Shown piece after piece: positions 1 to 64,000 of a stretch of DNA of 64,000 nt. Positions within the stretch are counted from its first letter, which is position 1, and each line of letters opens with the position of its first letter. The position numbers and the translations under genes were made by a program. Below the pieces are notes generated by a model. That model ran no database searches and was not told the DNA's origin. It was given only the letters and a program-made list of their open reading frames with translations. Location of the stretch: the NCBI RefSeq assembly GCF_001440405.1, contig NZ_LLXX01000221.1:340-64339 (forward strand), given 5' to 3'. The stretch is from Bradyrhizobium valentinum (GTDB lineage Bacteria > Pseudomonadota > Alphaproteobacteria > Rhizobiales > Xanthobacteraceae).

Positions 1-524
1 TGGCAGAAGCGCAATTCGCGCTGGGCGCCAAGGGCAGCGTGCTGGCGTCGTTCCTTAAGGCGGCGATGCGCGAAGCGCGGCTGTCGGCGGGCATCTCAAG
101 CGACGCCGGCATCAAGGAGCGCGCCGCATCGAGCTTTGCGGAAATCGTGCGCGCCGAGGCGCGACGGATCCGGCTCGGCATGGGCCTGTTGGCAACCATC
201 GGCGCGACGTCGCCCTTCGTCGGACTGTTCGGCACGGTCTGGGGCATCATGAACAGCTTCATCGGCATTTCGAAATCGCAGACCACGAATCTCGCGGTGG
301 TAGCGCCCGGTATCGCCGAGGCGCTGCTCGCGACCGCTATCGGTCTCGTCGCGGCGATCCCCGCCGTTATCATCTACAATCACTTCGCGCGCGTGACCAA
401 GGGCTATCTGGAGCTGGTCAGCCGTGCCTCGGGCGCCGCAGGGCGGCTCTTGTCGCGCGACCTCGACCGTACCCATGTCAGTTCACACGGCGGCCCGCAT
501 TCGCGCGCGGCGGCAGCGGAGTAG
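1..524 (+). CDS. exbB: ExbB-type proton channel subunit, 5' end outside window
   Basis: MotA/TolQ/ExbB family inner-membrane protein that, with ExbD, couples the proton gradient to TonB for outer-membrane uptake. The reading frame is open from base 3, so the N-terminus lies upstream; 173 residues are visible. They include the conserved cytoplasmic-to-membrane segment with [20 protein letters not shown], followed by a second hydrophobic stretch around [19 protein letters not shown], both hallmarks of the family. A GTG at base 39 is internal and is not a credible start. The stop lies 3 bases before exbD, and tonB follows, giving the usual exbB-exbD-tonB order. A TolQ paralogue is less likely because the third gene is TonB-like rather than TolA. 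Confidence 0.92.
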
Positions 525-527
525 GCG

Positions 528-995
528 ATGGGCGCGTCGATCGCAGAACACGACCACGATGACGACAGCGATTTCGCGGAATCGCACGAGATCAATGTCA
601 CGCCGTTCATCGACGTCATCCTCGTTCTCCTGATCATCTTCATGGTGGCGGCGCCGCTCTCGACCGTCGACCTGCCGATCGATTTGCCGACGTCGACCGC
701 AACCCCGCAGAAGAAGCCGGACAAGCCCACTTACGTGAGCATTAAGCCGGATCTCTCGGTTGCGATCGGGGAGGACATGGTCAAGCGCGTCGATCTGGTA
801 CGCTCGCTCGATGCGATGCCGGACGCCAGCAAGGAGCGTTACATCTTCTTGCGTGCCGACCGCGCCGTACCCTATGGCGAGTTGATGAACGTGCTCGAAA
901 TCCTGCGCGCCGGCGGCTATTCCAAACTCAAGCTGGTTGCGCTCGAAGGCGTTCCCGAAGCAGCGGCGGCGCAAGCTGCGCCGGCAAAACCTTGA
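528..995 (+). CDS. exbD: ExbD biopolymer transport protein
   Basis: ExbD subunit of the TonB energy-transducing complex, 155 residues, which is close to the family norm. It has a short charged cytoplasmic N-terminus, one transmembrane helix (residues about 25-45, INVTPFIDVILVLLIIFMVA) carrying the conserved membrane aspartate in FIDV, and a periplasmic domain with the PYGELMNVLEILRAGGY signature of the family. It begins 3 bases after the exbB stop and overlaps the tonB start, which indicates translational coupling. The alanine-rich tail (EAAAAQAAPAKP) is unremarkable. Confidence 0.95.
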   Translation: MGASIAEHDHDDDSDFAESHEINVTPFIDVILVLLIIFMVAAPLSTVDLPIDLPTSTATPQKKPDKPTYVSIKPDLSVAIGEDMVKRVDLVRSLDAMPDASKERYIFLRADRAVPYGELMNVLEILRAGGYSKLKLVALEGVPEAAAAQAAPAKP

Positions 996-1783
996 CCGGT
1001 CTCGACGAGCAAAAGCCATCCCGGCGGCTCTGGATTTCGGCCGCGGTGATTGCGCTCGCGCTTCACATCGGCGGGGCAGCGCTGGCGATTGCGCATTTGC
1101 AGACCGAGGAAGCCGATGACGCCCTCGGCGCGACGGCGATCGAGGTCGGGCTCGAAATGGCCGCGGTGCGCCGCGAGGTGACCGACCTGCCGCCAGGGCC
1201 GGACACCGATGCTGCCGCGCACTCGCCGCCGCTTCCTGAGCAGAATGCGGAGGCGAAGGAAACCGATCTCCCGCAGGACAAGCCGACCGAGCCCGAAGAG
1301 GCCGATCGGGTGGTGACGGAGACCGAATCCAAGAAACCGAAAGAGGACGACCCGAAGATCGCGGCGGTGCAAACGCAGGCGTCCCCCGAGTCGGTCGCCT
1401 CGGAGGCGACCGCAACGCCGAGTTCGGAGGACATTCCGGAAGGACAGCGTTCCGTCGCGCCGGTGATCGGCACCGGCGAGAGCGCACGACGCGTGCGCGC
1501 GACCTGGCAGAAGGAACTGGTCGCGCATCTCGACAAGCACAAGCGCTACCCGAAGGAGCGGCAGCAGAAATCCGCCGAGATCCAGATTCGCTTCACGCTC
1601 GACCGCATGGGCCACGTGCTCTCGACCGATATCGAAAAGGGCTCGGGCGATCCGGCCTTCGACGAGGCAGCGCTGGCGATGGTGCGGCGCTCCGATCCGG
1701 TGCCGATGCCGCCACCTGTGATCGCCGACGAAGGCCTGACCTTCACCCTGCCGGTGATCTTCCGCGTCAAGACCAAGAGCTGA
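992..1783 (+). CDS. tonB: TonB family energy transducer
   Basis: TonB links the ExbB-ExbD motor to TonB-dependent outer-membrane receptors. The 263 residues show an N-terminal transmembrane anchor (about 10-30, LWISAAVIALALHIGGAALA, with the conserved membrane histidine), a long acidic Pro/Glu/Lys-rich spacer across the periplasm (about 60-150), and a C-terminal TonB domain (about 170-260) containing FTLDRMGHVLSTDIEKGSG and PVPMPPP. The start is a TTG that shares bases with the exbD TGA stop, so translation is probably coupled. The receptor or ligand cannot be told from this window; iron or haem is usual. Confidence 0.9.
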   Translation: MTGLDEQKPSRRLWISAAVIALALHIGGAALAIAHLQTEEADDALGATAIEVGLEMAAVRREVTDLPPGPDTDAAAHSPPLPEQNAEAKETDLPQDKPTEPEEADRVVTETESKKPKEDDPKIAAVQTQASPESVASEATATPSSEDIPEGQRSVAPVIGTGESARRVRATWQKELVAHLDKHKRYPKERQQKSAEIQIRFTLDRMGHVLSTDIEKGSGDPAFDEAALAMVRRSDPVPMPPPVIADEGLTFTLPVIFRVKTKS

Positions 1784-1800
1784 CGCCTCGCATTCACGCT

Positions 1801-1905
1801 ATAGCGTTTTCGAGCGAAGTGGACGCCGGTTCGCGTGAAGAAAACGCGTCAAAACAAGAATCTAGAGCTTCGGTTCTGACGCAGTCAGAAACGAAGCTCT
1901 AGATC
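1801..1905. repeat. Dispersed repeat element A, copy 1, with hairpin
   Basis: This intergenic element opens with ATAGCGTTTTCGAGCGAAGT and contains facing GCGTTTTC and GAAAACGC arms, then a second hairpin. A second copy of the same element lies at 50142-50230. It fills the gap between the convergent tonB and aldehyde dehydrogenase genes. The similarity between the two copies is seen directly; that the family is dispersed genome-wide is inferred from knowledge of Bradyrhizobium-type genomes. Confidence 0.85.
1861..1903. terminator. Strong bidirectional hairpin between convergent genes
   Basis: Two 20-base arms (TCTAGAGCTTCGGTTCTGAC and its near-exact reverse complement, one mismatch) surround a 3-base GCA loop. 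The stem lies between tonB (+) and the aldehyde dehydrogenase (-), where a two-way terminator would be useful. There is no T-run, so factor-independent termination is not certain; it may simply be the inverted-repeat part of element A. Confidence 0.55.
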
Positions 1906-3350
1906 GGATAATGCTGCGGCCCGGTCTCGATCGTAATCCAGCGCAATTCCGTGAAGTCGGCAATGCCGGCCTTGCCGCCGAAGCGGCCATAGCCCGACGC
2001 CTTGACGCCGCCGAACGGCATCTGCGCCTCGTCGTGAACGGTGGGGCCGTTGACATGGCAAATGCCGGAATCGATGCGCTTGGCGACCTCGAAAGCGCGG
2101 GCAATGTCGCGGCCGAACACGGCCGCGGACAGTCCGTACTCGGTGTCATTGGCGACGCGCACGGCTTCGTCCGCGCCGTTGACGCGCACGACGCAGACCA
2201 CCGGACCGAACGACTCCTCACCATAGATGCGCATCGACGAATTGACGCCGTCGATCACGGTCGCCGACATCAGCGTACCTTCGCTGCGTCCCCCCGCAAC
2301 CACCTTGGCGCCCTTGCTGACGGCGTCGTTGATCAGGGCCTGGATGCGCGCCGCGGCATCGGTGCCGATCAGCGATCCCAGCGGCGCATTGCCCTTGCGG
2401 GGATCACCGGCGACCAGCGATCCCGCTTTCGCCGCGAGCTTGGTCACGAATGCGTCGGCGATCTTTTCGTCGACGACGAGGCGCTCGGTCGACATGCAGA
2501 TCTGGCCCTGGTTCATGAAGGCGCCGAACGCCGCAGCGGCCACCGCGGCGTCGATATCGGCATCGTCGAGCACGATCATCGGCGCCTTGCCGCCGAGTTC
2601 GAGCAGCGCCGGCTTGAGATATTTGGCCGCGACCTGAGCAATGATGCGACCTACCCGCGTCGAGCCGGTGAAATTGACCCGGCGCACGGCGGGATGGCCG
2701 ATCAGCATCTCGATTAGCGCCGGCGCATCTTCCGGCGCGTTGGTGATGACGTTGAGGACGCCCGGCGGCAGGCCGGCGTCGCGCAGGCATTCGGCGATCA
2801 GCCGGTGGGTGCCCGGGCAGATTTCGGACGCCTTCAGCACGACGGTATTGCCGCAGGCGAGCGGCAGCGCGATGGCGCGCACGCCGAGAATGACCGGCGC
2901 GTTCCACGGCGCCATGCTCAGGACCACCCCTGCGGGCTGGCGCACCGCCATCGCGATGCAGCCGGGCTTGTCCGAGGGGATGACCTCGCCGGAAATCTGC
3001 GTGGTCATGGCGGCCGCCTCGCGCAGCATACCGGCGGCGAGGTGGACGTTGAAGCCGGCCCAACCCGCGGTCGCCCCGGTCTCCGCCGCCATCAGCTCGA
3101 CAAATTGGGCCGCCTTCGACGCCAGAAGATCGGCGGCTTTCAGCAGGATCGCGCGCCGGGCATTCGGGCCGGTGGCGGACCATGCGGGGAAGGCGGCGGC
3201 GGCGGTGTCGGCCGCGCGCTTCGCATCCGCGATCTGGGCTGCCGCGGCGCGGCTTGCGACGTCACCCGTGACGGGGTTGAGGCGATCGAATGTTTCGCCG
3301 TTCGACGCCGGGACATCCTTGCTCTCGAGCAGCAGCGAGATTTCGTACAT
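1899..3350 (-). CDS. NAD(P)-dependent aromatic aldehyde dehydrogenase (salicylaldehyde/vanillin type)
   Basis: This 483-residue enzyme oxidises an aldehyde to its acid with NAD(P)+. The ALDH core is complete: LELGGK carries the general-base glutamate and MNQGQICMSTER the nucleophilic cysteine. The C-terminal run CHVNGPTVHDEAQMPFGG is typical of salicylaldehyde and vanillin dehydrogenases (NahF/Vdh group), so an aromatic aldehyde is the best guess. It is the last gene of a six-gene minus-strand unit behind a branched-chain-type ABC importer, 23 bases after livF. This suggests that the imported compound, or something derived from it, is its substrate. The exact substrate is not determinable from sequence. 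Confidence 0.85.
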   Translation of the reverse strand: MYEISLLLESKDVPASNGETFDRLNPVTGDVASRAAAAQIADAKRAADTAAAAFPAWSATGPNARRAILLKAADLLASKAAQFVELMAAETGATAGWAGFNVHLAAGMLREAAAMTTQISGEVIPSDKPGCIAMAVRQPAGVVLSMAPWNAPVILGVRAIALPLACGNTVVLKASEICPGTHRLIAECLRDAGLPPGVLNVITNAPEDAPALIEMLIGHPAVRRVNFTGSTRVGRIIAQVAAKYLKPALLELGGKAPMIVLDDADIDAAVAAAAFGAFMNQGQICMSTERLVVDEKIADAFVTKLAAKAGSLVAGDPRKGNAPLGSLIGTDAAARIQALINDAVSKGAKVVAGGRSEGTLMSATVIDGVNSSMRIYGEESFGPVVCVVRVNGADEAVRVANDTEYGLSAAVFGRDIARAFEVAKRIDSGICHVNGPTVHDEAQMPFGGVKASGYGRFGGKAGIADFTELRWITIETGPQHYPI

Positions 3351-3373
3351 GGCCTTCTCCTTGGGCGGTAGCG

Positions 3374-4108
3374 TTACGGTGATGGTGCGGCGGACGGCGG
3401 CGCGCCGCCGAGATAGGCGCGTTGGACGGCGGGATCGGACTTCAGATGATCGGCGGTGCCGTGGCCGACGATGACGCCGTTTTCCAGCACATAGCCGCGG
3501 TCGGCGATCCGCAGGCTCTCCTGCGCGTTCTGCTCGACCAGCAGCAATCCGACACCTGCTTCGCGCACCCGCCGCAGCGTGGCGAACAGCTCCTGCACCA
3601 TGGCAGGCGAGAGCCCGAGCGACGGCTCATCGAGCAGCAGGATATCCGGATTGGACATCAGCGCGCGGCCGATGGCGAGCATCTGCTGTTCGCCGCCGCT
3701 CATGGTGCGGGCGATCTGGGCGGCGCGTTCGCGCAGGCGCGGAAACAGTTCGAGCACTTGCTCGCGCCGGGCAGTTTCGCCGTCGCGGGCGCGCTTCGGA
3801 TTGGCGCCGAGCAGGAGATTTTCCTTCACCGAGAGGTCACCGAAGATGCCGCGGCCCTCGGGCACCAGCGCCAGCCCGCATTCGACGATGTCGTGCGCGG
3901 CAAGCGCCGAGATATCGCGGCCGCCGAGGCGCACCTGCTTGCCCGGAAGCGTACGCACGACGCCGGCGATGGCCTTTAGCAGCGAGGTCTTGCCGGCGCC
4001 ATTGGCGCCGAGGATGGTTACGATCTCGCCGCGTCCGACATCGAGGGCGACACCGTCGAGCGCGCGGTGGAGGCCATAGGCCAGGCTGAGATTGGCGACC
4101 TCAAGCAT
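3374..4108 (-). CDS. livF: Branched-chain-type ABC transporter ATPase, LivF-like
   Basis: Second ATPase of a HAAT-type (branched-chain amino acid/amide/aromatic acid) importer. The 244 residues contain Walker A GANGAGKTS, signature MSGGEQQMLAIGRAL and Walker B ILLLDEPSLGLSP. The start was placed at the ATG (MLEVANLSLAYG) that overlaps the livG stop by 8 bases. An upstream in-frame ATG would add 14 residues with no family match. Translational coupling with livG is likely. HAAT systems in rhizobia and Rhodopseudomonas often carry aromatic or dicarboxylic acids, which fits the aldehyde dehydrogenase that follows. Confidence 0.9.
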   Translation of the reverse strand: MLEVANLSLAYGLHRALDGVALDVGRGEIVTILGANGAGKTSLLKAIAGVVRTLPGKQVRLGGRDISALAAHDIVECGLALVPEGRGIFGDLSVKENLLLGANPKRARDGETARREQVLELFPRLRERAAQIARTMSGGEQQMLAIGRALMSNPDILLLDEPSLGLSPAMVQELFATLRRVREAGVGLLLVEQNAQESLRIADRGYVLENGVIVGHGTADHLKSDPAVQRAYLGGAPPSAAPSP

Positions 4109-4850
4109 CGGCGGCCACTCCGCCGAGATAGGCCTTGACGACCGCCGCATCGCTCAGCACGTCCGCAGTCGCGCCCTCGGCAATCTTGCGGCCGCTGCTC
4201 ATGACGATGCAGCGGTCGCAAAGTGCGCGAACCGCGCTCATCACATGCTCGACCAGCACGATGGTGATCCCGTCCGCCTTCAACGATCGGATCAGCTCGA
4301 TGCCGACCGTAAGCTCGGATGGATTGAGCCCGGCGAGCCATTCGTCGAGCAGCAGCAACCGCGGCTTCGCGGCAAGGGCGCGGGCAAGCTCCAGGCGCTT
4401 GCGGTCGATATAGGTGAGGTCGGCTGCCGGCCGCCGGTCGTGCCCGGCAAGGCCGACGCGGTCGAGGAGGGCGTCGATCCGGACCTCGGCCTCGGCGGCG
4501 GGCACATGCGGCTTCTGGAACGCCAGCCCCGCCTTGATGTTCTCGCGGCAGTCCATGCCGTCTAGCACGCGGACGAGCTGGAATGTCCGCGCCAATCCGA
4601 GCCGGGCGATCCGGTACGAGGCGAGGCCGGCGATGTTCTGGCCCATCAGGCGGATGGTGCCTGCGTCGGAACGCAGCACGCCCGATATCAGATTGAGCGC
4701 CGTCGTCTTGCCCGACCCGTTGGGCCCGAGCAGGCCCATGATCTCGCCTTGCCCGACGGCAAAGCCGAGATCATTGACCGCGACCAGCCCACCGAAGGCG
4801 CGCCGCAGGCCTTCGACTTCGAGAACCCGCGTTGCGGTGTCCTGGCTCAT
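4101..4850 (-). CDS. livG: Branched-chain-type ABC transporter ATPase, LivG-like
   Basis: First ATPase of the same importer, 249 residues, with Walker A GPNGSGKTT and the LivG-type long Q-loop region. Two positions are unusual: the ABC signature reads LTYIDRKRLELARAL rather than a form close to LSGGQ, and Walker B reads LLLLDEWLAGLNP, with Trp after the catalytic Glu where Pro is usual. Both lie in otherwise conserved context, so the protein is probably functional. The start ATG overlaps the livM TGA by 4 bases (ATGA). The frame stays open upstream through livM, but that part is antisense-like noise. Confidence 0.9.
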   Translation of the reverse strand: MSQDTATRVLEVEGLRRAFGGLVAVNDLGFAVGQGEIMGLLGPNGSGKTTALNLISGVLRSDAGTIRLMGQNIAGLASYRIARLGLARTFQLVRVLDGMDCRENIKAGLAFQKPHVPAAEAEVRIDALLDRVGLAGHDRRPAADLTYIDRKRLELARALAAKPRLLLLDEWLAGLNPSELTVGIELIRSLKADGITIVLVEHVMSAVRALCDRCIVMSSGRKIAEGATADVLSDAAVVKAYLGGVAADA

Positions 4851-5791
4851 GCGGCCACCCGCTCCGTGGTTTTGCCGCCCGGCGTCGTCGACAGCTTCTC
4901 GAACAGTCCCGCGACGCCCCGCGGCAGCATGTAGACGATCAGCAGGAAGATGCAGCCGAGGATGATCGTGAACGTGTTCGGAAAACGCGCGCTCAGGAGT
5001 TCGAACAGTAGCGTCAGCGGCACGGCGCCAAGTACCGGCCCCCACAACCGGTGCGCGCCGCCGAGCAGCGCCATGATCAGCACCTGAAACGAGATCATCG
5101 AATTGAAGGCGATCGACGGCTCGATATAGGTCCAGCGCGGCGCCATGATTGCGCCGACCAGCGTCATGACCGTGGCGCTGATCGTGAACAGCGCGACCTT
5201 GGCGAAGGTGGTATTGATCCCGCAATGCGTTGCGACGGTCTCGTCCTCGCCGATCACCCGCAGCGCAAAGCCGAGGCGCGAGCGCGCGATCAGCCAGCCC
5301 AGCAGGAACACGGCGGCCGTGAGCCCCAGCAATTGCCAGTAAATATCGGCCTGGGTGATGTCGACGAAGACATAGCGTCCAAGCACGCGCGATTTGTTGA
5401 CTTCGAACCACACCACAAGCTGGCGTATCAGTTCGGTCAGCCCGAACGTGAAGATGACGAAATAGACGCCGCTCAGACGCAGCGTCGAGAGCCCAACAAT
5501 GGCAGCCACGATGGCGCCGAGCGCCGCTGCGATCAGCAGCACCAGCGGCCAAGGCAATATTTCGCCGAGCACAGCGACGGTATAGGCGCCGACGCCGAAG
5601 AACGCCGTTGTTGCCAGCGACACGTAGCGCGTCGGGCCTGAGAACATGCCCCAGGCCGTCGCGAGCACGGTATATTGCAGAAGGCTGATGGCAAGCGCGA
5701 GGTAGTAGGCGTTGCCAAGGCGCGGCACAAAGGCCAGCAGGACAAGGGCTGCGAGCGCGCCGACGCCGAGGCCTGCGGTTTTCGCGCTCAT
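4847..5791 (-). CDS. livM: Branched-chain-type ABC transporter permease, LivM-like
   Basis: Membrane permease of the importer, 314 residues, mostly hydrophobic with about eight to ten predicted transmembrane spans. The family signature region is visible (FGVGAYTVAVLGE near the N-terminus and GEDETVATHCGINTTFAK in the conserved cytoplasmic loop). It starts within a 4-base ATGA overlap with the livH stop and ends in a 4-base overlap with livG. It pairs with LivH to form the channel. Confidence 0.9.
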   Translation of the reverse strand: MSAKTAGLGVGALAALVLLAFVPRLGNAYYLALAISLLQYTVLATAWGMFSGPTRYVSLATTAFFGVGAYTVAVLGEILPWPLVLLIAAALGAIVAAIVGLSTLRLSGVYFVIFTFGLTELIRQLVVWFEVNKSRVLGRYVFVDITQADIYWQLLGLTAAVFLLGWLIARSRLGFALRVIGEDETVATHCGINTTFAKVALFTISATVMTLVGAIMAPRWTYIEPSIAFNSMISFQVLIMALLGGAHRLWGPVLGAVPLTLLFELLSARFPNTFTIILGCIFLLIVYMLPRGVAGLFEKLSTTPGGKTTERVAA

Positions 5792-6657
5792 CGCGTAGCC
5801 CTGCCAAACAGGCCGGCCGGCTTCACCAGCAGCACGGCGAGGAACAGGGCGAAGTTGACGGCAAGGGTGAGGCCGGGATCGACATAGGAGGCAACCAGTG
5901 CCTCGCTCAGACCCAGCGCCAGCCCTGCGACCAGACAGCCCAGCATGTTGCCGACGCCGCCCATCACGACGACGATCAACGCCTTCATCGTGAAGACCAC
6001 GCCGGATGATGCGCTGAAGGTTAGGAATGTGCTGATCAGCACACCTGCCGCGGCCGCCAGCGCGCCGCCCAATGCAAAGGTTAGGGCGGAAGCTTGCGGC
6101 ACGTTGATCGCGACAAGCTGGGCGGCAAAGGGATCGACCGCGACCGCGCGTACCGCGGTGCCGGCGCGGGTGCGCGTCAGGGCCAGATAGAGCGCGAGGC
6201 CAAGCAGGATGGTGATGCCGAGCGCGGCGAGGCGGTTGGCCGCGACGGTCTCGCCGACAAACTGCACCGGGAAGGCGAGGAAGGAATAGCTGTAATAGGC
6301 TCCGCCGAACAGCGCGAGCATCGAGCCCTGAATAACGAAGGTGAGCCCGAAGGTCGCGAGAATGCTGTCGACCTCGAGCGCATCGCGGTTCGGCGCGCGG
6401 CGCACCAGCGGCGTCAGCAGCAACTTATAGATCGCAAAGTTCAGCACGAAGGCGAGGGGGACGACCACCGCCAGTCCGACAAACGGACTGATCGCCCAGC
6501 CCGTGAACAGCCAATGCGATGCAAAGGCGGCGGCGATCAGAAACTCGCCGTAGGAGAGGTTCATGATGCGCGCAACGCCGTACTGGAGCGTAAGCCCCAT
6601 GGCGATGAGCGCATACATGCCGCCCAGCATCAGGCCGGTCAGAATGGCGATCGTCAT
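5788..6657 (-). CDS. livH: Branched-chain-type ABC transporter permease, LivH-like
   Basis: The other channel subunit, 289 residues. It opens with MTIAILTGLMLGGMYALIAM and the LQYGVARIMNLSYGEF motif that is characteristic of LivH, and it also carries the cytoplasmic coupling region around RAVAVDPFAAQLVAINV. It is preceded by the periplasmic binding protein gene, 27 bases away, and overlaps livM by 4 bases. The order binding protein-livH-livM-livG-livF is the classical one. Confidence 0.92.
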   Translation of the reverse strand: MTIAILTGLMLGGMYALIAMGLTLQYGVARIMNLSYGEFLIAAAFASHWLFTGWAISPFVGLAVVVPLAFVLNFAIYKLLLTPLVRRAPNRDALEVDSILATFGLTFVIQGSMLALFGGAYYSYSFLAFPVQFVGETVAANRLAALGITILLGLALYLALTRTRAGTAVRAVAVDPFAAQLVAINVPQASALTFALGGALAAAAGVLISTFLTFSASSGVVFTMKALIVVVMGGVGNMLGCLVAGLALGLSEALVASYVDPGLTLAVNFALFLAVLLVKPAGLFGRATR

Positions 6658-6684
6658 GACTGGACCGGCCGTATTGGTTCGAGG

Positions 6685-7908
6685 TTACGGAGCCATCCAC
6701 GCCGGCTTCGGCACGATCGCGGCGCGCGCACCTTCGTTCTTTGCCGGAGCGATGCCGTAGAACTCGCCATCCTGCCACTGGCCGACCCACCAGTAGCGCG
6801 TCGGCATGTTGTTCTCGAGCTTGACCTTGCCGATCACGGTTTCGAACGTGCCCGTCTGCAGATCCTTGATCACGGCGGCACGGTCGATCTTGCCGACGCG
6901 CTCGATCGCCTGCTGCAGCATCTGCAGGCTGGCGTAGGTGACCGCGCTCGCCCAGCGGTCCGGCTCGGCGCCGTTGGCGGAGGCCTTGTGGCGGGCGAGA
7001 TAGTCCTTGATTGCCGGGCTGTCGCCGCTCCAGCCGCCGATGCCCATGACGCCTTCGGTATTCTTGCCGAACTTCTGGCGATAGAGCGGGAACGCGGTGC
7101 CGACGCCGGTATAAAACACCTTCGGATTGAGCCCGGCGATACGCGACTGCTCGGTCAGCGCCAGCGTATCCGGCGGATAGCTGAAGGCGATGAAGACATC
7201 CGGATTGAGCGCCTTCACCTCGTTGATGATAGGGGCGAGATCCTGGGTGCCGATCGGATAGCTCTTGTCGTAGGCGAGCTTGAATTTTGCGTTGGTGAGC
7301 GCCGGCCGCGCTGCGGTCGACAGGTCGATGCCAAAGCCGTCGGCAATGCTCACCATCGCCACGGTGTCGCCGATCTTCTTTTCGTCGCGGAGTTTGGAAA
7401 GCAGTTCGACGAGTGTTCTGGCGGCATCCCCGCTGGTGCCGAGCATCCAGAAACTGTTGGGCCAGCGTTTGGCGAGTTCGGGCGCGCGGTCGGTCACGGC
7501 AGTCGCGGCGATATGCGGATAGCCTTCCCGGTTGAGCGTCGGGCCGACCGCGAGATTGAGACCGGTGCCCCATGGCGGCAAGATGAAATCGACCTTGTCC
7601 TGGTTGATCAGCCGCTCGAGCGCGCGCACGGCCTCTTCGGCGTTGGAGCGGTCGTCATACTGCACGACCTCGATCGGGACGCGCTTGTCGCCGAGCTTGA
7701 TGCCACCAGCGGCGTTCACCTCCTTCACCCACAATTCGTAGTTGGGGATCGTGGTGACAGCGGCGCCGCCGGTATTGGGCCCGGTGCGCGAAATCGCATA
7801 GCCGATCTTGATCGAGGTCTGCGCTTCGGCGATGGCGGTCAGGCCGAGGGTGGCGGCGCAGGTGGCGGCCGCGAACAGGGCGGCGCGCCGCGTCAGAAAT
7901 GTCGTCAT
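6685..7908 (-). CDS. Periplasmic substrate-binding protein of Liv/HAAT importer
   Basis: Peripla_BP_6-type binding protein of 407 residues that captures the ligand for the LivHMGF importer. The start was set at the ATG preceded by GGGAGGAGAAC, a strong ribosome-binding site; an upstream in-frame ATG would add 11 residues ahead of the signal peptide. The N-terminus reads MTTFLTRRAALFAAATCAA then AEA, a signal peptide with a twin-arginine (TRRAAL), so Tat export is possible. The mature part begins with IKIGYAISRTGPNTGG, typical of aromatic or short-chain acid binders as well as amino acid binders. First gene of the operon; the ligand is unknown. Confidence 0.88.
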   Translation of the reverse strand: MTTFLTRRAALFAAATCAATLGLTAIAEAQTSIKIGYAISRTGPNTGGAAVTTIPNYELWVKEVNAAGGIKLGDKRVPIEVVQYDDRSNAEEAVRALERLINQDKVDFILPPWGTGLNLAVGPTLNREGYPHIAATAVTDRAPELAKRWPNSFWMLGTSGDAARTLVELLSKLRDEKKIGDTVAMVSIADGFGIDLSTAARPALTNAKFKLAYDKSYPIGTQDLAPIINEVKALNPDVFIAFSYPPDTLALTEQSRIAGLNPKVFYTGVGTAFPLYRQKFGKNTEGVMGIGGWSGDSPAIKDYLARHKASANGAEPDRWASAVTYASLQMLQQAIERVGKIDRAAVIKDLQTGTFETVIGKVKLENNMPTRYWWVGQWQDGEFYGIAPAKNEGARAAIVPKPAWMAP

Positions 7909-8076
7909 GTTCTCCTCCCGGGGATGCTTCGGTGGCGCCATTGGCTGGCGCTCTGATCGCCCTGACGTTAGGGGAGGTCCTGGGAGGCTTGGAATTGGAC
8001 GAAACCGGGGAAAGATTGTACTTTTCTGGCAAAGGCCCCGGTTTACTGGCGGCGGATTGTCTCAGGAGGCGGGGTC

Positions 8077-8988
8077 ATGTCGGTATCACCAGCGCTGAAC
8101 GGACTGCCGGTTAGCATTGCGCTGGCGGTGCGTGCGGAGGCATTTTCGGCATCGTTGGCGGCACGATCGTGGGTTATCCGCCAGAAGTCCGAGCGCCGGG
8201 CGCATCTGTTGCTGCTGCAATCGGATCGCGGCCGCGCGTCTTGGCACGGGACCGGCGTTGCGCTTGAAGCGCCGGCTTTGCTTTGGCTGCCGGGCAGCAT
8301 CGATGCGACGGTAGGTGTTGGCCCGGGCGCGCACGGGTTTCTGTTGTCGGTGGAGGACGATTTCCTGATCAAGATCGTCGCCGGCAATGCCGAGGCGCTG
8401 CATCTGCGCAGGACCACCGAGCGTGTCGCGCTGATCGCAGGCGAAGCGCTTCCGCCATCTCTCGACACGATCGCTGAGTCATGCCGCGCCATCGTGGCGG
8501 AGCTTCGCGCGCCGGGCTTTGGCGGTGCGACGCTGATCTCCTCGCATTTGCTGTTGCTGTGTTTGCAGCTCTGGCGGCTCAGCGCGTCGCACGATGAGCG
8601 CCACGAGATGGCTGCGCGGGGCGGCGGTCCGGCCCTGGTCGGCAATTTCCTGCAGATGGTCGAGCTGCATTATCGCGACGGCTGGCCAGTGGCGCGCTAT
8701 GCGGACGCGCTTGGCGTCACGTCGGACAAGCTGCACGCCCATTGTCAGCGCGAGAAGAACTGCGGCCCGCGCGCGATCATCCACGAGCGCCTGGTGCGCG
8801 AAGCCTGCACACGGCTGCAGCAGCTCGATCTTCCCGTCGAGCAGATCGGATACGGTCTGGGTTTCCGCGATCCGGCCTACTTCAGTCGTTTCTTCCGCAA
8901 GTATCGGGGAGCTTCACCGGGCAACTATCGCCGGCAGATACGATTGGAGCACGCGCGCAGCGGCCCGTCCTACGCGGCGTGGCCATGA
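8077..8988 (+). CDS. AraC family transcriptional regulator
   Basis: 303-residue regulator with an N-terminal sensor part and a C-terminal AraC DNA-binding domain (about 195-295) containing two helix-turn-helix units. The second is clear in PVEQIGYGLGFRDPAYFSRF followed by FRKYRGASPGNYR. It is transcribed away from the liv-aldehyde dehydrogenase operon across a 168-base gap and is therefore the likely activator of that operon. The N-terminal region resembles the cupin-like ligand domains of the family but I cannot name the effector; an aromatic acid or aldehyde would fit the neighbours. Confidence 0.88.
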   Translation: MSVSPALNGLPVSIALAVRAEAFSASLAARSWVIRQKSERRAHLLLLQSDRGRASWHGTGVALEAPALLWLPGSIDATVGVGPGAHGFLLSVEDDFLIKIVAGNAEALHLRRTTERVALIAGEALPPSLDTIAESCRAIVAELRAPGFGGATLISSHLLLLCLQLWRLSASHDERHEMAARGGGPALVGNFLQMVELHYRDGWPVARYADALGVTSDKLHAHCQREKNCGPRAIIHERLVREACTRLQQLDLPVEQIGYGLGFRDPAYFSRFFRKYRGASPGNYRRQIRLEHARSGPSYAAWP

Positions 8989-9034
8989 AGCGGTTGTATC
9001 GCGGACTTTCAACCGGTGCGGGAATGCGTCCGCC

Positions 9035-9466
9035 TCAGCGCCAGAAGTAGCGAATGCTGACGTAGACGATGGCAAGGCAGATAAAAATCAGTGCCACCGG
9101 GAGCCGCGGCTTTTCCGTCGATCTCGCAGCGACTGGCTTCGGGCGTGCGGGCGGGCGGCGGAACGCGGTGACCTTGCCGGTATCGGCGACCGGCTCGCTC
9201 GCGCGCGAAGGAATCTCGGGTGGCGTTCCGGAGCCGCCCATCTCGGCATAGTAGCTCTTGTACATGAGCTGGATGGTGGCCTCCGATGCGTCCGCCTCGG
9301 TCATCCTCGCCAGCAACTGCCGGTAGCCTTCAAGAAAGGTCTGCGCCTCGGCGGGCAGGGCAGAAAAACCGTTGAGCTTGGCCATCATTAGCCAGGTTGC
9401 AAAATCTGCCCTCGCACGGGTATCGGCGCGTCGTGCAATCAACATATCGGCAGCTTTTGTCGCCAT
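9035..9466 (-). CDS. Hypothetical protein with C-terminal membrane anchor
   Basis: I do not recognise the family. The 143-residue product has a helical, charged N-terminal two-thirds (for example FATWLMMAKLNGFSALPAEA and a Met/Tyr-rich YKSYYAEMGG), a Pro/Arg/Lys-rich linker at about 95-120, and a C-terminal transmembrane segment PVALIFICLAIVYVSIRYFW at the very end. That layout suggests a tail-anchored inner-membrane protein with its main domain in the cytoplasm. The start ATG lies 41 bases from the neighbouring M50 protease stop, so the two may be co-transcribed with the protease first. Codon use is like that of its neighbours. Confidence 0.7.
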   Translation of the reverse strand: MATKAADMLIARRADTRARADFATWLMMAKLNGFSALPAEAQTFLEGYRQLLARMTEADASEATIQLMYKSYYAEMGGSGTPPEIPSRASEPVADTGKVTAFRRPPARPKPVAARSTEKPRLPVALIFICLAIVYVSIRYFWR

Positions 9467-9507
9467 GGCCCCGGTCGGCTCTTCCCTGCGTTGTTTCTAT
9501 CTGAAGC

Positions 9508-10188
9508 TTAAGCGTTGCCGGTGATGAAGAGAAGCGCGCTGATCACATAACCGGTCAGTGTCCGCAGTATCGCCGAAATAACATCAAGATTTAGGCCGAG
9601 TTGCGCGCCGATGATGGGAAGCAGGATCAGAAGACCGAGCAGGATCAGAATCCCATAGGGTTCCAGGCGCGACAGCGGGTATGCCAGCACCTGCGGCAAC
9701 AGCCCGACGGCGACCCGGCCGCCGTCCAGCGGCGGGATCGGCATCATGTTGAAGATCGCCAGCACGATATTGATCAGGAAAGCGTTTTTGAGGTTATCCG
9801 CAGTCCATTTGGCGGCCTCTGCCGGCACCAGGGGCAGGGCGTGGAAGGCAAACGCCACGACGATCGCCAGGATAATGTTGGTGGCGGGCCCGGCGAGCGC
9901 CACCCAGACCATGTCGAGCCGCGGATGGTTAAGGTTCCGGAAATTCACCGGGACCGGCTTGGCGTAGCCGAACAGGAACGGAGAGTGTGCCAGCAAAAGC
10001 AGGCCCGGAAGAATCAGGGTCCCGAACGGATCGATATGCTTGAAAGGGTTGAAGCTGACCCGGCCAAGCTGCCAGGCGGTATTGTCGCCGAGCTTGTATG
10101 CCACAAAGGCGTGCGCTGCCTCGTGAAACGTGATGGCGATGAGGAGCGGGAGCACCCAGACCGAGATGGCATACAATGAAATATTCAC
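9508..10188 (-). CDS. Site-2 protease family (M50) membrane metalloprotease
   Basis: Integral-membrane zinc protease of 226 residues. The zinc site HExxH appears as FHEAAHAFVAYKLGD in the first transmembrane region (about residue 22) and the third ligand motif as MMPIPPLDGGRV (about 150). The minimal length and absence of PDZ or CBS domains place it in the small S2P-like group (YwhC/Rv-type). Physiological targets are unknown for most of these proteins. It lies 9 bases downstream of the LysR gene on the same strand, so read-through from that promoter is possible. Confidence 0.88.
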   Translation of the reverse strand: MNISLYAISVWVLPLLIAITFHEAAHAFVAYKLGDNTAWQLGRVSFNPFKHIDPFGTLILPGLLLLAHSPFLFGYAKPVPVNFRNLNHPRLDMVWVALAGPATNIILAIVVAFAFHALPLVPAEAAKWTADNLKNAFLINIVLAIFNMMPIPPLDGGRVAVGLLPQVLAYPLSRLEPYGILILLGLLILLPIIGAQLGLNLDVISAILRTLTGYVISALLFITGNA

Positions 10189-10197
10189 GTGATCCGC

Positions 10198-11109
10198 TCA
10201 GTTGAAGGCGATCGGGATGGCGTCGCGGGTTGCGCGCCTCACCGAGATTTCATCAAGATGGTTTGATATGGTTGAGCGCAAGTGATCCGCGAGTAGCTTG
10301 CCCGCCCGTGACAGATTCGCGGTGCGATGCATGCAAATGTCCGCAGCCGGTAGTCGCGGCATGCCGTCGCGCTCCGACAGGGGGCGCAGCTTCGGCGGAA
10401 ATGTACCTGCCTTTACGACGGTCACCGCAAGCCCCTGCGCCGCAACCGACTCGACGGCTGCAAGGCTGTGGCTGACGAAAGCCAACCGCCACGGTCGCTT
10501 GGCGGCATCGAGCGCCTCGATCGCCCATTTTCGGAACAGGCAGCCCTGCGGATAAAGCGCAAGCGGCAGCGGGTTCTGTTGCTCGACAGGGTGAAATGCA
10601 CCGGTTGCCCACGCAGCCTGTTCGCGCCGCAGGAATTCGCCCTCGCCACTTCCCTCCGGATGCATCGCAATGACGAGGTCATAGGCATTGCCGAGGCGCG
10701 AGGGCATGGAAGATGTGAGTCCTGTCTCCATCTCGACATGGACCAGCGGATAACAGGCGACAAAGCTTGCCAGCAAGGGCGGAACGATCAAGGTGCCATA
10801 GTCGTCCATCACGCCCAGGCGCACAACACCTTCAATCTTGCGCTCCCGCAGCTTGCCGACGGCCTCGTCGTTCAGCGTCAGGATGCGCCTCGCGTATCCG
10901 AGCAGCCCTTCGCCCGCGGAGCTTAAGTCGACATTGGCCTTGGTGCGGTTGAACAGCTCCACGCCAAGGCGTTCCTCAAGGCGCTTGATCTGCATGCTTA
11001 CGGCCGACTGGGTCCGGTTAAGCTGGCTAGCGGCGCGCGTGAAGGAGCGGCTGTCAGCCACCGCCACGAAAGCCTTCAACAGCTCAGGATCGAGGAGAGG
11101 TACGCTCAT
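10198..11109 (-). CDS. LysR family transcriptional regulator
   Basis: 303-residue LysR regulator. The N-terminal winged helix-turn-helix is clear: LLKAFVAVADSRSFTRAASQ then LNRTQSAVSMQIKRLEERLG. The remainder is the periplasmic-binding-like effector domain. It is divergent from a DMT-family transporter with 89 bases between start codons, and a perfect 7+7 base dyad sits in that gap. It most likely controls the transporter; the effector is not apparent. Confidence 0.9.
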   Translation of the reverse strand: MSVPLLDPELLKAFVAVADSRSFTRAASQLNRTQSAVSMQIKRLEERLGVELFNRTKANVDLSSAGEGLLGYARRILTLNDEAVGKLRERKIEGVVRLGVMDDYGTLIVPPLLASFVACYPLVHVEMETGLTSSMPSRLGNAYDLVIAMHPEGSGEGEFLRREQAAWATGAFHPVEQQNPLPLALYPQGCLFRKWAIEALDAAKRPWRLAFVSHSLAAVESVAAQGLAVTVVKAGTFPPKLRPLSERDGMPRLPAADICMHRTANLSRAGKLLADHLRSTISNHLDEISVRRATRDAIPIAFN

Positions 11110-11126
11110 AACTAAACGTTATTTCT

Positions 11127-11156
11127 CTTATCAGGAAAATTCCATTTCTTGATAAG
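11127..11156. promoter_or_regulatory. Probable LysR operator between lysR and DMT transporter
   Basis: CTTATCA and TGATAAG face each other over a 16-base spacer that itself contains GGAAAATTCC. The dyad lies in the only gap between the divergent LysR and transporter genes and is AT-rich against a GC-rich background. Size and position fit a LysR recognition site; binding by this regulator is inferred. Confidence 0.6.
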
Positions 11157-11198
11157 TAGCCCCTCCGTACCTTGTCCGCAAGTCGTAAGGGGAAATGC

Positions 11199-12089
11199 AT
11201 GAACGAGACGTGGGCCGTGGTTGCAGCAGTCCTGTCGAGCGGTCTAGGCGGAACTTCGGTTGCGGCAACCCGCTATCTGGTGAATGCAATTGATCCGTTG
11301 GCGATCGGTTCATTCCGGTTCGGCATCGGGTTTCTGCTGTTGTTGCCGGCGGCGCTTCTGCAAGGCGGCCGGTGGCCGCCGCGCCGCGACTGGTCGGGCG
11401 TCGCCGGATTGGGTGTACTGTACTTCGCCCTGTTCCCGATCCTGTTCAATGCGTCTCTGATTTTCACGACAGCAGCGAGGGGCGCGCTCGCCTTGTCGAC
11501 GCTTCCGCTGCTGACGATGGTCGTGGGAGCGCTGCTCGGCAGCGAAGGCCTTACGGTGCGCAAATCGATCGGTGTCGTGACCGCAACGCTCGGAGTTGCC
11601 CTGGCTCTTCTGTCGGGCCTTGCTTCCGCGCCGTCGGGAGCCTGGCGCGGCGATCTCCTGATGATCGCGGCAGCCCTGTGTATGGCGCTCTACAGCATCT
11701 GGTCCAAGCCATTCATCGCTCGCTCCGGGCCGATTCCCTTTACGACGGTGTCCATGGGGGTTGGGGCTTTATGCCTTGTCCTGATCTCGCACTGGCGCGG
11801 CAGTTTTACGCCCGTTGCGGCTTTCGAGGTCCCGCATTGGCTGGCGGCGCTCTATCTCGGCGCCTTCGGTAGCGCGCTGACGTTTTATTTGTGGGCATTC
11901 GCGCTGGAGCGCACAACGCCGACCCGAGTCGCGATCTCGGTCACCGTCAATCCGATCACCGCGTCGCTGGTTGGCGCGGTATTGCTGGACGAACCGCTCC
12001 GCTGGAATCTTGTTGCCGGCATCGTGACGGTCTTCGCAGGCATTTGGATCGCGACCACCGCAGGTCGGCGTCCTGCGTCGGCAACATAG
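11199..12089 (+). CDS. DMT superfamily (EamA) transporter
   Basis: Ten-helix inner-membrane exporter or permease of 296 residues with two EamA repeats. The first ends near LLSGLASAPSGAW and the second starts with GDLLMIAAALCMALYSIWSK. The start was placed at the ATG preceded by AAGGGGAAATGC; a TTG 27 bases upstream opens the frame but lacks a ribosome-binding site. Divergent from the LysR gene, which probably regulates it. EamA proteins export amino acids or other metabolites; no substrate can be named. Confidence 0.88.
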   Translation: MNETWAVVAAVLSSGLGGTSVAATRYLVNAIDPLAIGSFRFGIGFLLLLPAALLQGGRWPPRRDWSGVAGLGVLYFALFPILFNASLIFTTAARGALALSTLPLLTMVVGALLGSEGLTVRKSIGVVTATLGVALALLSGLASAPSGAWRGDLLMIAAALCMALYSIWSKPFIARSGPIPFTTVSMGVGALCLVLISHWRGSFTPVAAFEVPHWLAALYLGAFGSALTFYLWAFALERTTPTRVAISVTVNPITASLVGAVLLDEPLRWNLVAGIVTVFAGIWIATTAGRRPASAT

Positions 12090-12162
12090 ATGGGGTAACG
12101 GGCCCGGATGGAGCGAAGCGGCTGCATTCGCCGTTCTGGCGGTTGATATCCGGTGATGTCAG

Positions 12163-12552
12163 TTACGCCTCGGCAATGGCTTCTATTTCCAATAGCCAGG
12201 CTTCGTCGAAAATTCCTGCAATGATGACTGTAAGCGCGGGGGCGTGATTACCCAAAGTCTCTTGTCGCGCTTGACGGTTTTCGAGCGCGTATTTTCTGTC
12301 GGACAGGAAGATCGTAATCTTCACAAGATTGCCGATCGTCATGTCTGCGGCTTCGAGCTGTGCAATGACGTTGGCCCATACAAGTCTCGCTTGCTCAGCA
12401 AAACTGTGCGGCACCGCGCCCCCGCGAGCCATGGGAATCTGACCGCTGATATAAAGCCGCCGGACGCTGTTCGTTGTTTCCAGGGCTTGGGAATAGCCGC
12501 CGATCGCCTCAGGGGCCGACTTGGCGTTTATCGATCGAAGTTTCAACGGCAT
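12163..12552 (-). CDS. RidA family (YjgF/UK114-like) protein
   Basis: 129-residue Rid-family protein. Members with the conserved arginine hydrolyse reactive enamine/imine intermediates. The start (MPLKLRSINAKSAPEAIGGY) matches the family N-terminus; a longer frame would add 24 unsupported residues. The family features GGYSQAL, LYISGQIPM and the terminal LEIEAIAEA are present. The region that normally carries the catalytic Arg reads APALTVIIAGIFDEAWLLEI with no Arg, so this looks like one of the Rid subgroups lacking imine deaminase chemistry. It is the last gene of the minus-strand dehydratase operon, 97 bases after an SDR. Confidence 0.85.
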   Translation of the reverse strand: MPLKLRSINAKSAPEAIGGYSQALETTNSVRRLYISGQIPMARGGAVPHSFAEQARLVWANVIAQLEAADMTIGNLVKITIFLSDRKYALENRQARQETLGNHAPALTVIIAGIFDEAWLLEIEAIAEA

Positions 12553-12649
12553 CGTTTCTTGTCCAGCAGTTTGCTCGGGCGATCCAGCAGGCGGGCTGTA
12601 AGAAGGCCACCGCCGTTGTCGCATGGCGGCTCGCCTCGGCGCCAGCCGT

Positions 12650-13396
12650 CTAATAAGTCGCCCGGCCGCCGGAAATGTCGAACACCGCGCCGGTTGAGAA
12701 GGCGCAGTCTTCCGATGCCAGCCACGCGACCATCGCCGCGAGTTCTTCGACGAGGACGAAACGTCCTTTCGGAATTTTCGACAACATGAAATCGATGTGC
12801 TGCTGTGTGAGCTGGTCGAAGATAGCGGTTTTCGCCGCCGCCGGTGTTACTGCGTTGACGAGGATGTCGTGCTGCGCGAGCTCTTTGCCGAGCGACTTGG
12901 TCAGCGCGATCAGGCCGGCCTTCGAGGCCGAATAATGCGCGGCGTTGGGGTTGCCTTCCTTGCCGGCGATGGAGGCGATGTTGACGATGCGGCCGTATTT
13001 CTGCTGCAACATCACAGGCACCACGGCCTTGCAGCAGATGAAGGGACCGTCGAGATTGATGCGCAGCACCTTGCGCCATTCGTCGAGGTCAGTTTCCCAC
13101 ACCGTCTTGTTGATGCCGGCGATGCCGGCGTTGTTGACGAGGATGTCGATCTTGCCGAACGCCTTCAGGGTTTCGTCGCGGGTCTTCTCGACGGCGACAA
13201 GATCGGAAACGTCGACCTTGAAGGCAGAGACATCAGCGCCGATTTCCTTGGCGGTCTTTTCCGCAAAAAGCAGGTCATGATCCCAGATCGCCACCTTCGC
13301 GCCTGATGCGACGAAGCGCTCGGCAATGGCGCGGCCAAAACCCTGTGCCCCGCCGGTGACGATGGCGCTGCGGCCGTTGAGATCGATCTTGTTCAT
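12650..13396 (-). CDS. SDR family NAD(P)-dependent oxidoreductase
   Basis: Classical short-chain dehydrogenase, 248 residues. It shows the cofactor motif TGGAQGFGRAIAE, NNAG, and the catalytic Ser-Tyr-Lys set in IASIAGKEGNPNAAHYSASK. The closest recognisable group is FabG-like sugar or polyol dehydrogenases. It sits between another SDR and RidA in an operon with an aldonate-type dehydratase, so a sugar or 2-keto-3-deoxy acid dehydrogenase role is likelier than fatty-acid synthesis. The Asp at the end of the second strand (AIWDHD) suggests a preference for NAD+. Confidence 0.85.
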   Translation of the reverse strand: MNKIDLNGRSAIVTGGAQGFGRAIAERFVASGAKVAIWDHDLLFAEKTAKEIGADVSAFKVDVSDLVAVEKTRDETLKAFGKIDILVNNAGIAGINKTVWETDLDEWRKVLRINLDGPFICCKAVVPVMLQQKYGRIVNIASIAGKEGNPNAAHYSASKAGLIALTKSLGKELAQHDILVNAVTPAAAKTAIFDQLTQQHIDFMLSKIPKGRFVLVEELAAMVAWLASEDCAFSTGAVFDISGGRATY

Positions 13397-13423
13397 GCTG
13401 GAAGCCTTTTGATTGCGTGGACA

Positions 13424-14155
13424 TCAGAGCATGTAGCCGCCATCGACGACGAGGTCGACGCCGGTGGTGAACGCGGCTTCGTCGCTCGCAAGATAGATCG
13501 CCATGGCCGCTATTTCCTCTGCGGTGCCCAGCCGCCCCATCTTCTGGCGGGCGATGAACATCTCTTTGCCCTGCGGGCCGACGGCCGCGGCCCGGTCGAG
13601 CATCGAGGGTGTCTCCACGGTGCCGGGGCAGATGCTGTTGCAGCGGATGCCCTGGGTGATGAAGTCGAGCGCAACCGCGCGCGTGAGCAACGAAACCGCC
13701 GCCTTGGACGCACTGTAGACATAACGATTGGCCGGTGGCCTCAACGCCGCGCAAGATGAGATGTTGACGATGCTGCCGCCTCCGCCCGTCAGCATCGCCG
13801 GCAGAAACGCCTTGATGGTCCGGTGCATGGATTTGACGTTGAGGTCGAAGGAGAAGTCCCAGTCCTCTTCCGAACAGTCCAGGATGGTTCCGTGGTGCAC
13901 GAAGCCCGCCGCGTTGAGCAGGATGTCGATCTTTCCAATGCGCTTGGCGAAGGCGTCGACCTCGGCCGTGCTGCGAACGTCAAGTCGTGCCGTCTCGGCG
14001 ACGCCTTCTTTGCCCAGGGTGGCGATGCCGCTTTCATTGATGTCGGTGGCGATCACCGTGGCGCCTTCGCGCGCGAATGCTATTGCGCATGCCCGGCCGA
14101 TGCCCGCCGCTGCGGCGGTGACAACAGCGCGCTTTCCCTTCAGTCGATCTGACAT
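13424..14155 (-). CDS. SDR dehydrogenase, 2-keto-3-deoxy-L-fuconate dehydrogenase-like
   Basis: 243-residue SDR with VVTAAAAGIGRACAIAFA, the catalytic Tyr-Lys in RPPANRYVYSASKAAV, and the substrate-loop CPGTVETPSML. The IATDIN segment indicates NAD+ use. The sequence resembles the 2-keto-3-deoxy-L-fuconate dehydrogenase/DHRS6 group. With a sugar-acid dehydratase immediately upstream, that would give a non-phosphorylative branch in which a 2-keto-3-deoxy sugar acid is oxidised. The start is the ATG (MSDRLKGKR); the frame continues 20 codons upstream into an intergenic palindromic repeat and was trimmed. Confidence 0.82.
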   Translation of the reverse strand: MSDRLKGKRAVVTAAAAGIGRACAIAFAREGATVIATDINESGIATLGKEGVAETARLDVRSTAEVDAFAKRIGKIDILLNAAGFVHHGTILDCSEEDWDFSFDLNVKSMHRTIKAFLPAMLTGGGGSIVNISSCAALRPPANRYVYSASKAAVSLLTRAVALDFITQGIRCNSICPGTVETPSMLDRAAAVGPQGKEMFIARQKMGRLGTAEEIAAMAIYLASDEAAFTTGVDLVVDGGYML

Positions 14156-14178
14156 GTTTTTCTTTTCCTCTTTTTCTT

Positions 14179-14263
14179 CGTCATTGCGAGGAGCGATAGC
14201 GACGAAGCAATCCATCGTTTCCTACGCGGAGGCATGGATTGCGTCGCTTCGCTCGCAATGACG
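14179..14263. repeat. Palindromic repeat family B (CGTCATTGCGAG), copy 1
   Basis: The arms CGTCATTGCGAG...GAAGCAATCCAT and ATGGATTGCGTCGCTTCG...CAATGACG pair into a long imperfect hairpin. It lies inside the dehydratase-SDR operon gap. A second copy is at 51760-51844 and a related short fragment at 57364-57395. Confidence 0.88.
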
Positions 14264-14270
14264 GTAGTGG

Positions 14271-16091
14271 CTAATGATTATCCCGCGCCACGCCGACCGT
14301 GCCGGCGATATTTTGATAGCGCGTTGCGAGCTCCATGCAGGCGCCGGTGGCCTGCTGGCCGACGGTCGAGCGATAGAGCTCCTGCCATGGCGTCTGATTG
14401 GCCGGGTAGGGGAAGCCGCCCTTGTCCTTCAGCTCGGCGCGACGCTTCTTCAATTCGTCGCTCGTGATCAGGATGTTGGCGTCGCCCTTGTTGAGGTCGA
14501 TGCGAACCTTGTCGCCGGTCCGTAAGATCGCAAGCCCGCCATCGGCGGCGGCCTCCGGCGAGGCGTTGAGGATCGACGGCGAACCCGACGTGCCGGACTG
14601 CCTTCCGTCGCCGATGCAGGGCAGCGAGAGAATACCGCGTTTGATCAGCGCCGCCGGGGGCTGCATGTTGACGACCTCGGCGCCGCCGGGATAGCCGATC
14701 GGCCCGGCGCCGCGGATGAACAGCACGCAGTGCTCGTCGATATTGAGTGCGGGGTCGTCGATCCGGTTGTGATAATCCTCAGGCCCCTCGAATACGATGG
14801 CGCGGCCTTCGAACGCATTCGGGTCTTTCGGATTGACCAGGTAGCGGTCGCGGAATTCCTTCGAAATCACGCTGGTCTTCATGATCGCGGAATCGAACAG
14901 ATTGCCGCGCAGCACCAGGAAGCCGGCGTCCTTCACCAGCGGCTTGTCGTAGCTCCAGATCACGTCGCCGTCGGGCTTGGGCGCCTCGCGGCAGTTCTCG
15001 CCTATGGTGCGGCCGTTGACGGTGACAGCGTCCTCGTGGATGCGCTTGTGCGCCATCAATTCACGCACCACCGCCGGCACGCCGCCGGCGCGATGATATT
15101 CCTCGCCGAGATAGAAGCCGGCCGGCTGCATGTTCACCAGCAGTGGGATGTCATGGCCATGTTTCTGCCAATCGTCGATCGAGAGCTCGACACCGATGTG
15201 CCGCGCCAGCGCGTTGATGTGGATCGGCGCGTTGGTCGAGCCGCCAATCGCCGAATTCACCACGATGCAGTTCTCGAACGCCTTGCGGGTCAGGATGTCG
15301 GAGGGTTTGAGATCCTCCCAGACCATCTCGACGATCCGTTTTCCAGTCTCATAGGCGATCTGGCCGCGCTCGCGATGCGGCGCGGGGATCGCCGCGCAGC
15401 CCGGCAGCGACATGCCCAGCGCTTCCGCGAGCGAGTTCATGGTGGAGGCGGTGCCCATGGTGTTGCAATGGCCGACCGACGGGGTCGAGGAGGCCACGAG
15501 CTCGATGAACCCGTTGTAATCGATCTCGCCCGCGGCCAGCATCTCGCGGGCTTTCCAGACGATGGTGCCCGAACCTGTGCGCTCGCCGTTGTGCCAGCCG
15601 TTCAGCATCGGGCCGCCCGAGAGCACGATCGCGGGCAGATTGACGGTCGCCGCCGCCATCAGGCAGGCCGGCGTGGTCTTGTCGCAGCCGGTGGTCAGCA
15701 CCACGCCATCAAGCGGATAGCCGAACAGGATTTCGACCAGGCCGAGATAGGCGAGGTTGCGGTCGAGCGCCGCGGTCGGCCGCTTTCCGGTTTCCTGGAT
15801 CGGATGTGTCGGGAATTCCATCGCGATGCCGCCGGCCGCGCGGATGCCTTCGCGCACCCGGTGTGCGAGTTCGAGATGGTGCCGGTTGCACGGCGACAGA
15901 TCATTGCCGGTCTGCGCGATGCCGATGATCGGCTTGCCGGACTGCAATTCTTCGCGCGTCAGGCCGTAGTTCAGGTAGCGCTCAAGATAGAGCGCGGTCA
16001 TTCCCGGATTATGCGGGTTGTCAAACCATTCGAGGGAACGCAGTCTTCGGCCTTTGCCATTGGTGGCAGTCTTGTTGTCATTCTTTTTCAT
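14271..16091 (-). CDS. IlvD/Edd family dehydratase, probable L-arabinonate/aldonate dehydratase
   Basis: 606-residue Fe-S dehydratase that removes water from an aldonic acid to give a 2-keto-3-deoxy acid. Three cluster-type cysteines occur in [12 protein letters not shown] (Cys68), [11 protein letters not shown] and VGHCNTMGT. The C-terminal [18 protein letters not shown] carries the proposed catalytic serine. Length and the N-terminal [20 protein letters not shown] are typical of the sugar-acid (arabinonate/xylonate) subgroup rather than IlvD of branched-chain amino acid synthesis. The start follows GGGAGGAACCA. It is the first gene of the minus-strand operon with two SDRs and RidA; the preferred sugar acid is uncertain. 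Confidence 0.88.
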
Positions 16092-16220
16092 TGGTTCCTC
16101 CCGCACTGCAAACTCGTGGACGGCTTAAATCACGGCGGTGATGCACCATGCTGAAAATTTCATCCGCCGCAACGCGCTTGCCTTTCCCGTCTGAGCAATC
16201 CGATCTTAGTTCGGCCAAAA

Positions 16221-16234
16221 GATAGCGCTACCAT
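16221..16234. promoter_or_regulatory. LacI-type operator 1, upstream of the dehydratase operon
   Basis: GATAGCGCTACCAT is an imperfect palindrome centred on AGCGCT with the central CG usual in LacI-family operators. The same 14 bases, with one difference, recur at 17346-17359. It lies 130 bases upstream of the dehydratase start codon and just beyond the lacI stop. Confidence 0.7.
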
Positions 16235-16270
16235 TTTCTGTCCATGCGCCATCCGCGGCGAAAATAGGCA

Positions 16271-17302
16271 TCAAATACTTTGCGGAGTCGAGCTCTCGCG
16301 GACGATCAATTGAAAGCCAAGGTCGAGAACCGGTTCCTTCGGGCGACGGCCTTCGATCGCGTCGATCACCATCGTGACGGCGTGCCGGCCCATTTCATAG
16401 CGATTGGTGCGCACGCTGGTGAGTGACGGAACGGCGGAAGCCATGAATTCCAGATCGTTGAAGCCGACAATCGCCAGGTCTCCGGGAACCGATATCTGGC
16501 GGCGCTGGCATTCAAACAGCACGCCGAGCGCAAGGTCGTCGTTGACGCAGAAGACCGCGTCGATATCGGGCGCCTGGGCAAGAAGATCGGCGAACAATGT
16601 CCCGCCTAGCGTAACAGTAGTTGGTACGGAGGTGGTGACAACGAGGTTCGGATCGAACAGGGAGGCGGCTTTCATGGCATCACGATACCCTTCGAACCGC
16701 CGCTGGACGCGGGGATCCATTCGTGCGCCGAGAAATCCGATACGCCGGCATCCTTGCTCGAGAATGTGTGAGATGGCCGCAAAACCCGCATCGTAGTGCG
16801 AGAAACCGACCATCATGTCCACGGGACTGTCGCCGATTTCCATGATCTGCGTGACCGGACAATTCATGGACTCCAGAATTGCGCGCGATTCTGCAGTCTG
16901 GTTGATGCCGGTCACGATCAATCCCGCGGGCTTCTGCGCCCGGAACAGACGCAGGAGCTTCTCTTCCTGCAATATACTGTAGCGGGTATTGGCAAGCTGG
17001 ATGCTGTAGCGGCTGCCTTCGGAAGAGTCGTAGACGCCGCGCAATACATCGGCGAATACGTTATTGGTGAGGGAAGGAATTACGACGCCGATGACTTCGG
17101 TGCGGTGCGAGGCGAGGGCGCGCGCGGCGAGATTGGGTACGTAGCCCAATTCCTTCACCGCGCTGTCGACGCGTTCCCGCTTGCTCAACGACAGTGCTTC
17201 GGGGTTCCTGAAAAAACGCGATGCCGTGATTGGGCTGACGCCGGCGAGCTTGGCGACCTCGGTGAGGCGGATTTTGCCAGACTTTGTCTGTTTTCGTCCC
17301 AT
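16271..17302 (-). CDS. LacI family transcriptional regulator
   Basis: 343-residue repressor. The N-terminal LacI helix-turn-helix and hinge are complete: RLTEVAKLAGVSPITASRFF, then the hinge around VPNLAARALASHRTEVIGVV. The rest is the sugar-binding periplasmic-type domain. It sits between the dehydratase operon (same strand, downstream) and the ABC importer (divergent), and matched AGCGCT-centred operators lie on both sides. It is most likely the local repressor of both units and of itself, released by a sugar or sugar acid. Confidence 0.92.
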   Translation of the reverse strand: MGRKQTKSGKIRLTEVAKLAGVSPITASRFFRNPEALSLSKRERVDSAVKELGYVPNLAARALASHRTEVIGVVIPSLTNNVFADVLRGVYDSSEGSRYSIQLANTRYSILQEEKLLRLFRAQKPAGLIVTGINQTAESRAILESMNCPVTQIMEIGDSPVDMMVGFSHYDAGFAAISHILEQGCRRIGFLGARMDPRVQRRFEGYRDAMKAASLFDPNLVVTTSVPTTVTLGGTLFADLLAQAPDIDAVFCVNDDLALGVLFECQRRQISVPGDLAIVGFNDLEFMASAVPSLTSVRTNRYEMGRHAVTMVIDAIEGRRPKEPVLDLGFQLIVRESSTPQSI

Positions 17303-17343
17303 CTTGCGCTCATATCACAACAGATTAGACGTTTGAACAATTA

Positions 17344-17372
17344 TTGACAGCGCTACCATCGGATTGCTAAAA
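17344..17372 (+). promoter_or_regulatory. Candidate sigma70-type promoter of ABC sugar operon
   Basis: TTGACA (17344-17349), a 17-base spacer, then CTAAAA. The -35 box overlaps the LacI-type operator, which would explain repression. The -10 match is weak, so the exact start site is uncertain. Confidence 0.45.
17346..17359. promoter_or_regulatory. LacI-type operator 2, between lacI and ABC importer
   Basis: GACAGCGCTACCAT matches operator 1 at 13 of 14 bases. It lies 44 bases upstream of the lacI start and 137 upstream of the ABC ATPase start, so one site could serve both divergent promoters. Confidence 0.72.
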
Positions 17373-17495
17373 GCCGCCAAACTGCGGATGATGATGACGG
17401 TTGAATTCGGCTTCCGGCATTAAAGTCGAAAAGACAGCAGGGCGTCGCCGCCCACCCGTGGCGCCACAAAACAGAAGATGAGGGGAGAGAGTTCG

Positions 17496-18556
<1,061 letters not shown>

Positions 18557-18563
<7 letters not shown>

Positions 18564-18595
18564 GCAATAACCAAAGTGGCTGAGCAATAACCAAA
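18557..18595 (+). repeat. 20-base tandem duplication across a stop codon
   Basis: TGGCTGAGCAATAACCAAA occurs twice in direct succession with a 20-base period. The first copy contains the TGA stop of the ATPase gene, so the stop and trailing bases are duplicated. It lies just before the ribosome-binding site of the binding-protein gene. Confidence 0.9.
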
Positions 18596-18621
18596 AAAGA
18601 TATTCAAAGGGAGGATGGACC

Positions 18622-19941
18622 ATGCACGACTTTACCCGCCGCTCTCTGCTTCAGGGTGGCACGGCGCTGGCTGCGGCCGGCGCCTTGACCGGACCGGCAC
18701 TGCTCGATTTCGCCAAGGCCTGGGCTCAAGCCTCGCCCTGGAAGGCGGAGTCCGGCGCCAAGCTCACGGTGATGCGCTGGAAGCGCTTCGTGCCGGCGGA
18801 AGACGACGCCTTCAACGCCATGGTCGCCGCATTCAAGACCGCGACCGGCACCGAAATGAACGTGTTCTCGGAGTCGTTCGAGGACGTGCAGCCGAAGGCG
18901 TCCGTTGCCGCCAACACCGGCTCGGGTCTCGACCTCGCCTGGGGCCTACACACGCTGCCGCAACTGTTCCCGGCGCAAGTGCTGCAGCTAAACGACGTCG
19001 CCGACTATCTCGGCAAGAAATACGGTGGATGGACCGAAGCCGCGGCGGTGACCTGCAAGCAGGGTGACAACTGGCTCGGCATCCCGGTCGCGACCATCGG
19101 CGGCTACATGACCTACCGCAAATCGTCGGTGGAGAAGGCCGGTTTCAAGGATTTCCCGAAAGACTTCCCGGGTTTCCTCGAAATGTGCAAGGCGCTGAAG
19201 AAGAACAACACGCCGGCCGGTTTCCCGCTGGGCCACGCCTCGGGCGACGCCAATGCCTGGCTGCACTGGATCCTCTGGGGTCACGGCGCCTACACGGTCG
19301 ACAAGGACAACAAGGTCATCATCAACTCGCCCGAGACCGTAAAGGCGCTCGAGTACTGCAAGGCGCTGTCCGACACCTTTATTCCCGGCGTCGCGTCGTG
19401 GAACGATTCGTCGAACAACAAGGCGTTTCTGTCGGGCGAACTGCATTGCACCGCCAACGGCATCTCGATCTATGTCGCGGCGAAGGACGATCCGACCAAG
19501 AAGGAACTCACCGAAGACACGTATCATGCGCTGTGGCCGGTCGGTCCCATCGGGAAGCCGACCGAACTGCAGCTTTGCGTGCCGATCCTGGCGTTCAAGT
19601 TCACCAAATATCCGAACGCCGCGAAGGCCTTCATCGCCTTCATGCTGGAGAAGGAAAACTACGACAAGTGGCTGATGGGCGCGCGCGGCTATCTCACCCA
19701 CACGCTCAATGCCTACGATAACTCGCCGGTCTGGACCGCGGATCCGAAGAACCAGGTGTTCAGCCAGGCGAGCAAGCGCGCGCTTCCCGCGTCCGGCATC
19801 GGTACGCCGGGCGAGAAGGCGGCAACCGCGATTGCCGACTTCCTGGTGGTCGACATGTTCGCCAACTACTGCACCGGCGCCAAGGATGCCAAGACCGCGA
19901 TCGCGGAAACCGAGCGGCAGTTGAAGCGCATCTATCGCTAA
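18622..19941 (+). CDS. CUT1 ABC transporter sugar-binding protein, Tat-exported
   Basis: Extracellular solute-binding protein family 1, 439 residues. The N-terminus MHDFTRRSLLQGGTALAAAG is a twin-arginine signal followed by a hydrophobic stretch ending around FAKAWA, so Tat export is likely. Downstream features include the ligand-cleft segments typical of family 1 proteins (GIPVATIGGYMTYRKS, PAGFPLGHASGDANAW). The start is preceded by AAAGGGAGGATGGACC. It lies between the ATPase and the permeases. The ligand is not determinable from sequence alone. Confidence 0.9.
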   Translation: MHDFTRRSLLQGGTALAAAGALTGPALLDFAKAWAQASPWKAESGAKLTVMRWKRFVPAEDDAFNAMVAAFKTATGTEMNVFSESFEDVQPKASVAANTGSGLDLAWGLHTLPQLFPAQVLQLNDVADYLGKKYGGWTEAAAVTCKQGDNWLGIPVATIGGYMTYRKSSVEKAGFKDFPKDFPGFLEMCKALKKNNTPAGFPLGHASGDANAWLHWILWGHGAYTVDKDNKVIINSPETVKALEYCKALSDTFIPGVASWNDSSNNKAFLSGELHCTANGISIYVAAKDDPTKKELTEDTYHALWPVGPIGKPTELQLCVPILAFKFTKYPNAAKAFIAFMLEKENYDKWLMGARGYLTHTLNAYDNSPVWTADPKNQVFSQASKRALPASGIGTPGEKAATAIADFLVVDMFANYCTGAKDAKTAIAETERQLKRIYR

Positions 19942-20007
19942 CGAGAGCCGGAGCGGACGGCGGGTGACCGCCGTCCGCTCCATTCATTTTCAATCGGGAC
20001 ATCGCCC

Positions 20008-20967
20008 ATGGCTGACATCGCAATCGCGCCACGACGCGCCAAGACGGAGATTCGCGAGGCCACCGCATGGGACCAGCTCAAGCACAACCCCAACTGGCTG
20101 GGCTTCTGGTTCATGGTGCCTGCGCTGGCGTTCCTGATCTTCTTCCTGGCCTATCCGCTGGGCCTCGGCATCTGGCTTTCGTTCACCGACACCCGCATCG
20201 GCCGCGTCGGGGCATATGTCGGGACCGAGAATTACGAGTGGCTGTGGGACGACGCGATCTTCTGGCTCTCGGTGTTCAACACGCTTCTGTACACGTTCGT
20301 CGCAAGCGCGATCAAATTCGGCATCGGGCTCTATCTGGCGCTGCTCCTGAACGAGAACATGCCGTTCAAGGCGATGCTGCGCGCGCTGGTGCTGATCCCC
20401 TTCATCGTGCCGACGGTGCTGTCGGCGCTGGCGTTCTGGTGGATCTTCGATTCTCAGTTCTCGATCATCTCATGGTCCTTGAAGCAGATGGGGCTGATCA
20501 CCGAGAATATCAATTTCCTCGGCGATACGACCTGGGCGCGTATCTGCGTGATCTTCGCCAATATCTGGCGCGGCGTGCCGTTCGTCGCGATCACGCTGCT
20601 GGCCGGCCTGCAGACCGTGTCTCCGTCGCTTTACGAGGCGGCGATTCTCGATGGCGCGACCAGCTGGCAGCGATTCCGGTTCATCACCTATCCGCTGCTG
20701 ACTCCGATCATCGCGGTCGTGATGACCTTCTCGGTGCTGTTCACCTTCACCGACTTCCAGTTGATCTGGGCGATGACGCGGGGTGGCCCGGTCAACGCCA
20801 CTCATCTGATGGCGACCTTGTCCTACCAGCGTGCGATCATCGCTGGCCAATTGGGAGAAGGCGCGGCGATCGCAAGCGCGATGATTCCGTTCCTGCTCGC
20901 CGCGATCATGGTGTCCTGGTTCGGGCTGCAGCGCCGCAAGTGGCAGCAGGGAGAAAGCAATGACTGA
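20008..20967 (+). CDS. CUT1 sugar ABC permease 1 (MalF/UgpA type)
   Basis: Six-helix permease of 319 residues. The binding-protein-dependent transport signature EAAxxDGAxxWQxFxxITxP appears as EAAILDGATSWQRFRFITYP near residue 210. The N-terminal FMVPALAFLIFFLAYPLGLG is the typical first span. It overlaps the next permease gene by 8 bases, indicating coupled translation. Confidence 0.92.
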   Translation: MADIAIAPRRAKTEIREATAWDQLKHNPNWLGFWFMVPALAFLIFFLAYPLGLGIWLSFTDTRIGRVGAYVGTENYEWLWDDAIFWLSVFNTLLYTFVASAIKFGIGLYLALLLNENMPFKAMLRALVLIPFIVPTVLSALAFWWIFDSQFSIISWSLKQMGLITENINFLGDTTWARICVIFANIWRGVPFVAITLLAGLQTVSPSLYEAAILDGATSWQRFRFITYPLLTPIIAVVMTFSVLFTFTDFQLIWAMTRGGPVNATHLMATLSYQRAIIAGQLGEGAAIASAMIPFLLAAIMVSWFGLQRRKWQQGESND

Positions 20968-21895
20968 CCTGCCCACCTCTAGGATCGATCTCAAGGCTGT
21001 ACTGCATAGCTCGGCGCCGACGATCGCGAAGGACGATCACAGCGAGGGTATGAGCTATCTGCAGTCGGTGCCCCGGCGGATGGTGACGCTCTATCTGCCG
21101 CTGTCGATCATCGTCGTCGTCCTGCTGTTCCCGTTCTACTGGATGGGACTGACGGCGATCAAACCGGACGAGCAACTGCTCGATCTCGACAGGTACAACC
21201 CGTTCTGGACGTGGAATCCGACCTTCAAGCACTTTTACAAGCTCCTGTTCGAAAGCCACTATCCGATGTGGCTCTGGAACACGATGTATGTGGCGGTCTG
21301 CGCCACCATCCTGTCGATCATTGCGAGCGTGCTCGCCGCCTATGCCATCGTTCGCCTCCGCTACAAGGGCGCCAACCTGGTCGGCGGCCTGATCTTCCTG
21401 GCCTATCTTGTGCCGCCCTCGATCCTGTTCATTCCGCTCGCCACCGTCGTGTTCCAGTACGGCCTGTTCGACTCGCCGATGGCGCTGATCCTGACCTATC
21501 CGACCATCCTGATCCCGTTCTCGACCTGGCTATTGATGGGTTACTTCAAGACCATCCCGTTCGAGCTGGAGGAATGCGCGCTGATCGACGGCGCCAGCCG
21601 CTGGCAGATACTGATCAAGATCGTGCTGCCGCTGGCGATTCCCGGCTTGATCTCGGCGTTCATCTTCTGCTTCACGCTGTGCTGGAACGAGTTCATCTAC
21701 GCGCTGACCTTCCTGCAATCGACATCCAACAAGACGGTGCCGGTAGCGATCGTCAACGAATTCGTCGATGGCGATATCTATCGCTGGGGTTCGCTGATGG
21801 CGGGCGCGCTGGCGGGCTCGTTGCCGCTGGTCATTCTTTACGCCTTCTTCGTCGAGCATTATGTGTCGGCCATGACGGGAGCTGTGAAAGAGTGA
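20960..21895 (+). CDS. CUT1 sugar ABC permease 2 (MalG/UgpE type)
   Basis: Second channel subunit, 311 residues. The EAA loop reads ELEECALIDGASRWQILIKI, with EECALIDGA in place of the more usual EAAxxDGA. The family C-terminus ending in VEHYVSAMTGAVKE is intact. The start overlaps the upstream permease stop by 8 bases. It completes the importer: ATPase, binding protein and two permeases. Confidence 0.92.
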   Translation: MTDLPTSRIDLKAVLHSSAPTIAKDDHSEGMSYLQSVPRRMVTLYLPLSIIVVVLLFPFYWMGLTAIKPDEQLLDLDRYNPFWTWNPTFKHFYKLLFESHYPMWLWNTMYVAVCATILSIIASVLAAYAIVRLRYKGANLVGGLIFLAYLVPPSILFIPLATVVFQYGLFDSPMALILTYPTILIPFSTWLLMGYFKTIPFELEECALIDGASRWQILIKIVLPLAIPGLISAFIFCFTLCWNEFIYALTFLQSTSNKTVPVAIVNEFVDGDIYRWGSLMAGALAGSLPLVILYAFFVEHYVSAMTGAVKE

Positions 21896-21936
21896 GCGCC
21901 TAGGGCCCGCATCAAGAAATAGCAAAACTATCGCTG

Positions 21937-22058
21937 TCGTCCCTGCGAAAGCAGGGACCCATAACCACCGGCGGCAATTGTTGAGACGAAGCCGTCAACC
22001 ATCCCATCTTGATTGCATCGGCCGCGGCGTATGGGTCCCGGCTCAAGGCCGGGACGAC
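21937..22058. repeat. Palindromic repeat family C (TCGTCCCTGCGAAAGCAGGGA), copy 1
   Basis: The outer arms read GTCGTCCCTGCGAAAGCAGGG and TCCCGGCTCAAGGCCGGGACG, each itself a short hairpin. Related copies lie at 26331-26439 and 49018-49141. The element fills the gap between permease 2 and the epimerase-like gene; it overlaps the extended open frame of that gene and so argues against an earlier start. Confidence 0.85.
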
Positions 22059-22083
22059 CAAGTATGAAGAGGGAGTAGGGGTC

Positions 22084-23070
22084 TTGCACATTCTGATTCT
22101 CGGCGCCGCCGGCATGGTGGGCCGCAAGCTGACCGAACGGTTGTTGCGCGACGGGCGCCTCGGCAAGCACGAAATCACGCGCATGACGCTGCAGGACGTG
22201 GTGGCGCCTGCCGAGCCCGCCAATGCGTCGATCCCGATTCAAGTCGTGGCTTCCGATTTTGCCGATCCCGGCGCGGCGGAGCCGCTGATCGCCGATCGGC
22301 CGGAGGTGATCTTTCATCTCGCCGCGATCGTCTCCGGCGAGGCCGAGGCCGAATTCGACAAGGGCTACCGGATCAATCTCGACGGCACACGATATCTGAT
22401 CGATGCCATCCGCCATGCCGGCGGCGGCTACAAGCCGCGGCTGGTGTTCACGTCCTCGATCGCGGTGTTCGGCGCGCCGTTCCCGGAAAAGATCGGCGAC
22501 GAGTTCTTCCATACGCCGCTGACGAGCTACGGCACGCAGAAATCGATCTGCGAACTCCTGATCAACGACTACACGCGCAAGGGCCTGCTGGACGGCATCT
22601 CGATCCGCCTGCCGACGATCTGCGTGCGGCCGGGCAAGCCGAACAAGGCTGCGTCCGGCTTCTTCTCCAACATCATCCGCGAGCCGTTGGCGGGCGAGGA
22701 GGCGGTGCTGCCGGTGTCCGAGGACGTACGGCACTGGCATGCCTCGCCGAAATCGGCGGTGGGCTTCCTGATGCACGCCGGCACCATGGATCTCGACGCG
22801 ATGGGACCGCGGCGCAATCTCAGCATGCCCGGTATGTCGGTAACCGTCGGCGAGCAGATCGCAGCACTCGATCGCGTCGCCGGCAAGAACGTCACCGCCC
22901 GCATCAAGCGCGTGCCCGATCCGACCATCATCGGCATCGTCAGCGGTTGGCCGCGGGATTTCGACACCGCCCGCGCGCTCAAGCTCGGCTTCACCACGGC
23001 CGAGAAGACGTTTGACGACATCATCCGGATCCACATCGAGGATGAGCTCGGCGGCAAGTTTGCGGCCTGA
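22084..23070 (+). CDS. denD: NAD-dependent epimerase/dehydratase family, D-erythronate dehydrogenase-like
   Basis: Extended SDR of 328 residues with ILILGAAGMVGRKLTERLL as Rossmann motif, VFTSSIAVFG, and the catalytic YGTQK (Tyr-x-x-x-Lys). Overall it resembles DenD, which oxidises D-erythronate to 2-keto-D-erythronate in four-carbon acid sugar catabolism. In this context it may act on another acid sugar. The TTG start follows AGGGAGTAGGGG; the frame extends 25 codons upstream into a palindromic repeat and those codons were rejected. It lies between the sugar importer and the KDG kinase and is probably part of the same regulon. Confidence 0.72.
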   Translation: MHILILGAAGMVGRKLTERLLRDGRLGKHEITRMTLQDVVAPAEPANASIPIQVVASDFADPGAAEPLIADRPEVIFHLAAIVSGEAEAEFDKGYRINLDGTRYLIDAIRHAGGGYKPRLVFTSSIAVFGAPFPEKIGDEFFHTPLTSYGTQKSICELLINDYTRKGLLDGISIRLPTICVRPGKPNKAASGFFSNIIREPLAGEEAVLPVSEDVRHWHASPKSAVGFLMHAGTMDLDAMGPRRNLSMPGMSVTVGEQIAALDRVAGKNVTARIKRVPDPTIIGIVSGWPRDFDTARALKLGFTTAEKTFDDIIRIHIEDELGGKFAA

Positions 23071-23103
23071 TGTGACTTTACGCTAGTTTACGCGGATGCG
23101 GTC

Positions 23104-24051
23104 ATGACCAAAGTTGCCTGCATCGGCGAGTGCATGATCGAGCTTAAGCAGGCCCAAGGGACCCAGGCCAGCCTGTTTTCGCGCGGCTATGGCGGCGACA
23201 CCCTCAATACCGCCGTCTATCTCGCCCGCCTTGGCGCCGGCACCGACTACATCACCGCGCTCGGTGATGACAGCCTCAGCGATGAGATGATCGCCGGTTG
23301 GGCTGCGGAAGGGGTCGGGACGACACGGGTGGCGCGGCTGCCGGGCAAGCTGCCGGGTCTCTACATGATCCAGACCGACGACAAGGGCGAGCGCCGGTTC
23401 TTTCACTGGCGCGACAGCGCCGCCGCGCGCAGCCTGATGGATTTGCCGCAGACGCCGGAGATCCTGGGTTCGCTGGCTACCTATGAGATGATCTATCTCT
23501 CGGCGATCACGCTGTCGCTTTATGGCGAGGAGGGACGGGCGCGGCTGTTCGCGGCCCTCAAGCGCGCGCGTGAAGCCGGGGCGCGGCTTGCCTTCGACAC
23601 CAATTTCCGCGCCCGCGGTTGGCCCGATCTCGACGTCGCGCGCGCCGTTTATCACGATGCCTTCGAACTTGCCGATATCGTGCTGGCTTCGACGGAGGAC
23701 CTGCTGCCGCTCTATCCCGGCGAAAGCAATGAAGCCTTGCTGGCGCAGATTCCAGGCAACGAGGTGGTTCTAAAATTGTCCGAACCCGCGAGCATTCTGC
23801 GGCTGGCGGGCGTTTCGCACCAGATCAGGGCTGAGCCGCTAAAGGCGCCCGTCGTCGACACCACCGCGGCCGGCGACAGTTTTGCCGCGGCCTATGTTGC
23901 CGCGCGGCTTGCGGGCGCGGACCCGAAGGAAGCCGCCCGCGCGGGGCATCGTCTGGCCGGCGTTGTGGTATGTCATGCCGGGGCGATCATCCCGCGTGCG
24001 GCGATGCCGCCCGGACTCATTCCCACTACCTCTGGCAAGGCATCTCCATGA
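23104..24051 (+). CDS. kdgK: PfkB family sugar kinase, probable 2-dehydro-3-deoxygluconokinase
   Basis: 315-residue carbohydrate kinase. The N-terminal GECMIELKQAQG and GYGGDTLNTAVYLARLG are typical of KDG kinases, and the PfkB signature DTTAAGDSFAAAYVAARLAG carries the catalytic Asp. It would phosphorylate 2-keto-3-deoxygluconate (or an epimer) to KDPG. The next gene, KDPG aldolase, starts in a 4-base overlap (ATGA), which strongly supports the pairing. Together they form the lower half of a semi-phosphorylative Entner-Doudoroff route. Confidence 0.85.
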   Translation: MTKVACIGECMIELKQAQGTQASLFSRGYGGDTLNTAVYLARLGAGTDYITALGDDSLSDEMIAGWAAEGVGTTRVARLPGKLPGLYMIQTDDKGERRFFHWRDSAAARSLMDLPQTPEILGSLATYEMIYLSAITLSLYGEEGRARLFAALKRAREAGARLAFDTNFRARGWPDLDVARAVYHDAFELADIVLASTEDLLPLYPGESNEALLAQIPGNEVVLKLSEPASILRLAGVSHQIRAEPLKAPVVDTTAAGDSFAAAYVAARLAGADPKEAARAGHRLAGVVVCHAGAIIPRAAMPPGLIPTTSGKASP

Positions 24052-24698
24052 CCGCAACCACAAGGCAGGAACAACTCGCCGCCATCTTCAAGTCCGCGAC
24101 GGTGATCCCCGTGCTCACCATCGATCGGCTGGAGGACGCGGTGCCGCTGGCCCGCGCGCTGGTTGCAGGCAGGGTGCGCGTGCTGGAAGTCACCCTGCGA
24201 ACGCCGGTCGCCGCAGACGCCGCCAAGGCCATGATCGCAGAGGTGCCGGAAGCCATCGTCGGCATCGGTACAATTTTAAATGCCGACGATCTCGCAAGGG
24301 CGAGGGCGCTCGGGGCCAAATTCGGCATTAGCCCCGGCGCGACGCCGGAGCTTTTGAAGGCCGCCGCCGCAAGCGACCTGCCGTTTGCGCCTGGGATCGC
24401 GACCGCTTCCGAGCTGATGCAGGCGCTGGCGGCCGGCTTCGATCTGGTGAAATTCTTCCCCGCCGAGCAGGCCGGCGGTATCAAGGCACTTCGGGCGCTG
24501 GCGGGGCCGTTTCCGAGTATCAGGGTTTGCCCGACCGGCGGCATCGGCGAGGCCAATGCCGCGACCTGGCTGGCAGAGCCGAACGTGGTGGCGGTGGGCG
24601 GTTCCTGGCTGTGCCCGCCGGCCGACATCCGGTCCGGCAACTGGGCCGGCATAACCGCCATGTGCGTGCGGACCCTGAAATCGCTGAAACCGGCGTGA
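24048..24698 (+). CDS. eda: KDPG/KHG aldolase
   Basis: 216-residue class I aldolase that cleaves 2-keto-3-deoxy-6-phosphogluconate to pyruvate and glyceraldehyde 3-phosphate. The Schiff-base lysine lies in FDLVKFFPAEQAGG, the general-base Glu in RVLEVTLRTP, and the phosphate region in CPTGGIGEAN. The start ATG overlaps the kinase stop. Last gene of the sugar unit before an unrelated thiolase gene 55 bases downstream with its own ribosome-binding site. Confidence 0.92.
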   Translation: MTATTRQEQLAAIFKSATVIPVLTIDRLEDAVPLARALVAGRVRVLEVTLRTPVAADAAKAMIAEVPEAIVGIGTILNADDLARARALGAKFGISPGATPELLKAAAASDLPFAPGIATASELMQALAAGFDLVKFFPAEQAGGIKALRALAGPFPSIRVCPTGGIGEANAATWLAEPNVVAVGGSWLCPPADIRSGNWAGITAMCVRTLKSLKPA

Positions 24699-24753
24699 AG
24701 TCTTTTCCCCGATAGGCTACAAATTGGTCGGAACCGGAACAAGGAGAACGACC

Positions 24754-25923
24754 ATGACAGCCAGCATTGTGGGGTGGGCGCACACGCCATTCGGCAAGTT
24801 CGACGCGGAAACCGTCGAAAGCCTCGTGGTCAAGGTGGCGACCGACGCGCTGGCCGACGCCGGCATTTCTGCCGAAGACGTCGACGAGATCGTGCTCGGC
24901 CATTTCAACGCTGGTTTCTCGCCGCAGGATTTCACGGCCTCGCTGGTGCTCCAGGCCGACCCCAAACTGCGCTTCAAGCCGGCCACCCGGGTCGAGAACG
25001 CCTGCGCCACCGGTTCGGCGGCGGTGCATCAGGGTATCAGGGCGATCGCCTCGGGCGCGGCGAAGATTGTGCTGGTGGTCGGCGTCGAACAGATGACGCG
25101 GACGCCCTCGGCCGATATCGGGCGTTACCTCCTGAAGGCATCCTATTTGCCCGAGGACGGCGACACCGTCGGCGGCTTTGCCGGGGTGTTCGGCAAGATC
25201 GCGCAAAGCTATTTCCAGAAATATGGCGACCAGTCGGACGCGCTGGCGATGATCGCTGCCAAGAACCATAAGAACGGCGTTGCCAACCCCTATGCGCAGT
25301 TGCGCAAGGACTTCGGCTATGAGTTTTGCCGGGCCGAGAGCGAGAAGAACCCGTTCGTGGCCGGTCCGCTGAAGCGCACCGATTGCTCGCTGGTGTCGGA
25401 TGGCGCGGCGGCCCTGGTGCTGACGGATTCGGAAACCGCGAAGACCATGGGCAAGGCGGTGAACTTCCGCGCCACCGCGCATGCGCAGGATTTCCTGCCG
25501 ATGTCCAAGCGCGACATCCTGCAGTTCGAAGGCTGCACCGTCGCCTGGCAGCGCGCGCTGGCGCAGGCCGGCGTGCAGCTCTCCGATCTCTCCTTTGTCG
25601 AAACCCATGACTGCTTCACCGTCGCCGAACTGATCGAATATGAGGCAATGGGCCTGACGCCGCGCGGGCAGGGCGCCCGCGCCATCAAGGAAGGCTGGAC
25701 CCAGAAAGACGGCAAGCTGCCGATCAATCCATCCGGCGGATTGAAGGCCAAAGGCCACCCGATCGGCGCCACCGGCGTCTCCATGCACGTGATGAGCGCG
25801 ATGCAGCTCGTCGGCCAGGCGCCCGAGGGCATGCAGCTCAAGAATGCCAAGCTCGCCGGCATCTTCAACATGGGCGGTGCGGCGGTGGCTAACTACGTCT
25901 CCGTGCTGGAACCTGCGAAGTAG
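24754..25923 (+). CDS. Thiolase family acyltransferase (SCP2-type)
   Basis: 389-residue thiolase. The nucleophilic cysteine is present in VENACATGSAAVHQG (Cys84) and the catalytic histidine in GHPIGATGVS. The C-terminal CxG motif of classical thiolases is replaced by FNMGGAAVAN, as in SCP2/lipid-transfer thiolases. It is therefore likely to cleave or form a 3-ketoacyl-CoA. The start was set at the ATG following AAGGAGAACGACC. It is followed by repeat elements and a short coiled-coil gene and is not obviously part of an operon. Confidence 0.88.
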   Translation: MTASIVGWAHTPFGKFDAETVESLVVKVATDALADAGISAEDVDEIVLGHFNAGFSPQDFTASLVLQADPKLRFKPATRVENACATGSAAVHQGIRAIASGAAKIVLVVGVEQMTRTPSADIGRYLLKASYLPEDGDTVGGFAGVFGKIAQSYFQKYGDQSDALAMIAAKNHKNGVANPYAQLRKDFGYEFCRAESEKNPFVAGPLKRTDCSLVSDGAAALVLTDSETAKTMGKAVNFRATAHAQDFLPMSKRDILQFEGCTVAWQRALAQAGVQLSDLSFVETHDCFTVAELIEYEAMGLTPRGQGARAIKEGWTQKDGKLPINPSGGLKAKGHPIGATGVSMHVMSAMQLVGQAPEGMQLKNAKLAGIFNMGGAAVANYVSVLEPAK

Positions 25924-25950
25924 CCGCGAAACGTGCTATCGTAGCTACCA

Positions 25951-26076
25951 TAGGGTGGGCAAAGGCGCGCTAGCGCCGGTGCCCACCATGAGTGCCGCGC
26001 GATGAGACTGGTGGGCACGCGGAGCCTGTCATCGGGCGCGCATTTCGCGCGACCCGGTGGCTTTGCCCACCCTACA
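25951..26076. repeat. Palindromic repeat family D (TAGGGTGGGCAAAG)
   Basis: TAGGGTGGGCAAAGG at one end pairs with CTTTGCCCACCCTA at the other, and two internal GTGCCCACC/GGTGGGCAC arms form further stems. It occupies the gap between the thiolase and the short coiled-coil gene. Only one copy is seen in the window. Confidence 0.82.
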
Positions 26077-26095
26077 ATTTTCCGGAGCGTGCATC

Positions 26096-26311
26096 ATGGG
26101 TAACGAAAGTTCGCTGTCGCTGGCAGAGCTCAACAGCCGGATCAGGATTCTGGAAGACAATATCCGGCAGTTGATCGAACAGGCTGCCGCCGCCTCCGGC
26201 GAACGGAACGAAGCGCGCATCGCAGACCGCCTCAGCCAGCAGAATGAAGAGCTGGAACGCCTGACCCGGGAGCGCGACGCGAGATCCCAGAACGAGCCGC
26301 CGAAGAAATAG
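26096..26311 (+). CDS. Small coiled-coil protein
   Basis: 71-residue acidic, helical protein with no membrane segment. Heptad-like patterns run through LAELNSRIRILEDNIRQLIE and LSQQNEELERLTRERD, suggesting a short coiled coil, superficially like SlyX. The ATG start gives MGNESSLSLAEL; an open frame upstream runs through a repeat and was trimmed. I cannot assign a function. It stands alone between two repeats, in the same direction as its neighbours. Confidence 0.65.
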   Translation: MGNESSLSLAELNSRIRILEDNIRQLIEQAAAASGERNEARIADRLSQQNEELERLTRERDARSQNEPPKK

Positions 26312-26330
26312 CCGCTACATGCATCGACCA

Positions 26331-26439
26331 TCGTCGTCCCTGCGAACGCATGCGAACGCAGGGACCCATAGCCACAGGCATTAATTGTAGGTGACTCATC
26401 GCTCAACGGAAGGGCCGCGGCGTATTTCGGAGGGACGAC
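26331..26439. repeat. Palindromic repeat family C, copy 2, with 10-base internal duplication
   Basis: This is a degenerate copy of the element at 21937. Its left hairpin carries TGCGAACGCATGCGAACGCA, a 10-base tandem duplication absent from the other copies. The right arm ends with GGAGGGACGAC. Confidence 0.75.
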
Positions 26440-26546
26440 ATCGGTTGTTGGTCTCCAGCGCATACGTCCATACGCTCGGCGCGCTTGATCTTCCCAACCC
26501 GCTGCCGTTACTTGGCCGGAACGACAATCCGGGAGCGAATTGACCC

Positions 26547-27749
26547 ATGGGACCATTGGAGGGCATCAAGGTCATCGACATGACGACCGTGCTGATGGGG
26601 CCCTATGCCACCCAGATGCTCGGCGATTACGGCGCTGACGTCATCAAGGTGGAATCGCTCGATGGCGACGTGACTCGGCAGATCGGGCCGACCCGCCATC
26701 CCGGCATGGGACCGGTGTTCCTCAACACCAACCGCAGCAAACGCTCGATTTGTCTCGATTTGAAGAAGCCCGCCGGGCGGGACGCCGTGTTGCGGCTGAT
26801 CAAATCCGCCGACGTGCTGGTCTACAACGTGCGCCCGCAGGCAATGGCGCGGCTGAATCTCGGTTACGACGTGGTGTCGAAAATCAACCCGCGGCTGATC
26901 TATGCCGGCGTGTTCGGCTTCGGCCAGGACGGTCCCTATGCGGCAAAGCCTGCCTACGACGATCTGATCCAGGGCGCGACGGCACTGCCGGCGCTGATGG
27001 CGCAGACCGCCGATGGCGTGCCGCGCTATGTGCCTAATGCGCTGGTCGACCGCATCGTCGGACTGACGGCCGTGGGCGCGATCTGCGCCAGCCTCGTCGA
27101 TCGCAACTGTACTGGACGCGGCCAGCGCGTCGATATCCCGATGTTCGAAACCATGGCCGGTTTCGTGATGGGCGACCACATGGGCGGTCTCACCTATGAG
27201 CCGCCGCTCGACAAGGGCGGCTATGCCCGGCATCTGTCGCCGGACCGGCGCCCCTACAAGACCTCCGACGGCTACATCTGCGTGATCGTCTATAACGACA
27301 AGCAGTGGCAGAATTTCTTCGATGCAACGGGGCGAGACGACCTCCGCGTCCATCCGAACTTTTCAACTTTCGCTGGCCGCGCGATCAATATCGATGCGGT
27401 CTATGCCGAACTGGCGCGCATCCTTGAGACCAAAACAACGGCCGAATGGAGCGACATCCTGGAGAAGGCCGATGTGCCTGTTATGCCGATGCACGACCTC
27501 GAAAGCCTGCTCGGCGATCCCCACATCGTAGCGACCGATTTCTTCCCGGTGGTCGATCATCCGACCGAGGGCCGTATCCGTAACATGAGGCCATCGGCGC
27601 GATTTTCGGAAACGCCGGTTGAAACGAAGCGGCTGGCCCCGCGCCTGAGCGAGCACGGCGCGGAAATTCTCCAGGAAGCCGGCTTTTCATCGGATGAGAT
27701 CGCAGCGCTGGTGCGCGATGGCGTCACCAAGGCCGCGTTAAACACGTAA
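26547..27749 (+). CDS. CaiB/BaiF family (class III) CoA transferase
   Basis: 400-residue class III CoA transferase that moves CoA between carboxylic acids. The family N-terminus MGPLEGIKVIDMTTVLMGPY and the NTNRSKRSICLDLK region are clear. The catalytic aspartate should be in KPAYDDLIQGATAL. It is 11 bases upstream of an acyl-CoA dehydrogenase gene, so the likely role is activating a carboxylic acid for oxidation by that enzyme and by the thiolase-like pair that follows. Confidence 0.9.
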   Translation: MGPLEGIKVIDMTTVLMGPYATQMLGDYGADVIKVESLDGDVTRQIGPTRHPGMGPVFLNTNRSKRSICLDLKKPAGRDAVLRLIKSADVLVYNVRPQAMARLNLGYDVVSKINPRLIYAGVFGFGQDGPYAAKPAYDDLIQGATALPALMAQTADGVPRYVPNALVDRIVGLTAVGAICASLVDRNCTGRGQRVDIPMFETMAGFVMGDHMGGLTYEPPLDKGGYARHLSPDRRPYKTSDGYICVIVYNDKQWQNFFDATGRDDLRVHPNFSTFAGRAINIDAVYAELARILETKTTAEWSDILEKADVPVMPMHDLESLLGDPHIVATDFFPVVDHPTEGRIRNMRPSARFSETPVETKRLAPRLSEHGAEILQEAGFSSDEIAALVRDGVTKAALNT

Positions 27750-27760
27750 GGATAGGATAG

Positions 27761-28927
27761 ATGGATTTTGCGCTGTCGGCCAACCAGGAATCGATCCGCG
27801 ACGCAGTCGGGAAAATCTGTTCGCGCTTCGACGATGCCTATTGGCTGAAGAAGGACAAGGAAGGCGGCTACCCCGCCGACTTCCACCGCGCTCTGGCGGA
27901 CGCCGGCTGGCTCGGCATCTGCATCCCCGAGGAATATGGCGGGTCGGGGCTAGGCATCACCGACGCTGCGATCATGATGCGGACGATTGCGGAATCGGGG
28001 GCCGGCATGTCCGGCGCATCCGCCGTGCATATGAACGTGTTCGGGCTCAATCCCGTCGTCGTGTTCGGCACCAGGGAGCAATGCACGCGCATGCTGCCGC
28101 CGATCATTGACGGTCGCGACAAGTCATGTTTCGCGGTGACCGAACCCAATACCGGGCTGAACACGACGCAACTGAAAACCCGCGCGGTGCGCAAGGGGGA
28201 CAAATACATCGTCAATGGCCAGAAGGTCTGGATTTCCACCGCCCAGGTCGCCAACAAGATTTTGCTGCTCGCACGCACCACACCGATCGAGGAAGTGAAG
28301 AATCCGACCCACGGGCTCAGCCTGTTCTACACGGATTTCGACAAGCAGCGTGTCACCGTGCACGAGATCGAAAAGATGGGCCGCAAGCCCGTCGATTCCA
28401 ACGAATTGTTCTTCGAGAATTTCGAGATCCCGGTCGAGGATCGCTTGGGCGAAGAAGGCCGTGGCTTCGAATATATTCTGCACGGCATGAATCCCGAGCG
28501 CATCCTGATCGCGGCGGAAGCGGTGGGGCTGGGTCAGGTCGCGCTGTCGCGGGCCTCGGCCTACGCGAAGAACCGCATCGTGTTCAATCGCCCGATCGGC
28601 ATGAACCAGGGTATCCAGCATCCGCTGGCGAAGAACTGGATGGAGCTGGAAGCGGCATGGCTGATGGTGCTCTCGGCCGGCTGGCAATATGACCAGGGCA
28701 TGCAGTGCGGGCCGGCCGCCAACGCCGCAAAATATCTTGCCGCCGAGGCCGGCTTCCACGCCTGCGAACAGGCAGTAATGACGCATGGCGGATTCGGATA
28801 TGCCAAGGAGTATCACGTCGAGCGCTACTTGCGGGAATCCCTGATCCCGCGCATCGCCCCGATCAGCCCGCAACTCATTCTAAGCTTTATCGCCGAGAAG
28901 GTACTGGGTCTGCCGAAGTCGTATTGA
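27761..28927 (+). CDS. Acyl-CoA dehydrogenase
   Basis: FAD-dependent acyl-CoA dehydrogenase of 388 residues introducing a 2,3-double bond. Family features include FAVTEPNTGLNTTQLKT (flavin and substrate contact), FENFEIPVEDRLGEEGRGF, and the C-terminal THGGFGYAKEYHVERYLRES. It is tightly linked to the CoA transferase upstream; the thiolase-like gene follows after a palindromic repeat of about 100 bases. The substrate is unknown. Confidence 0.9.
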   Translation: MDFALSANQESIRDAVGKICSRFDDAYWLKKDKEGGYPADFHRALADAGWLGICIPEEYGGSGLGITDAAIMMRTIAESGAGMSGASAVHMNVFGLNPVVVFGTREQCTRMLPPIIDGRDKSCFAVTEPNTGLNTTQLKTRAVRKGDKYIVNGQKVWISTAQVANKILLLARTTPIEEVKNPTHGLSLFYTDFDKQRVTVHEIEKMGRKPVDSNELFFENFEIPVEDRLGEEGRGFEYILHGMNPERILIAAEAVGLGQVALSRASAYAKNRIVFNRPIGMNQGIQHPLAKNWMELEAAWLMVLSAGWQYDQGMQCGPAANAAKYLAAEAGFHACEQAVMTHGGFGYAKEYHVERYLRESLIPRIAPISPQLILSFIAEKVLGLPKSY

Positions 28928-28949
28928 ACATGAGACTGTGCTCTCAAAT

Positions 28950-29053
28950 CGTCGTTCCGGGGCGATGCGAAGCATCGAACTATGGTGCGCAATTGCGCAC
29001 CGGAGAACCTCGAGATTCCGGGTTCGCGTCTTCGACGCGCCCCGGAATGACCG
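28950..29053. repeat. Palindromic repeat family E (TTCCGGGGCGATGCG), copy 1
   Basis: It has the form CGTCGTTCCGGGGCGATGCG ... CGCGCCCCGGAATGACC, with internal GCATCGAACTATGGTGCGC and CTCGAGATTCCGGGTT segments shared with copies at 43775 and 58523. It lies between the acyl-CoA dehydrogenase and the thiolase-like gene and is open in the downstream frame, so the later start of that gene was preferred. Confidence 0.88.
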
Positions 29054-29072
29054 TGAGGGAGGCGGCACTGCC

Positions 29073-30209
29073 ATGAGCTTCATCACCGGCGTCGGACTAA
29101 CCTCCTACGGCAAGCACGAAGGCTCGTCCTCGCTCGATCTCATGAGCAAGGCGGCCGAGCTTGCCATTGCCGATGCCGGGCTGAAGCGATCGGAGATCGA
29201 CGGGATTCTCTGCGGCTATTCGACCGTCTCGCCGCACATCATGCTGGCAACCGTGTTCGCCGAGCATTTTGGCATTCAGCCATCCTACGCACACGCCGTG
29301 CAGGTCGGCGGCGCCACCGGACTCGCCATGACCATGCTCGCGCATCATCTGGTCGACGCCGGCGTCGCAAAGCATGTGCTGGTGGTCGGCGGCGAAAACC
29401 GTCTCACTGGGCAGAGCCGCGACGCCTCGATCCAGGCGCTGGCGCAGGTCGGCCATCCCGACTACGAGGTGACCTTGGGACCGACGATCCCCGCTTATTA
29501 CGGCCTCGTCGCGTCGCGCTACATGCACGAGTATGGCGTCACCCAGGAGGACCTCGCCGAATTCGCGGTGCTGATGCGCGCCCATGCCTTGACCCATCCG
29601 GGAGCGCAGTTCCACGAGCCGATCACCGTCGCCGATGTGATGGCCTCAAAGCCGGTGGCGATGCCGCTCAAATTGCTGGACTGCTGCCCGGTGTCCGATG
29701 GTGGCGCGGCGTTCGTGGTCAGCCGCGAGCCGACCGGTGCGACCGGCATTCGCGTGCGTGGTTGTGCGCAGACGCATACCCATCAGCACGTCACGGCCGC
29801 GCCGCGTTTAAGCGAACTCGGCGCCGAGATCGCGATCGCCAAGGCGAAGGCAGCATCCGGCGTCGCGATATCGGATGTGCGTTACGCCGCTGTCTATGAC
29901 AGTTTCACCATTACGCTCGCGATGCTGCTGGAAGACCTCGGCCTCGCCGGGCGCGGCGAAGCGGCCGCACGGGTGCGGGCAGGGCATTTTGGCCGCGACG
30001 GCGCCATGCCGCTCAATACCCATGGCGGGCTCTTGAGCTACGGCCATTGCGGCGTCGGCGGCGCGATGGCGCATCTGGTCGAGACGCATTTGCAGATGAC
30101 GGAGCGTGCCGGTCCCCGGCAGGTCCGCGATGCCTCGATCGCGCTGTTGCATGGCGACGGCGGCGTGCTGTCGTCGCATGTCAGCATGTTTCTGGAGCGG
30201 GTGCGATGA
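29073..30209 (+). CDS. Thiolase-fold protein lacking the nucleophilic cysteine (Ltp2-like)
   Basis: 378-residue thiolase-superfamily protein. At the position of the catalytic Cys in the thiolase at 24754 (NACATG, Cys84) this protein has VGGATG, so Gly80 replaces Cys. The C-terminal GGLLSYGHCGVGGAM keeps the conserved histidine. Loss of this Cys is known for Ltp2-type steroid side-chain aldolases, which act in complex with a DUF35 protein; here a DUF35 gene overlaps the 3' end by 4 bases. A retro-aldolase or other non-thiolytic C-C cleavage role is therefore inferred. The start ATG follows GAGGGAGGCGGC; upstream codons lie in a repeat. Confidence 0.82.
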   Translation: MSFITGVGLTSYGKHEGSSSLDLMSKAAELAIADAGLKRSEIDGILCGYSTVSPHIMLATVFAEHFGIQPSYAHAVQVGGATGLAMTMLAHHLVDAGVAKHVLVVGGENRLTGQSRDASIQALAQVGHPDYEVTLGPTIPAYYGLVASRYMHEYGVTQEDLAEFAVLMRAHALTHPGAQFHEPITVADVMASKPVAMPLKLLDCCPVSDGGAAFVVSREPTGATGIRVRGCAQTHTHQHVTAAPRLSELGAEIAIAKAKAASGVAISDVRYAAVYDSFTITLAMLLEDLGLAGRGEAAARVRAGHFGRDGAMPLNTHGGLLSYGHCGVGGAMAHLVETHLQMTERAGPRQVRDASIALLHGDGGVLSSHVSMFLERVR

Positions 30210-30565
30210 CCGATAGAATCGCCGACTGGACTAAAGGTGCCGAGGCCATCGTCTATCAATCCTGCGCTGCTTGCGGGAACGTGCAGTATTTCCACCGCAG
30301 CTTCTGCGCCGCCTGTGGTGCACCGGATCCGGCTGAGAAGCGTGCCGGCGGAGCAGCGACGGTCTATGCGACCTCGCTGGTATGCCGTGCCGCGACGCCG
30401 GAAACCCGCGCGCACGTTCCCTACAACATTGTGCTGGTCGATGCGGCCGACGGCTTTCGCATGATGGCCCATGGTGCCGAAGATCTCGCCATTGGCGATG
30501 AAGTCACCGCAAGCTATCGGCCGTTTGCGGGAAAGCTGATCCCGTATTTCGAGAAAACGAAGTGA
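30206..30565 (+). CDS. Zn-ribbon/OB-fold DUF35 protein, thiolase partner
   Basis: 119-residue protein with a rubredoxin-like zinc ribbon, CAACGNVQYFHRSFCAACG (two CxxC pairs), followed by an OB-fold (about 50-115, including PYNIVLVDAADGFRMMAH). Such proteins form complexes with thiolase-fold partners (ChsH2-Ltp2, archaeal HMG-CoA synthase complexes), bridging acyl-CoA to the active site. The start ATG overlaps the stop of the Cys-less thiolase, so equimolar synthesis is expected. I place high weight on the family and moderate weight on the complex. Confidence 0.85.
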   Translation: MTDRIADWTKGAEAIVYQSCAACGNVQYFHRSFCAACGAPDPAEKRAGGAATVYATSLVCRAATPETRAHVPYNIVLVDAADGFRMMAHGAEDLAIGDEVTASYRPFAGKLIPYFEKTK

Positions 30566-30650
30566 GCCTCAGGCACAATGCTTACGCAGCGAAGCAACCC
30601 AGAATTACGCGGAACAGGTGAAATATCTGAGTGCTTCGACGCGTCAACAT

Positions 30651-30752
30651 TCAGTGCCAGTAGAACACAACGCTGGCGATGACGAGCATCGCTGTTACCG
30701 CCAGCATCTGCGCAAGCGCTTCCGAGGCCGCCTTCCTGGTGGCTTCCTTCAT
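30651..30752 (-). CDS. Possible 33-residue single-span membrane protein
   Basis: A short frame encodes MKEATRKAASEALAQ followed by one hydrophobic span (MLAVTAMLVIASVVFY) ending WH. A ribosome-binding site AGGGAG sits about 7 bases before the ATG, and the charge pattern (basic N-terminus, one span) fits an inner-membrane small protein. It occupies an otherwise empty 516-base gap. No homologue is recalled, and chance cannot be excluded for an ORF this short. Confidence 0.45.
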   Translation of the reverse strand: MKEATRKAASEALAQMLAVTAMLVIASVVFYWH

Positions 30753-31081
30753 GCCTAACTCCCTAGACTTGGGCATGAGTCATCCCTGCCCGTGAAGGCC
30801 TGATGAGCTCAGTTTGGTTTTACTCGGAACACCCCGCGACGAGTATTCGCTCTTTTGAGTCCCCACTCAGCGAATATCGACAGTCCTGAGAATCGACCAG
30901 CATTGAGGCGGCAATTTGGCTCGCTCGCAGCCGGTTTGTGCACGAGAGAGGGAGTTTTTTGGAGCGGGTCGAACGGCCTGGGCGCAGGCTTCAGCCTCGT
31001 TTCGGCGGTTGATCGGCTCCCTGCTGCGGTGCATGATCTCTCTGTCAACAAATCAGAAAATCCAAAACCCCAAGGTGATGA
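30753..31081. other. Intergenic stretch without recognised features
   Basis: This 329-base gap precedes the carboxymuconolactone decarboxylase-family gene. I see no tRNA-like structure, no dispersed repeat and no long frame with coding character. The last bases (CCAAGGTGATGA) hold the ribosome-binding site for the gene at 31082. A promoter for that gene must lie here but no clear -35/-10 pair stands out. Confidence 0.5.
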
Positions 31082-31609
31082 ATGGCCCGCGTCGACTATA
31101 GCGATCCCGCCAAGCACAATGAGCGCACCCGCGAATTGCTGGGCAAAAACCGCAATGCGAACATCTTCCGCATGATGGCGCATTCGCCGAGCTACCTCGA
31201 ACAATACTGCCGGCTCGGCGGGGCTATCAGGCACAAGGGCGAGCTGGACCCGATCGTGCGGGAGCTCGCCATCACCCGCACCGGCATCCTGTGCGAGGCG
31301 CCCTACGAAATCGTCGCCCACAAGCGGATCGGCAAGAACGTCGGCGTCACCGACGAGCAGAACGAGGCGCTGGAGAATTGGGAAAAGGCGACATGCTTCG
31401 ACGAAGTGCAGCGCGCCGCGCTCGCCTTCACCGATGAAATCGTCAAGCTTCACAAGCCGACGGATGCGACCTTCAACGCCATTGCCGCCAAACTGACTCC
31501 GGCCGCGCTCGTCGAGCTGCAGCTCTCGGTCGGATTCTACATCATGACGTCGAAGTTTCTGGAAACCTTTGCCATAGACCTGCAGCCGGTGACGGAAGTG
31601 GTCGGCTGA
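31082..31609 (+). CDS. Carboxymuconolactone decarboxylase (AhpD-like) family protein
   Basis: 175-residue all-helical CMD-family protein. The motif region reads TRTGILCEAPYEIVAHKRIG, with one Cys and a His spaced as in CMD-type proteins that lack the CxxC of AhpD. Members act as gamma-carboxymuconolactone decarboxylases, as peroxidase partners, or have unknown roles. There are no other protocatechuate genes in the window, so the decarboxylase function is not supported by context. The stop is only 13 bases from the convergent Hsp70-like gene. Confidence 0.82.
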   Translation: MARVDYSDPAKHNERTRELLGKNRNANIFRMMAHSPSYLEQYCRLGGAIRHKGELDPIVRELAITRTGILCEAPYEIVAHKRIGKNVGVTDEQNEALENWEKATCFDEVQRAALAFTDEIVKLHKPTDATFNAIAAKLTPAALVELQLSVGFYIMTSKFLETFAIDLQPVTEVVG

Positions 31610-31622
31610 CCGGCGTTCGTTC

Positions 31623-32879
31623 TCAGCTCAAAGGCCCGTACCGTCGCAGCGCCTCCAGCGTCAATCCTTTGCCGACGGCGCCGAAGATGTCACCTTCGAC
31701 GATGCGGGCCGACGGCACGGCTTTGGTAATCGCCATGTGCACGTGGGCGAGTTTCACCGATCCGCCGGTCAGGAACACGGAATCGATGGCGCCGGCAGTC
31801 AATCCCGCCTGAACGAGACAGTTCTTGATGCGCGCCGATATGCGATCCGCCAACTGTTTTGTATGGCTGACGAGATCGGGCCGGCCGATGGCCGCGCTGA
31901 GTCCCGGGGCAACCCATTCCAGCGGGATTTCCGACCGGCGCTGCTCGGACAGCGCGATCTTGGCATCTTCGACTTCCATGGCCAGCGTGTGGCCGCGCTG
32001 TTCGTGAACCACGCGCATCAGCCGGTCGAGAAGTTCCGGCTCGGCAGCCTCCTGCCGCACCTGGCGGATATCGGCAAGCACCCGCGGTTCATACATGCGG
32101 TTGATGTTGGACCAGGTCGCGAGGTCGTGGAAGTAGCTCGACGGCACGTCAAGCCCCGGCCGCTTCATGGCGCTGCCGAAGCCGAACAGCGGCATGACCA
32201 CGCCGAGGCTGAGCTGACGGTCGAAATCGGTGCCGCCGACGCGCACGCCGTCATTGGCAAGAATATCGGCCGCGCGATCGGCCTTGCCGTGGCGCTCGGG
32301 CCCGAGACGCACGATCGAAAAGTCGGACGTGCCGCCACCGATATCGGCGATTAGTGCTACTTCCTCGGACGCGATCTGTCGCTCATAGTCGAGCGCCGCC
32401 GCGATCGGCTCGAACTGGAACGTTACGGCCTCGAATCCGATTCCCTGCGCAATCGTACGCAGGGTCTCTTCCGCCTTGCGGTCGGCGTCCGGTGCGTTGT
32501 CGACGAAGTGTACGGGACGGCCATGGACAACGTTGCGCAGTTGGCGGCCGGTCGCCTGTTCCGCGCGGCGTTTCACCGCGCCGAGGTAATAGGCAATCAC
32601 ATCGCGAAAACTGACCCGCGCGCGTCCGAGCCGCGTGGTTTCGTCGATCAGGGAGGTTCCGAGCACCGATTTGAGGCTGCGCAACAGACGGCCGGGAACG
32701 CCCTCGACATAGGCTTCCACGGCCCTGCGGCCGATCTGGACGCCACTATCAGCCTCATAGAAGATTGCGCTCGGAATCGCGGTCTGCGCCGCCTCCAGCG
32801 TCGCCAGAACCGGGGCTCGGCCCTCGATGGTGCCGAGCGTCGTGTTTGACGTTCCAAAATCAAGGCCGCAGATCGACAT
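31623..32879 (-). CDS. Hsp70-family protein without substrate domain (YegD-like)
   Basis: 418-residue actin/Hsp70-fold ATPase. ATP-binding motifs are intact: LDFGTSNTTLGTI (phosphate 1), ADIGGGTSDFSIVRL (phosphate 2) and VFLTGGSVKLAHV (adenosine). It ends where the ATPase domain ends and lacks the peptide-binding and lid domains of DnaK, as in E. coli YegD. Function is not established for this group. It is a single gene, transcribed away from tex. Confidence 0.88.
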   Translation of the reverse strand: MSICGLDFGTSNTTLGTIEGRAPVLATLEAAQTAIPSAIFYEADSGVQIGRRAVEAYVEGVPGRLLRSLKSVLGTSLIDETTRLGRARVSFRDVIAYYLGAVKRRAEQATGRQLRNVVHGRPVHFVDNAPDADRKAEETLRTIAQGIGFEAVTFQFEPIAAALDYERQIASEEVALIADIGGGTSDFSIVRLGPERHGKADRAADILANDGVRVGGTDFDRQLSLGVVMPLFGFGSAMKRPGLDVPSSYFHDLATWSNINRMYEPRVLADIRQVRQEAAEPELLDRLMRVVHEQRGHTLAMEVEDAKIALSEQRRSEIPLEWVAPGLSAAIGRPDLVSHTKQLADRISARIKNCLVQAGLTAGAIDSVFLTGGSVKLAHVHMAITKAVPSARIVEGDIFGAVGKGLTLEALRRYGPLS

Positions 32880-33107
32880 GGGTGCTCCGGGGAAAGGAGC
32901 GTCCGTTTACACACTGCAACGCCATCGATCCACCCTTATCTCGCCGTCTGATCCGGCCGCTCTTTGGTCCGAATTAAGTTGCCGGGTGGGGCCATCCACA
33001 GATCAATTTGTTTCGTTTGGCGGGTTGGCAAATCAATCCGAGATGGTCCATAAGCTGCGTCCCCGCGGTGGATCCGCCCGCCGCAAACGGCTTTGGAAAG
33101 AGGTCGC

Positions 33108-35444
33108 GTGGCAAATATCAATCGACAGATTGCGCAAGAACTTGGCGTTCGCGAAGAACAGATCGCGGCGACGGTCGAACTGCTGGACGGCGGTGCTACC
33201 GTCCCGTTCGTGGCGCGCTACCGCAAGGAAATCACCGGCGGGCTCGACGACACCCAACTGCGCAACCTGGAAGAGCGCCTGACCTATTTGCGCGAGCTCG
33301 AAGAGCGCCGGACAGCGATCCTCAATTCGGTCCGCGAGCAGGGCAAGCTCGACGCCGCGCTGGAAGCGGCGATCATGGCGGCCGACAGCAAGGGGCGCCT
33401 GGAAGACATCTATTTGCCGTTCAAGCCGAAGCGCCGCACCAAGGCCGAGATTGCCAAGGAAGCCGGCCTCGAACCGCTGTCAGAGCTGTTGCTGACGCAG
33501 CCGCAGAACGATCCGCAAGTCGTCGCCGCCGGTTTCGTCAATGCCGAGAAGCAGGTGGCGGACGTCGCCGCCGCGCTCGAGGGCGCGCGGGCGATTCTGG
33601 TGGAGCGATTCGCCGAAGACGCCGACCTGATCGGGAAGCTGCGCGAAGAAATGTGGTCGAACGGGGTGATGGTTTCGGCCGTGCGCAAGGGCAAGAAGAT
33701 CGAAGGCGAGAAGTTCAAGGATTATTTCGACTACAACGGCGCCCTCCACAAGCTGCCGTCGCACCGCATTCTCGCGCTGTTTCGCGGCGAGAAGGAAGAA
33801 ATCCTCGAGCTGCAGATATTGCCCGATGCGCAAGCCCCGGTCGCCAACGTGCCGAGCGCATATGAATTGAAGATCATGCAGCGCTTCCTCATTTCCGATC
33901 AGGGCCGCCCGGGCGACCGCTGGCTGATCGAGACCGCGCGCTGGGCGTGGCGCACCAAGATCCAGGTGCACCTCAATATCGACCTGCGGATGAGGCTTTG
34001 GACCGCGGCGGAAACCGAGGGCGTGCGGGTGTTCGCCTCGAATTTGCGCGACCTGCTGCTGGCGGCGCCGGCTGGCGCGCGCGTGACCATGGGGCTCGAT
34101 CCCGGCTATCGCTCCGGCGTGAAGGTCGCCGTCGTCGACGCCACCGGCAAGGTGGTGGCGACCACCACGGTGTATCCGCACGAACCGCAGCGGCAATGGG
34201 ACGCGACATTGGCGACGCTGGGCAAGCTCGCGGTCGCCCACCGCGTCGATCTCATTGCAATCGGCAACGGCACCGCTTCGCGCGAGACCGACAAGCTCGC
34301 AACCGAGCTGGTCAAGCTGCTGCCGGACCTGAAGATGTCGAAGATCGTGGTGTCGGAGGCCGGCGCGTCGGTCTACTCCGCCTCGGCGTTTGCGTCCGAG
34401 GAACTGCCGGAGCTCGACGTCACCCTGCGCGGCGCGGTCTCGATTGCGCGGCGCCTGCAGGACCCGCTTGCCGAACTCGTCAAGATTGATCCGAAGGCGA
34501 TCGGTGTCGGGCAGTATCAGCACGATCTCGGCGAAACCAAGCTGGCGCGCTCGCTCGATGCCGTGGTCGAAGACTGTGTGAACGCTGTCGGCGTCGATGC
34601 CAACACGGCTTCCGCGCCGCTGCTGGCGCGGGTGTCGGGCATCGGCGCGGGGCTTGCGCAGAGCATCGTGCAGCACCGCGACGCCAATGGGCCGTTCAAG
34701 TCGCGCAAGGCGCTGAAGGAAGTGCCGCGGCTGGGGCCAAAGGCATTCGAGCAGTGCGCCGGATTCCTGCGCATCAACGGTGGTGAAGACCCGCTCGACT
34801 CGTCCGGCGTGCACCCCGAAGCCTATCCGGTGGTGCGGCGAATTCTCGCCGCGACCAAGAGCGACATCAAGGCGCTGATCGGCAACGCCGATGTGGTGCG
34901 CCAGTTGAAGCCACAGGCCTTTGTCGACGAAACGTTTGGGCTGCCGACGGTGACCGATATCCTGCGCGAGCTGGAAAAGCCCGGCCGTGACCCGCGCCCG
35001 GCGTTCAAGGCCGCGGTGTTCAAGGAAGGCGTCGAGGAAATCAAGGACCTCAAGCGCGGCATGATTCTCGAAGGCACGGTCACCAATGTCGCGGCGTTCG
35101 GTGCCTTCGTCGATATCGGCGTGCATCAGGACGGACTGGTGCACATCTCGGCGATGTCGAAGACCTTCATCAGGGACCCGCGCGAGGTGGTGAAGCCGGG
35201 CGATATCGTCAAGGTCAAGGTGCTGGAGGTCGAGGTCGCCCGCAAGCGCATCGCGCTGACGCTGCGGCTGGATGATGAGGTCGGCGCCAAGGGCCCCAAG
35301 CTGTCGGACAGCAAGATGCGCGAGTATTCCAAGGCATCGATGACGTCGTCCGCGCCGCGCAAGGCGCAGGAGCAGGGCGGCGCGCTTGCCGAAGCCCTGC
35401 GGCGTGCCGCCGAGAAGAACGGGCGGGGCAAGGCGGGGACGTAA
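33108..35444 (+). CDS. tex: Tex family transcription/RNA-binding protein
   Basis: 778-residue Tex protein. The layout matches the family: N-terminal helical domain with [20 protein letters not shown], YqgF/RNase H-like domain (about 325-450, [16 protein letters not shown]), helix-hairpin-helix units ([40 protein letters not shown]), and a C-terminal S1 RNA-binding domain (about 645-715, [20 protein letters not shown]). The start is taken as GTG after AAAGAGGTC; a TTG five codons earlier is possible. Tex is a nucleic-acid-binding housekeeping factor that affects transcription and stress tolerance. Confidence 0.93.
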
Positions 35445-35625
35445 CGCAGGAGAACGCTGCTTGGCGTTCCCCGGATGCTGCGTAGCCATGAGCGCGTTCA
35501 CGCACGTCTTCGACACGCCATGGCGGTGCGCTGCTGATCCGGGGGCCAATGCTGCGGCGATGGGGCCCGGCTCTGCGGAGCAGCGTTGCACGCTGCGCCG
35601 CGTCCGGGACACGGGGAGCCCAGCC
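35445..35625. repeat. Degenerate dispersed repeat between tex and glsA
   Basis: This gap contains GGGGCCCGGCTCTGCGGAGC and CGCGTCCGGGACACGG, plus an inner CGTTGCACGCTGCGC stem, in a style common in Bradyrhizobium intergenic repeats. Only one copy is seen here. It separates two convergent genes and may act as a two-way terminator. Confidence 0.55.
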
Positions 35626-37485
35626 CTAGCCTGACGTCAACAGATTCAGCTTGGCGTTGGCGAGGATCAGGCGGTCGGCCAGCAATTGCGCGAGGTTGCG
35701 CATGATGCGCTCGCCGGCGCGTGGATGCTGCTTTCGAAAACGTTCGAAATCGCGGAGCGGGATTTCGTAGGCCGTCGCAGCCATATCGGCCAGCACATCG
35801 GCTGAGCGGCGCGGCTCCAGCAGCGCCATCTCGCCGAACGGCATGCCCGCGGTCAGCGTCGCCAGCCTGATCCCATCGGGCAGGGTGACGTGCACCACGC
35901 CGCTTCTGAGAAAGAACAGCGAAGTGGCGGCGTCGCCGGCGGCGATGATTTTCTCGCTCGCTTGGTAGCTCTTGATGGCGGCGAGTGAGGCCAGATCGGC
36001 CAATTCCTCAACCGTCAGCCCTGACAGCAGCGCCTGTTCGGACAGCTCGGTCGCCTCGAAGAAATCGATCGCGCCGCCATAGCGATAGACCACCTGGTCT
36101 TCCGCCCATTCGATCGCAGCGTCGAGCAAATAGTAGTTGCGGATGTTGGTGAGACCTTCCGTCCAATCCGCGAGCATCTTCCAGTCCGGCGACGACCGCC
36201 TGATGCCGGACAAGATCACGGTGATGTGGTACGCGGCCAACTCGCGGAATTCCTCGGCGAGGAGACGGGCGCCGGCGCGGGTCATGGCGGTGACGCGGCG
36301 CAGGTCGAAAATCACGAGTTGCGGACGCGGCTTGGCTGCGAGCTGGCGCGAGACGTAATCGACGTTGGAAAACGACAGCGTTCCCACCAGCTCGATGATG
36401 CGGACGTCCTGGTGATGGGCGGCGAGGATGCTCTGTTCCTGCGCGCGCCGCACCCGCCGCGACGGGCTGTTGCCGATATCGTAATCGGCGATGATGCTGT
36501 TGCGCGCGTCGTCGCTGCGGTTGAGCATATGCAGGTCGTAATGCGCCGACAGCGCCTCGCAGACCTTGATGCCGCGCACGCTGTTGCCGTGCTTGTCGAG
36601 TTTCGGCGAATAGCTGCCGAGCCCGAGCCGGGCCGGGAGCGCGGCGAGGATGCCGCCGCCAACGCCGCTCTTGGCGGGGATTCCGATCCGGTAGATCCAT
36701 TCCCCGGCGTAATCGTACATGCCGGAACTGGTCATGACGGAAAGCGTACGCGAGATGGCGTAGGCGCTCGTCACCTGTTCGCCGGTCACCGGATTGATGC
36801 CGCGATTGGCGAGGGTGGCCGCCATCACCGCGATGTCGCGTGCCGTCACCAGGATCGCGCATTGCCGGAAATAGACTTCCAGCACGGCAGCCACGTTGTC
36901 CCGGATCACGGCATTGGTGCGCAGGAGATAGCCGATTGCCCGGTTGCGGTCGCCGGTGGTGCTTTCGGAGGCGTAGACGGCGTCGTCGACGTCGAGTTCG
37001 CGTCCGGCAAACCGGCCCAGCGCCTGCCTGATATATTCGAACGCGGCGTCGCCCTTGGCCTCATGGATCAAGCCGGAGCAGGCGATCGCGCCGGCATTCA
37101 CCATGGGGTTGAAGGGATGGTTTTCGGCGTTAAGCCGGATCGAGTTGAAGGGATCGCCCGAGGGCTCGACGCCGATGACGCTTTCGACCCGTGCTGCACC
37201 CAACGTATCGAGCGCCAGCGCGAACACGAAGGGTTTTGACATCGACTGGATGGTGAAGGGGATCTGGGTGTCGCCGACCTCGTAGACATGGCCGTCGAGC
37301 GTGGCGAGGCTGATGCCGAAATGGTCAGGGTCGGCCTTGCCGAGCTCGGGGATGTAATCGGCGACCGCGCCGCTGGTCTCGGGCGCGAATTCCACGTGAC
37401 AGGCGTTCAGGAACCGCAGCAAGGGCGGCTTCGAACTGATCCAGGCTGCGGGACCGGTTGTGACCGGAGGAGGCGATTGTTTCAT
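35626..37485 (-). CDS. glsA: Glutaminase A fused to STAS and cyclic-nucleotide-binding domains
   Basis: 619-residue fusion. Residues about 24-322 are a serine-dependent glutaminase hydrolysing glutamine to glutamate and ammonia, with the SxxK nucleophile pair in IQSMSKPFVF (Ser81, Lys84) and NPMVNAGAI. Residues about 360-465 form a STAS domain (LVIFDLRRVTAMTRAGARLL; the position of the usual phosphorylated Ser is not Ser). Residues about 495-610 form a cNMP-binding domain with an intact FGEMALLEPRRSA phosphate-binding cassette. Typical GlsA ends near 310. A strong GAGGAGGCG site precedes the ATG. It follows a TRAP permease by 22 bases, so it is in that operon; regulation by cAMP or cGMP is inferred. 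Confidence 0.9.
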   Translation of the reverse strand: MKQSPPPVTTGPAAWISSKPPLLRFLNACHVEFAPETSGAVADYIPELGKADPDHFGISLATLDGHVYEVGDTQIPFTIQSMSKPFVFALALDTLGAARVESVIGVEPSGDPFNSIRLNAENHPFNPMVNAGAIACSGLIHEAKGDAAFEYIRQALGRFAGRELDVDDAVYASESTTGDRNRAIGYLLRTNAVIRDNVAAVLEVYFRQCAILVTARDIAVMAATLANRGINPVTGEQVTSAYAISRTLSVMTSSGMYDYAGEWIYRIGIPAKSGVGGGILAALPARLGLGSYSPKLDKHGNSVRGIKVCEALSAHYDLHMLNRSDDARNSIIADYDIGNSPSRRVRRAQEQSILAAHHQDVRIIELVGTLSFSNVDYVSRQLAAKPRPQLVIFDLRRVTAMTRAGARLLAEEFRELAAYHITVILSGIRRSSPDWKMLADWTEGLTNIRNYYLLDAAIEWAEDQVVYRYGGAIDFFEATELSEQALLSGLTVEELADLASLAAIKSYQASEKIIAAGDAATSLFFLRSGVVHVTLPDGIRLATLTAGMPFGEMALLEPRRSADVLADMAATAYEIPLRDFERFRKQHPRAGERIMRNLAQLLADRLILANAKLNLLTSG

Positions 37486-37507
37486 CGCCTCCTCTTGTGC
37501 AACGCAA

Positions 37508-39580
37508 TCAGGGTGCGTGCAACTGGTTCGCTGCCGGCGCCTGCCGCCGGATCAGCACCAGCGCGAGCAGTGTGGTGGGTACGAGAATGGCGAGACCGAG
37601 CATTGTCACCTGCATCTGCGACAGCGGCATGATCCCTCCGCCGGGCGTGGCCACCACGAACCCGCCGATGACGAGCAATACGCGCAACGGCCATTCCAGC
37701 GTGCCGGTGCGCCGGAGGTCGCCGACAAAGACCTGGTAGCCCTGAATGCCGCCGCAGATGAACAGCGTGCCGAAGCCCGCCAGCGCCATCAGTCCGATTC
37801 CTTCCAGATACGGGCTTGGTCCCTGCAGCACCAGCGCCGGGTTCAGCACGAAGAAGAACGGAATGAAGTAAATGATGCTGCCGACCCACATCGATTCCCA
37901 GCCGGTCTTCATCGCCGGTGAGCCGGCGATGCCGGCTGCGGCGAAGGAGGCGATGGCAACCGGAGGCGTGATCGACGACAGCATGCCCCAGTAGAAGATG
38001 AACATGTGCACGGCCATGCGATTGAGGCCGAGCTTCTCCAGCGCGGGCGCCACCAGGATGGCGAGGAAGATGTAGCAGGCCGTCGTCGTCAGTCCGAGCC
38101 CGAGAACGAGGCTGGTAAAGGCACACATCACAAGCAGCAGCAACGCATTGTCGCCGGCGAGCCGCAGCAGGTCGTTGGCGAGACTGGAAACCACGCCGGT
38201 CATCGAGAACGCGCCGATCAGGAGGCCGCAGCCGGCGAGGATGCCGACCAGTTCGACGAAGGTGCGGCCGTTGACCTCGAGGAACTTGTTGATGGTCCCG
38301 AGCGTCCAGCGCGTGTCCTTGGAGAAGAGTTGGTTCAAGACCAGCAGCAGCGCGGTCGCGTAGAACGGCGCGTGGCTCTCACGCTTGAAATGCAGCAGCA
38401 TCACGATCAACAGCGCGATGACGAAAATGTAGTACCAGCCGGCCTTGACCGTATCCCAGATCTTCGGCAGCTCGGCGCGCGGAATGCCCTTTAGCCCGTG
38501 GCGGGCGGCATAAGAATCGACCTGCATGAACAGGCCAATGTAATAGAGCGTGGCCGGAATAATCGCGGCAACGGCGACTTCCGCGTAACTGACGTTGAGG
38601 AACTGCGCGATCACGAATGCGGTCGCGCCCATCACCGGCGGCGCCAGCACTGCGCCGGTCGATGCGCAGGCCTCGATCGCGGCAGAATAGGAGGCACGAA
38701 AACCGCTCTTCTTCATGACGGGAATGGTCATGGTGCCGGCGGTCAGCACGTTGGAGATGATCGAACCTGACATCATGCCGAGCAGGCCAGAGGCAAAGAT
38801 GCAAACCTTTGCGGCGCCACCGCGGAAGGTACCGCACAGCGCAAAGGCGATGTTGATGAAGAATTTTCCCGCGCCCGTCATCATCAACGCGGTGCCGAAG
38901 ACCAGAAAGCCGATCACGGTATCGGCGAAGGCCTGGATCGGAATGCCAAGCAGGCTTTCGCCCGACAGGACGTGATAAGCCGTCGCCTGCTCAAGCGTCG
39001 ATTCGGTGCCACGAAACGGCCCCAACCACTTCGCGTCGGCGAACAGGGGGTAGACCGTAAACGGCAGCACGCTGAGCAGCAGGCTCCAGCCCCCGGTGCG
39101 CCGCAGCGCCTCCATCAGCACCACCCACATGATAACGCCGGCGATGATAACATTGGTTGGCGCGCCGCCGAATTCCCAGCCGGCTTCAGCGGCCTTGCGG
39201 ACGCTTAGCATCAACAGGAGGGCGCAACCGAAGGTGGCGATGAAGAGCAGTATGTCGTACCAGGGAATGCGATCGAGCGGCGAGGTCTCGGTTCCCGGAA
39301 AGATCAGGAACGTGAACGGCAGCATCAGCGCGATGAGGAGATAGAAATATTCAGTGTTGAGCTGGGTATAGCCGAGAAAGAAGCGCAGTGAGAATTGCTG
39401 GTTGATACACAGGAGGATGGTTGCCGCGGTGGCAACCACGAGCGCCCAGCGCCACGCGCCGCGCAAGGTCCGTACGCGCGTGACCTCGGCCTCCTGCATA
39501 TTGCCCGCGCCGGCATGCGGATCGTCGAATTCGATCCGCTTTGCCGGCGCGACTACGCTATCACTCGCAGAAGGTGACAT
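37508..39580 (-). CDS. TRAP transporter fused small/large permease (DctQM type)
   Basis: 690-residue, strongly hydrophobic permease in which the 4-helix DctQ-like and 12-helix DctM-like parts are joined, as usual for TAXI-class TRAP systems. Signature segments include GLLGMMSGSIISNVLTAGTM and FYWGMLSSITPPVAIASFAA. An in-frame TTG upstream overlaps the ribosome-binding site (GGGGGAA); two consecutive ATGs follow and the second was chosen for spacing. It lies between the TAXI binding protein and the glutaminase fusion, all on one strand. Transport is sodium- or proton-driven. Confidence 0.9.
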   Translation of the reverse strand: MSPSASDSVVAPAKRIEFDDPHAGAGNMQEAEVTRVRTLRGAWRWALVVATAATILLCINQQFSLRFFLGYTQLNTEYFYLLIALMLPFTFLIFPGTETSPLDRIPWYDILLFIATFGCALLLMLSVRKAAEAGWEFGGAPTNVIIAGVIMWVVLMEALRRTGGWSLLLSVLPFTVYPLFADAKWLGPFRGTESTLEQATAYHVLSGESLLGIPIQAFADTVIGFLVFGTALMMTGAGKFFINIAFALCGTFRGGAAKVCIFASGLLGMMSGSIISNVLTAGTMTIPVMKKSGFRASYSAAIEACASTGAVLAPPVMGATAFVIAQFLNVSYAEVAVAAIIPATLYYIGLFMQVDSYAARHGLKGIPRAELPKIWDTVKAGWYYIFVIALLIVMLLHFKRESHAPFYATALLLVLNQLFSKDTRWTLGTINKFLEVNGRTFVELVGILAGCGLLIGAFSMTGVVSSLANDLLRLAGDNALLLLVMCAFTSLVLGLGLTTTACYIFLAILVAPALEKLGLNRMAVHMFIFYWGMLSSITPPVAIASFAAAGIAGSPAMKTGWESMWVGSIIYFIPFFFVLNPALVLQGPSPYLEGIGLMALAGFGTLFICGGIQGYQVFVGDLRRTGTLEWPLRVLLVIGGFVVATPGGGIMPLSQMQVTMLGLAILVPTTLLALVLIRRQAPAANQLHAP

Positions 39581-39632
39581 CATTTCCCCCAAAGATGGTA
39601 TTCGCCTTCTACCGAGGTCGGAAGAGGCCGTA

Positions 39633-40796
39633 TCACTCGAAGCCGTTCGGCATATTGGCCTTTGCCAGCGCTTCAGCGCGTGCCTTCATCCAACCGTCGA
39701 GAAACGCCTTGTCATCCGAAGGCGGGTTGGCCTTGCCATAACCGGCCCATGCTGCCGCCAGCACTTGCTGGCGTTTCAGCAATTCCTTGTTATGGGCTTC
39801 CTGCGCGTCGGTCCACTGGCCGGCTTCCTTTAATGCCTTCGCGGCGCCCGGATGCACTGGAACCACCCAGTTCTTGGTCTGCCGGTCGGCCCCGAGGCCC
39901 GCGGCTCCTGGAGCGGCATCCTTGTAGCCGTCATAGCCCGTGATCATCGCCTTGGTGATGGAATAGACCTCGTCGACGGGCAGCGATCCATAGACCATGA
40001 AGATCGGGTAGGGGTAGTTGCCAAGCTCGATCGGCTTGTCCTTGGAGATACCGGCGCCGCAGGTCGCCATATGTGGGAAGAAGAACGAGCCGACCTTCTT
40101 CACGCGCTCCCAGCCGGCCTTGTCGTTGTGGGGTAGCGGCGGCCAGATGATGCCGCGCGGCGAGGTCTCGAGTTCCTTCGCCGGGCCAGTGATGGTGGTA
40201 GCGAAGGCAGCATCGACGTCGTTGTTAATCATGCCCTTCCACATCGCGCCATAGCTCGAGAACTCGACGGCCTTGACGTCGCTCTGCTTGAGATCGCCGA
40301 AGGCCAGGATGGCGAGCGCGTTCTGGTTCAGCGCCGGCGAACCGACGACGAAGCCGACGCGCTTGCCTTTGAGGTGCTTGATTTCGGTTACGCCGGTATC
40401 CTTGGCGACACCGAGCGTGGCGGCGTTGCAGTCGACCGTGGACAGAACGAGTTGCAGGGGTTGAGGACCCCACTCCTTGGAGCCGAATTCGAACACGCCT
40501 TCCTGGGCGAAATAGGTGCCGGAGCCCATCGCTGACATGGACGCGCGCTTGGCGCGCAGCGGCGCCAGCCGCGCCACGTCGTTGCCGGCGGGCAGCACGC
40601 GGACGTCGGTGCCGTATTTGTCTTTCATCACCTTGCCGACGGCGACCGCGATGTTGAATCCGGCGGTGCCGGTGTCGTAGGCGGTGAACGTCATGGTCGG
40701 CGGCAGCTTGACGTCCTCGGCGTATGCCGCCGGCGAGGTCAGCAGTGCGGCGCCTGCTAGGGCGATTGGCGCGAACGCCTTCATCCGATGAATCAT
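39633..40796 (-). CDS. TAXI family TRAP transporter solute-binding protein
   Basis: 387-residue periplasmic binding protein. It has a Sec signal peptide (MIHRMKAFAPIALAGAALL with cleavage after AYA) and the TAXI fold start TMTFTAYDTGTAGFNIAVAV. GAGGGGAAAATA precedes the ATG. TAXI proteins with known ligands include glutamate/glutamine binders, so with a glutaminase two genes downstream a glutamine or glutamate ligand is an attractive inference. The ligand is not proven by sequence. It delivers to the fused permease gene that follows after about 50 bases. Confidence 0.9.
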   Translation of the reverse strand: MIHRMKAFAPIALAGAALLTSPAAYAEDVKLPPTMTFTAYDTGTAGFNIAVAVGKVMKDKYGTDVRVLPAGNDVARLAPLRAKRASMSAMGSGTYFAQEGVFEFGSKEWGPQPLQLVLSTVDCNAATLGVAKDTGVTEIKHLKGKRVGFVVGSPALNQNALAILAFGDLKQSDVKAVEFSSYGAMWKGMINNDVDAAFATTITGPAKELETSPRGIIWPPLPHNDKAGWERVKKVGSFFFPHMATCGAGISKDKPIELGNYPYPIFMVYGSLPVDEVYSITKAMITGYDGYKDAAPGAAGLGADRQTKNWVVPVHPGAAKALKEAGQWTDAQEAHNKELLKRQQVLAAAWAGYGKANPPSDDKAFLDGWMKARAEALAKANMPNGFE

Positions 40797-40814
40797 TATT
40801 TTCCCCTCAGATTG

Positions 40815-40829
40815 TTTCGCTATGCGAAA
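40815..40829. promoter_or_regulatory. Palindromic operator upstream of the TAXI-TRAP-glsA operon
   Basis: TTTCGCTATGCGAAA is a perfect 6-3-6 palindrome starting 19 bases upstream of the TAXI start codon, a position suited to repressing or activating that operon. Regulators of the IclR family often bind short palindromes of this kind, and an IclR gene lies 470 bases away. Confidence 0.6.
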
Positions 40830-40947
40830 TTTTCTCGTTGATCATGTCATCGGCTGCTTGCGATGGCAACGTTGGGTATACACCAACACCAGAGCTGGAC
40901 AGATTGTCGCGGAATTTCGCCGCGAGCAAATCTATGCCGTGATCCGG

Positions 40948-41169
40948 TTAAGCTTCGATGATCGCGACGACCTGTCCTTCGGCGATGACATCGTCGAGTT
41001 TGACCAGGATGGCTTTGATTTTTCCCGCCGTCGTCGACATGACCGGAATTTCCATCTTCATGGCTTCGACGAAGGCGATCTCGTCGCCGTCGTCGACATC
41101 TCCGCCAGTTGTGACGGGAAGCGCGCACACGCGGCCGGCGACGTCGGTGACAATCTTGATCTCTGGCAT
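40948..41169 (-). CDS. Biotin carboxyl carrier domain protein
   Basis: 73-residue biotinyl carrier. The biotin-accepting lysine is in VEAMKMEIPVMS, the canonical AMKM sequence. It forms a whole biotinyl/lipoyl domain with no extra domain, so it must work with separate carboxylase and transferase subunits. A carboxyltransferase gene lies on the other side of the divergent IclR gene. No biotin carboxylase gene is in the window. A GGGAGAACGGAA site precedes the ATG. Confidence 0.9.
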   Translation of the reverse strand: MPEIKIVTDVAGRVCALPVTTGGDVDDGDEIAFVEAMKMEIPVMSTTAGKIKAILVKLDDVIAEGQVVAIIEA

Positions 41170-41265
41170 TTCCGTTCTCCCGGGGACCGTCTGACGGACT
41201 GACTGTCCTCGTGAACGGCTTTTTGTTGTGGCCGCAGATTGCCTGAGGTAGTTTGTTCTGCAAGT

Positions 41266-41278
41266 GGAATTTTATTCC
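41266..41278. promoter_or_regulatory. Candidate IclR operator between carrier gene and iclR
   Basis: GGAATTTTATTCC is a perfect 5-3-5 palindrome 19 bases before the IclR start, with another GGAAT half-site at 41286-41290. Its form resembles IclR-type sites (TGGAAAT...TTTCCA). It lies between divergent genes and could serve autoregulation and control of the carrier gene. Confidence 0.58.
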
Positions 41279-41296
41279 GCAGGGCGGAATGGAGCC

Positions 41297-42280
41297 ATGA
41301 ACATGGGAAGACGCTCGGAACGGCTAAGCAAACAGGGAATGCTCGCCAGCGATCTGGCCGGCGAGGGTGATGTGATCCAGGTGGTGTCGCGGGCGTTCGA
41401 CGTCTTGCGCTGCTTCGAGGGTCACGAAGCCAGGCTAGGCAATCTGGAAATTTCCAGTCGCTGCGGCCTGCCGCGATCGACAGTATCGCGGCTTACCCAC
41501 ACGCTGACGCGGATGGGCCAGCTCGTCTATCTGCCGCGCGACCAGAAATACCGCATCGGCCCGAGCGCAGTGGCGATGAGCACCTCGATGATGAAGGGGT
41601 TGCAGCTTCGCAACCTGATCCGGTTGCGGCTACAGGATGTCGCCGACCAATTGCCCGGCACCGTCGGCTTCGTGATTCCCGACCGCTATCATCTGGTCTA
41701 TCTCGAATTTGCGCGTGCAGCCAACGCGCTCGGCCTGCATGAAGGCACCGGCAGCCGCATCTCGATGACCAGCACCGCGGCCGGCTTTGCCTACACCGCA
41801 GCGCTCGATACCGACGTCGGCGACGCCCTGATCGCCGAAATGGAGCGTGAGATCCCGGGAGATGCGGCGCTGTTGAAGTCACGCATCGAGGACAACCGCC
41901 GCCACTTGCGCGAACACGGCTACGTCGTCGGCTGTGGCACCTGGAGCCCGCATATCAACGGTTGCGCGGTGCCGATCTGGTCGCCGCAATATCAAACCTT
42001 CGTAGTTGCGACGATCGGCCTTCTCTCCGCGATGTTTGATGAGAAGCGGTTGCACAAGGAAGTGGCGCCGCAGATGCTCGAACTCGGCGTTGCGCTTGGC
42101 GGCCTGCTCGAAGGCGCCGAGGGCGACATCTTCCCGAGCCGCATCGAACGAAAGCCGCTTCCGGTGCCGACCCATAACAACAACAAGATCATCAAGACGG
42201 AGGATACGAATGAACTGGAAGCCGGAGCTCGACGAGCTCGCTCGGCGCGAAGCGTTCGCGCGCGAGATGGGAGGCGTTGA
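41297..42280 (+). CDS. IclR family transcriptional regulator
   Basis: 327-residue regulator with a winged helix-turn-helix (about 30-95, including GNLEISSRCGLPRSTVSRLT) and a C-terminal IclR effector domain ending around VALGGLLEGA. The start is the ATG in GGAGCCATGAACATG. The last roughly 25 residues, rich in Arg and Ala (for example ARRARSARSVRARDGRR), are encoded in a different frame over the start of the carboxyltransferase gene. This is a 71-base overlap that gives the tail an unnatural composition. It is likely the local regulator of the carboxyltransferase, carrier and TRAP genes. Confidence 0.88.
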   Translation: MNMGRRSERLSKQGMLASDLAGEGDVIQVVSRAFDVLRCFEGHEARLGNLEISSRCGLPRSTVSRLTHTLTRMGQLVYLPRDQKYRIGPSAVAMSTSMMKGLQLRNLIRLRLQDVADQLPGTVGFVIPDRYHLVYLEFARAANALGLHEGTGSRISMTSTAAGFAYTAALDTDVGDALIAEMEREIPGDAALLKSRIEDNRRHLREHGYVVGCGTWSPHINGCAVPIWSPQYQTFVVATIGLLSAMFDEKRLHKEVAPQMLELGVALGGLLEGAEGDIFPSRIERKPLPVPTHNNNKIIKTEDTNELEAGARRARSARSVRARDGRR

Positions 42281-43769
42281 CAAGGTCAAGCGCCAGCATG
42301 ACCAGGGCCGGCTCACGGTTCGTGAGCGCATCGACAGACTGATCGACAAGAATTCCTTCCACGAGATCGGCGCGATTTCCGGCATCGCCGAATACGACGA
42401 TAACAGCGAGCTCAAGCACCTGACGCCGGCCAACTGCGTGTTCGGCCGCGGCAGGATCGACGGTCGCACCGTGGTCGTGGTCGGCGACGATTTTACCGTG
42501 CGCGGCGGTTCAGCCGACGCCTCGATTTCCGCCAAGCCGCTGATGGCCGAGGAGATGGCGCACGATCTTCGCCTGCCGATTATTCGCGTGATCGAAGGCT
42601 CGGGCGGCGGCGGCTCGGTGAAGACAATCGAAACCCGTGGCGCGGCCAATCTGCCCGGCGGCGTCGGCGGCACGCGCTGGTACTGGTTCACGACCGCGAA
42701 CATGGCGCGCGTGCCCGTGGTCGCGCTTGGGCTTGGTTCGGTCGCGGGCCTTGGCGCGGCGCGGCTTGCTGCCAGCCATTATTCGGTCATGACCAGGAAT
42801 TCCGCGATGTTCGTCGCGGGTCCGCCGGTCGTGAAACGCCTTGGCCAGGACCTGACGAAAACGGAGCTTGGCGGCGCGGAGATCCAGACCCGCGCCGGCG
42901 GCGTCGATGATGCCGTCGACACCGAGGAGGAGGCGTTCGAGCGCGCCAGGCGTTTTCTGTCCTATCTGCCGTCATCGGTGTATGACCTGCCGCCGACCGC
43001 GCCCTGCAGCGACGATCCGGAGCGCGCAGAAGAATCGCTGTTGAAGGCGGTGCCGCGCAATCGCCGCCAAGTCTACAAGATGCGCCCGATCATCGACGCC
43101 GTCGTCGATAAAGGCTCGTTCTTTGAGGTCAACGCCAATTTCGGCCGCCCGATCATCACCGGGCTTGCCCGGCTCGAAGGCCGGGCGGTGCTGCTATTGG
43201 CGAGCGATCCCTTCCACTATGGCGGGTCGTGGACGGCGGAAGCGTGCCAGAAGGTGGTGCGCTGGGTCGATTTCGCCGAAACCTTCCATTTGCCGGTCGT
43301 GTACCTGATGGATTGCCCCGGCTTTATGATTGGGCTCGAGGCCGAAAAATCGGCGACCATCCGCCACGGCGTGCGCGCAATGGCGGCAGTCAACCAGAGC
43401 ACAGTGCCCTGGTGCACCATCATCGTGCGCAACGCGTTCGGCGTGGCTGGAGTCGTGCACCAGCCGGCCAACCGTTATTCGATGCGCTATGCCTGGCCGT
43501 CGGCCTATTGGGGCTCGCTGCCGCTGGAAGGCGGCATCGAGGCTGCCTACCGCGCCGACATCGACGCGGCGGAGGATCCGGCCGCGAAGCTGAAAGAGAT
43601 CGAGGAGCGCCTCAACAAGCTGCGCTCGCCGTTCCGCTCCGCGGAGAAATTCTGGGTCGAGGAGGTGATCGATCCCCGCAAGACGCGTTCGCTACTGTGC
43701 GAATTCGCGCGATTGGCGGAGCCGATTCGCAACGTAGGCCCGCCAATGAACATGTCGACGCGGCCGTGA
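42210..43769 (+). CDS. Acyl-CoA carboxylase carboxyltransferase (beta) subunit
   Basis: 519-residue carboxyltransferase of the propionyl/methylcrotonyl-CoA carboxylase beta type. It moves carboxyl from carboxybiotin to an acyl-CoA or the reverse. Family features: IEGSGGGGSVKTIETRG, VALGLGSVAGLGAARLA, DCPGFMIGLEAEKSATIRHG. The start is the ATG after ACGGAGGATACG, inside the 3' end of iclR. A biotin carrier is encoded nearby but no biotin carboxylase is, so the acceptor and the direction of reaction are open. Confidence 0.9.
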   Translation: MNWKPELDELARREAFAREMGGVDKVKRQHDQGRLTVRERIDRLIDKNSFHEIGAISGIAEYDDNSELKHLTPANCVFGRGRIDGRTVVVVGDDFTVRGGSADASISAKPLMAEEMAHDLRLPIIRVIEGSGGGGSVKTIETRGAANLPGGVGGTRWYWFTTANMARVPVVALGLGSVAGLGAARLAASHYSVMTRNSAMFVAGPPVVKRLGQDLTKTELGGAEIQTRAGGVDDAVDTEEEAFERARRFLSYLPSSVYDLPPTAPCSDDPERAEESLLKAVPRNRRQVYKMRPIIDAVVDKGSFFEVNANFGRPIITGLARLEGRAVLLLASDPFHYGGSWTAEACQKVVRWVDFAETFHLPVVYLMDCPGFMIGLEAEKSATIRHGVRAMAAVNQSTVPWCTIIVRNAFGVAGVVHQPANRYSMRYAWPSAYWGSLPLEGGIEAAYRADIDAAEDPAAKLKEIEERLNKLRSPFRSAEKFWVEEVIDPRKTRSLLCEFARLAEPIRNVGPPMNMSTRP

Positions 43770-43774
43770 TGGGA

Positions 43775-43878
43775 TGTCATTCCGGGGCGATGCGCAGCAT
43801 CGAACTATGGTGCGCAATTGCGCACCTGAGAATCTCGAGATTCCGGGTCTGGTGCTAACGCACCATCCCGGAATGACG
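43775..43878. repeat. Palindromic repeat family E, copy 2
   Basis: It begins TGTCATTCCGGGGCGATGCG and ends ATCCCGGAATGACGTG. It shares GCATCGAACTATGGTGCGC and CTCGAGATTCCGGGTC with the copy at 28950. It fills the gap between the convergent carboxyltransferase and MFS genes and could form a terminator-like hairpin. Confidence 0.88.
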
Positions 43879-43885
43879 TGTTCTC

Positions 43886-45169
43886 TCACGCCGCCACCGA
43901 CTTCGGCGGCCGCGAGATCGCCAGCACGATCAGCGCCGCCACCACGCAGAGCGCGCCGGCGACGAAGAACGCCGGCAGGTAGGTCTGCAGCATTGTTCGC
44001 GACAGGCCGGCGCCGAAGGCTGCGACGCCTGCACCCAATTGATGGCCGGCAAAAATCCAGCCGAACACGAGGTTGGCGCGTTCGGGACCGAACCGTTGGG
44101 CGGTGAGCCGTACAGTTGGCGGCACGGTCGCGATCCAGTCGAGCCCGTAGAACATCGCAAACAGCGAAAGGCCGTAGAGCGTGAAGTCGGAGAAAGGCAG
44201 AAACAGAAGCGATAGTCCGCGCAACCCGTAGTACCAGAACAGGAGCCAGCGGTTGTCGTAGCGGTCGGACAGCCAGCCGGAGGCGATGGTGCCGACGAAA
44301 TCAAAAATGCCCATCGCCGCGAGCAGGCTCGCCGCCTGCACCTGCGGAATCCCGAAATCGAGGCACATTGGGATCAGGTGGACCTGCACCAGGCCATTGG
44401 TGCTGGCGCCGCAAATGAAAAAGGTGGCGAACAGGATCCAGAACACGCCCGACTTCGAGGCGTCGCGCAGGGTGCCGAGCGCTGCCGCCATGATCGGCGT
44501 GTTGTTGGGGGGAGGCGCGGGCAGCGGCTCGGAGCCTTCGTTGCCAAACGGCCGCAGGCCGACATCGCTCGGCCGGTCACGCATGACCATCAGCACGGCA
44601 AAGGCTGCGACGCCCAGCATGACGCACACCAGCGCCAGCGCGAGCCGCCAGCCATAGGTGTCGGTCAGGCTTGCCAGGAGCGGCAGGAAGACGAGCTGCC
44701 CGGTGGCGACGCTTGCGGTCAGGATGCCGACCACGAGGCCGCGCCGCGCCACGAACCAGCGCGCGGCGATCGTGGCGCCCAGCACCAGCGCCGTCATGCC
44801 GGTGCCGATCCCGATCACCACGCCCCACAGCAGCATGAGCTGCCAGACCTGCGTCATCGCCAGCGATGCGACGAGGCCGGATACGACGATCAGCAGCGCC
44901 AATAGCGTCACGTTGCGCAGCCCGTAGCGGTTCATCAACGCGGCGGCGAACGGCGCCATCAGCCCGAACAGGATGAAGCGGATCGACAGCGCCGAGGAAA
45001 TCTCGGCCGTGGTCCAACCGAATTCCTTCTGCAGGGGCACAATGAAAACGCCGGGAGCTCCGACCGTGCCGGCGGAGATCAAGGCAGTGAGGAAGGTCAC
45101 GGCGACCATCGCCCAGCCGTAGTGGATGTTGCGGCGGGCGAGGGTGGCTGACAGCCAGTTCGAGATCAT
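43886..45169 (-). CDS. MFS transporter
   Basis: 427-residue major facilitator superfamily permease with about 12 hydrophobic spans. The loop 2-3 motif is visible as AALMNRYGLRNVTLL and its second-half counterpart as SGWLSDRYDNRWLLF. The family branch looks like oxalate/formate or monocarboxylate-type transporters. It lies 260 bases downstream of the flavin monooxygenase operon on the same strand. An AT-rich gap with a perfect palindrome precedes it, so it probably has its own promoter. Substrate unknown; an aromatic or organic acid would fit. Confidence 0.85.
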   Translation of the reverse strand: MISNWLSATLARRNIHYGWAMVAVTFLTALISAGTVGAPGVFIVPLQKEFGWTTAEISSALSIRFILFGLMAPFAAALMNRYGLRNVTLLALLIVVSGLVASLAMTQVWQLMLLWGVVIGIGTGMTALVLGATIAARWFVARRGLVVGILTASVATGQLVFLPLLASLTDTYGWRLALALVCVMLGVAAFAVLMVMRDRPSDVGLRPFGNEGSEPLPAPPPNNTPIMAAALGTLRDASKSGVFWILFATFFICGASTNGLVQVHLIPMCLDFGIPQVQAASLLAAMGIFDFVGTIASGWLSDRYDNRWLLFWYYGLRGLSLLFLPFSDFTLYGLSLFAMFYGLDWIATVPPTVRLTAQRFGPERANLVFGWIFAGHQLGAGVAAFGAGLSRTMLQTYLPAFFVAGALCVVAALIVLAISRPPKSVAA

Positions 45170-45282
45170 TGGGCCTCAGGGGAAGGTTTGCCTGGTTTGC
45201 TTGGCGCATTCTGACGTGACGATGGTCTGACTTGAATGCCGTACTTCCCTCATTTTAAGACATGACCACCGGGAAGCGCTGG

Positions 45283-45317
45283 TGCCGGAATTGATCCGCA
45301 CGCGAGTCAATCCGGCA
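45283..45317. terminator. Possible hairpin after DUF2783 gene
   Basis: TGCCGGAATTGA and TCAATCCGGCA pair, with one bulged base, around a 12-base loop. On the minus strand it follows the DUF2783 gene and precedes the MFS gene. No T-run follows it. Confidence 0.35.
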
Positions 45318-45329
45318 TTAGATTATAGA

Positions 45330-45341
45330 CATAATATTATG
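45330..45341. promoter_or_regulatory. Perfect 12-base palindrome in AT-rich MFS upstream region
   Basis: CATAATATTATG is self-complementary and sits in the most AT-rich stretch of the region, 161 bases upstream of the MFS start. It may be an operator or part of a promoter; no regulator can be tied to it. Confidence 0.35.
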
Positions 45342-45431
45342 CGCTGCAAAAAATCGCAACAGATCCTCCCATGAAAAATCTCGCCGTTCGCATGAGATAA
45401 ATTGATCGGCAGCGATTGATGCGAACGCCCG

Positions 45432-45617
45432 CTACTCCAGTCCGTCAAGCGCGGTCTCGATGGCCTTCCTGAAGGCCGCGATATCGCCGAGCTCGTGGCC
45501 GAGCACGAGCGCAAGCCGGGTCAGGAACAGCGCTTCGCGCGCAGGTCCCGCCTGGTCGATTGCTGTTGCCAGCGTCTCGTAGGCGGTCTCGAAGTCCTCG
45601 AACGGCATGGCGCTCAT
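45432..45617 (-). CDS. DUF2783 domain protein
   Basis: 61-residue helical protein (MSAMPFEDFETAYETLATAI start) which I recognise as the DUF2783 type usually found next to flavin-dependent aromatic hydroxylases. The start ATG overlaps the monooxygenase TGA stop (ATGA), so the two are translationally coupled. It may be a small accessory subunit of that enzyme; the role is unknown. No membrane segment or metal motif is visible. Confidence 0.7.
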   Translation of the reverse strand: MSAMPFEDFETAYETLATAIDQAGPAREALFLTRLALVLGHELGDIAAFRKAIETALDGLE

Positions 45618-47305
45618 GGCGTCTCGCTTCCCAGGCAAATCTTCGCGGTTTTCAGGATCTCGCCGGGAACGACGGCCTTCCATCGCCCGGCAATATGCAG
45701 GTCGGGCCGTAGCAGATAGAACGTGCCGGGGCTTGCGGCGAACAGGCGGGCGATTTCGCCGCCGCTATCCGCAATGGTATTCGCTGCGGCGGGCGAGTCG
45801 CGTGAGCTGACCAGCACCGGAACGAAACGCTTGTCGACCCGGCCGAGTTGCACAAGTAGCGCCGCCTGTTCAGCCGTGGGTTGCCCTTTGCAGAACAGGA
45901 TCGCCGTCAGGCCGTTGCCGGCGCGATCCAGCAGATAGCTTCCGTCGGCAAGCGTGGCGTTGGGCGCGGCGCTGCCGCAAGGCGAGCCGCCGGCAAATTC
46001 GGCATCGCGTCCGGCATAGGGCGTCAGCGGGCTTTCCGAATAGGTGTAGGGTTGCATCTGGCGCGGATTGGCGAGCCCGCGCGGAAATTCGTGTGTCAAG
46101 CTGAGCGACAGCGCCGCCTCGCGCGCCAATCGCCAGCCGCGCGTCGGCGGCGTCATGAAGCGGGTGCTCTTGGTGGCGTTGGCGAACACGTCGAGGGTCG
46201 CGCCGCGCCGCTCCGGCGAATAGCTGTCGAGCAGCCGCTCGTCCGCCTCGCCGTGGAGCACAAGCGCCAGCTTCCAGCCGATATTTTCGGCATCCGCCAG
46301 GCCGTTGTTCAGCCCGCGCACACCGAAGATCGGCACGATATGCGCGGTATCGCCGATGAAGAACACGCGGCCGTGCCGGTAATCGTCGAGACACAAGGTG
46401 TTGGCGGAATAGATGCTCCACCATTCCAGCTCCCACGGCTTTGTATGTCCGATATCGGCAAGGATCGCGCTCACACGGGCGCGGATGTTTTCCTCCCGCA
46501 GCGCCTCTTGCTCGCTCTCGCCTTCGCGGAGCTGATAATCCACGCGCCAGATACTGTCCGGTTGCTTGTGGATCAGCACTGTCCCGCCCGGATTGCCGCT
46601 TGGTTCGAAAAAAGCACGGCGCTCGGTCGGAAAATCGTGATCCATCCGGATATCCGCGATCACATAGCGGCCTTCGTAATTGTCGCCCTTCAGCCGCAAG
46701 CCGAGCATCGATCTGACAGGCGAGCGCGCGCCGTCGGCGGCCAGCACATAGTCGGCATCGAGCCGATAATCGCCCTCCGGCGATGAAATCCGAACCGATA
46801 CGCCGTCGTTGTGGGGCTCGATGCTAGAGAGCTCGCTTTGCCAACGTATGTCGATGAGGTCGCTGGCCGCGACCGCGTCGTGCAGGAATTTTTCGATGTA
46901 CTGCTGCTGCAGATTGTACATCGGCAGATATTTTTCGCTCGGCGGCTGCGGCATCTCGAGCCGAAAGATCTGTTCGCCGCGATAGTAGCTGCGGCCGAAC
47001 CGCCAGCCGAGCGCCTTTTCAACAAACGGCGCGACCGCCCCGACCCGCTCCAGAATATGCATGCTCGGCCGCGCGATGCAGATCGCGCGGCTGCCGTCAT
47101 TAAACGTGTCCTTGCGATCGATCAGCACGCTGCGGATACCGTAGCGCGCCAGCACCAGTGCCGCAGTCATGCCGATCGGGCCGGCGCCCACGATCAGGAC
47201 GGGATGCCGTGTCACGAGACCGTCAAGCTCGGGGACGCGCCGTGCCGCAAAGCGTGGATAGTCAAAGTAGAGCGACTCCAGCGCTCCCTTGCCGGCAGGT
47301 CTCAT
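45614..47305 (-). CDS. FAD-dependent aromatic monooxygenase (MhpA/PheA-like)
   Basis: 563-residue group A flavin hydroxylase. All FAD motifs are present: LIVGAGPIGMTAALVLARYG (GxGxxG), AADGARSPVRSMLG (DG motif), and RVFFIGDTAHIVPIFGVRG (GD motif). A C-terminal thioredoxin-like extension (about 460-563) matches the phenol hydroxylase/MhpA group. An ATG preceded by GGAGGGAGGC was chosen over one four codons earlier. It lies immediately after an enoyl-CoA hydratase gene. The substrate is probably a hydroxylated aromatic or aromatic-like acid but cannot be named. Confidence 0.88.
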   Translation of the reverse strand: MRPAGKGALESLYFDYPRFAARRVPELDGLVTRHPVLIVGAGPIGMTAALVLARYGIRSVLIDRKDTFNDGSRAICIARPSMHILERVGAVAPFVEKALGWRFGRSYYRGEQIFRLEMPQPPSEKYLPMYNLQQQYIEKFLHDAVAASDLIDIRWQSELSSIEPHNDGVSVRISSPEGDYRLDADYVLAADGARSPVRSMLGLRLKGDNYEGRYVIADIRMDHDFPTERRAFFEPSGNPGGTVLIHKQPDSIWRVDYQLREGESEQEALREENIRARVSAILADIGHTKPWELEWWSIYSANTLCLDDYRHGRVFFIGDTAHIVPIFGVRGLNNGLADAENIGWKLALVLHGEADERLLDSYSPERRGATLDVFANATKSTRFMTPPTRGWRLAREAALSLSLTHEFPRGLANPRQMQPYTYSESPLTPYAGRDAEFAGGSPCGSAAPNATLADGSYLLDRAGNGLTAILFCKGQPTAEQAALLVQLGRVDKRFVPVLVSSRDSPAAANTIADSGGEIARLFAASPGTFYLLRPDLHIAGRWKAVVPGEILKTAKICLGSETP

Positions 47306-47317
47306 GCCTCCCTCCAT

Positions 47318-48088
47318 CTATCTCTTGCGGTCGAGAAATCCCTGCATCAGCCGCTGCGGCTCGCCGGTCAGGAAAGACTGCCCGAATACGCCGACGCTTA
47401 AGTTGACGGATTCGGTTAGCGGCAGTTCCTCCCACTGCCGCAGCAGCACCTTCTGCGAGCGCAGCGCTTCGGGACCGCATTCGAGCAGTGCCTTCACCGT
47501 ATGCTCGACTGCAGCATCGAGTCCGCCTTGCTTCGCAACCACGTCGACCAGGCCCCAGGCGAGCGCGGTGGACGCGTCGATGTTTTCCGCGGTCATGACA
47601 AGCCAGCGGGCGCGGCCCCAGCCGATCAGCCGCGGCAGCAATGCGGCGTGGATCACCGAGGGGATGCCGACGCGCACTTCCGGCATGCCGAATTTGGCGT
47701 CGTGAGCGGCAATACGGAAATCGCAGGCGGCAGCGACTTCGAGGCCACCGCCGAGGCACCAGCCGGGTAGCCGCGCGATCACCGGCGCGGGAAAGTTGCG
47801 TACGGCCTCGCAGAGGTCGCGCAGTCGCGTAATGAAGGCTTCGGCCGATTGCTGGTCGAGCTTCGCCATCTCCTTGATGTCGGCGCCGCCGATCATGCTT
47901 TTCTCGCTCTGTCCGGCCAGGATCACTGCGCGAATGTCCTTGTCGCCGGCGAGCTTTTCAAAGCCTTCGCGAACCCCATTGGTGACGGCGGACGAGAGGA
48001 TGTTGAGGGAGCCTGCGTTGCAGATCGTGAGGCGGACCACGCCTCGGTTGTCACGCTCGATGCCGCAATGAGGATTGAGCATTTCCAT
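47318..48088 (-). CDS. Enoyl-CoA hydratase/isomerase family protein
   Basis: 256-residue crotonase-fold enzyme. The oxyanion-hole segment is MIGGADIKEMAKL and both catalytic glutamates appear to be kept (CLGGGLEVAAACD and FGMPEVRVGIPS), so hydration of an enoyl-CoA is likely. It is the first gene of the minus-strand unit with the flavin monooxygenase and DUF2783 genes, and is divergent from a thioesterase remnant and the TetR gene. The combination suggests degradation of a compound that is handled as a CoA ester and also hydroxylated. Confidence 0.85.
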   Translation of the reverse strand: MEMLNPHCGIERDNRGVVRLTICNAGSLNILSSAVTNGVREGFEKLAGDKDIRAVILAGQSEKSMIGGADIKEMAKLDQQSAEAFITRLRDLCEAVRNFPAPVIARLPGWCLGGGLEVAAACDFRIAAHDAKFGMPEVRVGIPSVIHAALLPRLIGWGRARWLVMTAENIDASTALAWGLVDVVAKQGGLDAAVEHTVKALLECGPEALRSQKVLLRQWEELPLTESVNLSVGVFGQSFLTGEPQRLMQGFLDRKR

Positions 48089-48174
48089 TATTGTTTTCCC
48101 GGACTTGTTTTCGCGGTTGGCGTCACTTCCAGGACATTGCGCCGGGTTGTCAAGGGGAGGCGGGGGAGGGGTCA

Positions 48175-48303
48175 GGCACGATCGCGGCGGAAGGCAAGGT
48201 GGTAAAATTCGGCCGCCAGACCAGCTACGCCGAAGGCTTCGTTCGCGATGGCGCAGGCAATCTTGCAGTGCACGCGACCGGAACGTTCACGATGATCGGC
48301 GCT
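48175..48303 (+). pseudogene. Remnant of a PaaI-type hotdog thioesterase (C-terminal end)
   Basis: About 43 residues in one frame read like the end of a PaaI-family thioesterase: EGKVVKFGRQTSYAEGFVRD followed by GNLAVHATGTFTMIGA, with the typical VHATGTF end strand. The N-terminal two-thirds, including the catalytic region, are absent, and the frame runs on without a proper stop into the TetR region. It is therefore a decayed gene. It sits between the enoyl-CoA hydratase and TetR genes and may have belonged to that pathway. Confidence 0.7.
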
Positions 48304-48345
48304 GAAAAGCGAAATAGATGCAGCTTTTCGCCCGCGCAACTGCTA

Positions 48346-48367
48346 TTATATGACTGCAGACATTTAA
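48346..48367. promoter_or_regulatory. Probable TetR operator upstream of tetR-family gene
   Basis: TTATATGACTGCAGACATTT plus AA forms a 22-base imperfect palindrome around CTGCAG, with 18 of 22 positions paired. It ends 12 bases before the TetR gene start, the usual place for autorepression, and also lies in the promoter region of the divergent hydratase-monooxygenase unit. Confidence 0.7.
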
Positions 48368-48379
48368 TGGGGCGCCTCG

Positions 48380-49000
48380 ATGCGTTATTCGAAAGAGCAC
48401 AAGCACGAGACCCACGCGCGGATCGTGAAGAAGGCGTCGGTTCGGCTGCGCGAAAAGGGCGCGCATGGCATCGGCGTTGCCGACCTGATGAAGGAGGCAG
48501 GCCTGACTCACGGCGGCTTCTACGCGCATTTCGATTCCCGCGAGGCGCTGGTGATCGAGGCCTTTGCCTACGCGATGGACCGCTCGATCGAGCACTGGCG
48601 CAAGCTCGCCGATGAAACCCCACCGGAGAAGCGGCTGTCGGCGATCGTGGATTCCTACGTCTCGACCGTGCATCGCGACGATCCCGGTCGAGGTTGCGCA
48701 GTTACTGCACTCGGCGCCGAAATTGCCCGGGAAAGCGCCAAGACCCGCAAGGCCTTTGCCGCCAAGCTGGAGCAGTTGATTGACGTGATGGCCGATCAGA
48801 TTACGGATGTGCCACGGAAGACTGCGCGCAGGCAGGCGATGGCCACGCTGGCGACGATGATGGGCACGCTGGTGATGTCGCGCGTGGCGGGCAGCGGTGA
48901 ACTGTCCGACGAAATTCTCGCTTCCGGCCGCGAGGCGGCGCTGGGTCGCGCCGAGGCGACGAAGCCGGCCGCGAAGAAGGCGCGGGCGAAGGTGAATTAG
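48380..49000 (+). CDS. TetR family transcriptional regulator
   Basis: 206-residue repressor with an N-terminal helix-turn-helix: RLREKGAHGIGVADLMKEAG followed by LTHGGFYAHFDSREALV, which is the TetR signature. The C-terminal part is a TetR-type effector domain, and the last residues are Lys/Ala-rich (AKKARAKVN). A strong palindrome directly precedes it. It is likely to regulate itself and perhaps the divergent enoyl-CoA hydratase/monooxygenase operon. Confidence 0.9.
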   Translation: MRYSKEHKHETHARIVKKASVRLREKGAHGIGVADLMKEAGLTHGGFYAHFDSREALVIEAFAYAMDRSIEHWRKLADETPPEKRLSAIVDSYVSTVHRDDPGRGCAVTALGAEIARESAKTRKAFAAKLEQLIDVMADQITDVPRKTARRQAMATLATMMGTLVMSRVAGSGELSDEILASGREAALGRAEATKPAAKKARAKVN

Positions 49001-49017
49001 AGTCGACGACCTCTCCA

Positions 49018-49141
49018 CGTCGTCCCGGCGAACGCCGGGACCCATACGCCGCGGCTTCTCGATTTATAACGGCTGGTCGACGGCTTTCGCGCAACAACAA
49101 ACGCCTGTGGTTATGGGTCCCTGCTTTCGCAGGGACGACGA
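49018..49141. repeat. Palindromic repeat family C, copy 3
   Basis: ACGTCGTCCCGGCGAACGCC at one end and GGTCCCTGCTTTCGCAGGGA at the other face each other. The centre differs from the copies at 21937 and 26331. It separates the convergent TetR and LysR genes and could act as a two-way terminator. Confidence 0.85.
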
Positions 49142-49160
49142 TGGATTTGTGCCCCGATCC

Positions 49161-50075
49161 TCACCTTCCGCCGAACAGCGCGCGCTCGCTCTCCACCGTC
49201 TCGCAGATGTAATCGGCCACCGCGCGAATCCGCGCCAGATCCTTGCTGTCGGCGTGCATCAGCATCCAGAACGTGCGCGAGATCGCCACCTCGTCCGGCA
49301 ATACCGGCCGCAATTCGGGATGCGCTGTCGCCATGAAGTGGGGCAGCACGGCGATGCCAAAGCCTGCGATGGTGGCGTTGAGCTGCGCGATCAGATTGGC
49401 GCTGCGGAATTTGGCCGAGATTTTTGGCGAGACCTGCGGCAGGTAGTCCAGTTCCGGCGTGAACAGCAGTTCCTCGATGTAGCCGACGAAACGATGCCCG
49501 GGCAGGTCGCCGCGGCTTCTGATCTCGCCCGCGCGATCGAGATAGGCCGGCGCGGCATAGAGCCCGAGGCTGTAGTCGAGCAGCTTGCGGCCAACGATCC
49601 GGCCCTCCTTGGGCATCGAGAGGCTGATCGCAATATCGGCCTCGCGCTTCGACAGGCTGAACAGACGCGCGGTGGCGACGAGCTGCAGATCGAGATCGGG
49701 ATACCGCTCGGTGAATCTTACCAGCCGGGCGGCCAGGAAGTGGCTGCCGAAACCGTCGGGCGCGCCGATCCGGACCGTGCCGGTGAGCTGGGCGCGCGAG
49801 CCGCCGACCGCCTCCTGGTTGGCGACGATGGTGGATTCCATAGCTTCCGCGCTGTCGGCAACCCGCTGGCCGGCCTCGGTCAGGAGATAGCCGGTCTTGC
49901 GGCGATCGAACAGTTTTGCGGAAAGATGCCGTTCCAGCCGATCGACCCGGCGGATCACGGTGGCATGATCGACTGAAAGCTGCTTGGCGGCAGCCGAAAC
50001 CGATCCGCCGCGCACGATCGCCAGCACGAAACGGAAGTCATCCCAGTCGATCGTCTTGGTGCCTTGATCCAGCAT
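49161..50075 (-). CDS. LysR family transcriptional regulator
   Basis: 304-residue LysR regulator divergent from mmsA. The DNA-binding domain is clear: FRFVLAIVRGGSVSAAAKQL followed by SVDHATVIRRVDRLERHLSA. The effector domain follows. The ATG giving MLDQGTKTIDWDDF was chosen; an ATG seven codons upstream is possible. Its place suggests regulation of the valine/isobutyrate genes, though the gap of about 170 bases is partly filled by a dispersed repeat. Confidence 0.88.
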   Translation of the reverse strand: MLDQGTKTIDWDDFRFVLAIVRGGSVSAAAKQLSVDHATVIRRVDRLERHLSAKLFDRRKTGYLLTEAGQRVADSAEAMESTIVANQEAVGGSRAQLTGTVRIGAPDGFGSHFLAARLVRFTERYPDLDLQLVATARLFSLSKREADIAISLSMPKEGRIVGRKLLDYSLGLYAAPAYLDRAGEIRSRGDLPGHRFVGYIEELLFTPELDYLPQVSPKISAKFRSANLIAQLNATIAGFGIAVLPHFMATAHPELRPVLPDEVAISRTFWMLMHADSKDLARIRAVADYICETVESERALFGGR

Positions 50076-50141
50076 TTCCGCACATCTATGGTGCAATATA
50101 TCGGACTTGTATCCTAAGAAATGCGGGTCAAAAAGGGCTCC

Positions 50142-50230
50142 ATAGCGTTTTCGAGCGAAGTGGGTGCCGGTTCGCGTGAAGAAAGCGCGTCAGAACACAA
50201 TTTAGAGCCTCGGTTCGACCGCGGCTCGGC
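50142..50230. repeat. Dispersed repeat element A, copy 2
   Basis: ATAGCGTTTTCGAGCGAAGT followed by GTGCCGGTTCGCGTGAAGAA matches the element at 1801. The hairpin half is more degenerate here (AGAGCCTCGGTTCGACC facing GCTCGGCTCT). It ends about 18 bases before the mmsA start and so lies in its 5' untranslated or promoter region. Confidence 0.85.
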
Positions 50231-50247
50231 TCTCAGGGAGATCATTC

Positions 50248-51744
50248 ATGCGCTCAATCGGACACTTCATCGGCGGTAAAGAGGTCAAGGGCACGTCCGG
50301 ACGGACTGCCGACGTTTTCGAGCCGATGACCGGCGACGTCCAGGCCAAGGTGGCACTCGCGTCCAAAGCCGAGGTTCGGGCTGCCGTCGAAAACGCGAAG
50401 GCTGCACAGGTCGAGTGGGCCAACACCAATCCGCAGCGCCGCGCGCGCGTGATGATGAAGTTCCTCGAACTTGCACAGCGCGATTACGACAAGCTCGCCG
50501 ACGTGCTGGCGCGAGAACATGGCAAGACCGTCCCCGACGCCAAGGGCGATATCCAGCGCGGGCTTGAGGTCGTCGAATTCGCCTGCGGCATTCCGCACCT
50601 GATGAAGGGCGAATACACCGAGGGCGCTGGCCCCGGCATCGACATCTATTCGATGCGGCAGCCGCTGGGTGTGGTCGCCGGCATCACGCCATTCAATTTC
50701 CCGGCGATGATCCCGATGTGGAAATTCGCGCCCGCGATCGCCTGCGGCAACGCTTTCATCCTGAAGCCGTCGGAGCGCGACCCCGGCGTGCCGATGATGC
50801 TGGCTGCATTGATGATCGAGGCGGGCTTGCCGGCCGGTGTCCTCAATGTCGTCAACGGCGACAAGGAAGCGGTCGACGCCATTCTCGACGATCCCGACAT
50901 CAAGGCGGTCGGTTTCGTCGGCTCGTCGCCGATCGCGCAATATATTTATGAGCGCGCGGCGGCCACCGGCAAGCGTGCGCAGTGTTTTGGCGGCGCCAAG
51001 AACCACGCCATCGTCATGCCCGATGCCGACATGGACCAGACCGTCGATGCGCTGATCGGCGCGGGCTACGGCTCGGCCGGCGAGCGCTGCATGGCGATTT
51101 CGGTGGCGGTGCCCGTCGGCAAGCCCACCGCCGACCGGTTGATGGAAAAGCTGATCCCGCGCGTCGAATCCCTGAAGATCGGCACCTCGATCGACCCCTC
51201 CGCCGATTACGGTCCGCTAGTGACGAAAGAAGCGCTCGACCGCGTCAGGAACTATGTCGATATCGGCATCAAGGAAGGCGCCACGCTCGCCGTCGACGGC
51301 CGCGGCTTCAAGATGCAGGGCTATGAAAACGGCTTCTACATGGGCGGCTGCCTGTTCGACAACGTCACCAAGGACATGCGGATCTACAAGGAAGAGATCT
51401 TTGGTCCGGTGCTCTCGGTGGTGCGCGCCCACGACTACAAGGAAGCGCTGGCGCTGCCGTCGGATCATGATTACGGCAACGGTGTCGCGATCTTCACCCG
51501 CGACGGTGATGCCGCACGGGACTTCGCAGCCAAGGTGAACGTCGGCATGGTCGGCATCAACGTGCCGATCCCGGTGCCGATCGCGTACTACACCTTCGGC
51601 GGCTGGAAGAAGTCCGGCTTCGGCGATCTCAACCAGCATGGTCCGGATTCGATCCGCTTCTACACCAAGACCAAGACGATCACCTCGCGCTGGCCGTCCG
51701 GCGTCAAGGAGGGCGCCGAGTTCTCGATCCCGACGATGAATTGA
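50248..51744 (+). CDS. mmsA: CoA-acylating methylmalonate-semialdehyde dehydrogenase
   Basis: 498-residue enzyme converting methylmalonate semialdehyde, CoA and NAD+ to propionyl-CoA and CO2, the last step of valine (and inositol) catabolism. The family N-terminus (HFIGGKEVKGTSGRTADVFE) and the catalytic Cys in GYGSAGERCMAIS are present, with the MmsA-type GGAKNHAIVMPDAD. First gene of the unit with isobutyryl-CoA dehydrogenase, 3-hydroxyisobutyryl-CoA hydrolase and 3-hydroxyisobutyrate dehydrogenase. It is divergent from a LysR gene. Confidence 0.93.
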   Translation: MRSIGHFIGGKEVKGTSGRTADVFEPMTGDVQAKVALASKAEVRAAVENAKAAQVEWANTNPQRRARVMMKFLELAQRDYDKLADVLAREHGKTVPDAKGDIQRGLEVVEFACGIPHLMKGEYTEGAGPGIDIYSMRQPLGVVAGITPFNFPAMIPMWKFAPAIACGNAFILKPSERDPGVPMMLAALMIEAGLPAGVLNVVNGDKEAVDAILDDPDIKAVGFVGSSPIAQYIYERAAATGKRAQCFGGAKNHAIVMPDADMDQTVDALIGAGYGSAGERCMAISVAVPVGKPTADRLMEKLIPRVESLKIGTSIDPSADYGPLVTKEALDRVRNYVDIGIKEGATLAVDGRGFKMQGYENGFYMGGCLFDNVTKDMRIYKEEIFGPVLSVVRAHDYKEALALPSDHDYGNGVAIFTRDGDAARDFAAKVNVGMVGINVPIPVPIAYYTFGGWKKSGFGDLNQHGPDSIRFYTKTKTITSRWPSGVKEGAEFSIPTMN

Positions 51745-51759
51745 TGGTGTAGTCCAGGC

Positions 51760-51844
51760 CGTCATTGCGAGCGCAGCGAAGCAATCCATATTGCCGCGAA
51801 AAGGAAGAATGGATTGCTTCGTCGCTTCGCTCCGCGCAATGACG
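51760..51844. repeat. Palindromic repeat family B, copy 2
   Basis: CGTCATTGCGAGCGCAGCGA and TTCGCTCCGCGCAATGACG pair across the element, matching the copy at 14179. It lies within the mmsA operon, between mmsA and the acyl-CoA dehydrogenase. Open codons through it were not taken as part of the downstream gene. Confidence 0.9.
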
Positions 51845-51864
51845 AGAAGAATGAGCAGCCCAGA

Positions 51865-53010
51865 ATGCAGTTCGCTCTCAATGAGGACCAGACGGCGGTT
51901 CGCGACATGGCGCGCGAATTCGCCGCGGAGAAAATCGCACCGCATGCGCTGCGCTGGGATGAAGAGAAGCATTTCCCTGTCGACGTGATGCGGGAAGCGG
52001 CCACGCTCGGCATGGGCGGGATCTATATCCGCGACGACGTCGGCGGCTCCGGCATGACGCGCTTCGACGCCGCGCTGATCTTCGAGGCGCTGGCGACCGG
52101 TTGTCCGACCGTGTCGGCCTACATCTCGATCCACAACATGGCGTCGTGGATGATCGATGCCTACGGCAACGACATCCAGCGGCAGAAATGGCTGCCAAAG
52201 CTCTGCACCATGGAACTGTTGGCGAGCTATTGCCTGACCGAGCCGGGCTCCGGCTCGGACGCCGCCGCGCTCCGCACCCGCGCGGTGCGCGACGGCAATC
52301 ATTATGTGCTCAACGGCCAGAAGCAGTTCATCTCTGGCGCCGGTGGCGGCGACCTCTATGTCGTGATGGTGCGGACCGGCGGCGACGGGCCCGGTGGCAT
52401 CTCGACGCTGGTGATCGACGGCGACACGCCCGGGCTCTCATTCGGCGCCAACGAACGCAAGATGGGCTGGAATGCGCAGCCGACCCGCGCGGTGACATTC
52501 GAGAACGCGCGCGTGCCAGTCGAAAACCGGCTGGGCGAGGAGGGCATCGGCTTCAAGATCGCGATGGCCGGGCTCGACGGCGGCCGCATCAACATCGCGG
52601 CGTGCTCGCTCGGCGGTGCGCAGAGCGCGCTCGACAAGTCGCTGACCTACATGAAAGAGCGAAAAGCTTTCGGCAAACGCCTCGACGAATTCCAGGCGCT
52701 GCAGTTCCGTCTCGCTGACATGGCGACCGAACTGGAGGCGGCGCGAACCTTTGTCTGGCGCGCCGCGGCGGCGCTTGATCGCAAGGATACGGACGCCACC
52801 ATGCTATGCGCGATGGCCAAGCGTTTCGGCACCGACGTCGGTTTCGAGGTCGCCAACCAGGCGCTGCAACTGCATGGCGGCTACGGTTATCTCAGCGAAT
52901 ACGGCATCGAGAAGATCGTGCGCGACCTGCGCGTGCACCAGATCCTGGAAGGGACCAACGAAATCATGCGGCTGATCGTGTCGCGCAAGATGATCGAGGG
53001 CGCGCGATGA
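51865..53010 (+). CDS. Isobutyryl-CoA dehydrogenase-type acyl-CoA dehydrogenase
   Basis: 381-residue FAD-dependent acyl-CoA dehydrogenase. Motifs: YCLTEPGSGSDAAALRTRAV, KAFGKRLDEFQALQFRLADM and LQLHGGYGYLSEYGIEKIVR. Its place between mmsA and 3-hydroxyisobutyryl-CoA hydrolase points to isobutyryl-CoA as substrate. The start is the ATG giving MQFALNEDQTAVRDMA. The stop overlaps the hydrolase start (ATGA). A short-chain relative acting on another branched acyl-CoA is possible. Confidence 0.9.
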   Translation: MQFALNEDQTAVRDMAREFAAEKIAPHALRWDEEKHFPVDVMREAATLGMGGIYIRDDVGGSGMTRFDAALIFEALATGCPTVSAYISIHNMASWMIDAYGNDIQRQKWLPKLCTMELLASYCLTEPGSGSDAAALRTRAVRDGNHYVLNGQKQFISGAGGGDLYVVMVRTGGDGPGGISTLVIDGDTPGLSFGANERKMGWNAQPTRAVTFENARVPVENRLGEEGIGFKIAMAGLDGGRINIAACSLGGAQSALDKSLTYMKERKAFGKRLDEFQALQFRLADMATELEAARTFVWRAAAALDRKDTDATMLCAMAKRFGTDVGFEVANQALQLHGGYGYLSEYGIEKIVRDLRVHQILEGTNEIMRLIVSRKMIEGAR

Positions 53011-54080
53011 CGGACGCGGCTGTTGCACAGGGCGACCTGATCGCGCGCAAGGAAGGCTCGGCCGGCATCCTCCGCTTGAACCGGCCGAAGGCGATCAATG
53101 CCGTGACGCTGGAGATGTTCCACGACATCGACAAGGCGCTCGATGCGTTCGAGGTCGATCCGGCGGTCGCCGTGATCCTGCTGGAAGGCGCGGGCGAGCG
53201 CGGCCTGTGCGCCGGCGGCGATATCCGCGCTCTCTGGGAAAGCTCGAAAGCAAACGGCGATCTCGGCAAGATCCTGTGGCGCGACGAATACATCCTCAAC
53301 GCCCGCATCAAGAAATTCCCGAAACCGTACGTCGCCTTCATGGACGGCATCGTGATGGGCGGCGGCGTGGGGCTATCAGCGCATTCTAGCCATCGCGTCG
53401 TCACCGACAAAACGAAACTGGCCATGCCCGAGGTCGGCCTCGGCTTCTTCCCCGATGTCGGCGGCACCTGGCTCTTGTCGCATTCGCCGGGGGAGATCGG
53501 CACCTATTTCGGATTGACCGGGCAGACCATGAATGGCCCGGACGCGATCCATGCCGGCTTTGCCGATGCCGTCGTGCCATCGGCCAAGCTCTCCGCGTTA
53601 CGCGAGGCTCTCACCAAGGTTCGCGCCGGGATTACCTTGGCGGAAGTTAAAGCGCTGATCGCGGGTTTCGCGACGGGTGAGACCGCAGGTCCTGTTGCGG
53701 CGATGCAGGACAAGATCGATCGTTGGTTCGCGCATGACCGGATGGAAGACATCGTTGAGGCTCTACGGCGCGACGGTTCGGATCTCGCACAGGCGACGCT
53801 GAAGACGCTGAATGAAAAGTCGCCGCGCGGTATGGTGGTGACGCTGAAACTGCTGCGGCTGGCGCGTACGGCCCGCTCGCTGGAGGAATGCCTGGTGCGG
53901 GAATATCGCGCCGCGCTGGAAGTGTTTGCCAGCGACGATTTCCGCGAGGGCGTGCGCGCCGCCGTGATCGACAAGGACCGCAATCCAAAATGGTCGCCGC
54001 CGCGGATCGAAGATGTGACGCCGGAAATGGTCGCGCCTTATTTCGCCGAGATCGGCGCCGACGAATTGAAATTTCCCTGA
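53007..54080 (+). CDS. 3-hydroxyisobutyryl-CoA hydrolase (crotonase fold)
   Basis: 357-residue crotonase-fold thioesterase that frees 3-hydroxyisobutyrate from CoA in valine breakdown. Length and motifs match HIBCH rather than ordinary enoyl-CoA hydratases: CAGGDIRALWESSK (oxyanion hole), GGGVGLSAHSSHRVV, and MPEVGLGFFPDVGGTWLL. The start is in a 4-base overlap with the dehydrogenase stop. The next gene is the dehydrogenase for its product. Confidence 0.92.
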   Translation: MTDAAVAQGDLIARKEGSAGILRLNRPKAINAVTLEMFHDIDKALDAFEVDPAVAVILLEGAGERGLCAGGDIRALWESSKANGDLGKILWRDEYILNARIKKFPKPYVAFMDGIVMGGGVGLSAHSSHRVVTDKTKLAMPEVGLGFFPDVGGTWLLSHSPGEIGTYFGLTGQTMNGPDAIHAGFADAVVPSAKLSALREALTKVRAGITLAEVKALIAGFATGETAGPVAAMQDKIDRWFAHDRMEDIVEALRRDGSDLAQATLKTLNEKSPRGMVVTLKLLRLARTARSLEECLVREYRAALEVFASDDFREGVRAAVIDKDRNPKWSPPRIEDVTPEMVAPYFAEIGADELKFP

Positions 54081-54114
54081 TCAAAACAGAAAAGTTCAAA
54101 GCGGAGGATTCGAG

Positions 54115-55002
54115 ATGGCAAATATCGCATTCATTGGCCTCGGCAACATGGGCGGGCCGATGGCGGCCAATCTGGTCAAGGCCGGCCACAAGGTCACCGC
54201 GTTCGATCTGGTGGCGGCGTCGCGCGATCAGGCCAAGGCCGACGGCGCTGCGATCGCCGAGAGCTCGGTCGCTTCCGTCAAGGGCGCGGACGTCGTCATC
54301 ACCATGCTGCCGGCGGGCAAGCATGTGCTGTCGGTCTGGAACGAAGTCGTCCCTGTCATGACCAAGGGCACGTTGATCATCGATTGCTCGACCATCGACG
54401 TCGAGAGCGCCAAGCAGGCGCATGCGCTCGCTGCGAAGCACGGCGTGCTCTCGGTCGACGCTCCGGTGTCGGGCGGAACCGGCGGCGCCAAGGGAGCGAC
54501 GCTGACCTTCATATGCGGCGGCGAGGAGAAGGCCTTTGCGGCGGCGAAGCCCGCGCTGGAGAACATGGGCAAGAAGATCGTCCATTGCGGCGGCGCCGGC
54601 GCGGGGCAGGCGGCCAAGATCTGCAACAACATGATCCTCGGCATCTCCATGATCGGCGTCGGTGAGGCCTTTGCGCTCGCCGAAAAACTCGGCCTGTCGC
54701 ATCAGGCGCTGTTCGACGTCGCCTCGACCTCGTCCGGGCAATGCTGGGCGCTCACTTCCTATTGCCCGGTGCCTGGCCCAGTGCCGGCCTCGCCTGCGAA
54801 CAACGATTATAAGCCCGGCTTCGCCTCCAATTTGATGGTGAAGGATCTGACGCTGGCGCAAGACGCGGCCGACGCCGCCGGCGCCGTGACACCGCTCGGC
54901 AAGCACGCGCAGGAGATCTACAAGGCCTTTGACGCCGCCGGCCATGGCGGGGTGGATTTTTCCGGGATTATCCAGCACGTTAGGGGTCTCGCTGCGAAAT
55001 AG
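54115..55002 (+). CDS. mmsB: 3-hydroxyisobutyrate dehydrogenase
   Basis: 295-residue beta-hydroxyacid dehydrogenase oxidising 3-hydroxyisobutyrate to methylmalonate semialdehyde, the substrate of mmsA. Rossmann motif FIGLGNMGGPMAANLVKAG, substrate loop DAPVSGGTGGAKGATLTF, and catalytic Lys in GQAAKICNNMILG are all present. It completes the four-step set encoded here: dehydrogenase, hydrolase, this enzyme and mmsA; the enoyl hydratase step is missing from the unit. GCGGAGGATTCG precedes the ATG. Confidence 0.92.
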   Translation: MANIAFIGLGNMGGPMAANLVKAGHKVTAFDLVAASRDQAKADGAAIAESSVASVKGADVVITMLPAGKHVLSVWNEVVPVMTKGTLIIDCSTIDVESAKQAHALAAKHGVLSVDAPVSGGTGGAKGATLTFICGGEEKAFAAAKPALENMGKKIVHCGGAGAGQAAKICNNMILGISMIGVGEAFALAEKLGLSHQALFDVASTSSGQCWALTSYCPVPGPVPASPANNDYKPGFASNLMVKDLTLAQDAADAAGAVTPLGKHAQEIYKAFDAAGHGGVDFSGIIQHVRGLAAK

Positions 55003-55006
55003 CAGG

Positions 55007-55108
55007 CGTCACCCTGAGGTGCGAGCTCTTGCGAGCCTCGAAGGGTGACTTGATAGGTGTGGGCCCGTCCTTCGAGACGCCGCGCAGGCGCGGCTCCTCA
55101 GGATGACG
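55007..55108. repeat. Palindromic repeat family F (GTCACCCTGAGGTGCGAGC)
   Basis: GTCACCCTGAGGTGCGAGCT and CGCGGCTCCTCAGGATGAC face each other, with an inner CCTCGAAGGGTGA/CGTCCTTCGAGACG pair. It lies between mmsB and the acyl-CoA ligase gene and marks the operon boundary. Only one copy occurs here; similar elements are familiar from related genomes. Confidence 0.8.
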
Positions 55109-55140
55109 GTCGTGGGTGTGGAGGCATCTGAGAGAACAGC

Positions 55141-56871
55141 ATGACGACCTTCCAAGAAGCGCGCGCCTTTCTGCTCAAGCACCGCACCGATTACGATGCG
55201 GCTGTGAAGGGGTTTCGCTGGCCGGACCCGATCCCCTTCAACTGGGCGCTGGACTGGTTCGATGCGGAACTAGCAGGCAATGCCGACAGCCGGGACCGCA
55301 CCGCGCTTTGGATCGTCGATCCCGGCGACAAGGAGACAAAACTTTCCTTCGCAACGCTGTCGCGCCGGTCCAACCAGGTCGCGAACTTTTTGCGCGCGCG
55401 AGGGCTAAAGCGCGGCGATCACCTGTTGCTATTGCTCGGCAATGTCGTGCCGTTGTGGGAGACGATGCTGGCAGCGATGAAGCTCGGCGTGGTCGTGATC
55501 CCCGCCACCACGCTGCTCACCCCGGATGAATTGCGCGATCGGCTCGATCGCGGCAAGGCGAGGGTTGTGGTGGCCTCGCAGGATCAGGTCGCGAAGTTTG
55601 CCGGCCTCGGTAGCGACAATCTGGTGCGGATCGTGGTCGGCGCGGCGTCGAAGCACGACGGCTGGCTGCCGTTCGAGCAGGCCGCGAGCGCGTCGGAGGA
55701 TTTTGCGCCTGATGGCCCGACCAATGCCGACGACCCGATGCTGCTCTATTTCACCTCGGGTACCACGGCAAAGCCGAAACTGGTGCGGCACAGCCAGCGC
55801 AGCTATTCCGTCGGCGCGCTGTCGACGATGTTCTGGCTCGGCCTGCAGCCGGGCGACGTGCATCTCAATATTTCCTCGCCGGGCTGGGCCAAGCATGCCT
55901 GGAGTTGCTTCTTCGCGCCATGGAATGCCGGCGCCACCGTGTTCGTGGTCAACCAGCCGCGCTTCGACGCCAAAGCCTTGCTGGCGACCGTCGGTCGCTG
56001 CGGCGTCACCACGCTGTGCGCGCCGCCGACGGTGTGGCGGCTGTTCATTCAGGAGAAGCTCGCGGATTTCAAGGTAAGCCTGCGCGAGGTCTGCGGCGCG
56101 GGCGAGCCGCTCAATCCGGAAGTGATCGACCAGGTGAAGGCGGCGTGGGGCCTTACCATCCGCGACGGTTACGGCCAGACCGAGACCACCGCGCTTGCCG
56201 GCAATTCGCCGGGCCAGAAAGTCAAGGTCGGCTCGATGGGCCGCCCGCTGCCGGGTTACCGCGTGCAGATCACCGACGGCGACGGCCACGTCACCAAAGA
56301 GGGCGAAGTCACGCTGGTGCTCGGCGCCGACCGCCCCGCGGGCCTGATGCAGGGCTATCAGGGCGACGATGGCAAATTGAGCGGGGCGGACGGCGATCTC
56401 TATCGCAGCGGCGACGTCGTGTTTGCCGACGACGAGGGCTACCTCACTTTCGTCGGCCGCTCCGACGACGTCTTCAAGTCCTCCGACTACCGCATCAGCC
56501 CGTTCGAGTTGGAAAGCGTTTTGCTCGAGCATGAATCGGTAGCCGAAGCTGCGGTCGTCCCAAGTCCCGATCCGATCCGGCTCGCGATCCCGAAGGCCTA
56601 TGTGCTGCTGGTATCGGGTGTGGAGCGTTCACCGGAAACCGCGCTGTCGATCTTCAAGCACCTGCACACCCGCCTTGCGCCATTCAAGCGCATTCGCAAG
56701 ATCGAGCTGGTGACGGAACTGCCGAAGACGATTTCCGGAAAAATCCGCCGCGTACAGTTGCGCCGGCTCGAACATGATAATGTCAGAAGTGACGCGCTGC
56801 GCGGCACGGAGTTCCGCGAAGAAGAATTCCCGGAGCTGCAGAAGGTGCGGACCGCGGGGCTGGAGAGTTAA
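55141..56871 (+). CDS. AMP-forming acyl-CoA synthetase/ligase
   Basis: 576-residue ANL-superfamily ligase activating a carboxylic acid to its CoA thioester through an acyl-adenylate. Motifs: LYFTSGTTAKPKLVRHSQ (P-loop), DGYGQTETTALAG, SGDVVFADDEGYLTFVGRSD (hinge region) and the catalytic Lys in LPKTISGKIRRVQLRR. The overall form resembles medium-chain or benzoate-CoA ligases rather than acetyl-CoA synthetase. It is followed 3 bases later by a MaoC-type hydratase gene, so the acid is probably taken on to beta-oxidation. Confidence 0.9.
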   Translation: MTTFQEARAFLLKHRTDYDAAVKGFRWPDPIPFNWALDWFDAELAGNADSRDRTALWIVDPGDKETKLSFATLSRRSNQVANFLRARGLKRGDHLLLLLGNVVPLWETMLAAMKLGVVVIPATTLLTPDELRDRLDRGKARVVVASQDQVAKFAGLGSDNLVRIVVGAASKHDGWLPFEQAASASEDFAPDGPTNADDPMLLYFTSGTTAKPKLVRHSQRSYSVGALSTMFWLGLQPGDVHLNISSPGWAKHAWSCFFAPWNAGATVFVVNQPRFDAKALLATVGRCGVTTLCAPPTVWRLFIQEKLADFKVSLREVCGAGEPLNPEVIDQVKAAWGLTIRDGYGQTETTALAGNSPGQKVKVGSMGRPLPGYRVQITDGDGHVTKEGEVTLVLGADRPAGLMQGYQGDDGKLSGADGDLYRSGDVVFADDEGYLTFVGRSDDVFKSSDYRISPFELESVLLEHESVAEAAVVPSPDPIRLAIPKAYVLLVSGVERSPETALSIFKHLHTRLAPFKRIRKIELVTELPKTISGKIRRVQLRRLEHDNVRSDALRGTEFREEEFPELQKVRTAGLES

Positions 56872-56874
56872 TCA

Positions 56875-57354
56875 ATGAATGAAGTCTGGAAGAAGCCGCC
56901 GGTCTCCTTTGAGGCCTATCAGGCCATGGTCGGCAAGGAGATCGGCGTGTCGTCCTGGCACCTGATCGACCAGAACCGCATCAACGTCTATGCCGACGTG
57001 ATCGAGGACCATCAGTTCATCCATGTCGACCCCGAAAGAGCGAAGAAGGAAACCGCGTTCGGCAACACCATCGCGCATGGCTTCCTGACGATGTCCCTGA
57101 TGAGCATCATGTCCTATGAGGTCATGCCCGTCATCGAAGGCACGGCGATGGGCGTCAATTACGGTTTCGACAAGCTGCGCTTCCTCTCGCCGGTCCGCGC
57201 CGGCTCGCGCGTCCGCGGCCGCTTTACGCTCATGGAAGCCAAGCTGCGCAAGCCGAAAGAGCTGCAATCGCGCACCAACGTGACCGTCGAGATCGAGGGC
57301 GAGGAAAAGCCCGCGCTGGTCGCCGACTGGATCGGGCTGATTTATTTCGCGTGA
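56875..57354 (+). CDS. MaoC-type enoyl-CoA hydratase
   Basis: 159-residue single hotdog hydratase of the R-specific (MaoC/NodN) type. The catalytic Asp/His pair is in EDHQFIHVDPERA and the hydratase 2 motif is FGNTIAHGFLTMSLM. It is linked to an acyl-CoA ligase upstream and an SDR of the 17-beta-HSD4 type downstream, an order consistent with hydration and then oxidation of a 3-hydroxyacyl-CoA. NodN-like proteins share this fold. Confidence 0.9.
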   Translation: MNEVWKKPPVSFEAYQAMVGKEIGVSSWHLIDQNRINVYADVIEDHQFIHVDPERAKKETAFGNTIAHGFLTMSLMSIMSYEVMPVIEGTAMGVNYGFDKLRFLSPVRAGSRVRGRFTLMEAKLRKPKELQSRTNVTVEIEGEEKPALVADWIGLIYFA

Positions 57355-57363
57355 TCTTTCAGC

Positions 57364-57395
57364 CCGTCATTGCCGGGCTTGACCCGGCAATCCAT
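57364..57395. repeat. Short palindromic element related to family B
   Basis: CGTCATTGCCGGGCTTGACC followed by CGGCAATCCATC resembles half of the family B element (CGTCATTGCGAG ... CAATCCAT). A small inner stem GCCGGGCTTGACCCGGC is visible. Confidence 0.6.
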
Positions 57396-57430
57396 CACTG
57401 CTCAAAAACTGTCAATCGCGCGCTGCGGCC

Positions 57431-57573
57431 TTACCCTCTCCCCTTGTGGGAGAGGGTGGCGCAATCGAGCGGAGCGAGATGAAGCCGGGTGAGGGGTCTC
57501 TCTCCGCGGCGACAGACCCCTCATCCGGCACGGACTTCGTCCGCGCCACCTTCTCCCACAAGGGGAGAAGGGA
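57431..57573. repeat. Palindromic repeat family G (CCCTCTCCCCTTGTGGGAGA)
   Basis: CCCTCTCCCCTTGTGGGAGA at one end and TTCTCCCACAAGGGGAGAAG at the other form an extended hairpin; inner GGGTGAGGGGT and ACCCCTCATCCGG arms pair too. It fills the gap between the MaoC gene and the SDR. One copy in this window; the type is widespread in alphaproteobacteria. Confidence 0.85.
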
Positions 57574-57596
57574 AGAAGAAGAACTAGGAATTTCGC

Positions 57597-58514
57597 ATGG
57601 CAATCAGGTTTGACGGACGCGTCGCTATCGTCACCGGCGCGGGCAATGGTTTGGGGCGGGCACATGCGCTGGGGCTGGCGAGCCGTGGCGCCAAGGTGGT
57701 GGTCAACGATTTCGGCGGCGCGCGGGACGGCACCGGCGGCTCGCTGACGCCGGCCGAAGCCGTGGTCGAGGAAATCCGTAAAGCCGGCGGCATGGCGATG
57801 GCCGATGGCACCGACGTCTCCAAGTTCGGACAGGTGACGGCGATGGTCGAACGCGCCACGAAGGAGTGGGGCAGCGTCGATCTCCTGTGTGCCAATGCCG
57901 GTATCCTGCGCGACAAGTCGTTTGGAAAAATGGACGTCGCCGACTTTGCCAAGGTGCTCGACGTCCACCTCGTCGGTACGTTTTACTGCTGCAAGGCGGT
58001 GTGGGATGGCATGCGTGAGCGCAACTACGGCCGCATCGTGCTGACCACCTCGTCGTCGGGCCTGTTCGGTAATTTCGGCCAGGCCAATTACGGCGCGGCC
58101 AAAGCCGGAATGGTCGGCCTGATGAACGTGCTCGCCGAGGAAGGCCGCAAGAACAACATCCGCGTCAACACAATCTCGCCGACCGCGGCGACCCGCATGA
58201 CCGAGGAACTGCTGCCGCCGCAGGCGCTGGCGCTGATGCGCCCCGAGGCGATAACGCCGGCGGTGGAATTTTTGCTCAGCGAGGACGCCCCGACCCGCAC
58301 CATCATGGGCGCCGGCGCCGGTTCGTTCGCGGTGATCAAGATCATCGAGACCGAGGGTATCAATTTAGCGCAGTCCGACTGGACGCCGGATGCGATCGCG
58401 GCGAATTTTGCCGAGATCGATGATGTGTCGAAAGCGAAGGCGCTGCAGGGCGCGTTCGAGCAGACGCAGAAATATGTCGCGCAGGCCGCCGCAAGGGCGG
58501 GGATCAAGCTGTAG
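57597..58514 (+). CDS. SDR family (3R)-3-hydroxyacyl-CoA dehydrogenase, MFE-2-like
   Basis: 305-residue SDR resembling the N-terminal domain of peroxisomal multifunctional enzyme 2. Cofactor motif VTGAGNGLGRAHALGLA, VVNDFGGARDGTG, and catalytic SSSGLFGNFGQANYGAAKAG. The C-terminal extension of about 50 residues beyond a classical SDR is typical of this group. It would oxidise the 3-hydroxyacyl-CoA made by the neighbouring MaoC enzyme. GAAGAACTAGGAATTTCGC precedes the ATG; the ribosome-binding site is weak. Confidence 0.9.
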   Translation: MAIRFDGRVAIVTGAGNGLGRAHALGLASRGAKVVVNDFGGARDGTGGSLTPAEAVVEEIRKAGGMAMADGTDVSKFGQVTAMVERATKEWGSVDLLCANAGILRDKSFGKMDVADFAKVLDVHLVGTFYCCKAVWDGMRERNYGRIVLTTSSSGLFGNFGQANYGAAKAGMVGLMNVLAEEGRKNNIRVNTISPTAATRMTEELLPPQALALMRPEAITPAVEFLLSEDAPTRTIMGAGAGSFAVIKIIETEGINLAQSDWTPDAIAANFAEIDDVSKAKALQGAFEQTQKYVAQAAARAGIKL

Positions 58515-58522
58515 GCCATCGC

Positions 58523-58604
58523 CGTCATTCCGGGGCGACGCGAAGCGTCGAACCCGGAATCTCGAGATTCCGGGTCTGGTCCTTCGGACCATCCCGGAAT
58601 GACG
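58523..58604. repeat. Palindromic repeat family E, copy 3 (short form)
   Basis: CGTCATTCCGGGGCGACGCG and CATCCCGGAATGACG pair, with CTCGAGATTCCGGGTCTGGT in the middle as in the copy at 43775. The GGTGCGCAATTGCGCACC segment of the other two copies is absent here, so this is a shorter variant. Confidence 0.88.
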
Positions 58605-58644
58605 TTCTTCGCTTTGGCCGCCGAATCCGGCTTACACTCCCGTT

Positions 58645-59874
58645 ATGTCTACGCTTTCACAACACGTCGCCGTCATCGGCGCCGGCCCCGCCGGCCTGAT
58701 GGCCGCCGAAGTGCTCGCGCAAGGCGGCGCCGAAGTCACCGTCTATGACGCGATGCCCTCCGCTGGCCGCAAATTCCTGATGGCCGGGCGCGGCGGGCTG
58801 AACCTCACGCACAGCGAGCCGTTGCCGCAGTTCCTCGCCCGCTACCGCGAGGCGACGCCGCGTCTGAAAGCCGCTATCGAAGCGTTTCCGCCGCAGGCGT
58901 TGCGTGACTGGAGTGCAGCGCTGGGGCAGGAGACATTTGTCGGCTCCAGCGGCCGCGTGTTTCCGAAAGCCTTCAAGGCGTCGCCTATGCTGCGCGCGTG
59001 GCTGCGACGGCTGGACGCGCAGGGAGTGAAACAGGCGCTTCGTCACCGCTGGACCGGTTGGGACGAGGAAGGCCGCTTGCGCTTTCAAACATCGGATGGA
59101 TTGGTCGCCGTCGAGGCGACCGCCACTGTGCTGGCGCTCGGCGGCGCGAGCTGGCCGCGGTTGGGCTCGGACGGCTCATGGGCGGAAGTGCTCGCGGCCA
59201 GAGGCGTAACGATATCGCCGCTGCGGCCAGCTAACTCCGGCTTCATCGTCGCCTGGTCGGATGTGTTCCGCGAGCGTTTTGAAGGCCAGCCGCTCAAGGG
59301 CGTCGCGCTGACATTCGGCAAGCACAGCGTCCGCGGCGAGGCCATCGTCACCCGCGCCGGCATCGAAGGTGGCGCGGTCTACGCGCTATCTGCCGAATTG
59401 CGCGAGGCAATCCTGCGCGATGGACAGGTTACGCTCAACATCGCCTTGCGTGCCGACGCGGTGATCGATGAATTGACCACGAAATTATCGGCCGCGAAGG
59501 GCAAGCAATCCTTCTCGAACTTCCTCCGCAAGGCAGCAAATCTCTCTCCCATCGCGATCGGCCTGTTGCAGGAGGCCGCCAGGGCATCCGGGACGTCGCT
59601 AGCTTCGCTTTCTCCGGCTGATCTGGCTCGCTTGATCCTGGCCGTGCCCGTGCGGCTCAACGGTGTAGCGCCGATCGCACGCGCGATCTCGACTGCTGGC
59701 GGAATATCGTTCGACGAACTCGACGACGCCTTCATGCTCCGCCGCGTGCCCAGCGTGTTCGCGGCGGGTGAGATGCTGGACTGGGAAGCGCCGACCGGCG
59801 GCTATCTGTTGCAAGCGTCGTTCGCGACGGGGGCAGCGGCGGGGCGGGGTGCGCTGGAGTGGCTTAATTTGTAG
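58645..59874 (+). CDS. HI0933/BaiN-like NAD(P)/FAD-dependent oxidoreductase (TIGR03862 type)
   Basis: 409-residue flavoprotein. FAD-binding motif VAVIGAGPAGLMAAEVLAQG, the characteristic GRKFLMAGRGGLNLTHSE of the HI0933 family, and the C-terminal FAAGEMLDWEAPTGGYLLQA are complete. The biological function of this group is not established; some members act on bile-acid or tRNA substrates. The TAG stop is formed by the first bases of the palindromic repeat that follows. Confidence 0.88.
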   Translation: MSTLSQHVAVIGAGPAGLMAAEVLAQGGAEVTVYDAMPSAGRKFLMAGRGGLNLTHSEPLPQFLARYREATPRLKAAIEAFPPQALRDWSAALGQETFVGSSGRVFPKAFKASPMLRAWLRRLDAQGVKQALRHRWTGWDEEGRLRFQTSDGLVAVEATATVLALGGASWPRLGSDGSWAEVLAARGVTISPLRPANSGFIVAWSDVFRERFEGQPLKGVALTFGKHSVRGEAIVTRAGIEGGAVYALSAELREAILRDGQVTLNIALRADAVIDELTTKLSAAKGKQSFSNFLRKAANLSPIAIGLLQEAARASGTSLASLSPADLARLILAVPVRLNGVAPIARAISTAGGISFDELDDAFMLRRVPSVFAAGEMLDWEAPTGGYLLQASFATGAAAGRGALEWLNL

Positions 59875-59955
59875 GATGGGTAGAGCGCAGCGAAACCCAT
59901 CATCCAGCAACCCGGCAAGTCGCAATGGGTTTCGCTCCGCTCTACCCATCCTACG
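59871..59955. repeat. Palindromic repeat family H (GTAGGATGGGTAGAGCG), copy 1
   Basis: GTAGGATGGGTAGAGCGCAG and CGCTCTACCCATCCTAC are exact complementary ends of a hairpin, with AACCCAT/ATGGGTT inside. The TAG in GTAGG is the stop codon of the flavoprotein. It separates that gene from the convergent PLP enzyme gene. A second copy lies at 61078-61157. Confidence 0.92.
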
Positions 59956-59962
59956 GGGCGTC

Positions 59963-61045
59963 TCACCGCAGCTTCCCTCTTGCCGCCACCGGCAGCGTCC
60001 CGATGATCTCCTCGCCGCGCACCATCACCACCTCGTCCATCATGTTGACGACGACGCAGACATGGTTCGGCACGATCCGCACGACGTCACCGACAACAGG
60101 CCTGGTGTTGCTGCGGGCCAGGTCGAGAAAGCCGTGCTCTTCGGCAAAGCGCGCGATCTTCGCTTCCGGGTGCTCGAGGATCAGCCCGTAACCGTCCAGT
60201 CCGCCGCCGGGGTCCGAAGTCAGCGTCTTCGAGCCGGCATCCAAAATACCGCGGTCCGGCCCGGCGCGGCTGACCACGGTAGAATAGATGTTGAGGGCGC
60301 AATCGTCCCATTCGGCGACGCCGGCGGCGACCTGCATGCGGTCGTTGTAGATATAGGTGCCGGGACGATGCTCGGTCGCGCCCTTGAGCTTGCCGAGGTT
60401 CTTCAGGTTCGGCGAGCCGCCGGTAGAAACCATCGTCGCATCGAGCCCGTGCGCACGGACACCGGCCAGCGCCTCGTCGAAGAATTTCTGTGCTTCGCCC
60501 CAGCCGGTTTCGGTCGGATACAGCATGAAGCCCGCAAACTTCAGCCCTCGGGAGGCTGCGATCAAACGGGCCAGCGCAATCGCTTCGCCCGGTGTTTCGA
60601 CCCCCGCGCGCTTGCGGCCGGTGTCGCATTCAACCACGACCGACAACGGACGTCCTGACGCGGCGGCGGCATGCGGCAGACCGGCAATCACGGTCGAGTT
60701 GTCGGCCGCAACCGTCATGTTGGCCTTTCCCTGCAACGCCGCTAGCCGGGCCATCTTCTCCTCACCGATCAGATTGTAGCTGATCAAAATGTCGTCGATC
60801 CCCGCCTCCGCCATCACCTCGGCCTCGCCGAGCTTCTGGCAGGTGATGCCTTTCGCGCCGGCCGCGACCTGCATCTGCGCCAGCAAGGGGCTCTTGTGGG
60901 TCTTGATGTGCGGCCGGTTGGCAACGCCGGCCGTGTCGCAGGCCACCTGGATGCGCGCTATGTTGCGTTCGACGCGGTCCATGTCGATCACGGCGCAAGG
61001 CGTGCCATATTCACGGGCGATCTTGGCGGCGAGGGGGGTGGTCAT
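59963..61045 (-). CDS. PLP-dependent D-threonine aldolase/D-serine dehydratase-like enzyme
   Basis: 360-residue fold-type III PLP enzyme (DSD1/D-threonine aldolase family). The PLP lysine is in RPHIKTHKSPLLAQMQ and metal-type ligands occur in VRIVPNHVCVVVNM (His and Cys), as in the zinc- or manganese-dependent members. Substrate could be D-threonine, D-serine or 3-hydroxyaspartate. The gene is single, ending against a palindromic repeat. AGAGAAGAGC precedes the ATG. Confidence 0.87.
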   Translation of the reverse strand: MTTPLAAKIAREYGTPCAVIDMDRVERNIARIQVACDTAGVANRPHIKTHKSPLLAQMQVAAGAKGITCQKLGEAEVMAEAGIDDILISYNLIGEEKMARLAALQGKANMTVAADNSTVIAGLPHAAAASGRPLSVVVECDTGRKRAGVETPGEAIALARLIAASRGLKFAGFMLYPTETGWGEAQKFFDEALAGVRAHGLDATMVSTGGSPNLKNLGKLKGATEHRPGTYIYNDRMQVAAGVAEWDDCALNIYSTVVSRAGPDRGILDAGSKTLTSDPGGGLDGYGLILEHPEAKIARFAEEHGFLDLARSNTRPVVGDVVRIVPNHVCVVVNMMDEVVMVRGEEIIGTLPVAARGKLR

Positions 61046-61077
61046 GCTCTTCTCTCTGTTGAAAATCGTATGAACCC

Positions 61078-61153
61078 GTAGGATGGGTGGAGCGAAGCGA
61101 TACCCATCAATGCCAGTGCGTGTGGCGATGGGTATCGCTGCGCTCCACCCATC

Positions 61154-61157
<4 letters not shown>
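61078..61157. repeat. Palindromic repeat family H, copy 2
   Basis: GTAGGATGGGTGGAGCGAAG and GCTCCACCCATCCTAC form a hairpin; ATACCCAT/ATGGGTAT pair inside. On the minus strand its right end supplies the TAG stop codon of the ABC-F gene, exactly as copy 1 does for the flavoprotein gene. Confidence 0.92.
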
Positions 61158-62968
<1,811 letters not shown>

Positions 62969-62972
62969 CGTT

Positions 62973-63470
62973 TTAGCCCTGGTTCGGCGCAGACTGCGGC
63001 GCCCGCTGGCGCTGGATGCGGCGGATGGCCTGGTCGAGCGCGGACAGGAATGCCGAGCGATCGCGCGGGGCGAAGGATTTTGGGCCGCCGGTTACTTCGC
63101 CCGACGAGCGCAGATCGGTCATCAGGTTGCGCACCGCCAGTGTCATGCCGATCGAGGCTTCCGTGAACGGCTTGCCGTTCGGCGCGATCGCTTCTGCTCC
63201 TGATTTCACGCAGCGGCTGGCGAGCGGGATATCCGATGTGATGACGATATCGCCTTTTCCCGCGCGCCCGGCGATCCAGTCGTCGGCTGCGTCCATTCCG
63301 GAACCTGCGGCGATGCGCTCGATCAGCGGATCCTGCGGCACACGGATGAAATTGCCTGCGACGACGCTGACCGGCAGGCCGTGCCGGATCGCGACGCGAT
63401 AGATCTCGTCCTTCACCGGGCAGGCGTCGGCATCGACATAGATGCGGGTCAAGTTCGCGTCAGGCAGCAT
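62973..63470 (-). CDS. DUF188/YaiI-YqxD family protein
   Basis: 165-residue protein of the YaiI/YqxD family, with [18 protein letters not shown] and [14 protein letters not shown] typical of this PIN-like nuclease-related fold. The biochemical role is not known. The start taken is the ATG giving [15 protein letters not shown]. Ten bases upstream a duplicate of ATGCTGCCTG creates another ATG in another frame that stops after six codons. It is probably co-transcribed with the ABC-F gene. Confidence 0.85.
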
Positions 63471-63480
63471 CAGGCAGCAT
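63461..63480. repeat. 10-base tandem duplication at a start codon
   Basis: CAGGCAGCAT occurs twice without a gap (ATGCTGCCTG twice on the minus strand). The copy proximal to the gene carries the real start; the distal one makes a MLPDAA reading frame that stops at once. Confidence 0.9.
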
Positions 63481-63564
63481 AAGTTGGATTCGTTCCGTAT
63501 TCTTGCCCGCGGGTGGTACTCCATCGGATGCCAAAATGCGAGGGGAACAGCGTCCGGAACACGC

Positions 63565-63592
63565 TTGCCACGGCACATTCTTCGCGTACGAT
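63565..63592 (+). promoter_or_regulatory. Candidate promoter of the terminal hotdog gene
   Basis: TTGCCA, a 16-base spacer and TACGAT resemble a sigma70-type promoter about 40 bases upstream of the ATG at 63635. The match is moderate. Confidence 0.3.
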
Positions 63593-63634
63593 AACCCGAA
63601 GAAATAACAACAAAATCAGAGGAAACCGGAGCGC

Positions 63635-64000
63635 ATGACCCGCCGGCTCGAACCCTATCGCGTCCAGGCCTTCAACACCGCCAAGCAATCCGAAAACAAG
63701 ATGCACGACGACACCGTGGCAAAGCGGTTCGGATTTTCGGGTGGGCTGGTGCCGGGTGTTGACGTGATGGCCTATATGATACACCTGCCGGTCGCAAAAT
63801 GGGGCCGGCCCTTTCTTGAGCGCGGCCTGATCGACGCCCGTTTCGTCAAGCCGGTCTATGACGGCGAGATGGCCGAACTCACGGCGGAGGAAAGCAATAG
63901 CGTGCTTTCGATTGAGGTGCAGAGCCGCGGCGAGCTTTGCGCCACCGGCACCGCGTCGTTGCCGGCATCTGTGCCCGCCGTGTCGATCGCGGACTACAAG
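63635..64000 (+). CDS. Hotdog/MaoC-like protein, 3' end outside window
   Basis: The frame from the ATG is open to the end of the window, giving 122 residues with good codon use. The sequence begins [20 protein letters not shown] and includes [20 protein letters not shown] and [18 protein letters not shown], which looks like the hydratase/hotdog fold with a GGLVPG loop in place of the MaoC motif. It is preceded by GAGGAAACCGGAGC. Divergent from the DUF188 gene across 164 bases. Function unknown; acyl-CoA hydratase or thioesterase-like. Confidence 0.75.

Follow-up and report, generated by a model that had tools for sequence, protein, structure and literature searches.

The salt-tolerant glutaminase of Micrococcus, Mglu (PDB 3agd, 3if5, and others), like the glutaminases of NCBIfam NF002134, extends beyond its glutaminase domain at the C-terminus, and mammalian kidney-type glutaminase (KGA/GLS, PDB 5uqe), a member of the same catalytic family, also has an added C-terminal region. 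Glutaminase is not mentioned in the main text of a study on the evolution of cyclic-nucleotide domains (PMC2246266), taken from the open-licence literature. Direct control of a bacterial enzyme by a fused cyclic-nucleotide-binding (cNMP) domain is described, in the excerpted text of PMC5861322, for the mycobacterial acetyltransferases MtKat (Rv0998) and MsKat (MSMEG_5458), both of which are activated by cAMP. Among transporters, VcGluP (PDB 8S4J), a TAXI solute-binding protein from Vibrio cholerae, binds glutamate and has a lower affinity for glutamine, as stated in the excerpted text of PMC11574862.

The window, which is the whole stretch of 64,000 nucleotides of Bradyrhizobium valentinum DNA that was analysed, contains a glutaminase gene (glsA) fused to STAS and cNMP domains beside the genes of a TAXI-type TRAP transporter (Table 1).

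Table 1. Features of the locus, with positions in the window
Feature	Position	Strand	Evidence
Glutaminase-STAS-cNMP fusion gene (619 aa)	35626..37485	-	Single unbroken frame; homologous loci
cNMP domain (residues 505-587)	35725..35973	-	PF00027, E 2.8e-16
Phosphate-binding cassette F550-G551-E552 ... R560-S561-A562	35800..35838	-	Alignment
STAS domain (residues 354-430 by profile)	36196..36426	-	PF01740, E 1.6e-9
Glutaminase catalytic domain (residues 39-320)	36526..37371	-	PF04960, E 3.8e-113; conserved catalytic positions
Gap from TRAP stop to glsA ATG (22 bases, purine-rich AAGAGGAGG)	37486..37507	-	Sequence
TRAP transporter fused permease	37508..39592	-	TIGR02123, 657.2 bits vs 320.65; PF06808
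TAXI-family TRAP solute-binding protein	39633..40796	-	TIGR02122, 259 bits vs 84.35
IclR-TAXI intergenic region	40797..41263	.	IclR-side stretches match TRAP-less loci
Divergent IclR-type regulator	41264..42280	+	PF09339/PF01614

Domains of the fused glutaminase and their conservation

The first-pass annotation had described a glutaminase that runs on into STAS and cNMP domains, and this was borne out by a Pfam domain search, with all three matches above the Pfam cut-offs (PF04960, 377.9 bits vs 27; PF01740, 37.9 vs 22.6; PF00027, 59.7 vs 27.5), and by the uninterrupted frame of 619 aa. A STAS domain had been placed at about residues 360-465; the domain is present, but its profile match stops near residue 430. 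The claim of an intact FGEMALL...R-type cassette also held, with G551, E552, R560, and A562 kept in all the intact fusions aligned. Full-length proteins of this type occur at 80 loci of Bradyrhizobium type, the best 80 out of 384, and a second copy, a paralog, lies within the same genome; the frame is, therefore, not a chance one. Since the architecture also occurs in other families, read-through was ruled out as well. The fused forms cluster in the tree and a single clade was not rejected (p-AU 0.282), with the unfused glutaminases L125 and L127 nested within the fused group.

Conservation of single residues was read from an alignment of 100 rows: 81 near rows, other rows from the same genus or the paralog, and nine intact fusions from six other families. 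In the second group, the ankyrin-type glutaminase of locus L130 was set aside for the cassette counts, which left nine rows, two of them (L158 and L160) copies of the near rows L023 and L078. The catalytic Ser-Lys pair and substrate positions were taken from human GLS and placed on the 619-aa protein by alignment. All of them (Y44, S81, K84, N130, E174, N181, Y205, Y257, and V275) are present; N130 is kept in 99/100 rows and the other eight in 100/100, the ankyrin-type row included. The protein also scores above the glutaminase A equivalog cut-off (TIGR03814, 335.9 vs 255.4), and it stays below that of NF002134 (428.1 bits vs 557, aligned over residues 21-434). From these residues and profiles, the glutaminase domain is predicted to be catalytically complete.

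The STAS domain shows little conservation, with identities of 20-27% between fusions. A STAS domain that works as a SpoIIAA-type phospho-switch has a phosphorylatable serine in a D-S-S-G-like loop. No such serine was seen in the near rows, where position 404 is alanine in 81/81, and the nine distant rows have five Ala, two Gly, and two Ser; both counts come from a low-identity alignment.

The hallmark of a phosphate-binding cassette in a cNMP domain is Gly-Glu with an Arg. Within FGEMALLEPRRSA, residues 550-562 of the 619-aa protein, G551, E552, R560, and A562 are kept in 81/81 near rows, in the nine other rows of the same genus or paralog, and in the nine intact fusions from other families, even though the cNMP domains of the latter are only 30-36% identical. 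Retention over that distance makes control by a ligand credible, and the domain is apparently ligand-competent. The same genome has 40 class III cyclase matches over the cut-off.

The structure model of the whole fusion (pLDDT 66) is poor in the glutaminase part and of fair confidence for the STAS region up to about residue 470. Against modelled residues 477-616, GlxR and Clr with cAMP bound both reach Z 18, with rmsd values of 2.1 and 1.7, respectively, and close behind come plant GORK channels at Z 17.8 and FNR at Z 16.7. Some of the FNR- and GORK-type proteins are not known to bind a cyclic nucleotide. The predicted fold match, thus, does not discriminate cAMP binders from GORK and FNR.

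These equally ranked fold matches, together with the low STAS conservation and the missing phosphorylatable-serine pattern, would fit an arm that is purely structural, serving oligomerisation or stability after cyclic-nucleotide binding was lost. Two of the 11 fusions from outside the genus (L133 and L136) would fit it as well, as their frames break within the cNMP domain, which could mean that these proteins do without the control or that the sequences contain errors. However, the GE...R-x-A cassette would be superfluous in a domain with a structural role only, and its retention in 9/9 intact fusions of other families counts against this explanation, which we consider unlikely.

Presence, absence, and possible substrate of the TAXI-TRAP transporter

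The binding protein and the fused permease both score over their cut-offs, which identifies a TAXI-type TRAP transporter, and the gene order given by the first-pass annotation was accurate: by coordinates and TIGR02123/TIGR02122 matches, glsA starts 22 bases after the permease gene, downstream of the TAXI gene on the same strand. The purine-rich AAGAGGAGG ends two bases 5' of the glsA ATG, which is close for a ribosome-binding site. No terminator-like site was found between TAXI-TRAP and glsA on their strand, and a promoter scan returned one site against 1.4 expected.

Among the best 80 of 384 loci, TRAP lies directly upstream of the fusion in 51, is absent in 26, lies further away in 2, and could not be determined in 1. 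The IclR-type regulator is present in 75/80 of the same loci, with or without TAXI-TRAP. None of the 11 fused genes from outside the genus has TAXI-TRAP at the fetched locus, and no close copy of TAXI turned up elsewhere when 23 genomes with TRAP-less loci were searched. An MFS transporter gene adjoins both the paralog and the distant L148 fusion, and about 3 kb from the L137 fusion lies an amino-acid permease gene.

TRAP-bearing loci share IclR-side sequence with all 26 TRAP-less loci (217-395 bp, located in front of glsA in the latter) and 35-93 bases around the glsA start with 24 of the 26, L074 and L100 being the exceptions. TAXI-TRAP is a cassette whose gain or loss has recurred at a site flanked by glsA and the promoter region on the IclR side, and the fusion does not depend on it. 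On the tree, parsimony counts nine changes of cassette state, of which well-supported branches force four to six. The glsA-start stretches displayed for TRAP-less loci include what seem to be the last few TRAP codons. These apparent remnants and the several changes on the tree favour repeated loss over gain, although they do not prove the direction. The close TRAP-glsA spacing retained in 51/80 loci (best 80 of 384) would also be explained by a functional link.

The residues of the TAXI protein were compared with those that bind glutamate or glutamine in known TAXI proteins. TtGluBP Y32 was used as the counterpart of VcGluP Y45 because VcGluP residue 45 falls outside the aligned piece. In these distant alignments, which are not final, Y45, S75, and Q93 (VcGluP numbering) are not kept: D73 and M90 stand at the S75 and Q93 positions (18% identity to VcGluP) and G46 at that of TtGluBP Y32 (22% identity). 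G46, D73, and M90 are invariant in 31 aligned TAXI rows. The structure prediction for the TAXI protein is of low confidence (pLDDT 41). No glutaminase was found near TAXI relatives in the stretch read at 20 fetched loci of other families, where hand-picked neighbouring genes encode, among others, CoA-transferase III, HMGL-like, acyl-CoA dehydrogenase, and BKACE proteins. One scanned TAXI neighbour (L200) is a hydantoinase/oxoprolinase, as would be expected if the substrate at that locus were glutamate-like. Most likely, the cargo of the transporter is an organic acid whose breakdown proceeds via a CoA ester, and not glutamine or glutamate.

An import unit, in which TAXI-TRAP brings in glutamine or glutamate, the fused glutaminase processes it, and a cyclic nucleotide tunes the coupling, would account for the shared strand, the 22-base gap with no terminator-like site on that strand, and the 51/80 adjacent loci. 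Glutamate binding by VcGluP (PMC11574862, excerpted text) and the MFS and permease genes near other fusions also speak for it. It is, nonetheless, quite improbable, given the 26/80 and 11/11 loci without the transporter, the 23 genomes without a close TAXI elsewhere, the replaced VcGluP positions, and the 20 TAXI relatives with no glutaminase nearby. Both the import of glutamine or glutamate by TAXI-TRAP and the coupling of glutaminase to it, as proposed in the first-pass annotation, are thus unsupported. An obligate glutamine-import operon is likewise unsupported.

Proposed control by a cyclic nucleotide

We lean toward a cyclic-nucleotide-gated glutaminase that is independent of the transporter, with TAXI-TRAP optional and carrying another organic acid. 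The enzyme would convert glutamine to glutamate and ammonia, and the C-terminal cNMP domain would set its activity, acting through STAS. We infer ligand binding and a direction of regulation; most likely, binding of cAMP or another cyclic nucleotide would alter the oligomer or how the catalytic domains pack together. STAS probably acts as a spacer or provides an oligomer contact instead of working as a phospho-switch. In many Bradyrhizobium, the TAXI-TRAP cassette separates glsA from the promoter region on the IclR side, and this position makes co-transcription probable where the cassette is present. The chances are about even for the specific case of a glutaminase in Bradyrhizobium and other proteobacteria that is gated by cAMP (or cGMP/cUMP) and switched directly via the STAS-cNMP arm.

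The neighbouring genes for acyl-CoA/aromatic-type catabolism (thiolase, carboxyltransferase, CMD family, IclR) could point to an enzyme that acts, in place of glutamine, on an amide akin to what TRAP carries, but this is very improbable with the examined catalytic positions intact, the glutaminase A equivalog cut-off exceeded, and the fusion persisting without TRAP.

If the gating is true, cyclic-nucleotide signalling would be tied to glutamine and ammonia metabolism. A working cNMP domain would mean direct second-messenger control of glutamine hydrolysis in relatives of nitrogen-fixing symbionts and a cyclic-nucleotide target beyond transcription factors. Carbon or stress signals could then reach the glutamine pool, which serves as a readout for nitrogen regulation.

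Comparison with known systems

The TAXI protein of the locus belongs to the same solute-binding family as VcGluP, and the glutamate-binding residues of VcGluP are not kept in it (alignment at 18% identity). For the enzyme, the best solved sequence match is Mglu 3agd, and Mglu also gave the top Foldseek rows for the fusion model (427-478 columns aligned), with an rmsd of about 15 because the glutaminase part of the model is poor. The C-terminal part of Mglu may be STAS-like, going by a weak match. The extra region of KGA/GLS consists of ankyrin repeats and differs from the STAS and cNMP domains of the 619-aa protein, in which Pfam found no ankyrin match; such matches are present in the glutaminases of loci L147 and L150. 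MtKat and MsKat resemble the 619-aa protein as bacterial enzymes with a fused cNMP domain, but the enzyme itself is different, the cNMP domain is N-terminal, and they are not known to have a STAS domain. The NCBIfam model ActPatMycb56 matches the cNMP region of the 619-aa protein weakly (21 bits vs a cut-off of 460). The glutaminase-STAS architecture is already known, and the 619-aa protein is a new form of it, with a cNMP domain that Mglu and the NF002134 glutaminases (429 positions) lack.

Architecture and catalytic domain of glsA

The glsA product is probably a glutaminase gated by cyclic nucleotide, and the adjoining TAXI-TRAP genes probably form an optional importer whose substrate is an organic acid. 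The first-pass annotation had described a glutaminase fused to STAS and cNMP domains, 22 bases behind TAXI-TRAP, and this was confirmed by the frame, Pfam and the coordinates, with all three domains of the 619-aa protein scoring above their curated cut-offs. Those 22 bases separate the TRAP permease stop from the glsA start. The putative ribosome-binding stretch AAGAGGAGG terminates two bases 5' of the glsA ATG, and a terminator scan of the interval found no site on the same strand. The closest named relatives were from Bradyrhizobium, with 96% protein identity for glsA.

Features of glsA and the genes ahead of it
Feature	Position	Strand	Remark
Glutaminase-STAS-cNMP fusion glsA	35626-37485	minus	single open frame, 619 codons
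Glutaminase domain	residues 39-320	minus (glsA)	Pfam, above curated cut-off
STAS domain	residues 354-430	minus (glsA)	Pfam, above curated cut-off
cNMP_binding domain	residues 505-587	minus (glsA)	Pfam, above curated cut-off
Fused TRAP permease	37508-39592	minus	ahead of glsA
TAXI binding protein	39633-40796	minus	ahead of glsA

Micrococcus Mglu and the human glutaminases were the top solved-structure matches. The known active-site residues of glutaminases align with Y44, S81, K84, N130, E174, N181, Y205, Y257 and V275. N130 was found in 99/100 aligned rows and the other eight positions were identical in 100/100; these were 104 rows minus L133, L136, L147 and L150, with the ankyrin-type L130 still among them. 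Since the positions are kept across these rows, the glsA product should be an active glutaminase, as predicted from sequence.

Spread of the fusion

PF04960 was searched in three overlapping genome samples and matched 30/240 genomes (class), 81/249 (order) and 72/299 (phylum). All glutaminase frames of at least 580 aa, and some shorter ones, were fetched from those lists. Outside the genus, 11 were of the fusion type (L132-L139, L145, L148 and L151), with L151 the sole one from a different class from the window. Pfam found the glutaminase domain in 11/11, cNMP above the cut-off in 9/11 (not in L133 and L136, which are broken) and STAS above it in eight, with L137 exactly at the cut-off, L151 just under it and L145 without a match. 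The fused catalytic domains cluster on a tree with three label changes, and a single clade was not rejected (p-AU 0.282). Two unfused glutaminases, L125 (no further Pfam domains) and L127, nest within the fused group, and the tree has long branches.

The window's genome also has one short glutaminase and a second fused copy, 60% identical, that adjoins an MFS gene. In plasmid records, the best places reach 43% identity (Embleya) and 38% (Acinetobacter) over our residues 16-418 or 16-425; 0/202 records reached 80% coverage of the 619-aa protein.

Several other glutaminase genes were recorded. L148 (G008:C22) retains the full fusion, with a YbfB-type MFS gene upstream of it, in a 1.4-Mb alphaproteobacterial genome that is 93% complete, which is odd for so small a genome. 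The alphaproteobacterial glutaminases at L147:7334-9448 and L150:7255-9531 (both minus strand; 705 and 759 aa) carry EF-hand_14 before the catalytic domain and ankyrin repeats after it (Pfam), the layout of mammalian kidney glutaminase. In two same-genus genomes, the glutaminase genes at G408:C104:58742-59588 and G349:C93:56498-56962 are frame-split or interrupted by a stop codon and are probably decayed extra copies.

The TAXI-TRAP cassette and its substrate

Among the best 80 of 384 orthologous loci, TRAP was directly upstream on the same strand in 51 (aligned gap 15-118 bases), 1.8 and 5.4 kb off in two, and not assigned in one; 26 had no TRAP, with the IclR gene directly divergent. Neither TAXI nor TRAP was found near any of the 11 outside-genus fusions (stretches of 14-19 kb; 6.4 kb for L148). 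TAXI-TRAP accompanied 5/6 further same-genus orthologs (L157 lacked it) and 0/3 paralogs. All 26 TRAP-less loci share with TRAP-bearing loci 217-395 bases of intergenic sequence on the IclR side, at 75-95% identity, and 24/26 (not L074 or L100) also share 35-93 bases surrounding the glsA start. The cassette thus has a conserved promoter-side region on one flank and glsA on the other. TRAP presence needs nine changes on an 84-row tree, four to six of them forced by well-supported branches. When the genomes of 23 of the 26 TRAP-less loci (all but L052, L074 and L089) were searched for TAXI elsewhere, 18 gave a best match of 24-27% identity and five gave none. Separately, L195, L196, L197 and L076 have two or three tandem TAXI genes ahead of one TRAP permease, which suggests that several binding proteins serve one permease there.

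According to PMC11574862, the glutamate affinity of VcGluP, the Vibrio cholerae TAXI protein (8S4J), drops 213-fold with Y45A, 14-fold with S75A and 990-fold with Q93A. Our TAXI protein has D73 at S75 and M90 at Q93; its G46 stands at Y32 of TtGluBP, which is taken to correspond to Y45. None of the three varies among 31 aligned rows, made up of the window plus 30 copies drawn from 29 loci. These replacements are evidence, but not proof, against glutamate binding, because the alignment identity is 18% to VcGluP and 22% to TtGluBP and, of the authors' TAXI set, 78% have Y45 and 54% have Q93.

Among 385 genomes from the class, 44 have relatives of our TAXI protein (E ≤1e-30), and 42 of these 44 lie outside the genus. 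Stretches of 4.7-17 kb fetched from 20 of these 42 (best matches 47-67% identical) contained no glutaminase (0/20). In 27 rows (the window and 26 TAXI proteins from those loci), G46 was kept in 27/27 and D73 in 26/27, and position 90 was N, M, T or C and never Q. The scanned neighbours, chosen by eye, were CoA-transferase III, HMGL-like, acyl-CoA dehydrogenase, class II aldolase, BKACE and hydantoinase/oxoprolinase. The hydantoinase/oxoprolinase would be compatible with a substrate resembling pyroglutamate and, at that locus, counts against the reading of the importer given here. In the window itself, the genes nearby code for IclR, a carboxyltransferase, a thiolase and a CMD-family protein, among others. 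A 43-base repeat at 28959-29001 and 43784-43826 (two copies versus none expected by chance) overlaps with the long start assigned to the thiolase frame at 28938, and the true start is probably later.

Regulatory domains and precedents

The cNMP cassette residues G551, E552, R560 and A562 were kept in 81/81 near rows (the window and the best 80 of 384 loci; 78-96% identical) and in 9/9 additional rows from the same genus or from paralogs (not counting L130; two of these rows duplicate near rows). They were also kept in 9/9 intact fusions belonging to six other families. The cNMP domains of these fusions share only 30-36% identity with ours, and it is this group on which the weight rests. The frames of L133:4943-6703 and L136:7041-9053 (both minus strand), from two genomes of one genus, are broken at about the same place within the cNMP domain, which scores below the Pfam cut-off; the cause may be genuine decay, a sequencing error or a programmed event.

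In the structure model, residues 477-616 can be superposed on GlxR and Clr in their cAMP-bound forms (Z 18). GORK channels and FNR match nearly as well and, therefore, the fold by itself tells little of the ligand. A ligand is likely available in the cell, given the 40 class III cyclase matches that score above the cut-off in the window's genome.

The STAS domain is 20-27% identical to those of distant fusions, a lower conservation than that of the cNMP domain, and, by a low-identity alignment, has alanine at the phosphorylated-serine position of SpoIIAA-type proteins. Given this low conservation and the alanine, the STAS domain is unlikely to act as a phospho-switch.

No paper on a glutaminase-cNMP fusion was found when a library of open-licence papers was searched; the architecture is probably listed in domain databases. 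An extra C-terminal part after the catalytic domain is already known in the Mglu and NF002134 glutaminases; what is new is the added cNMP domain. Mycobacterial Pat, as described in PMC5861322, is a precedent for a bacterial enzyme under direct cyclic-nucleotide control.
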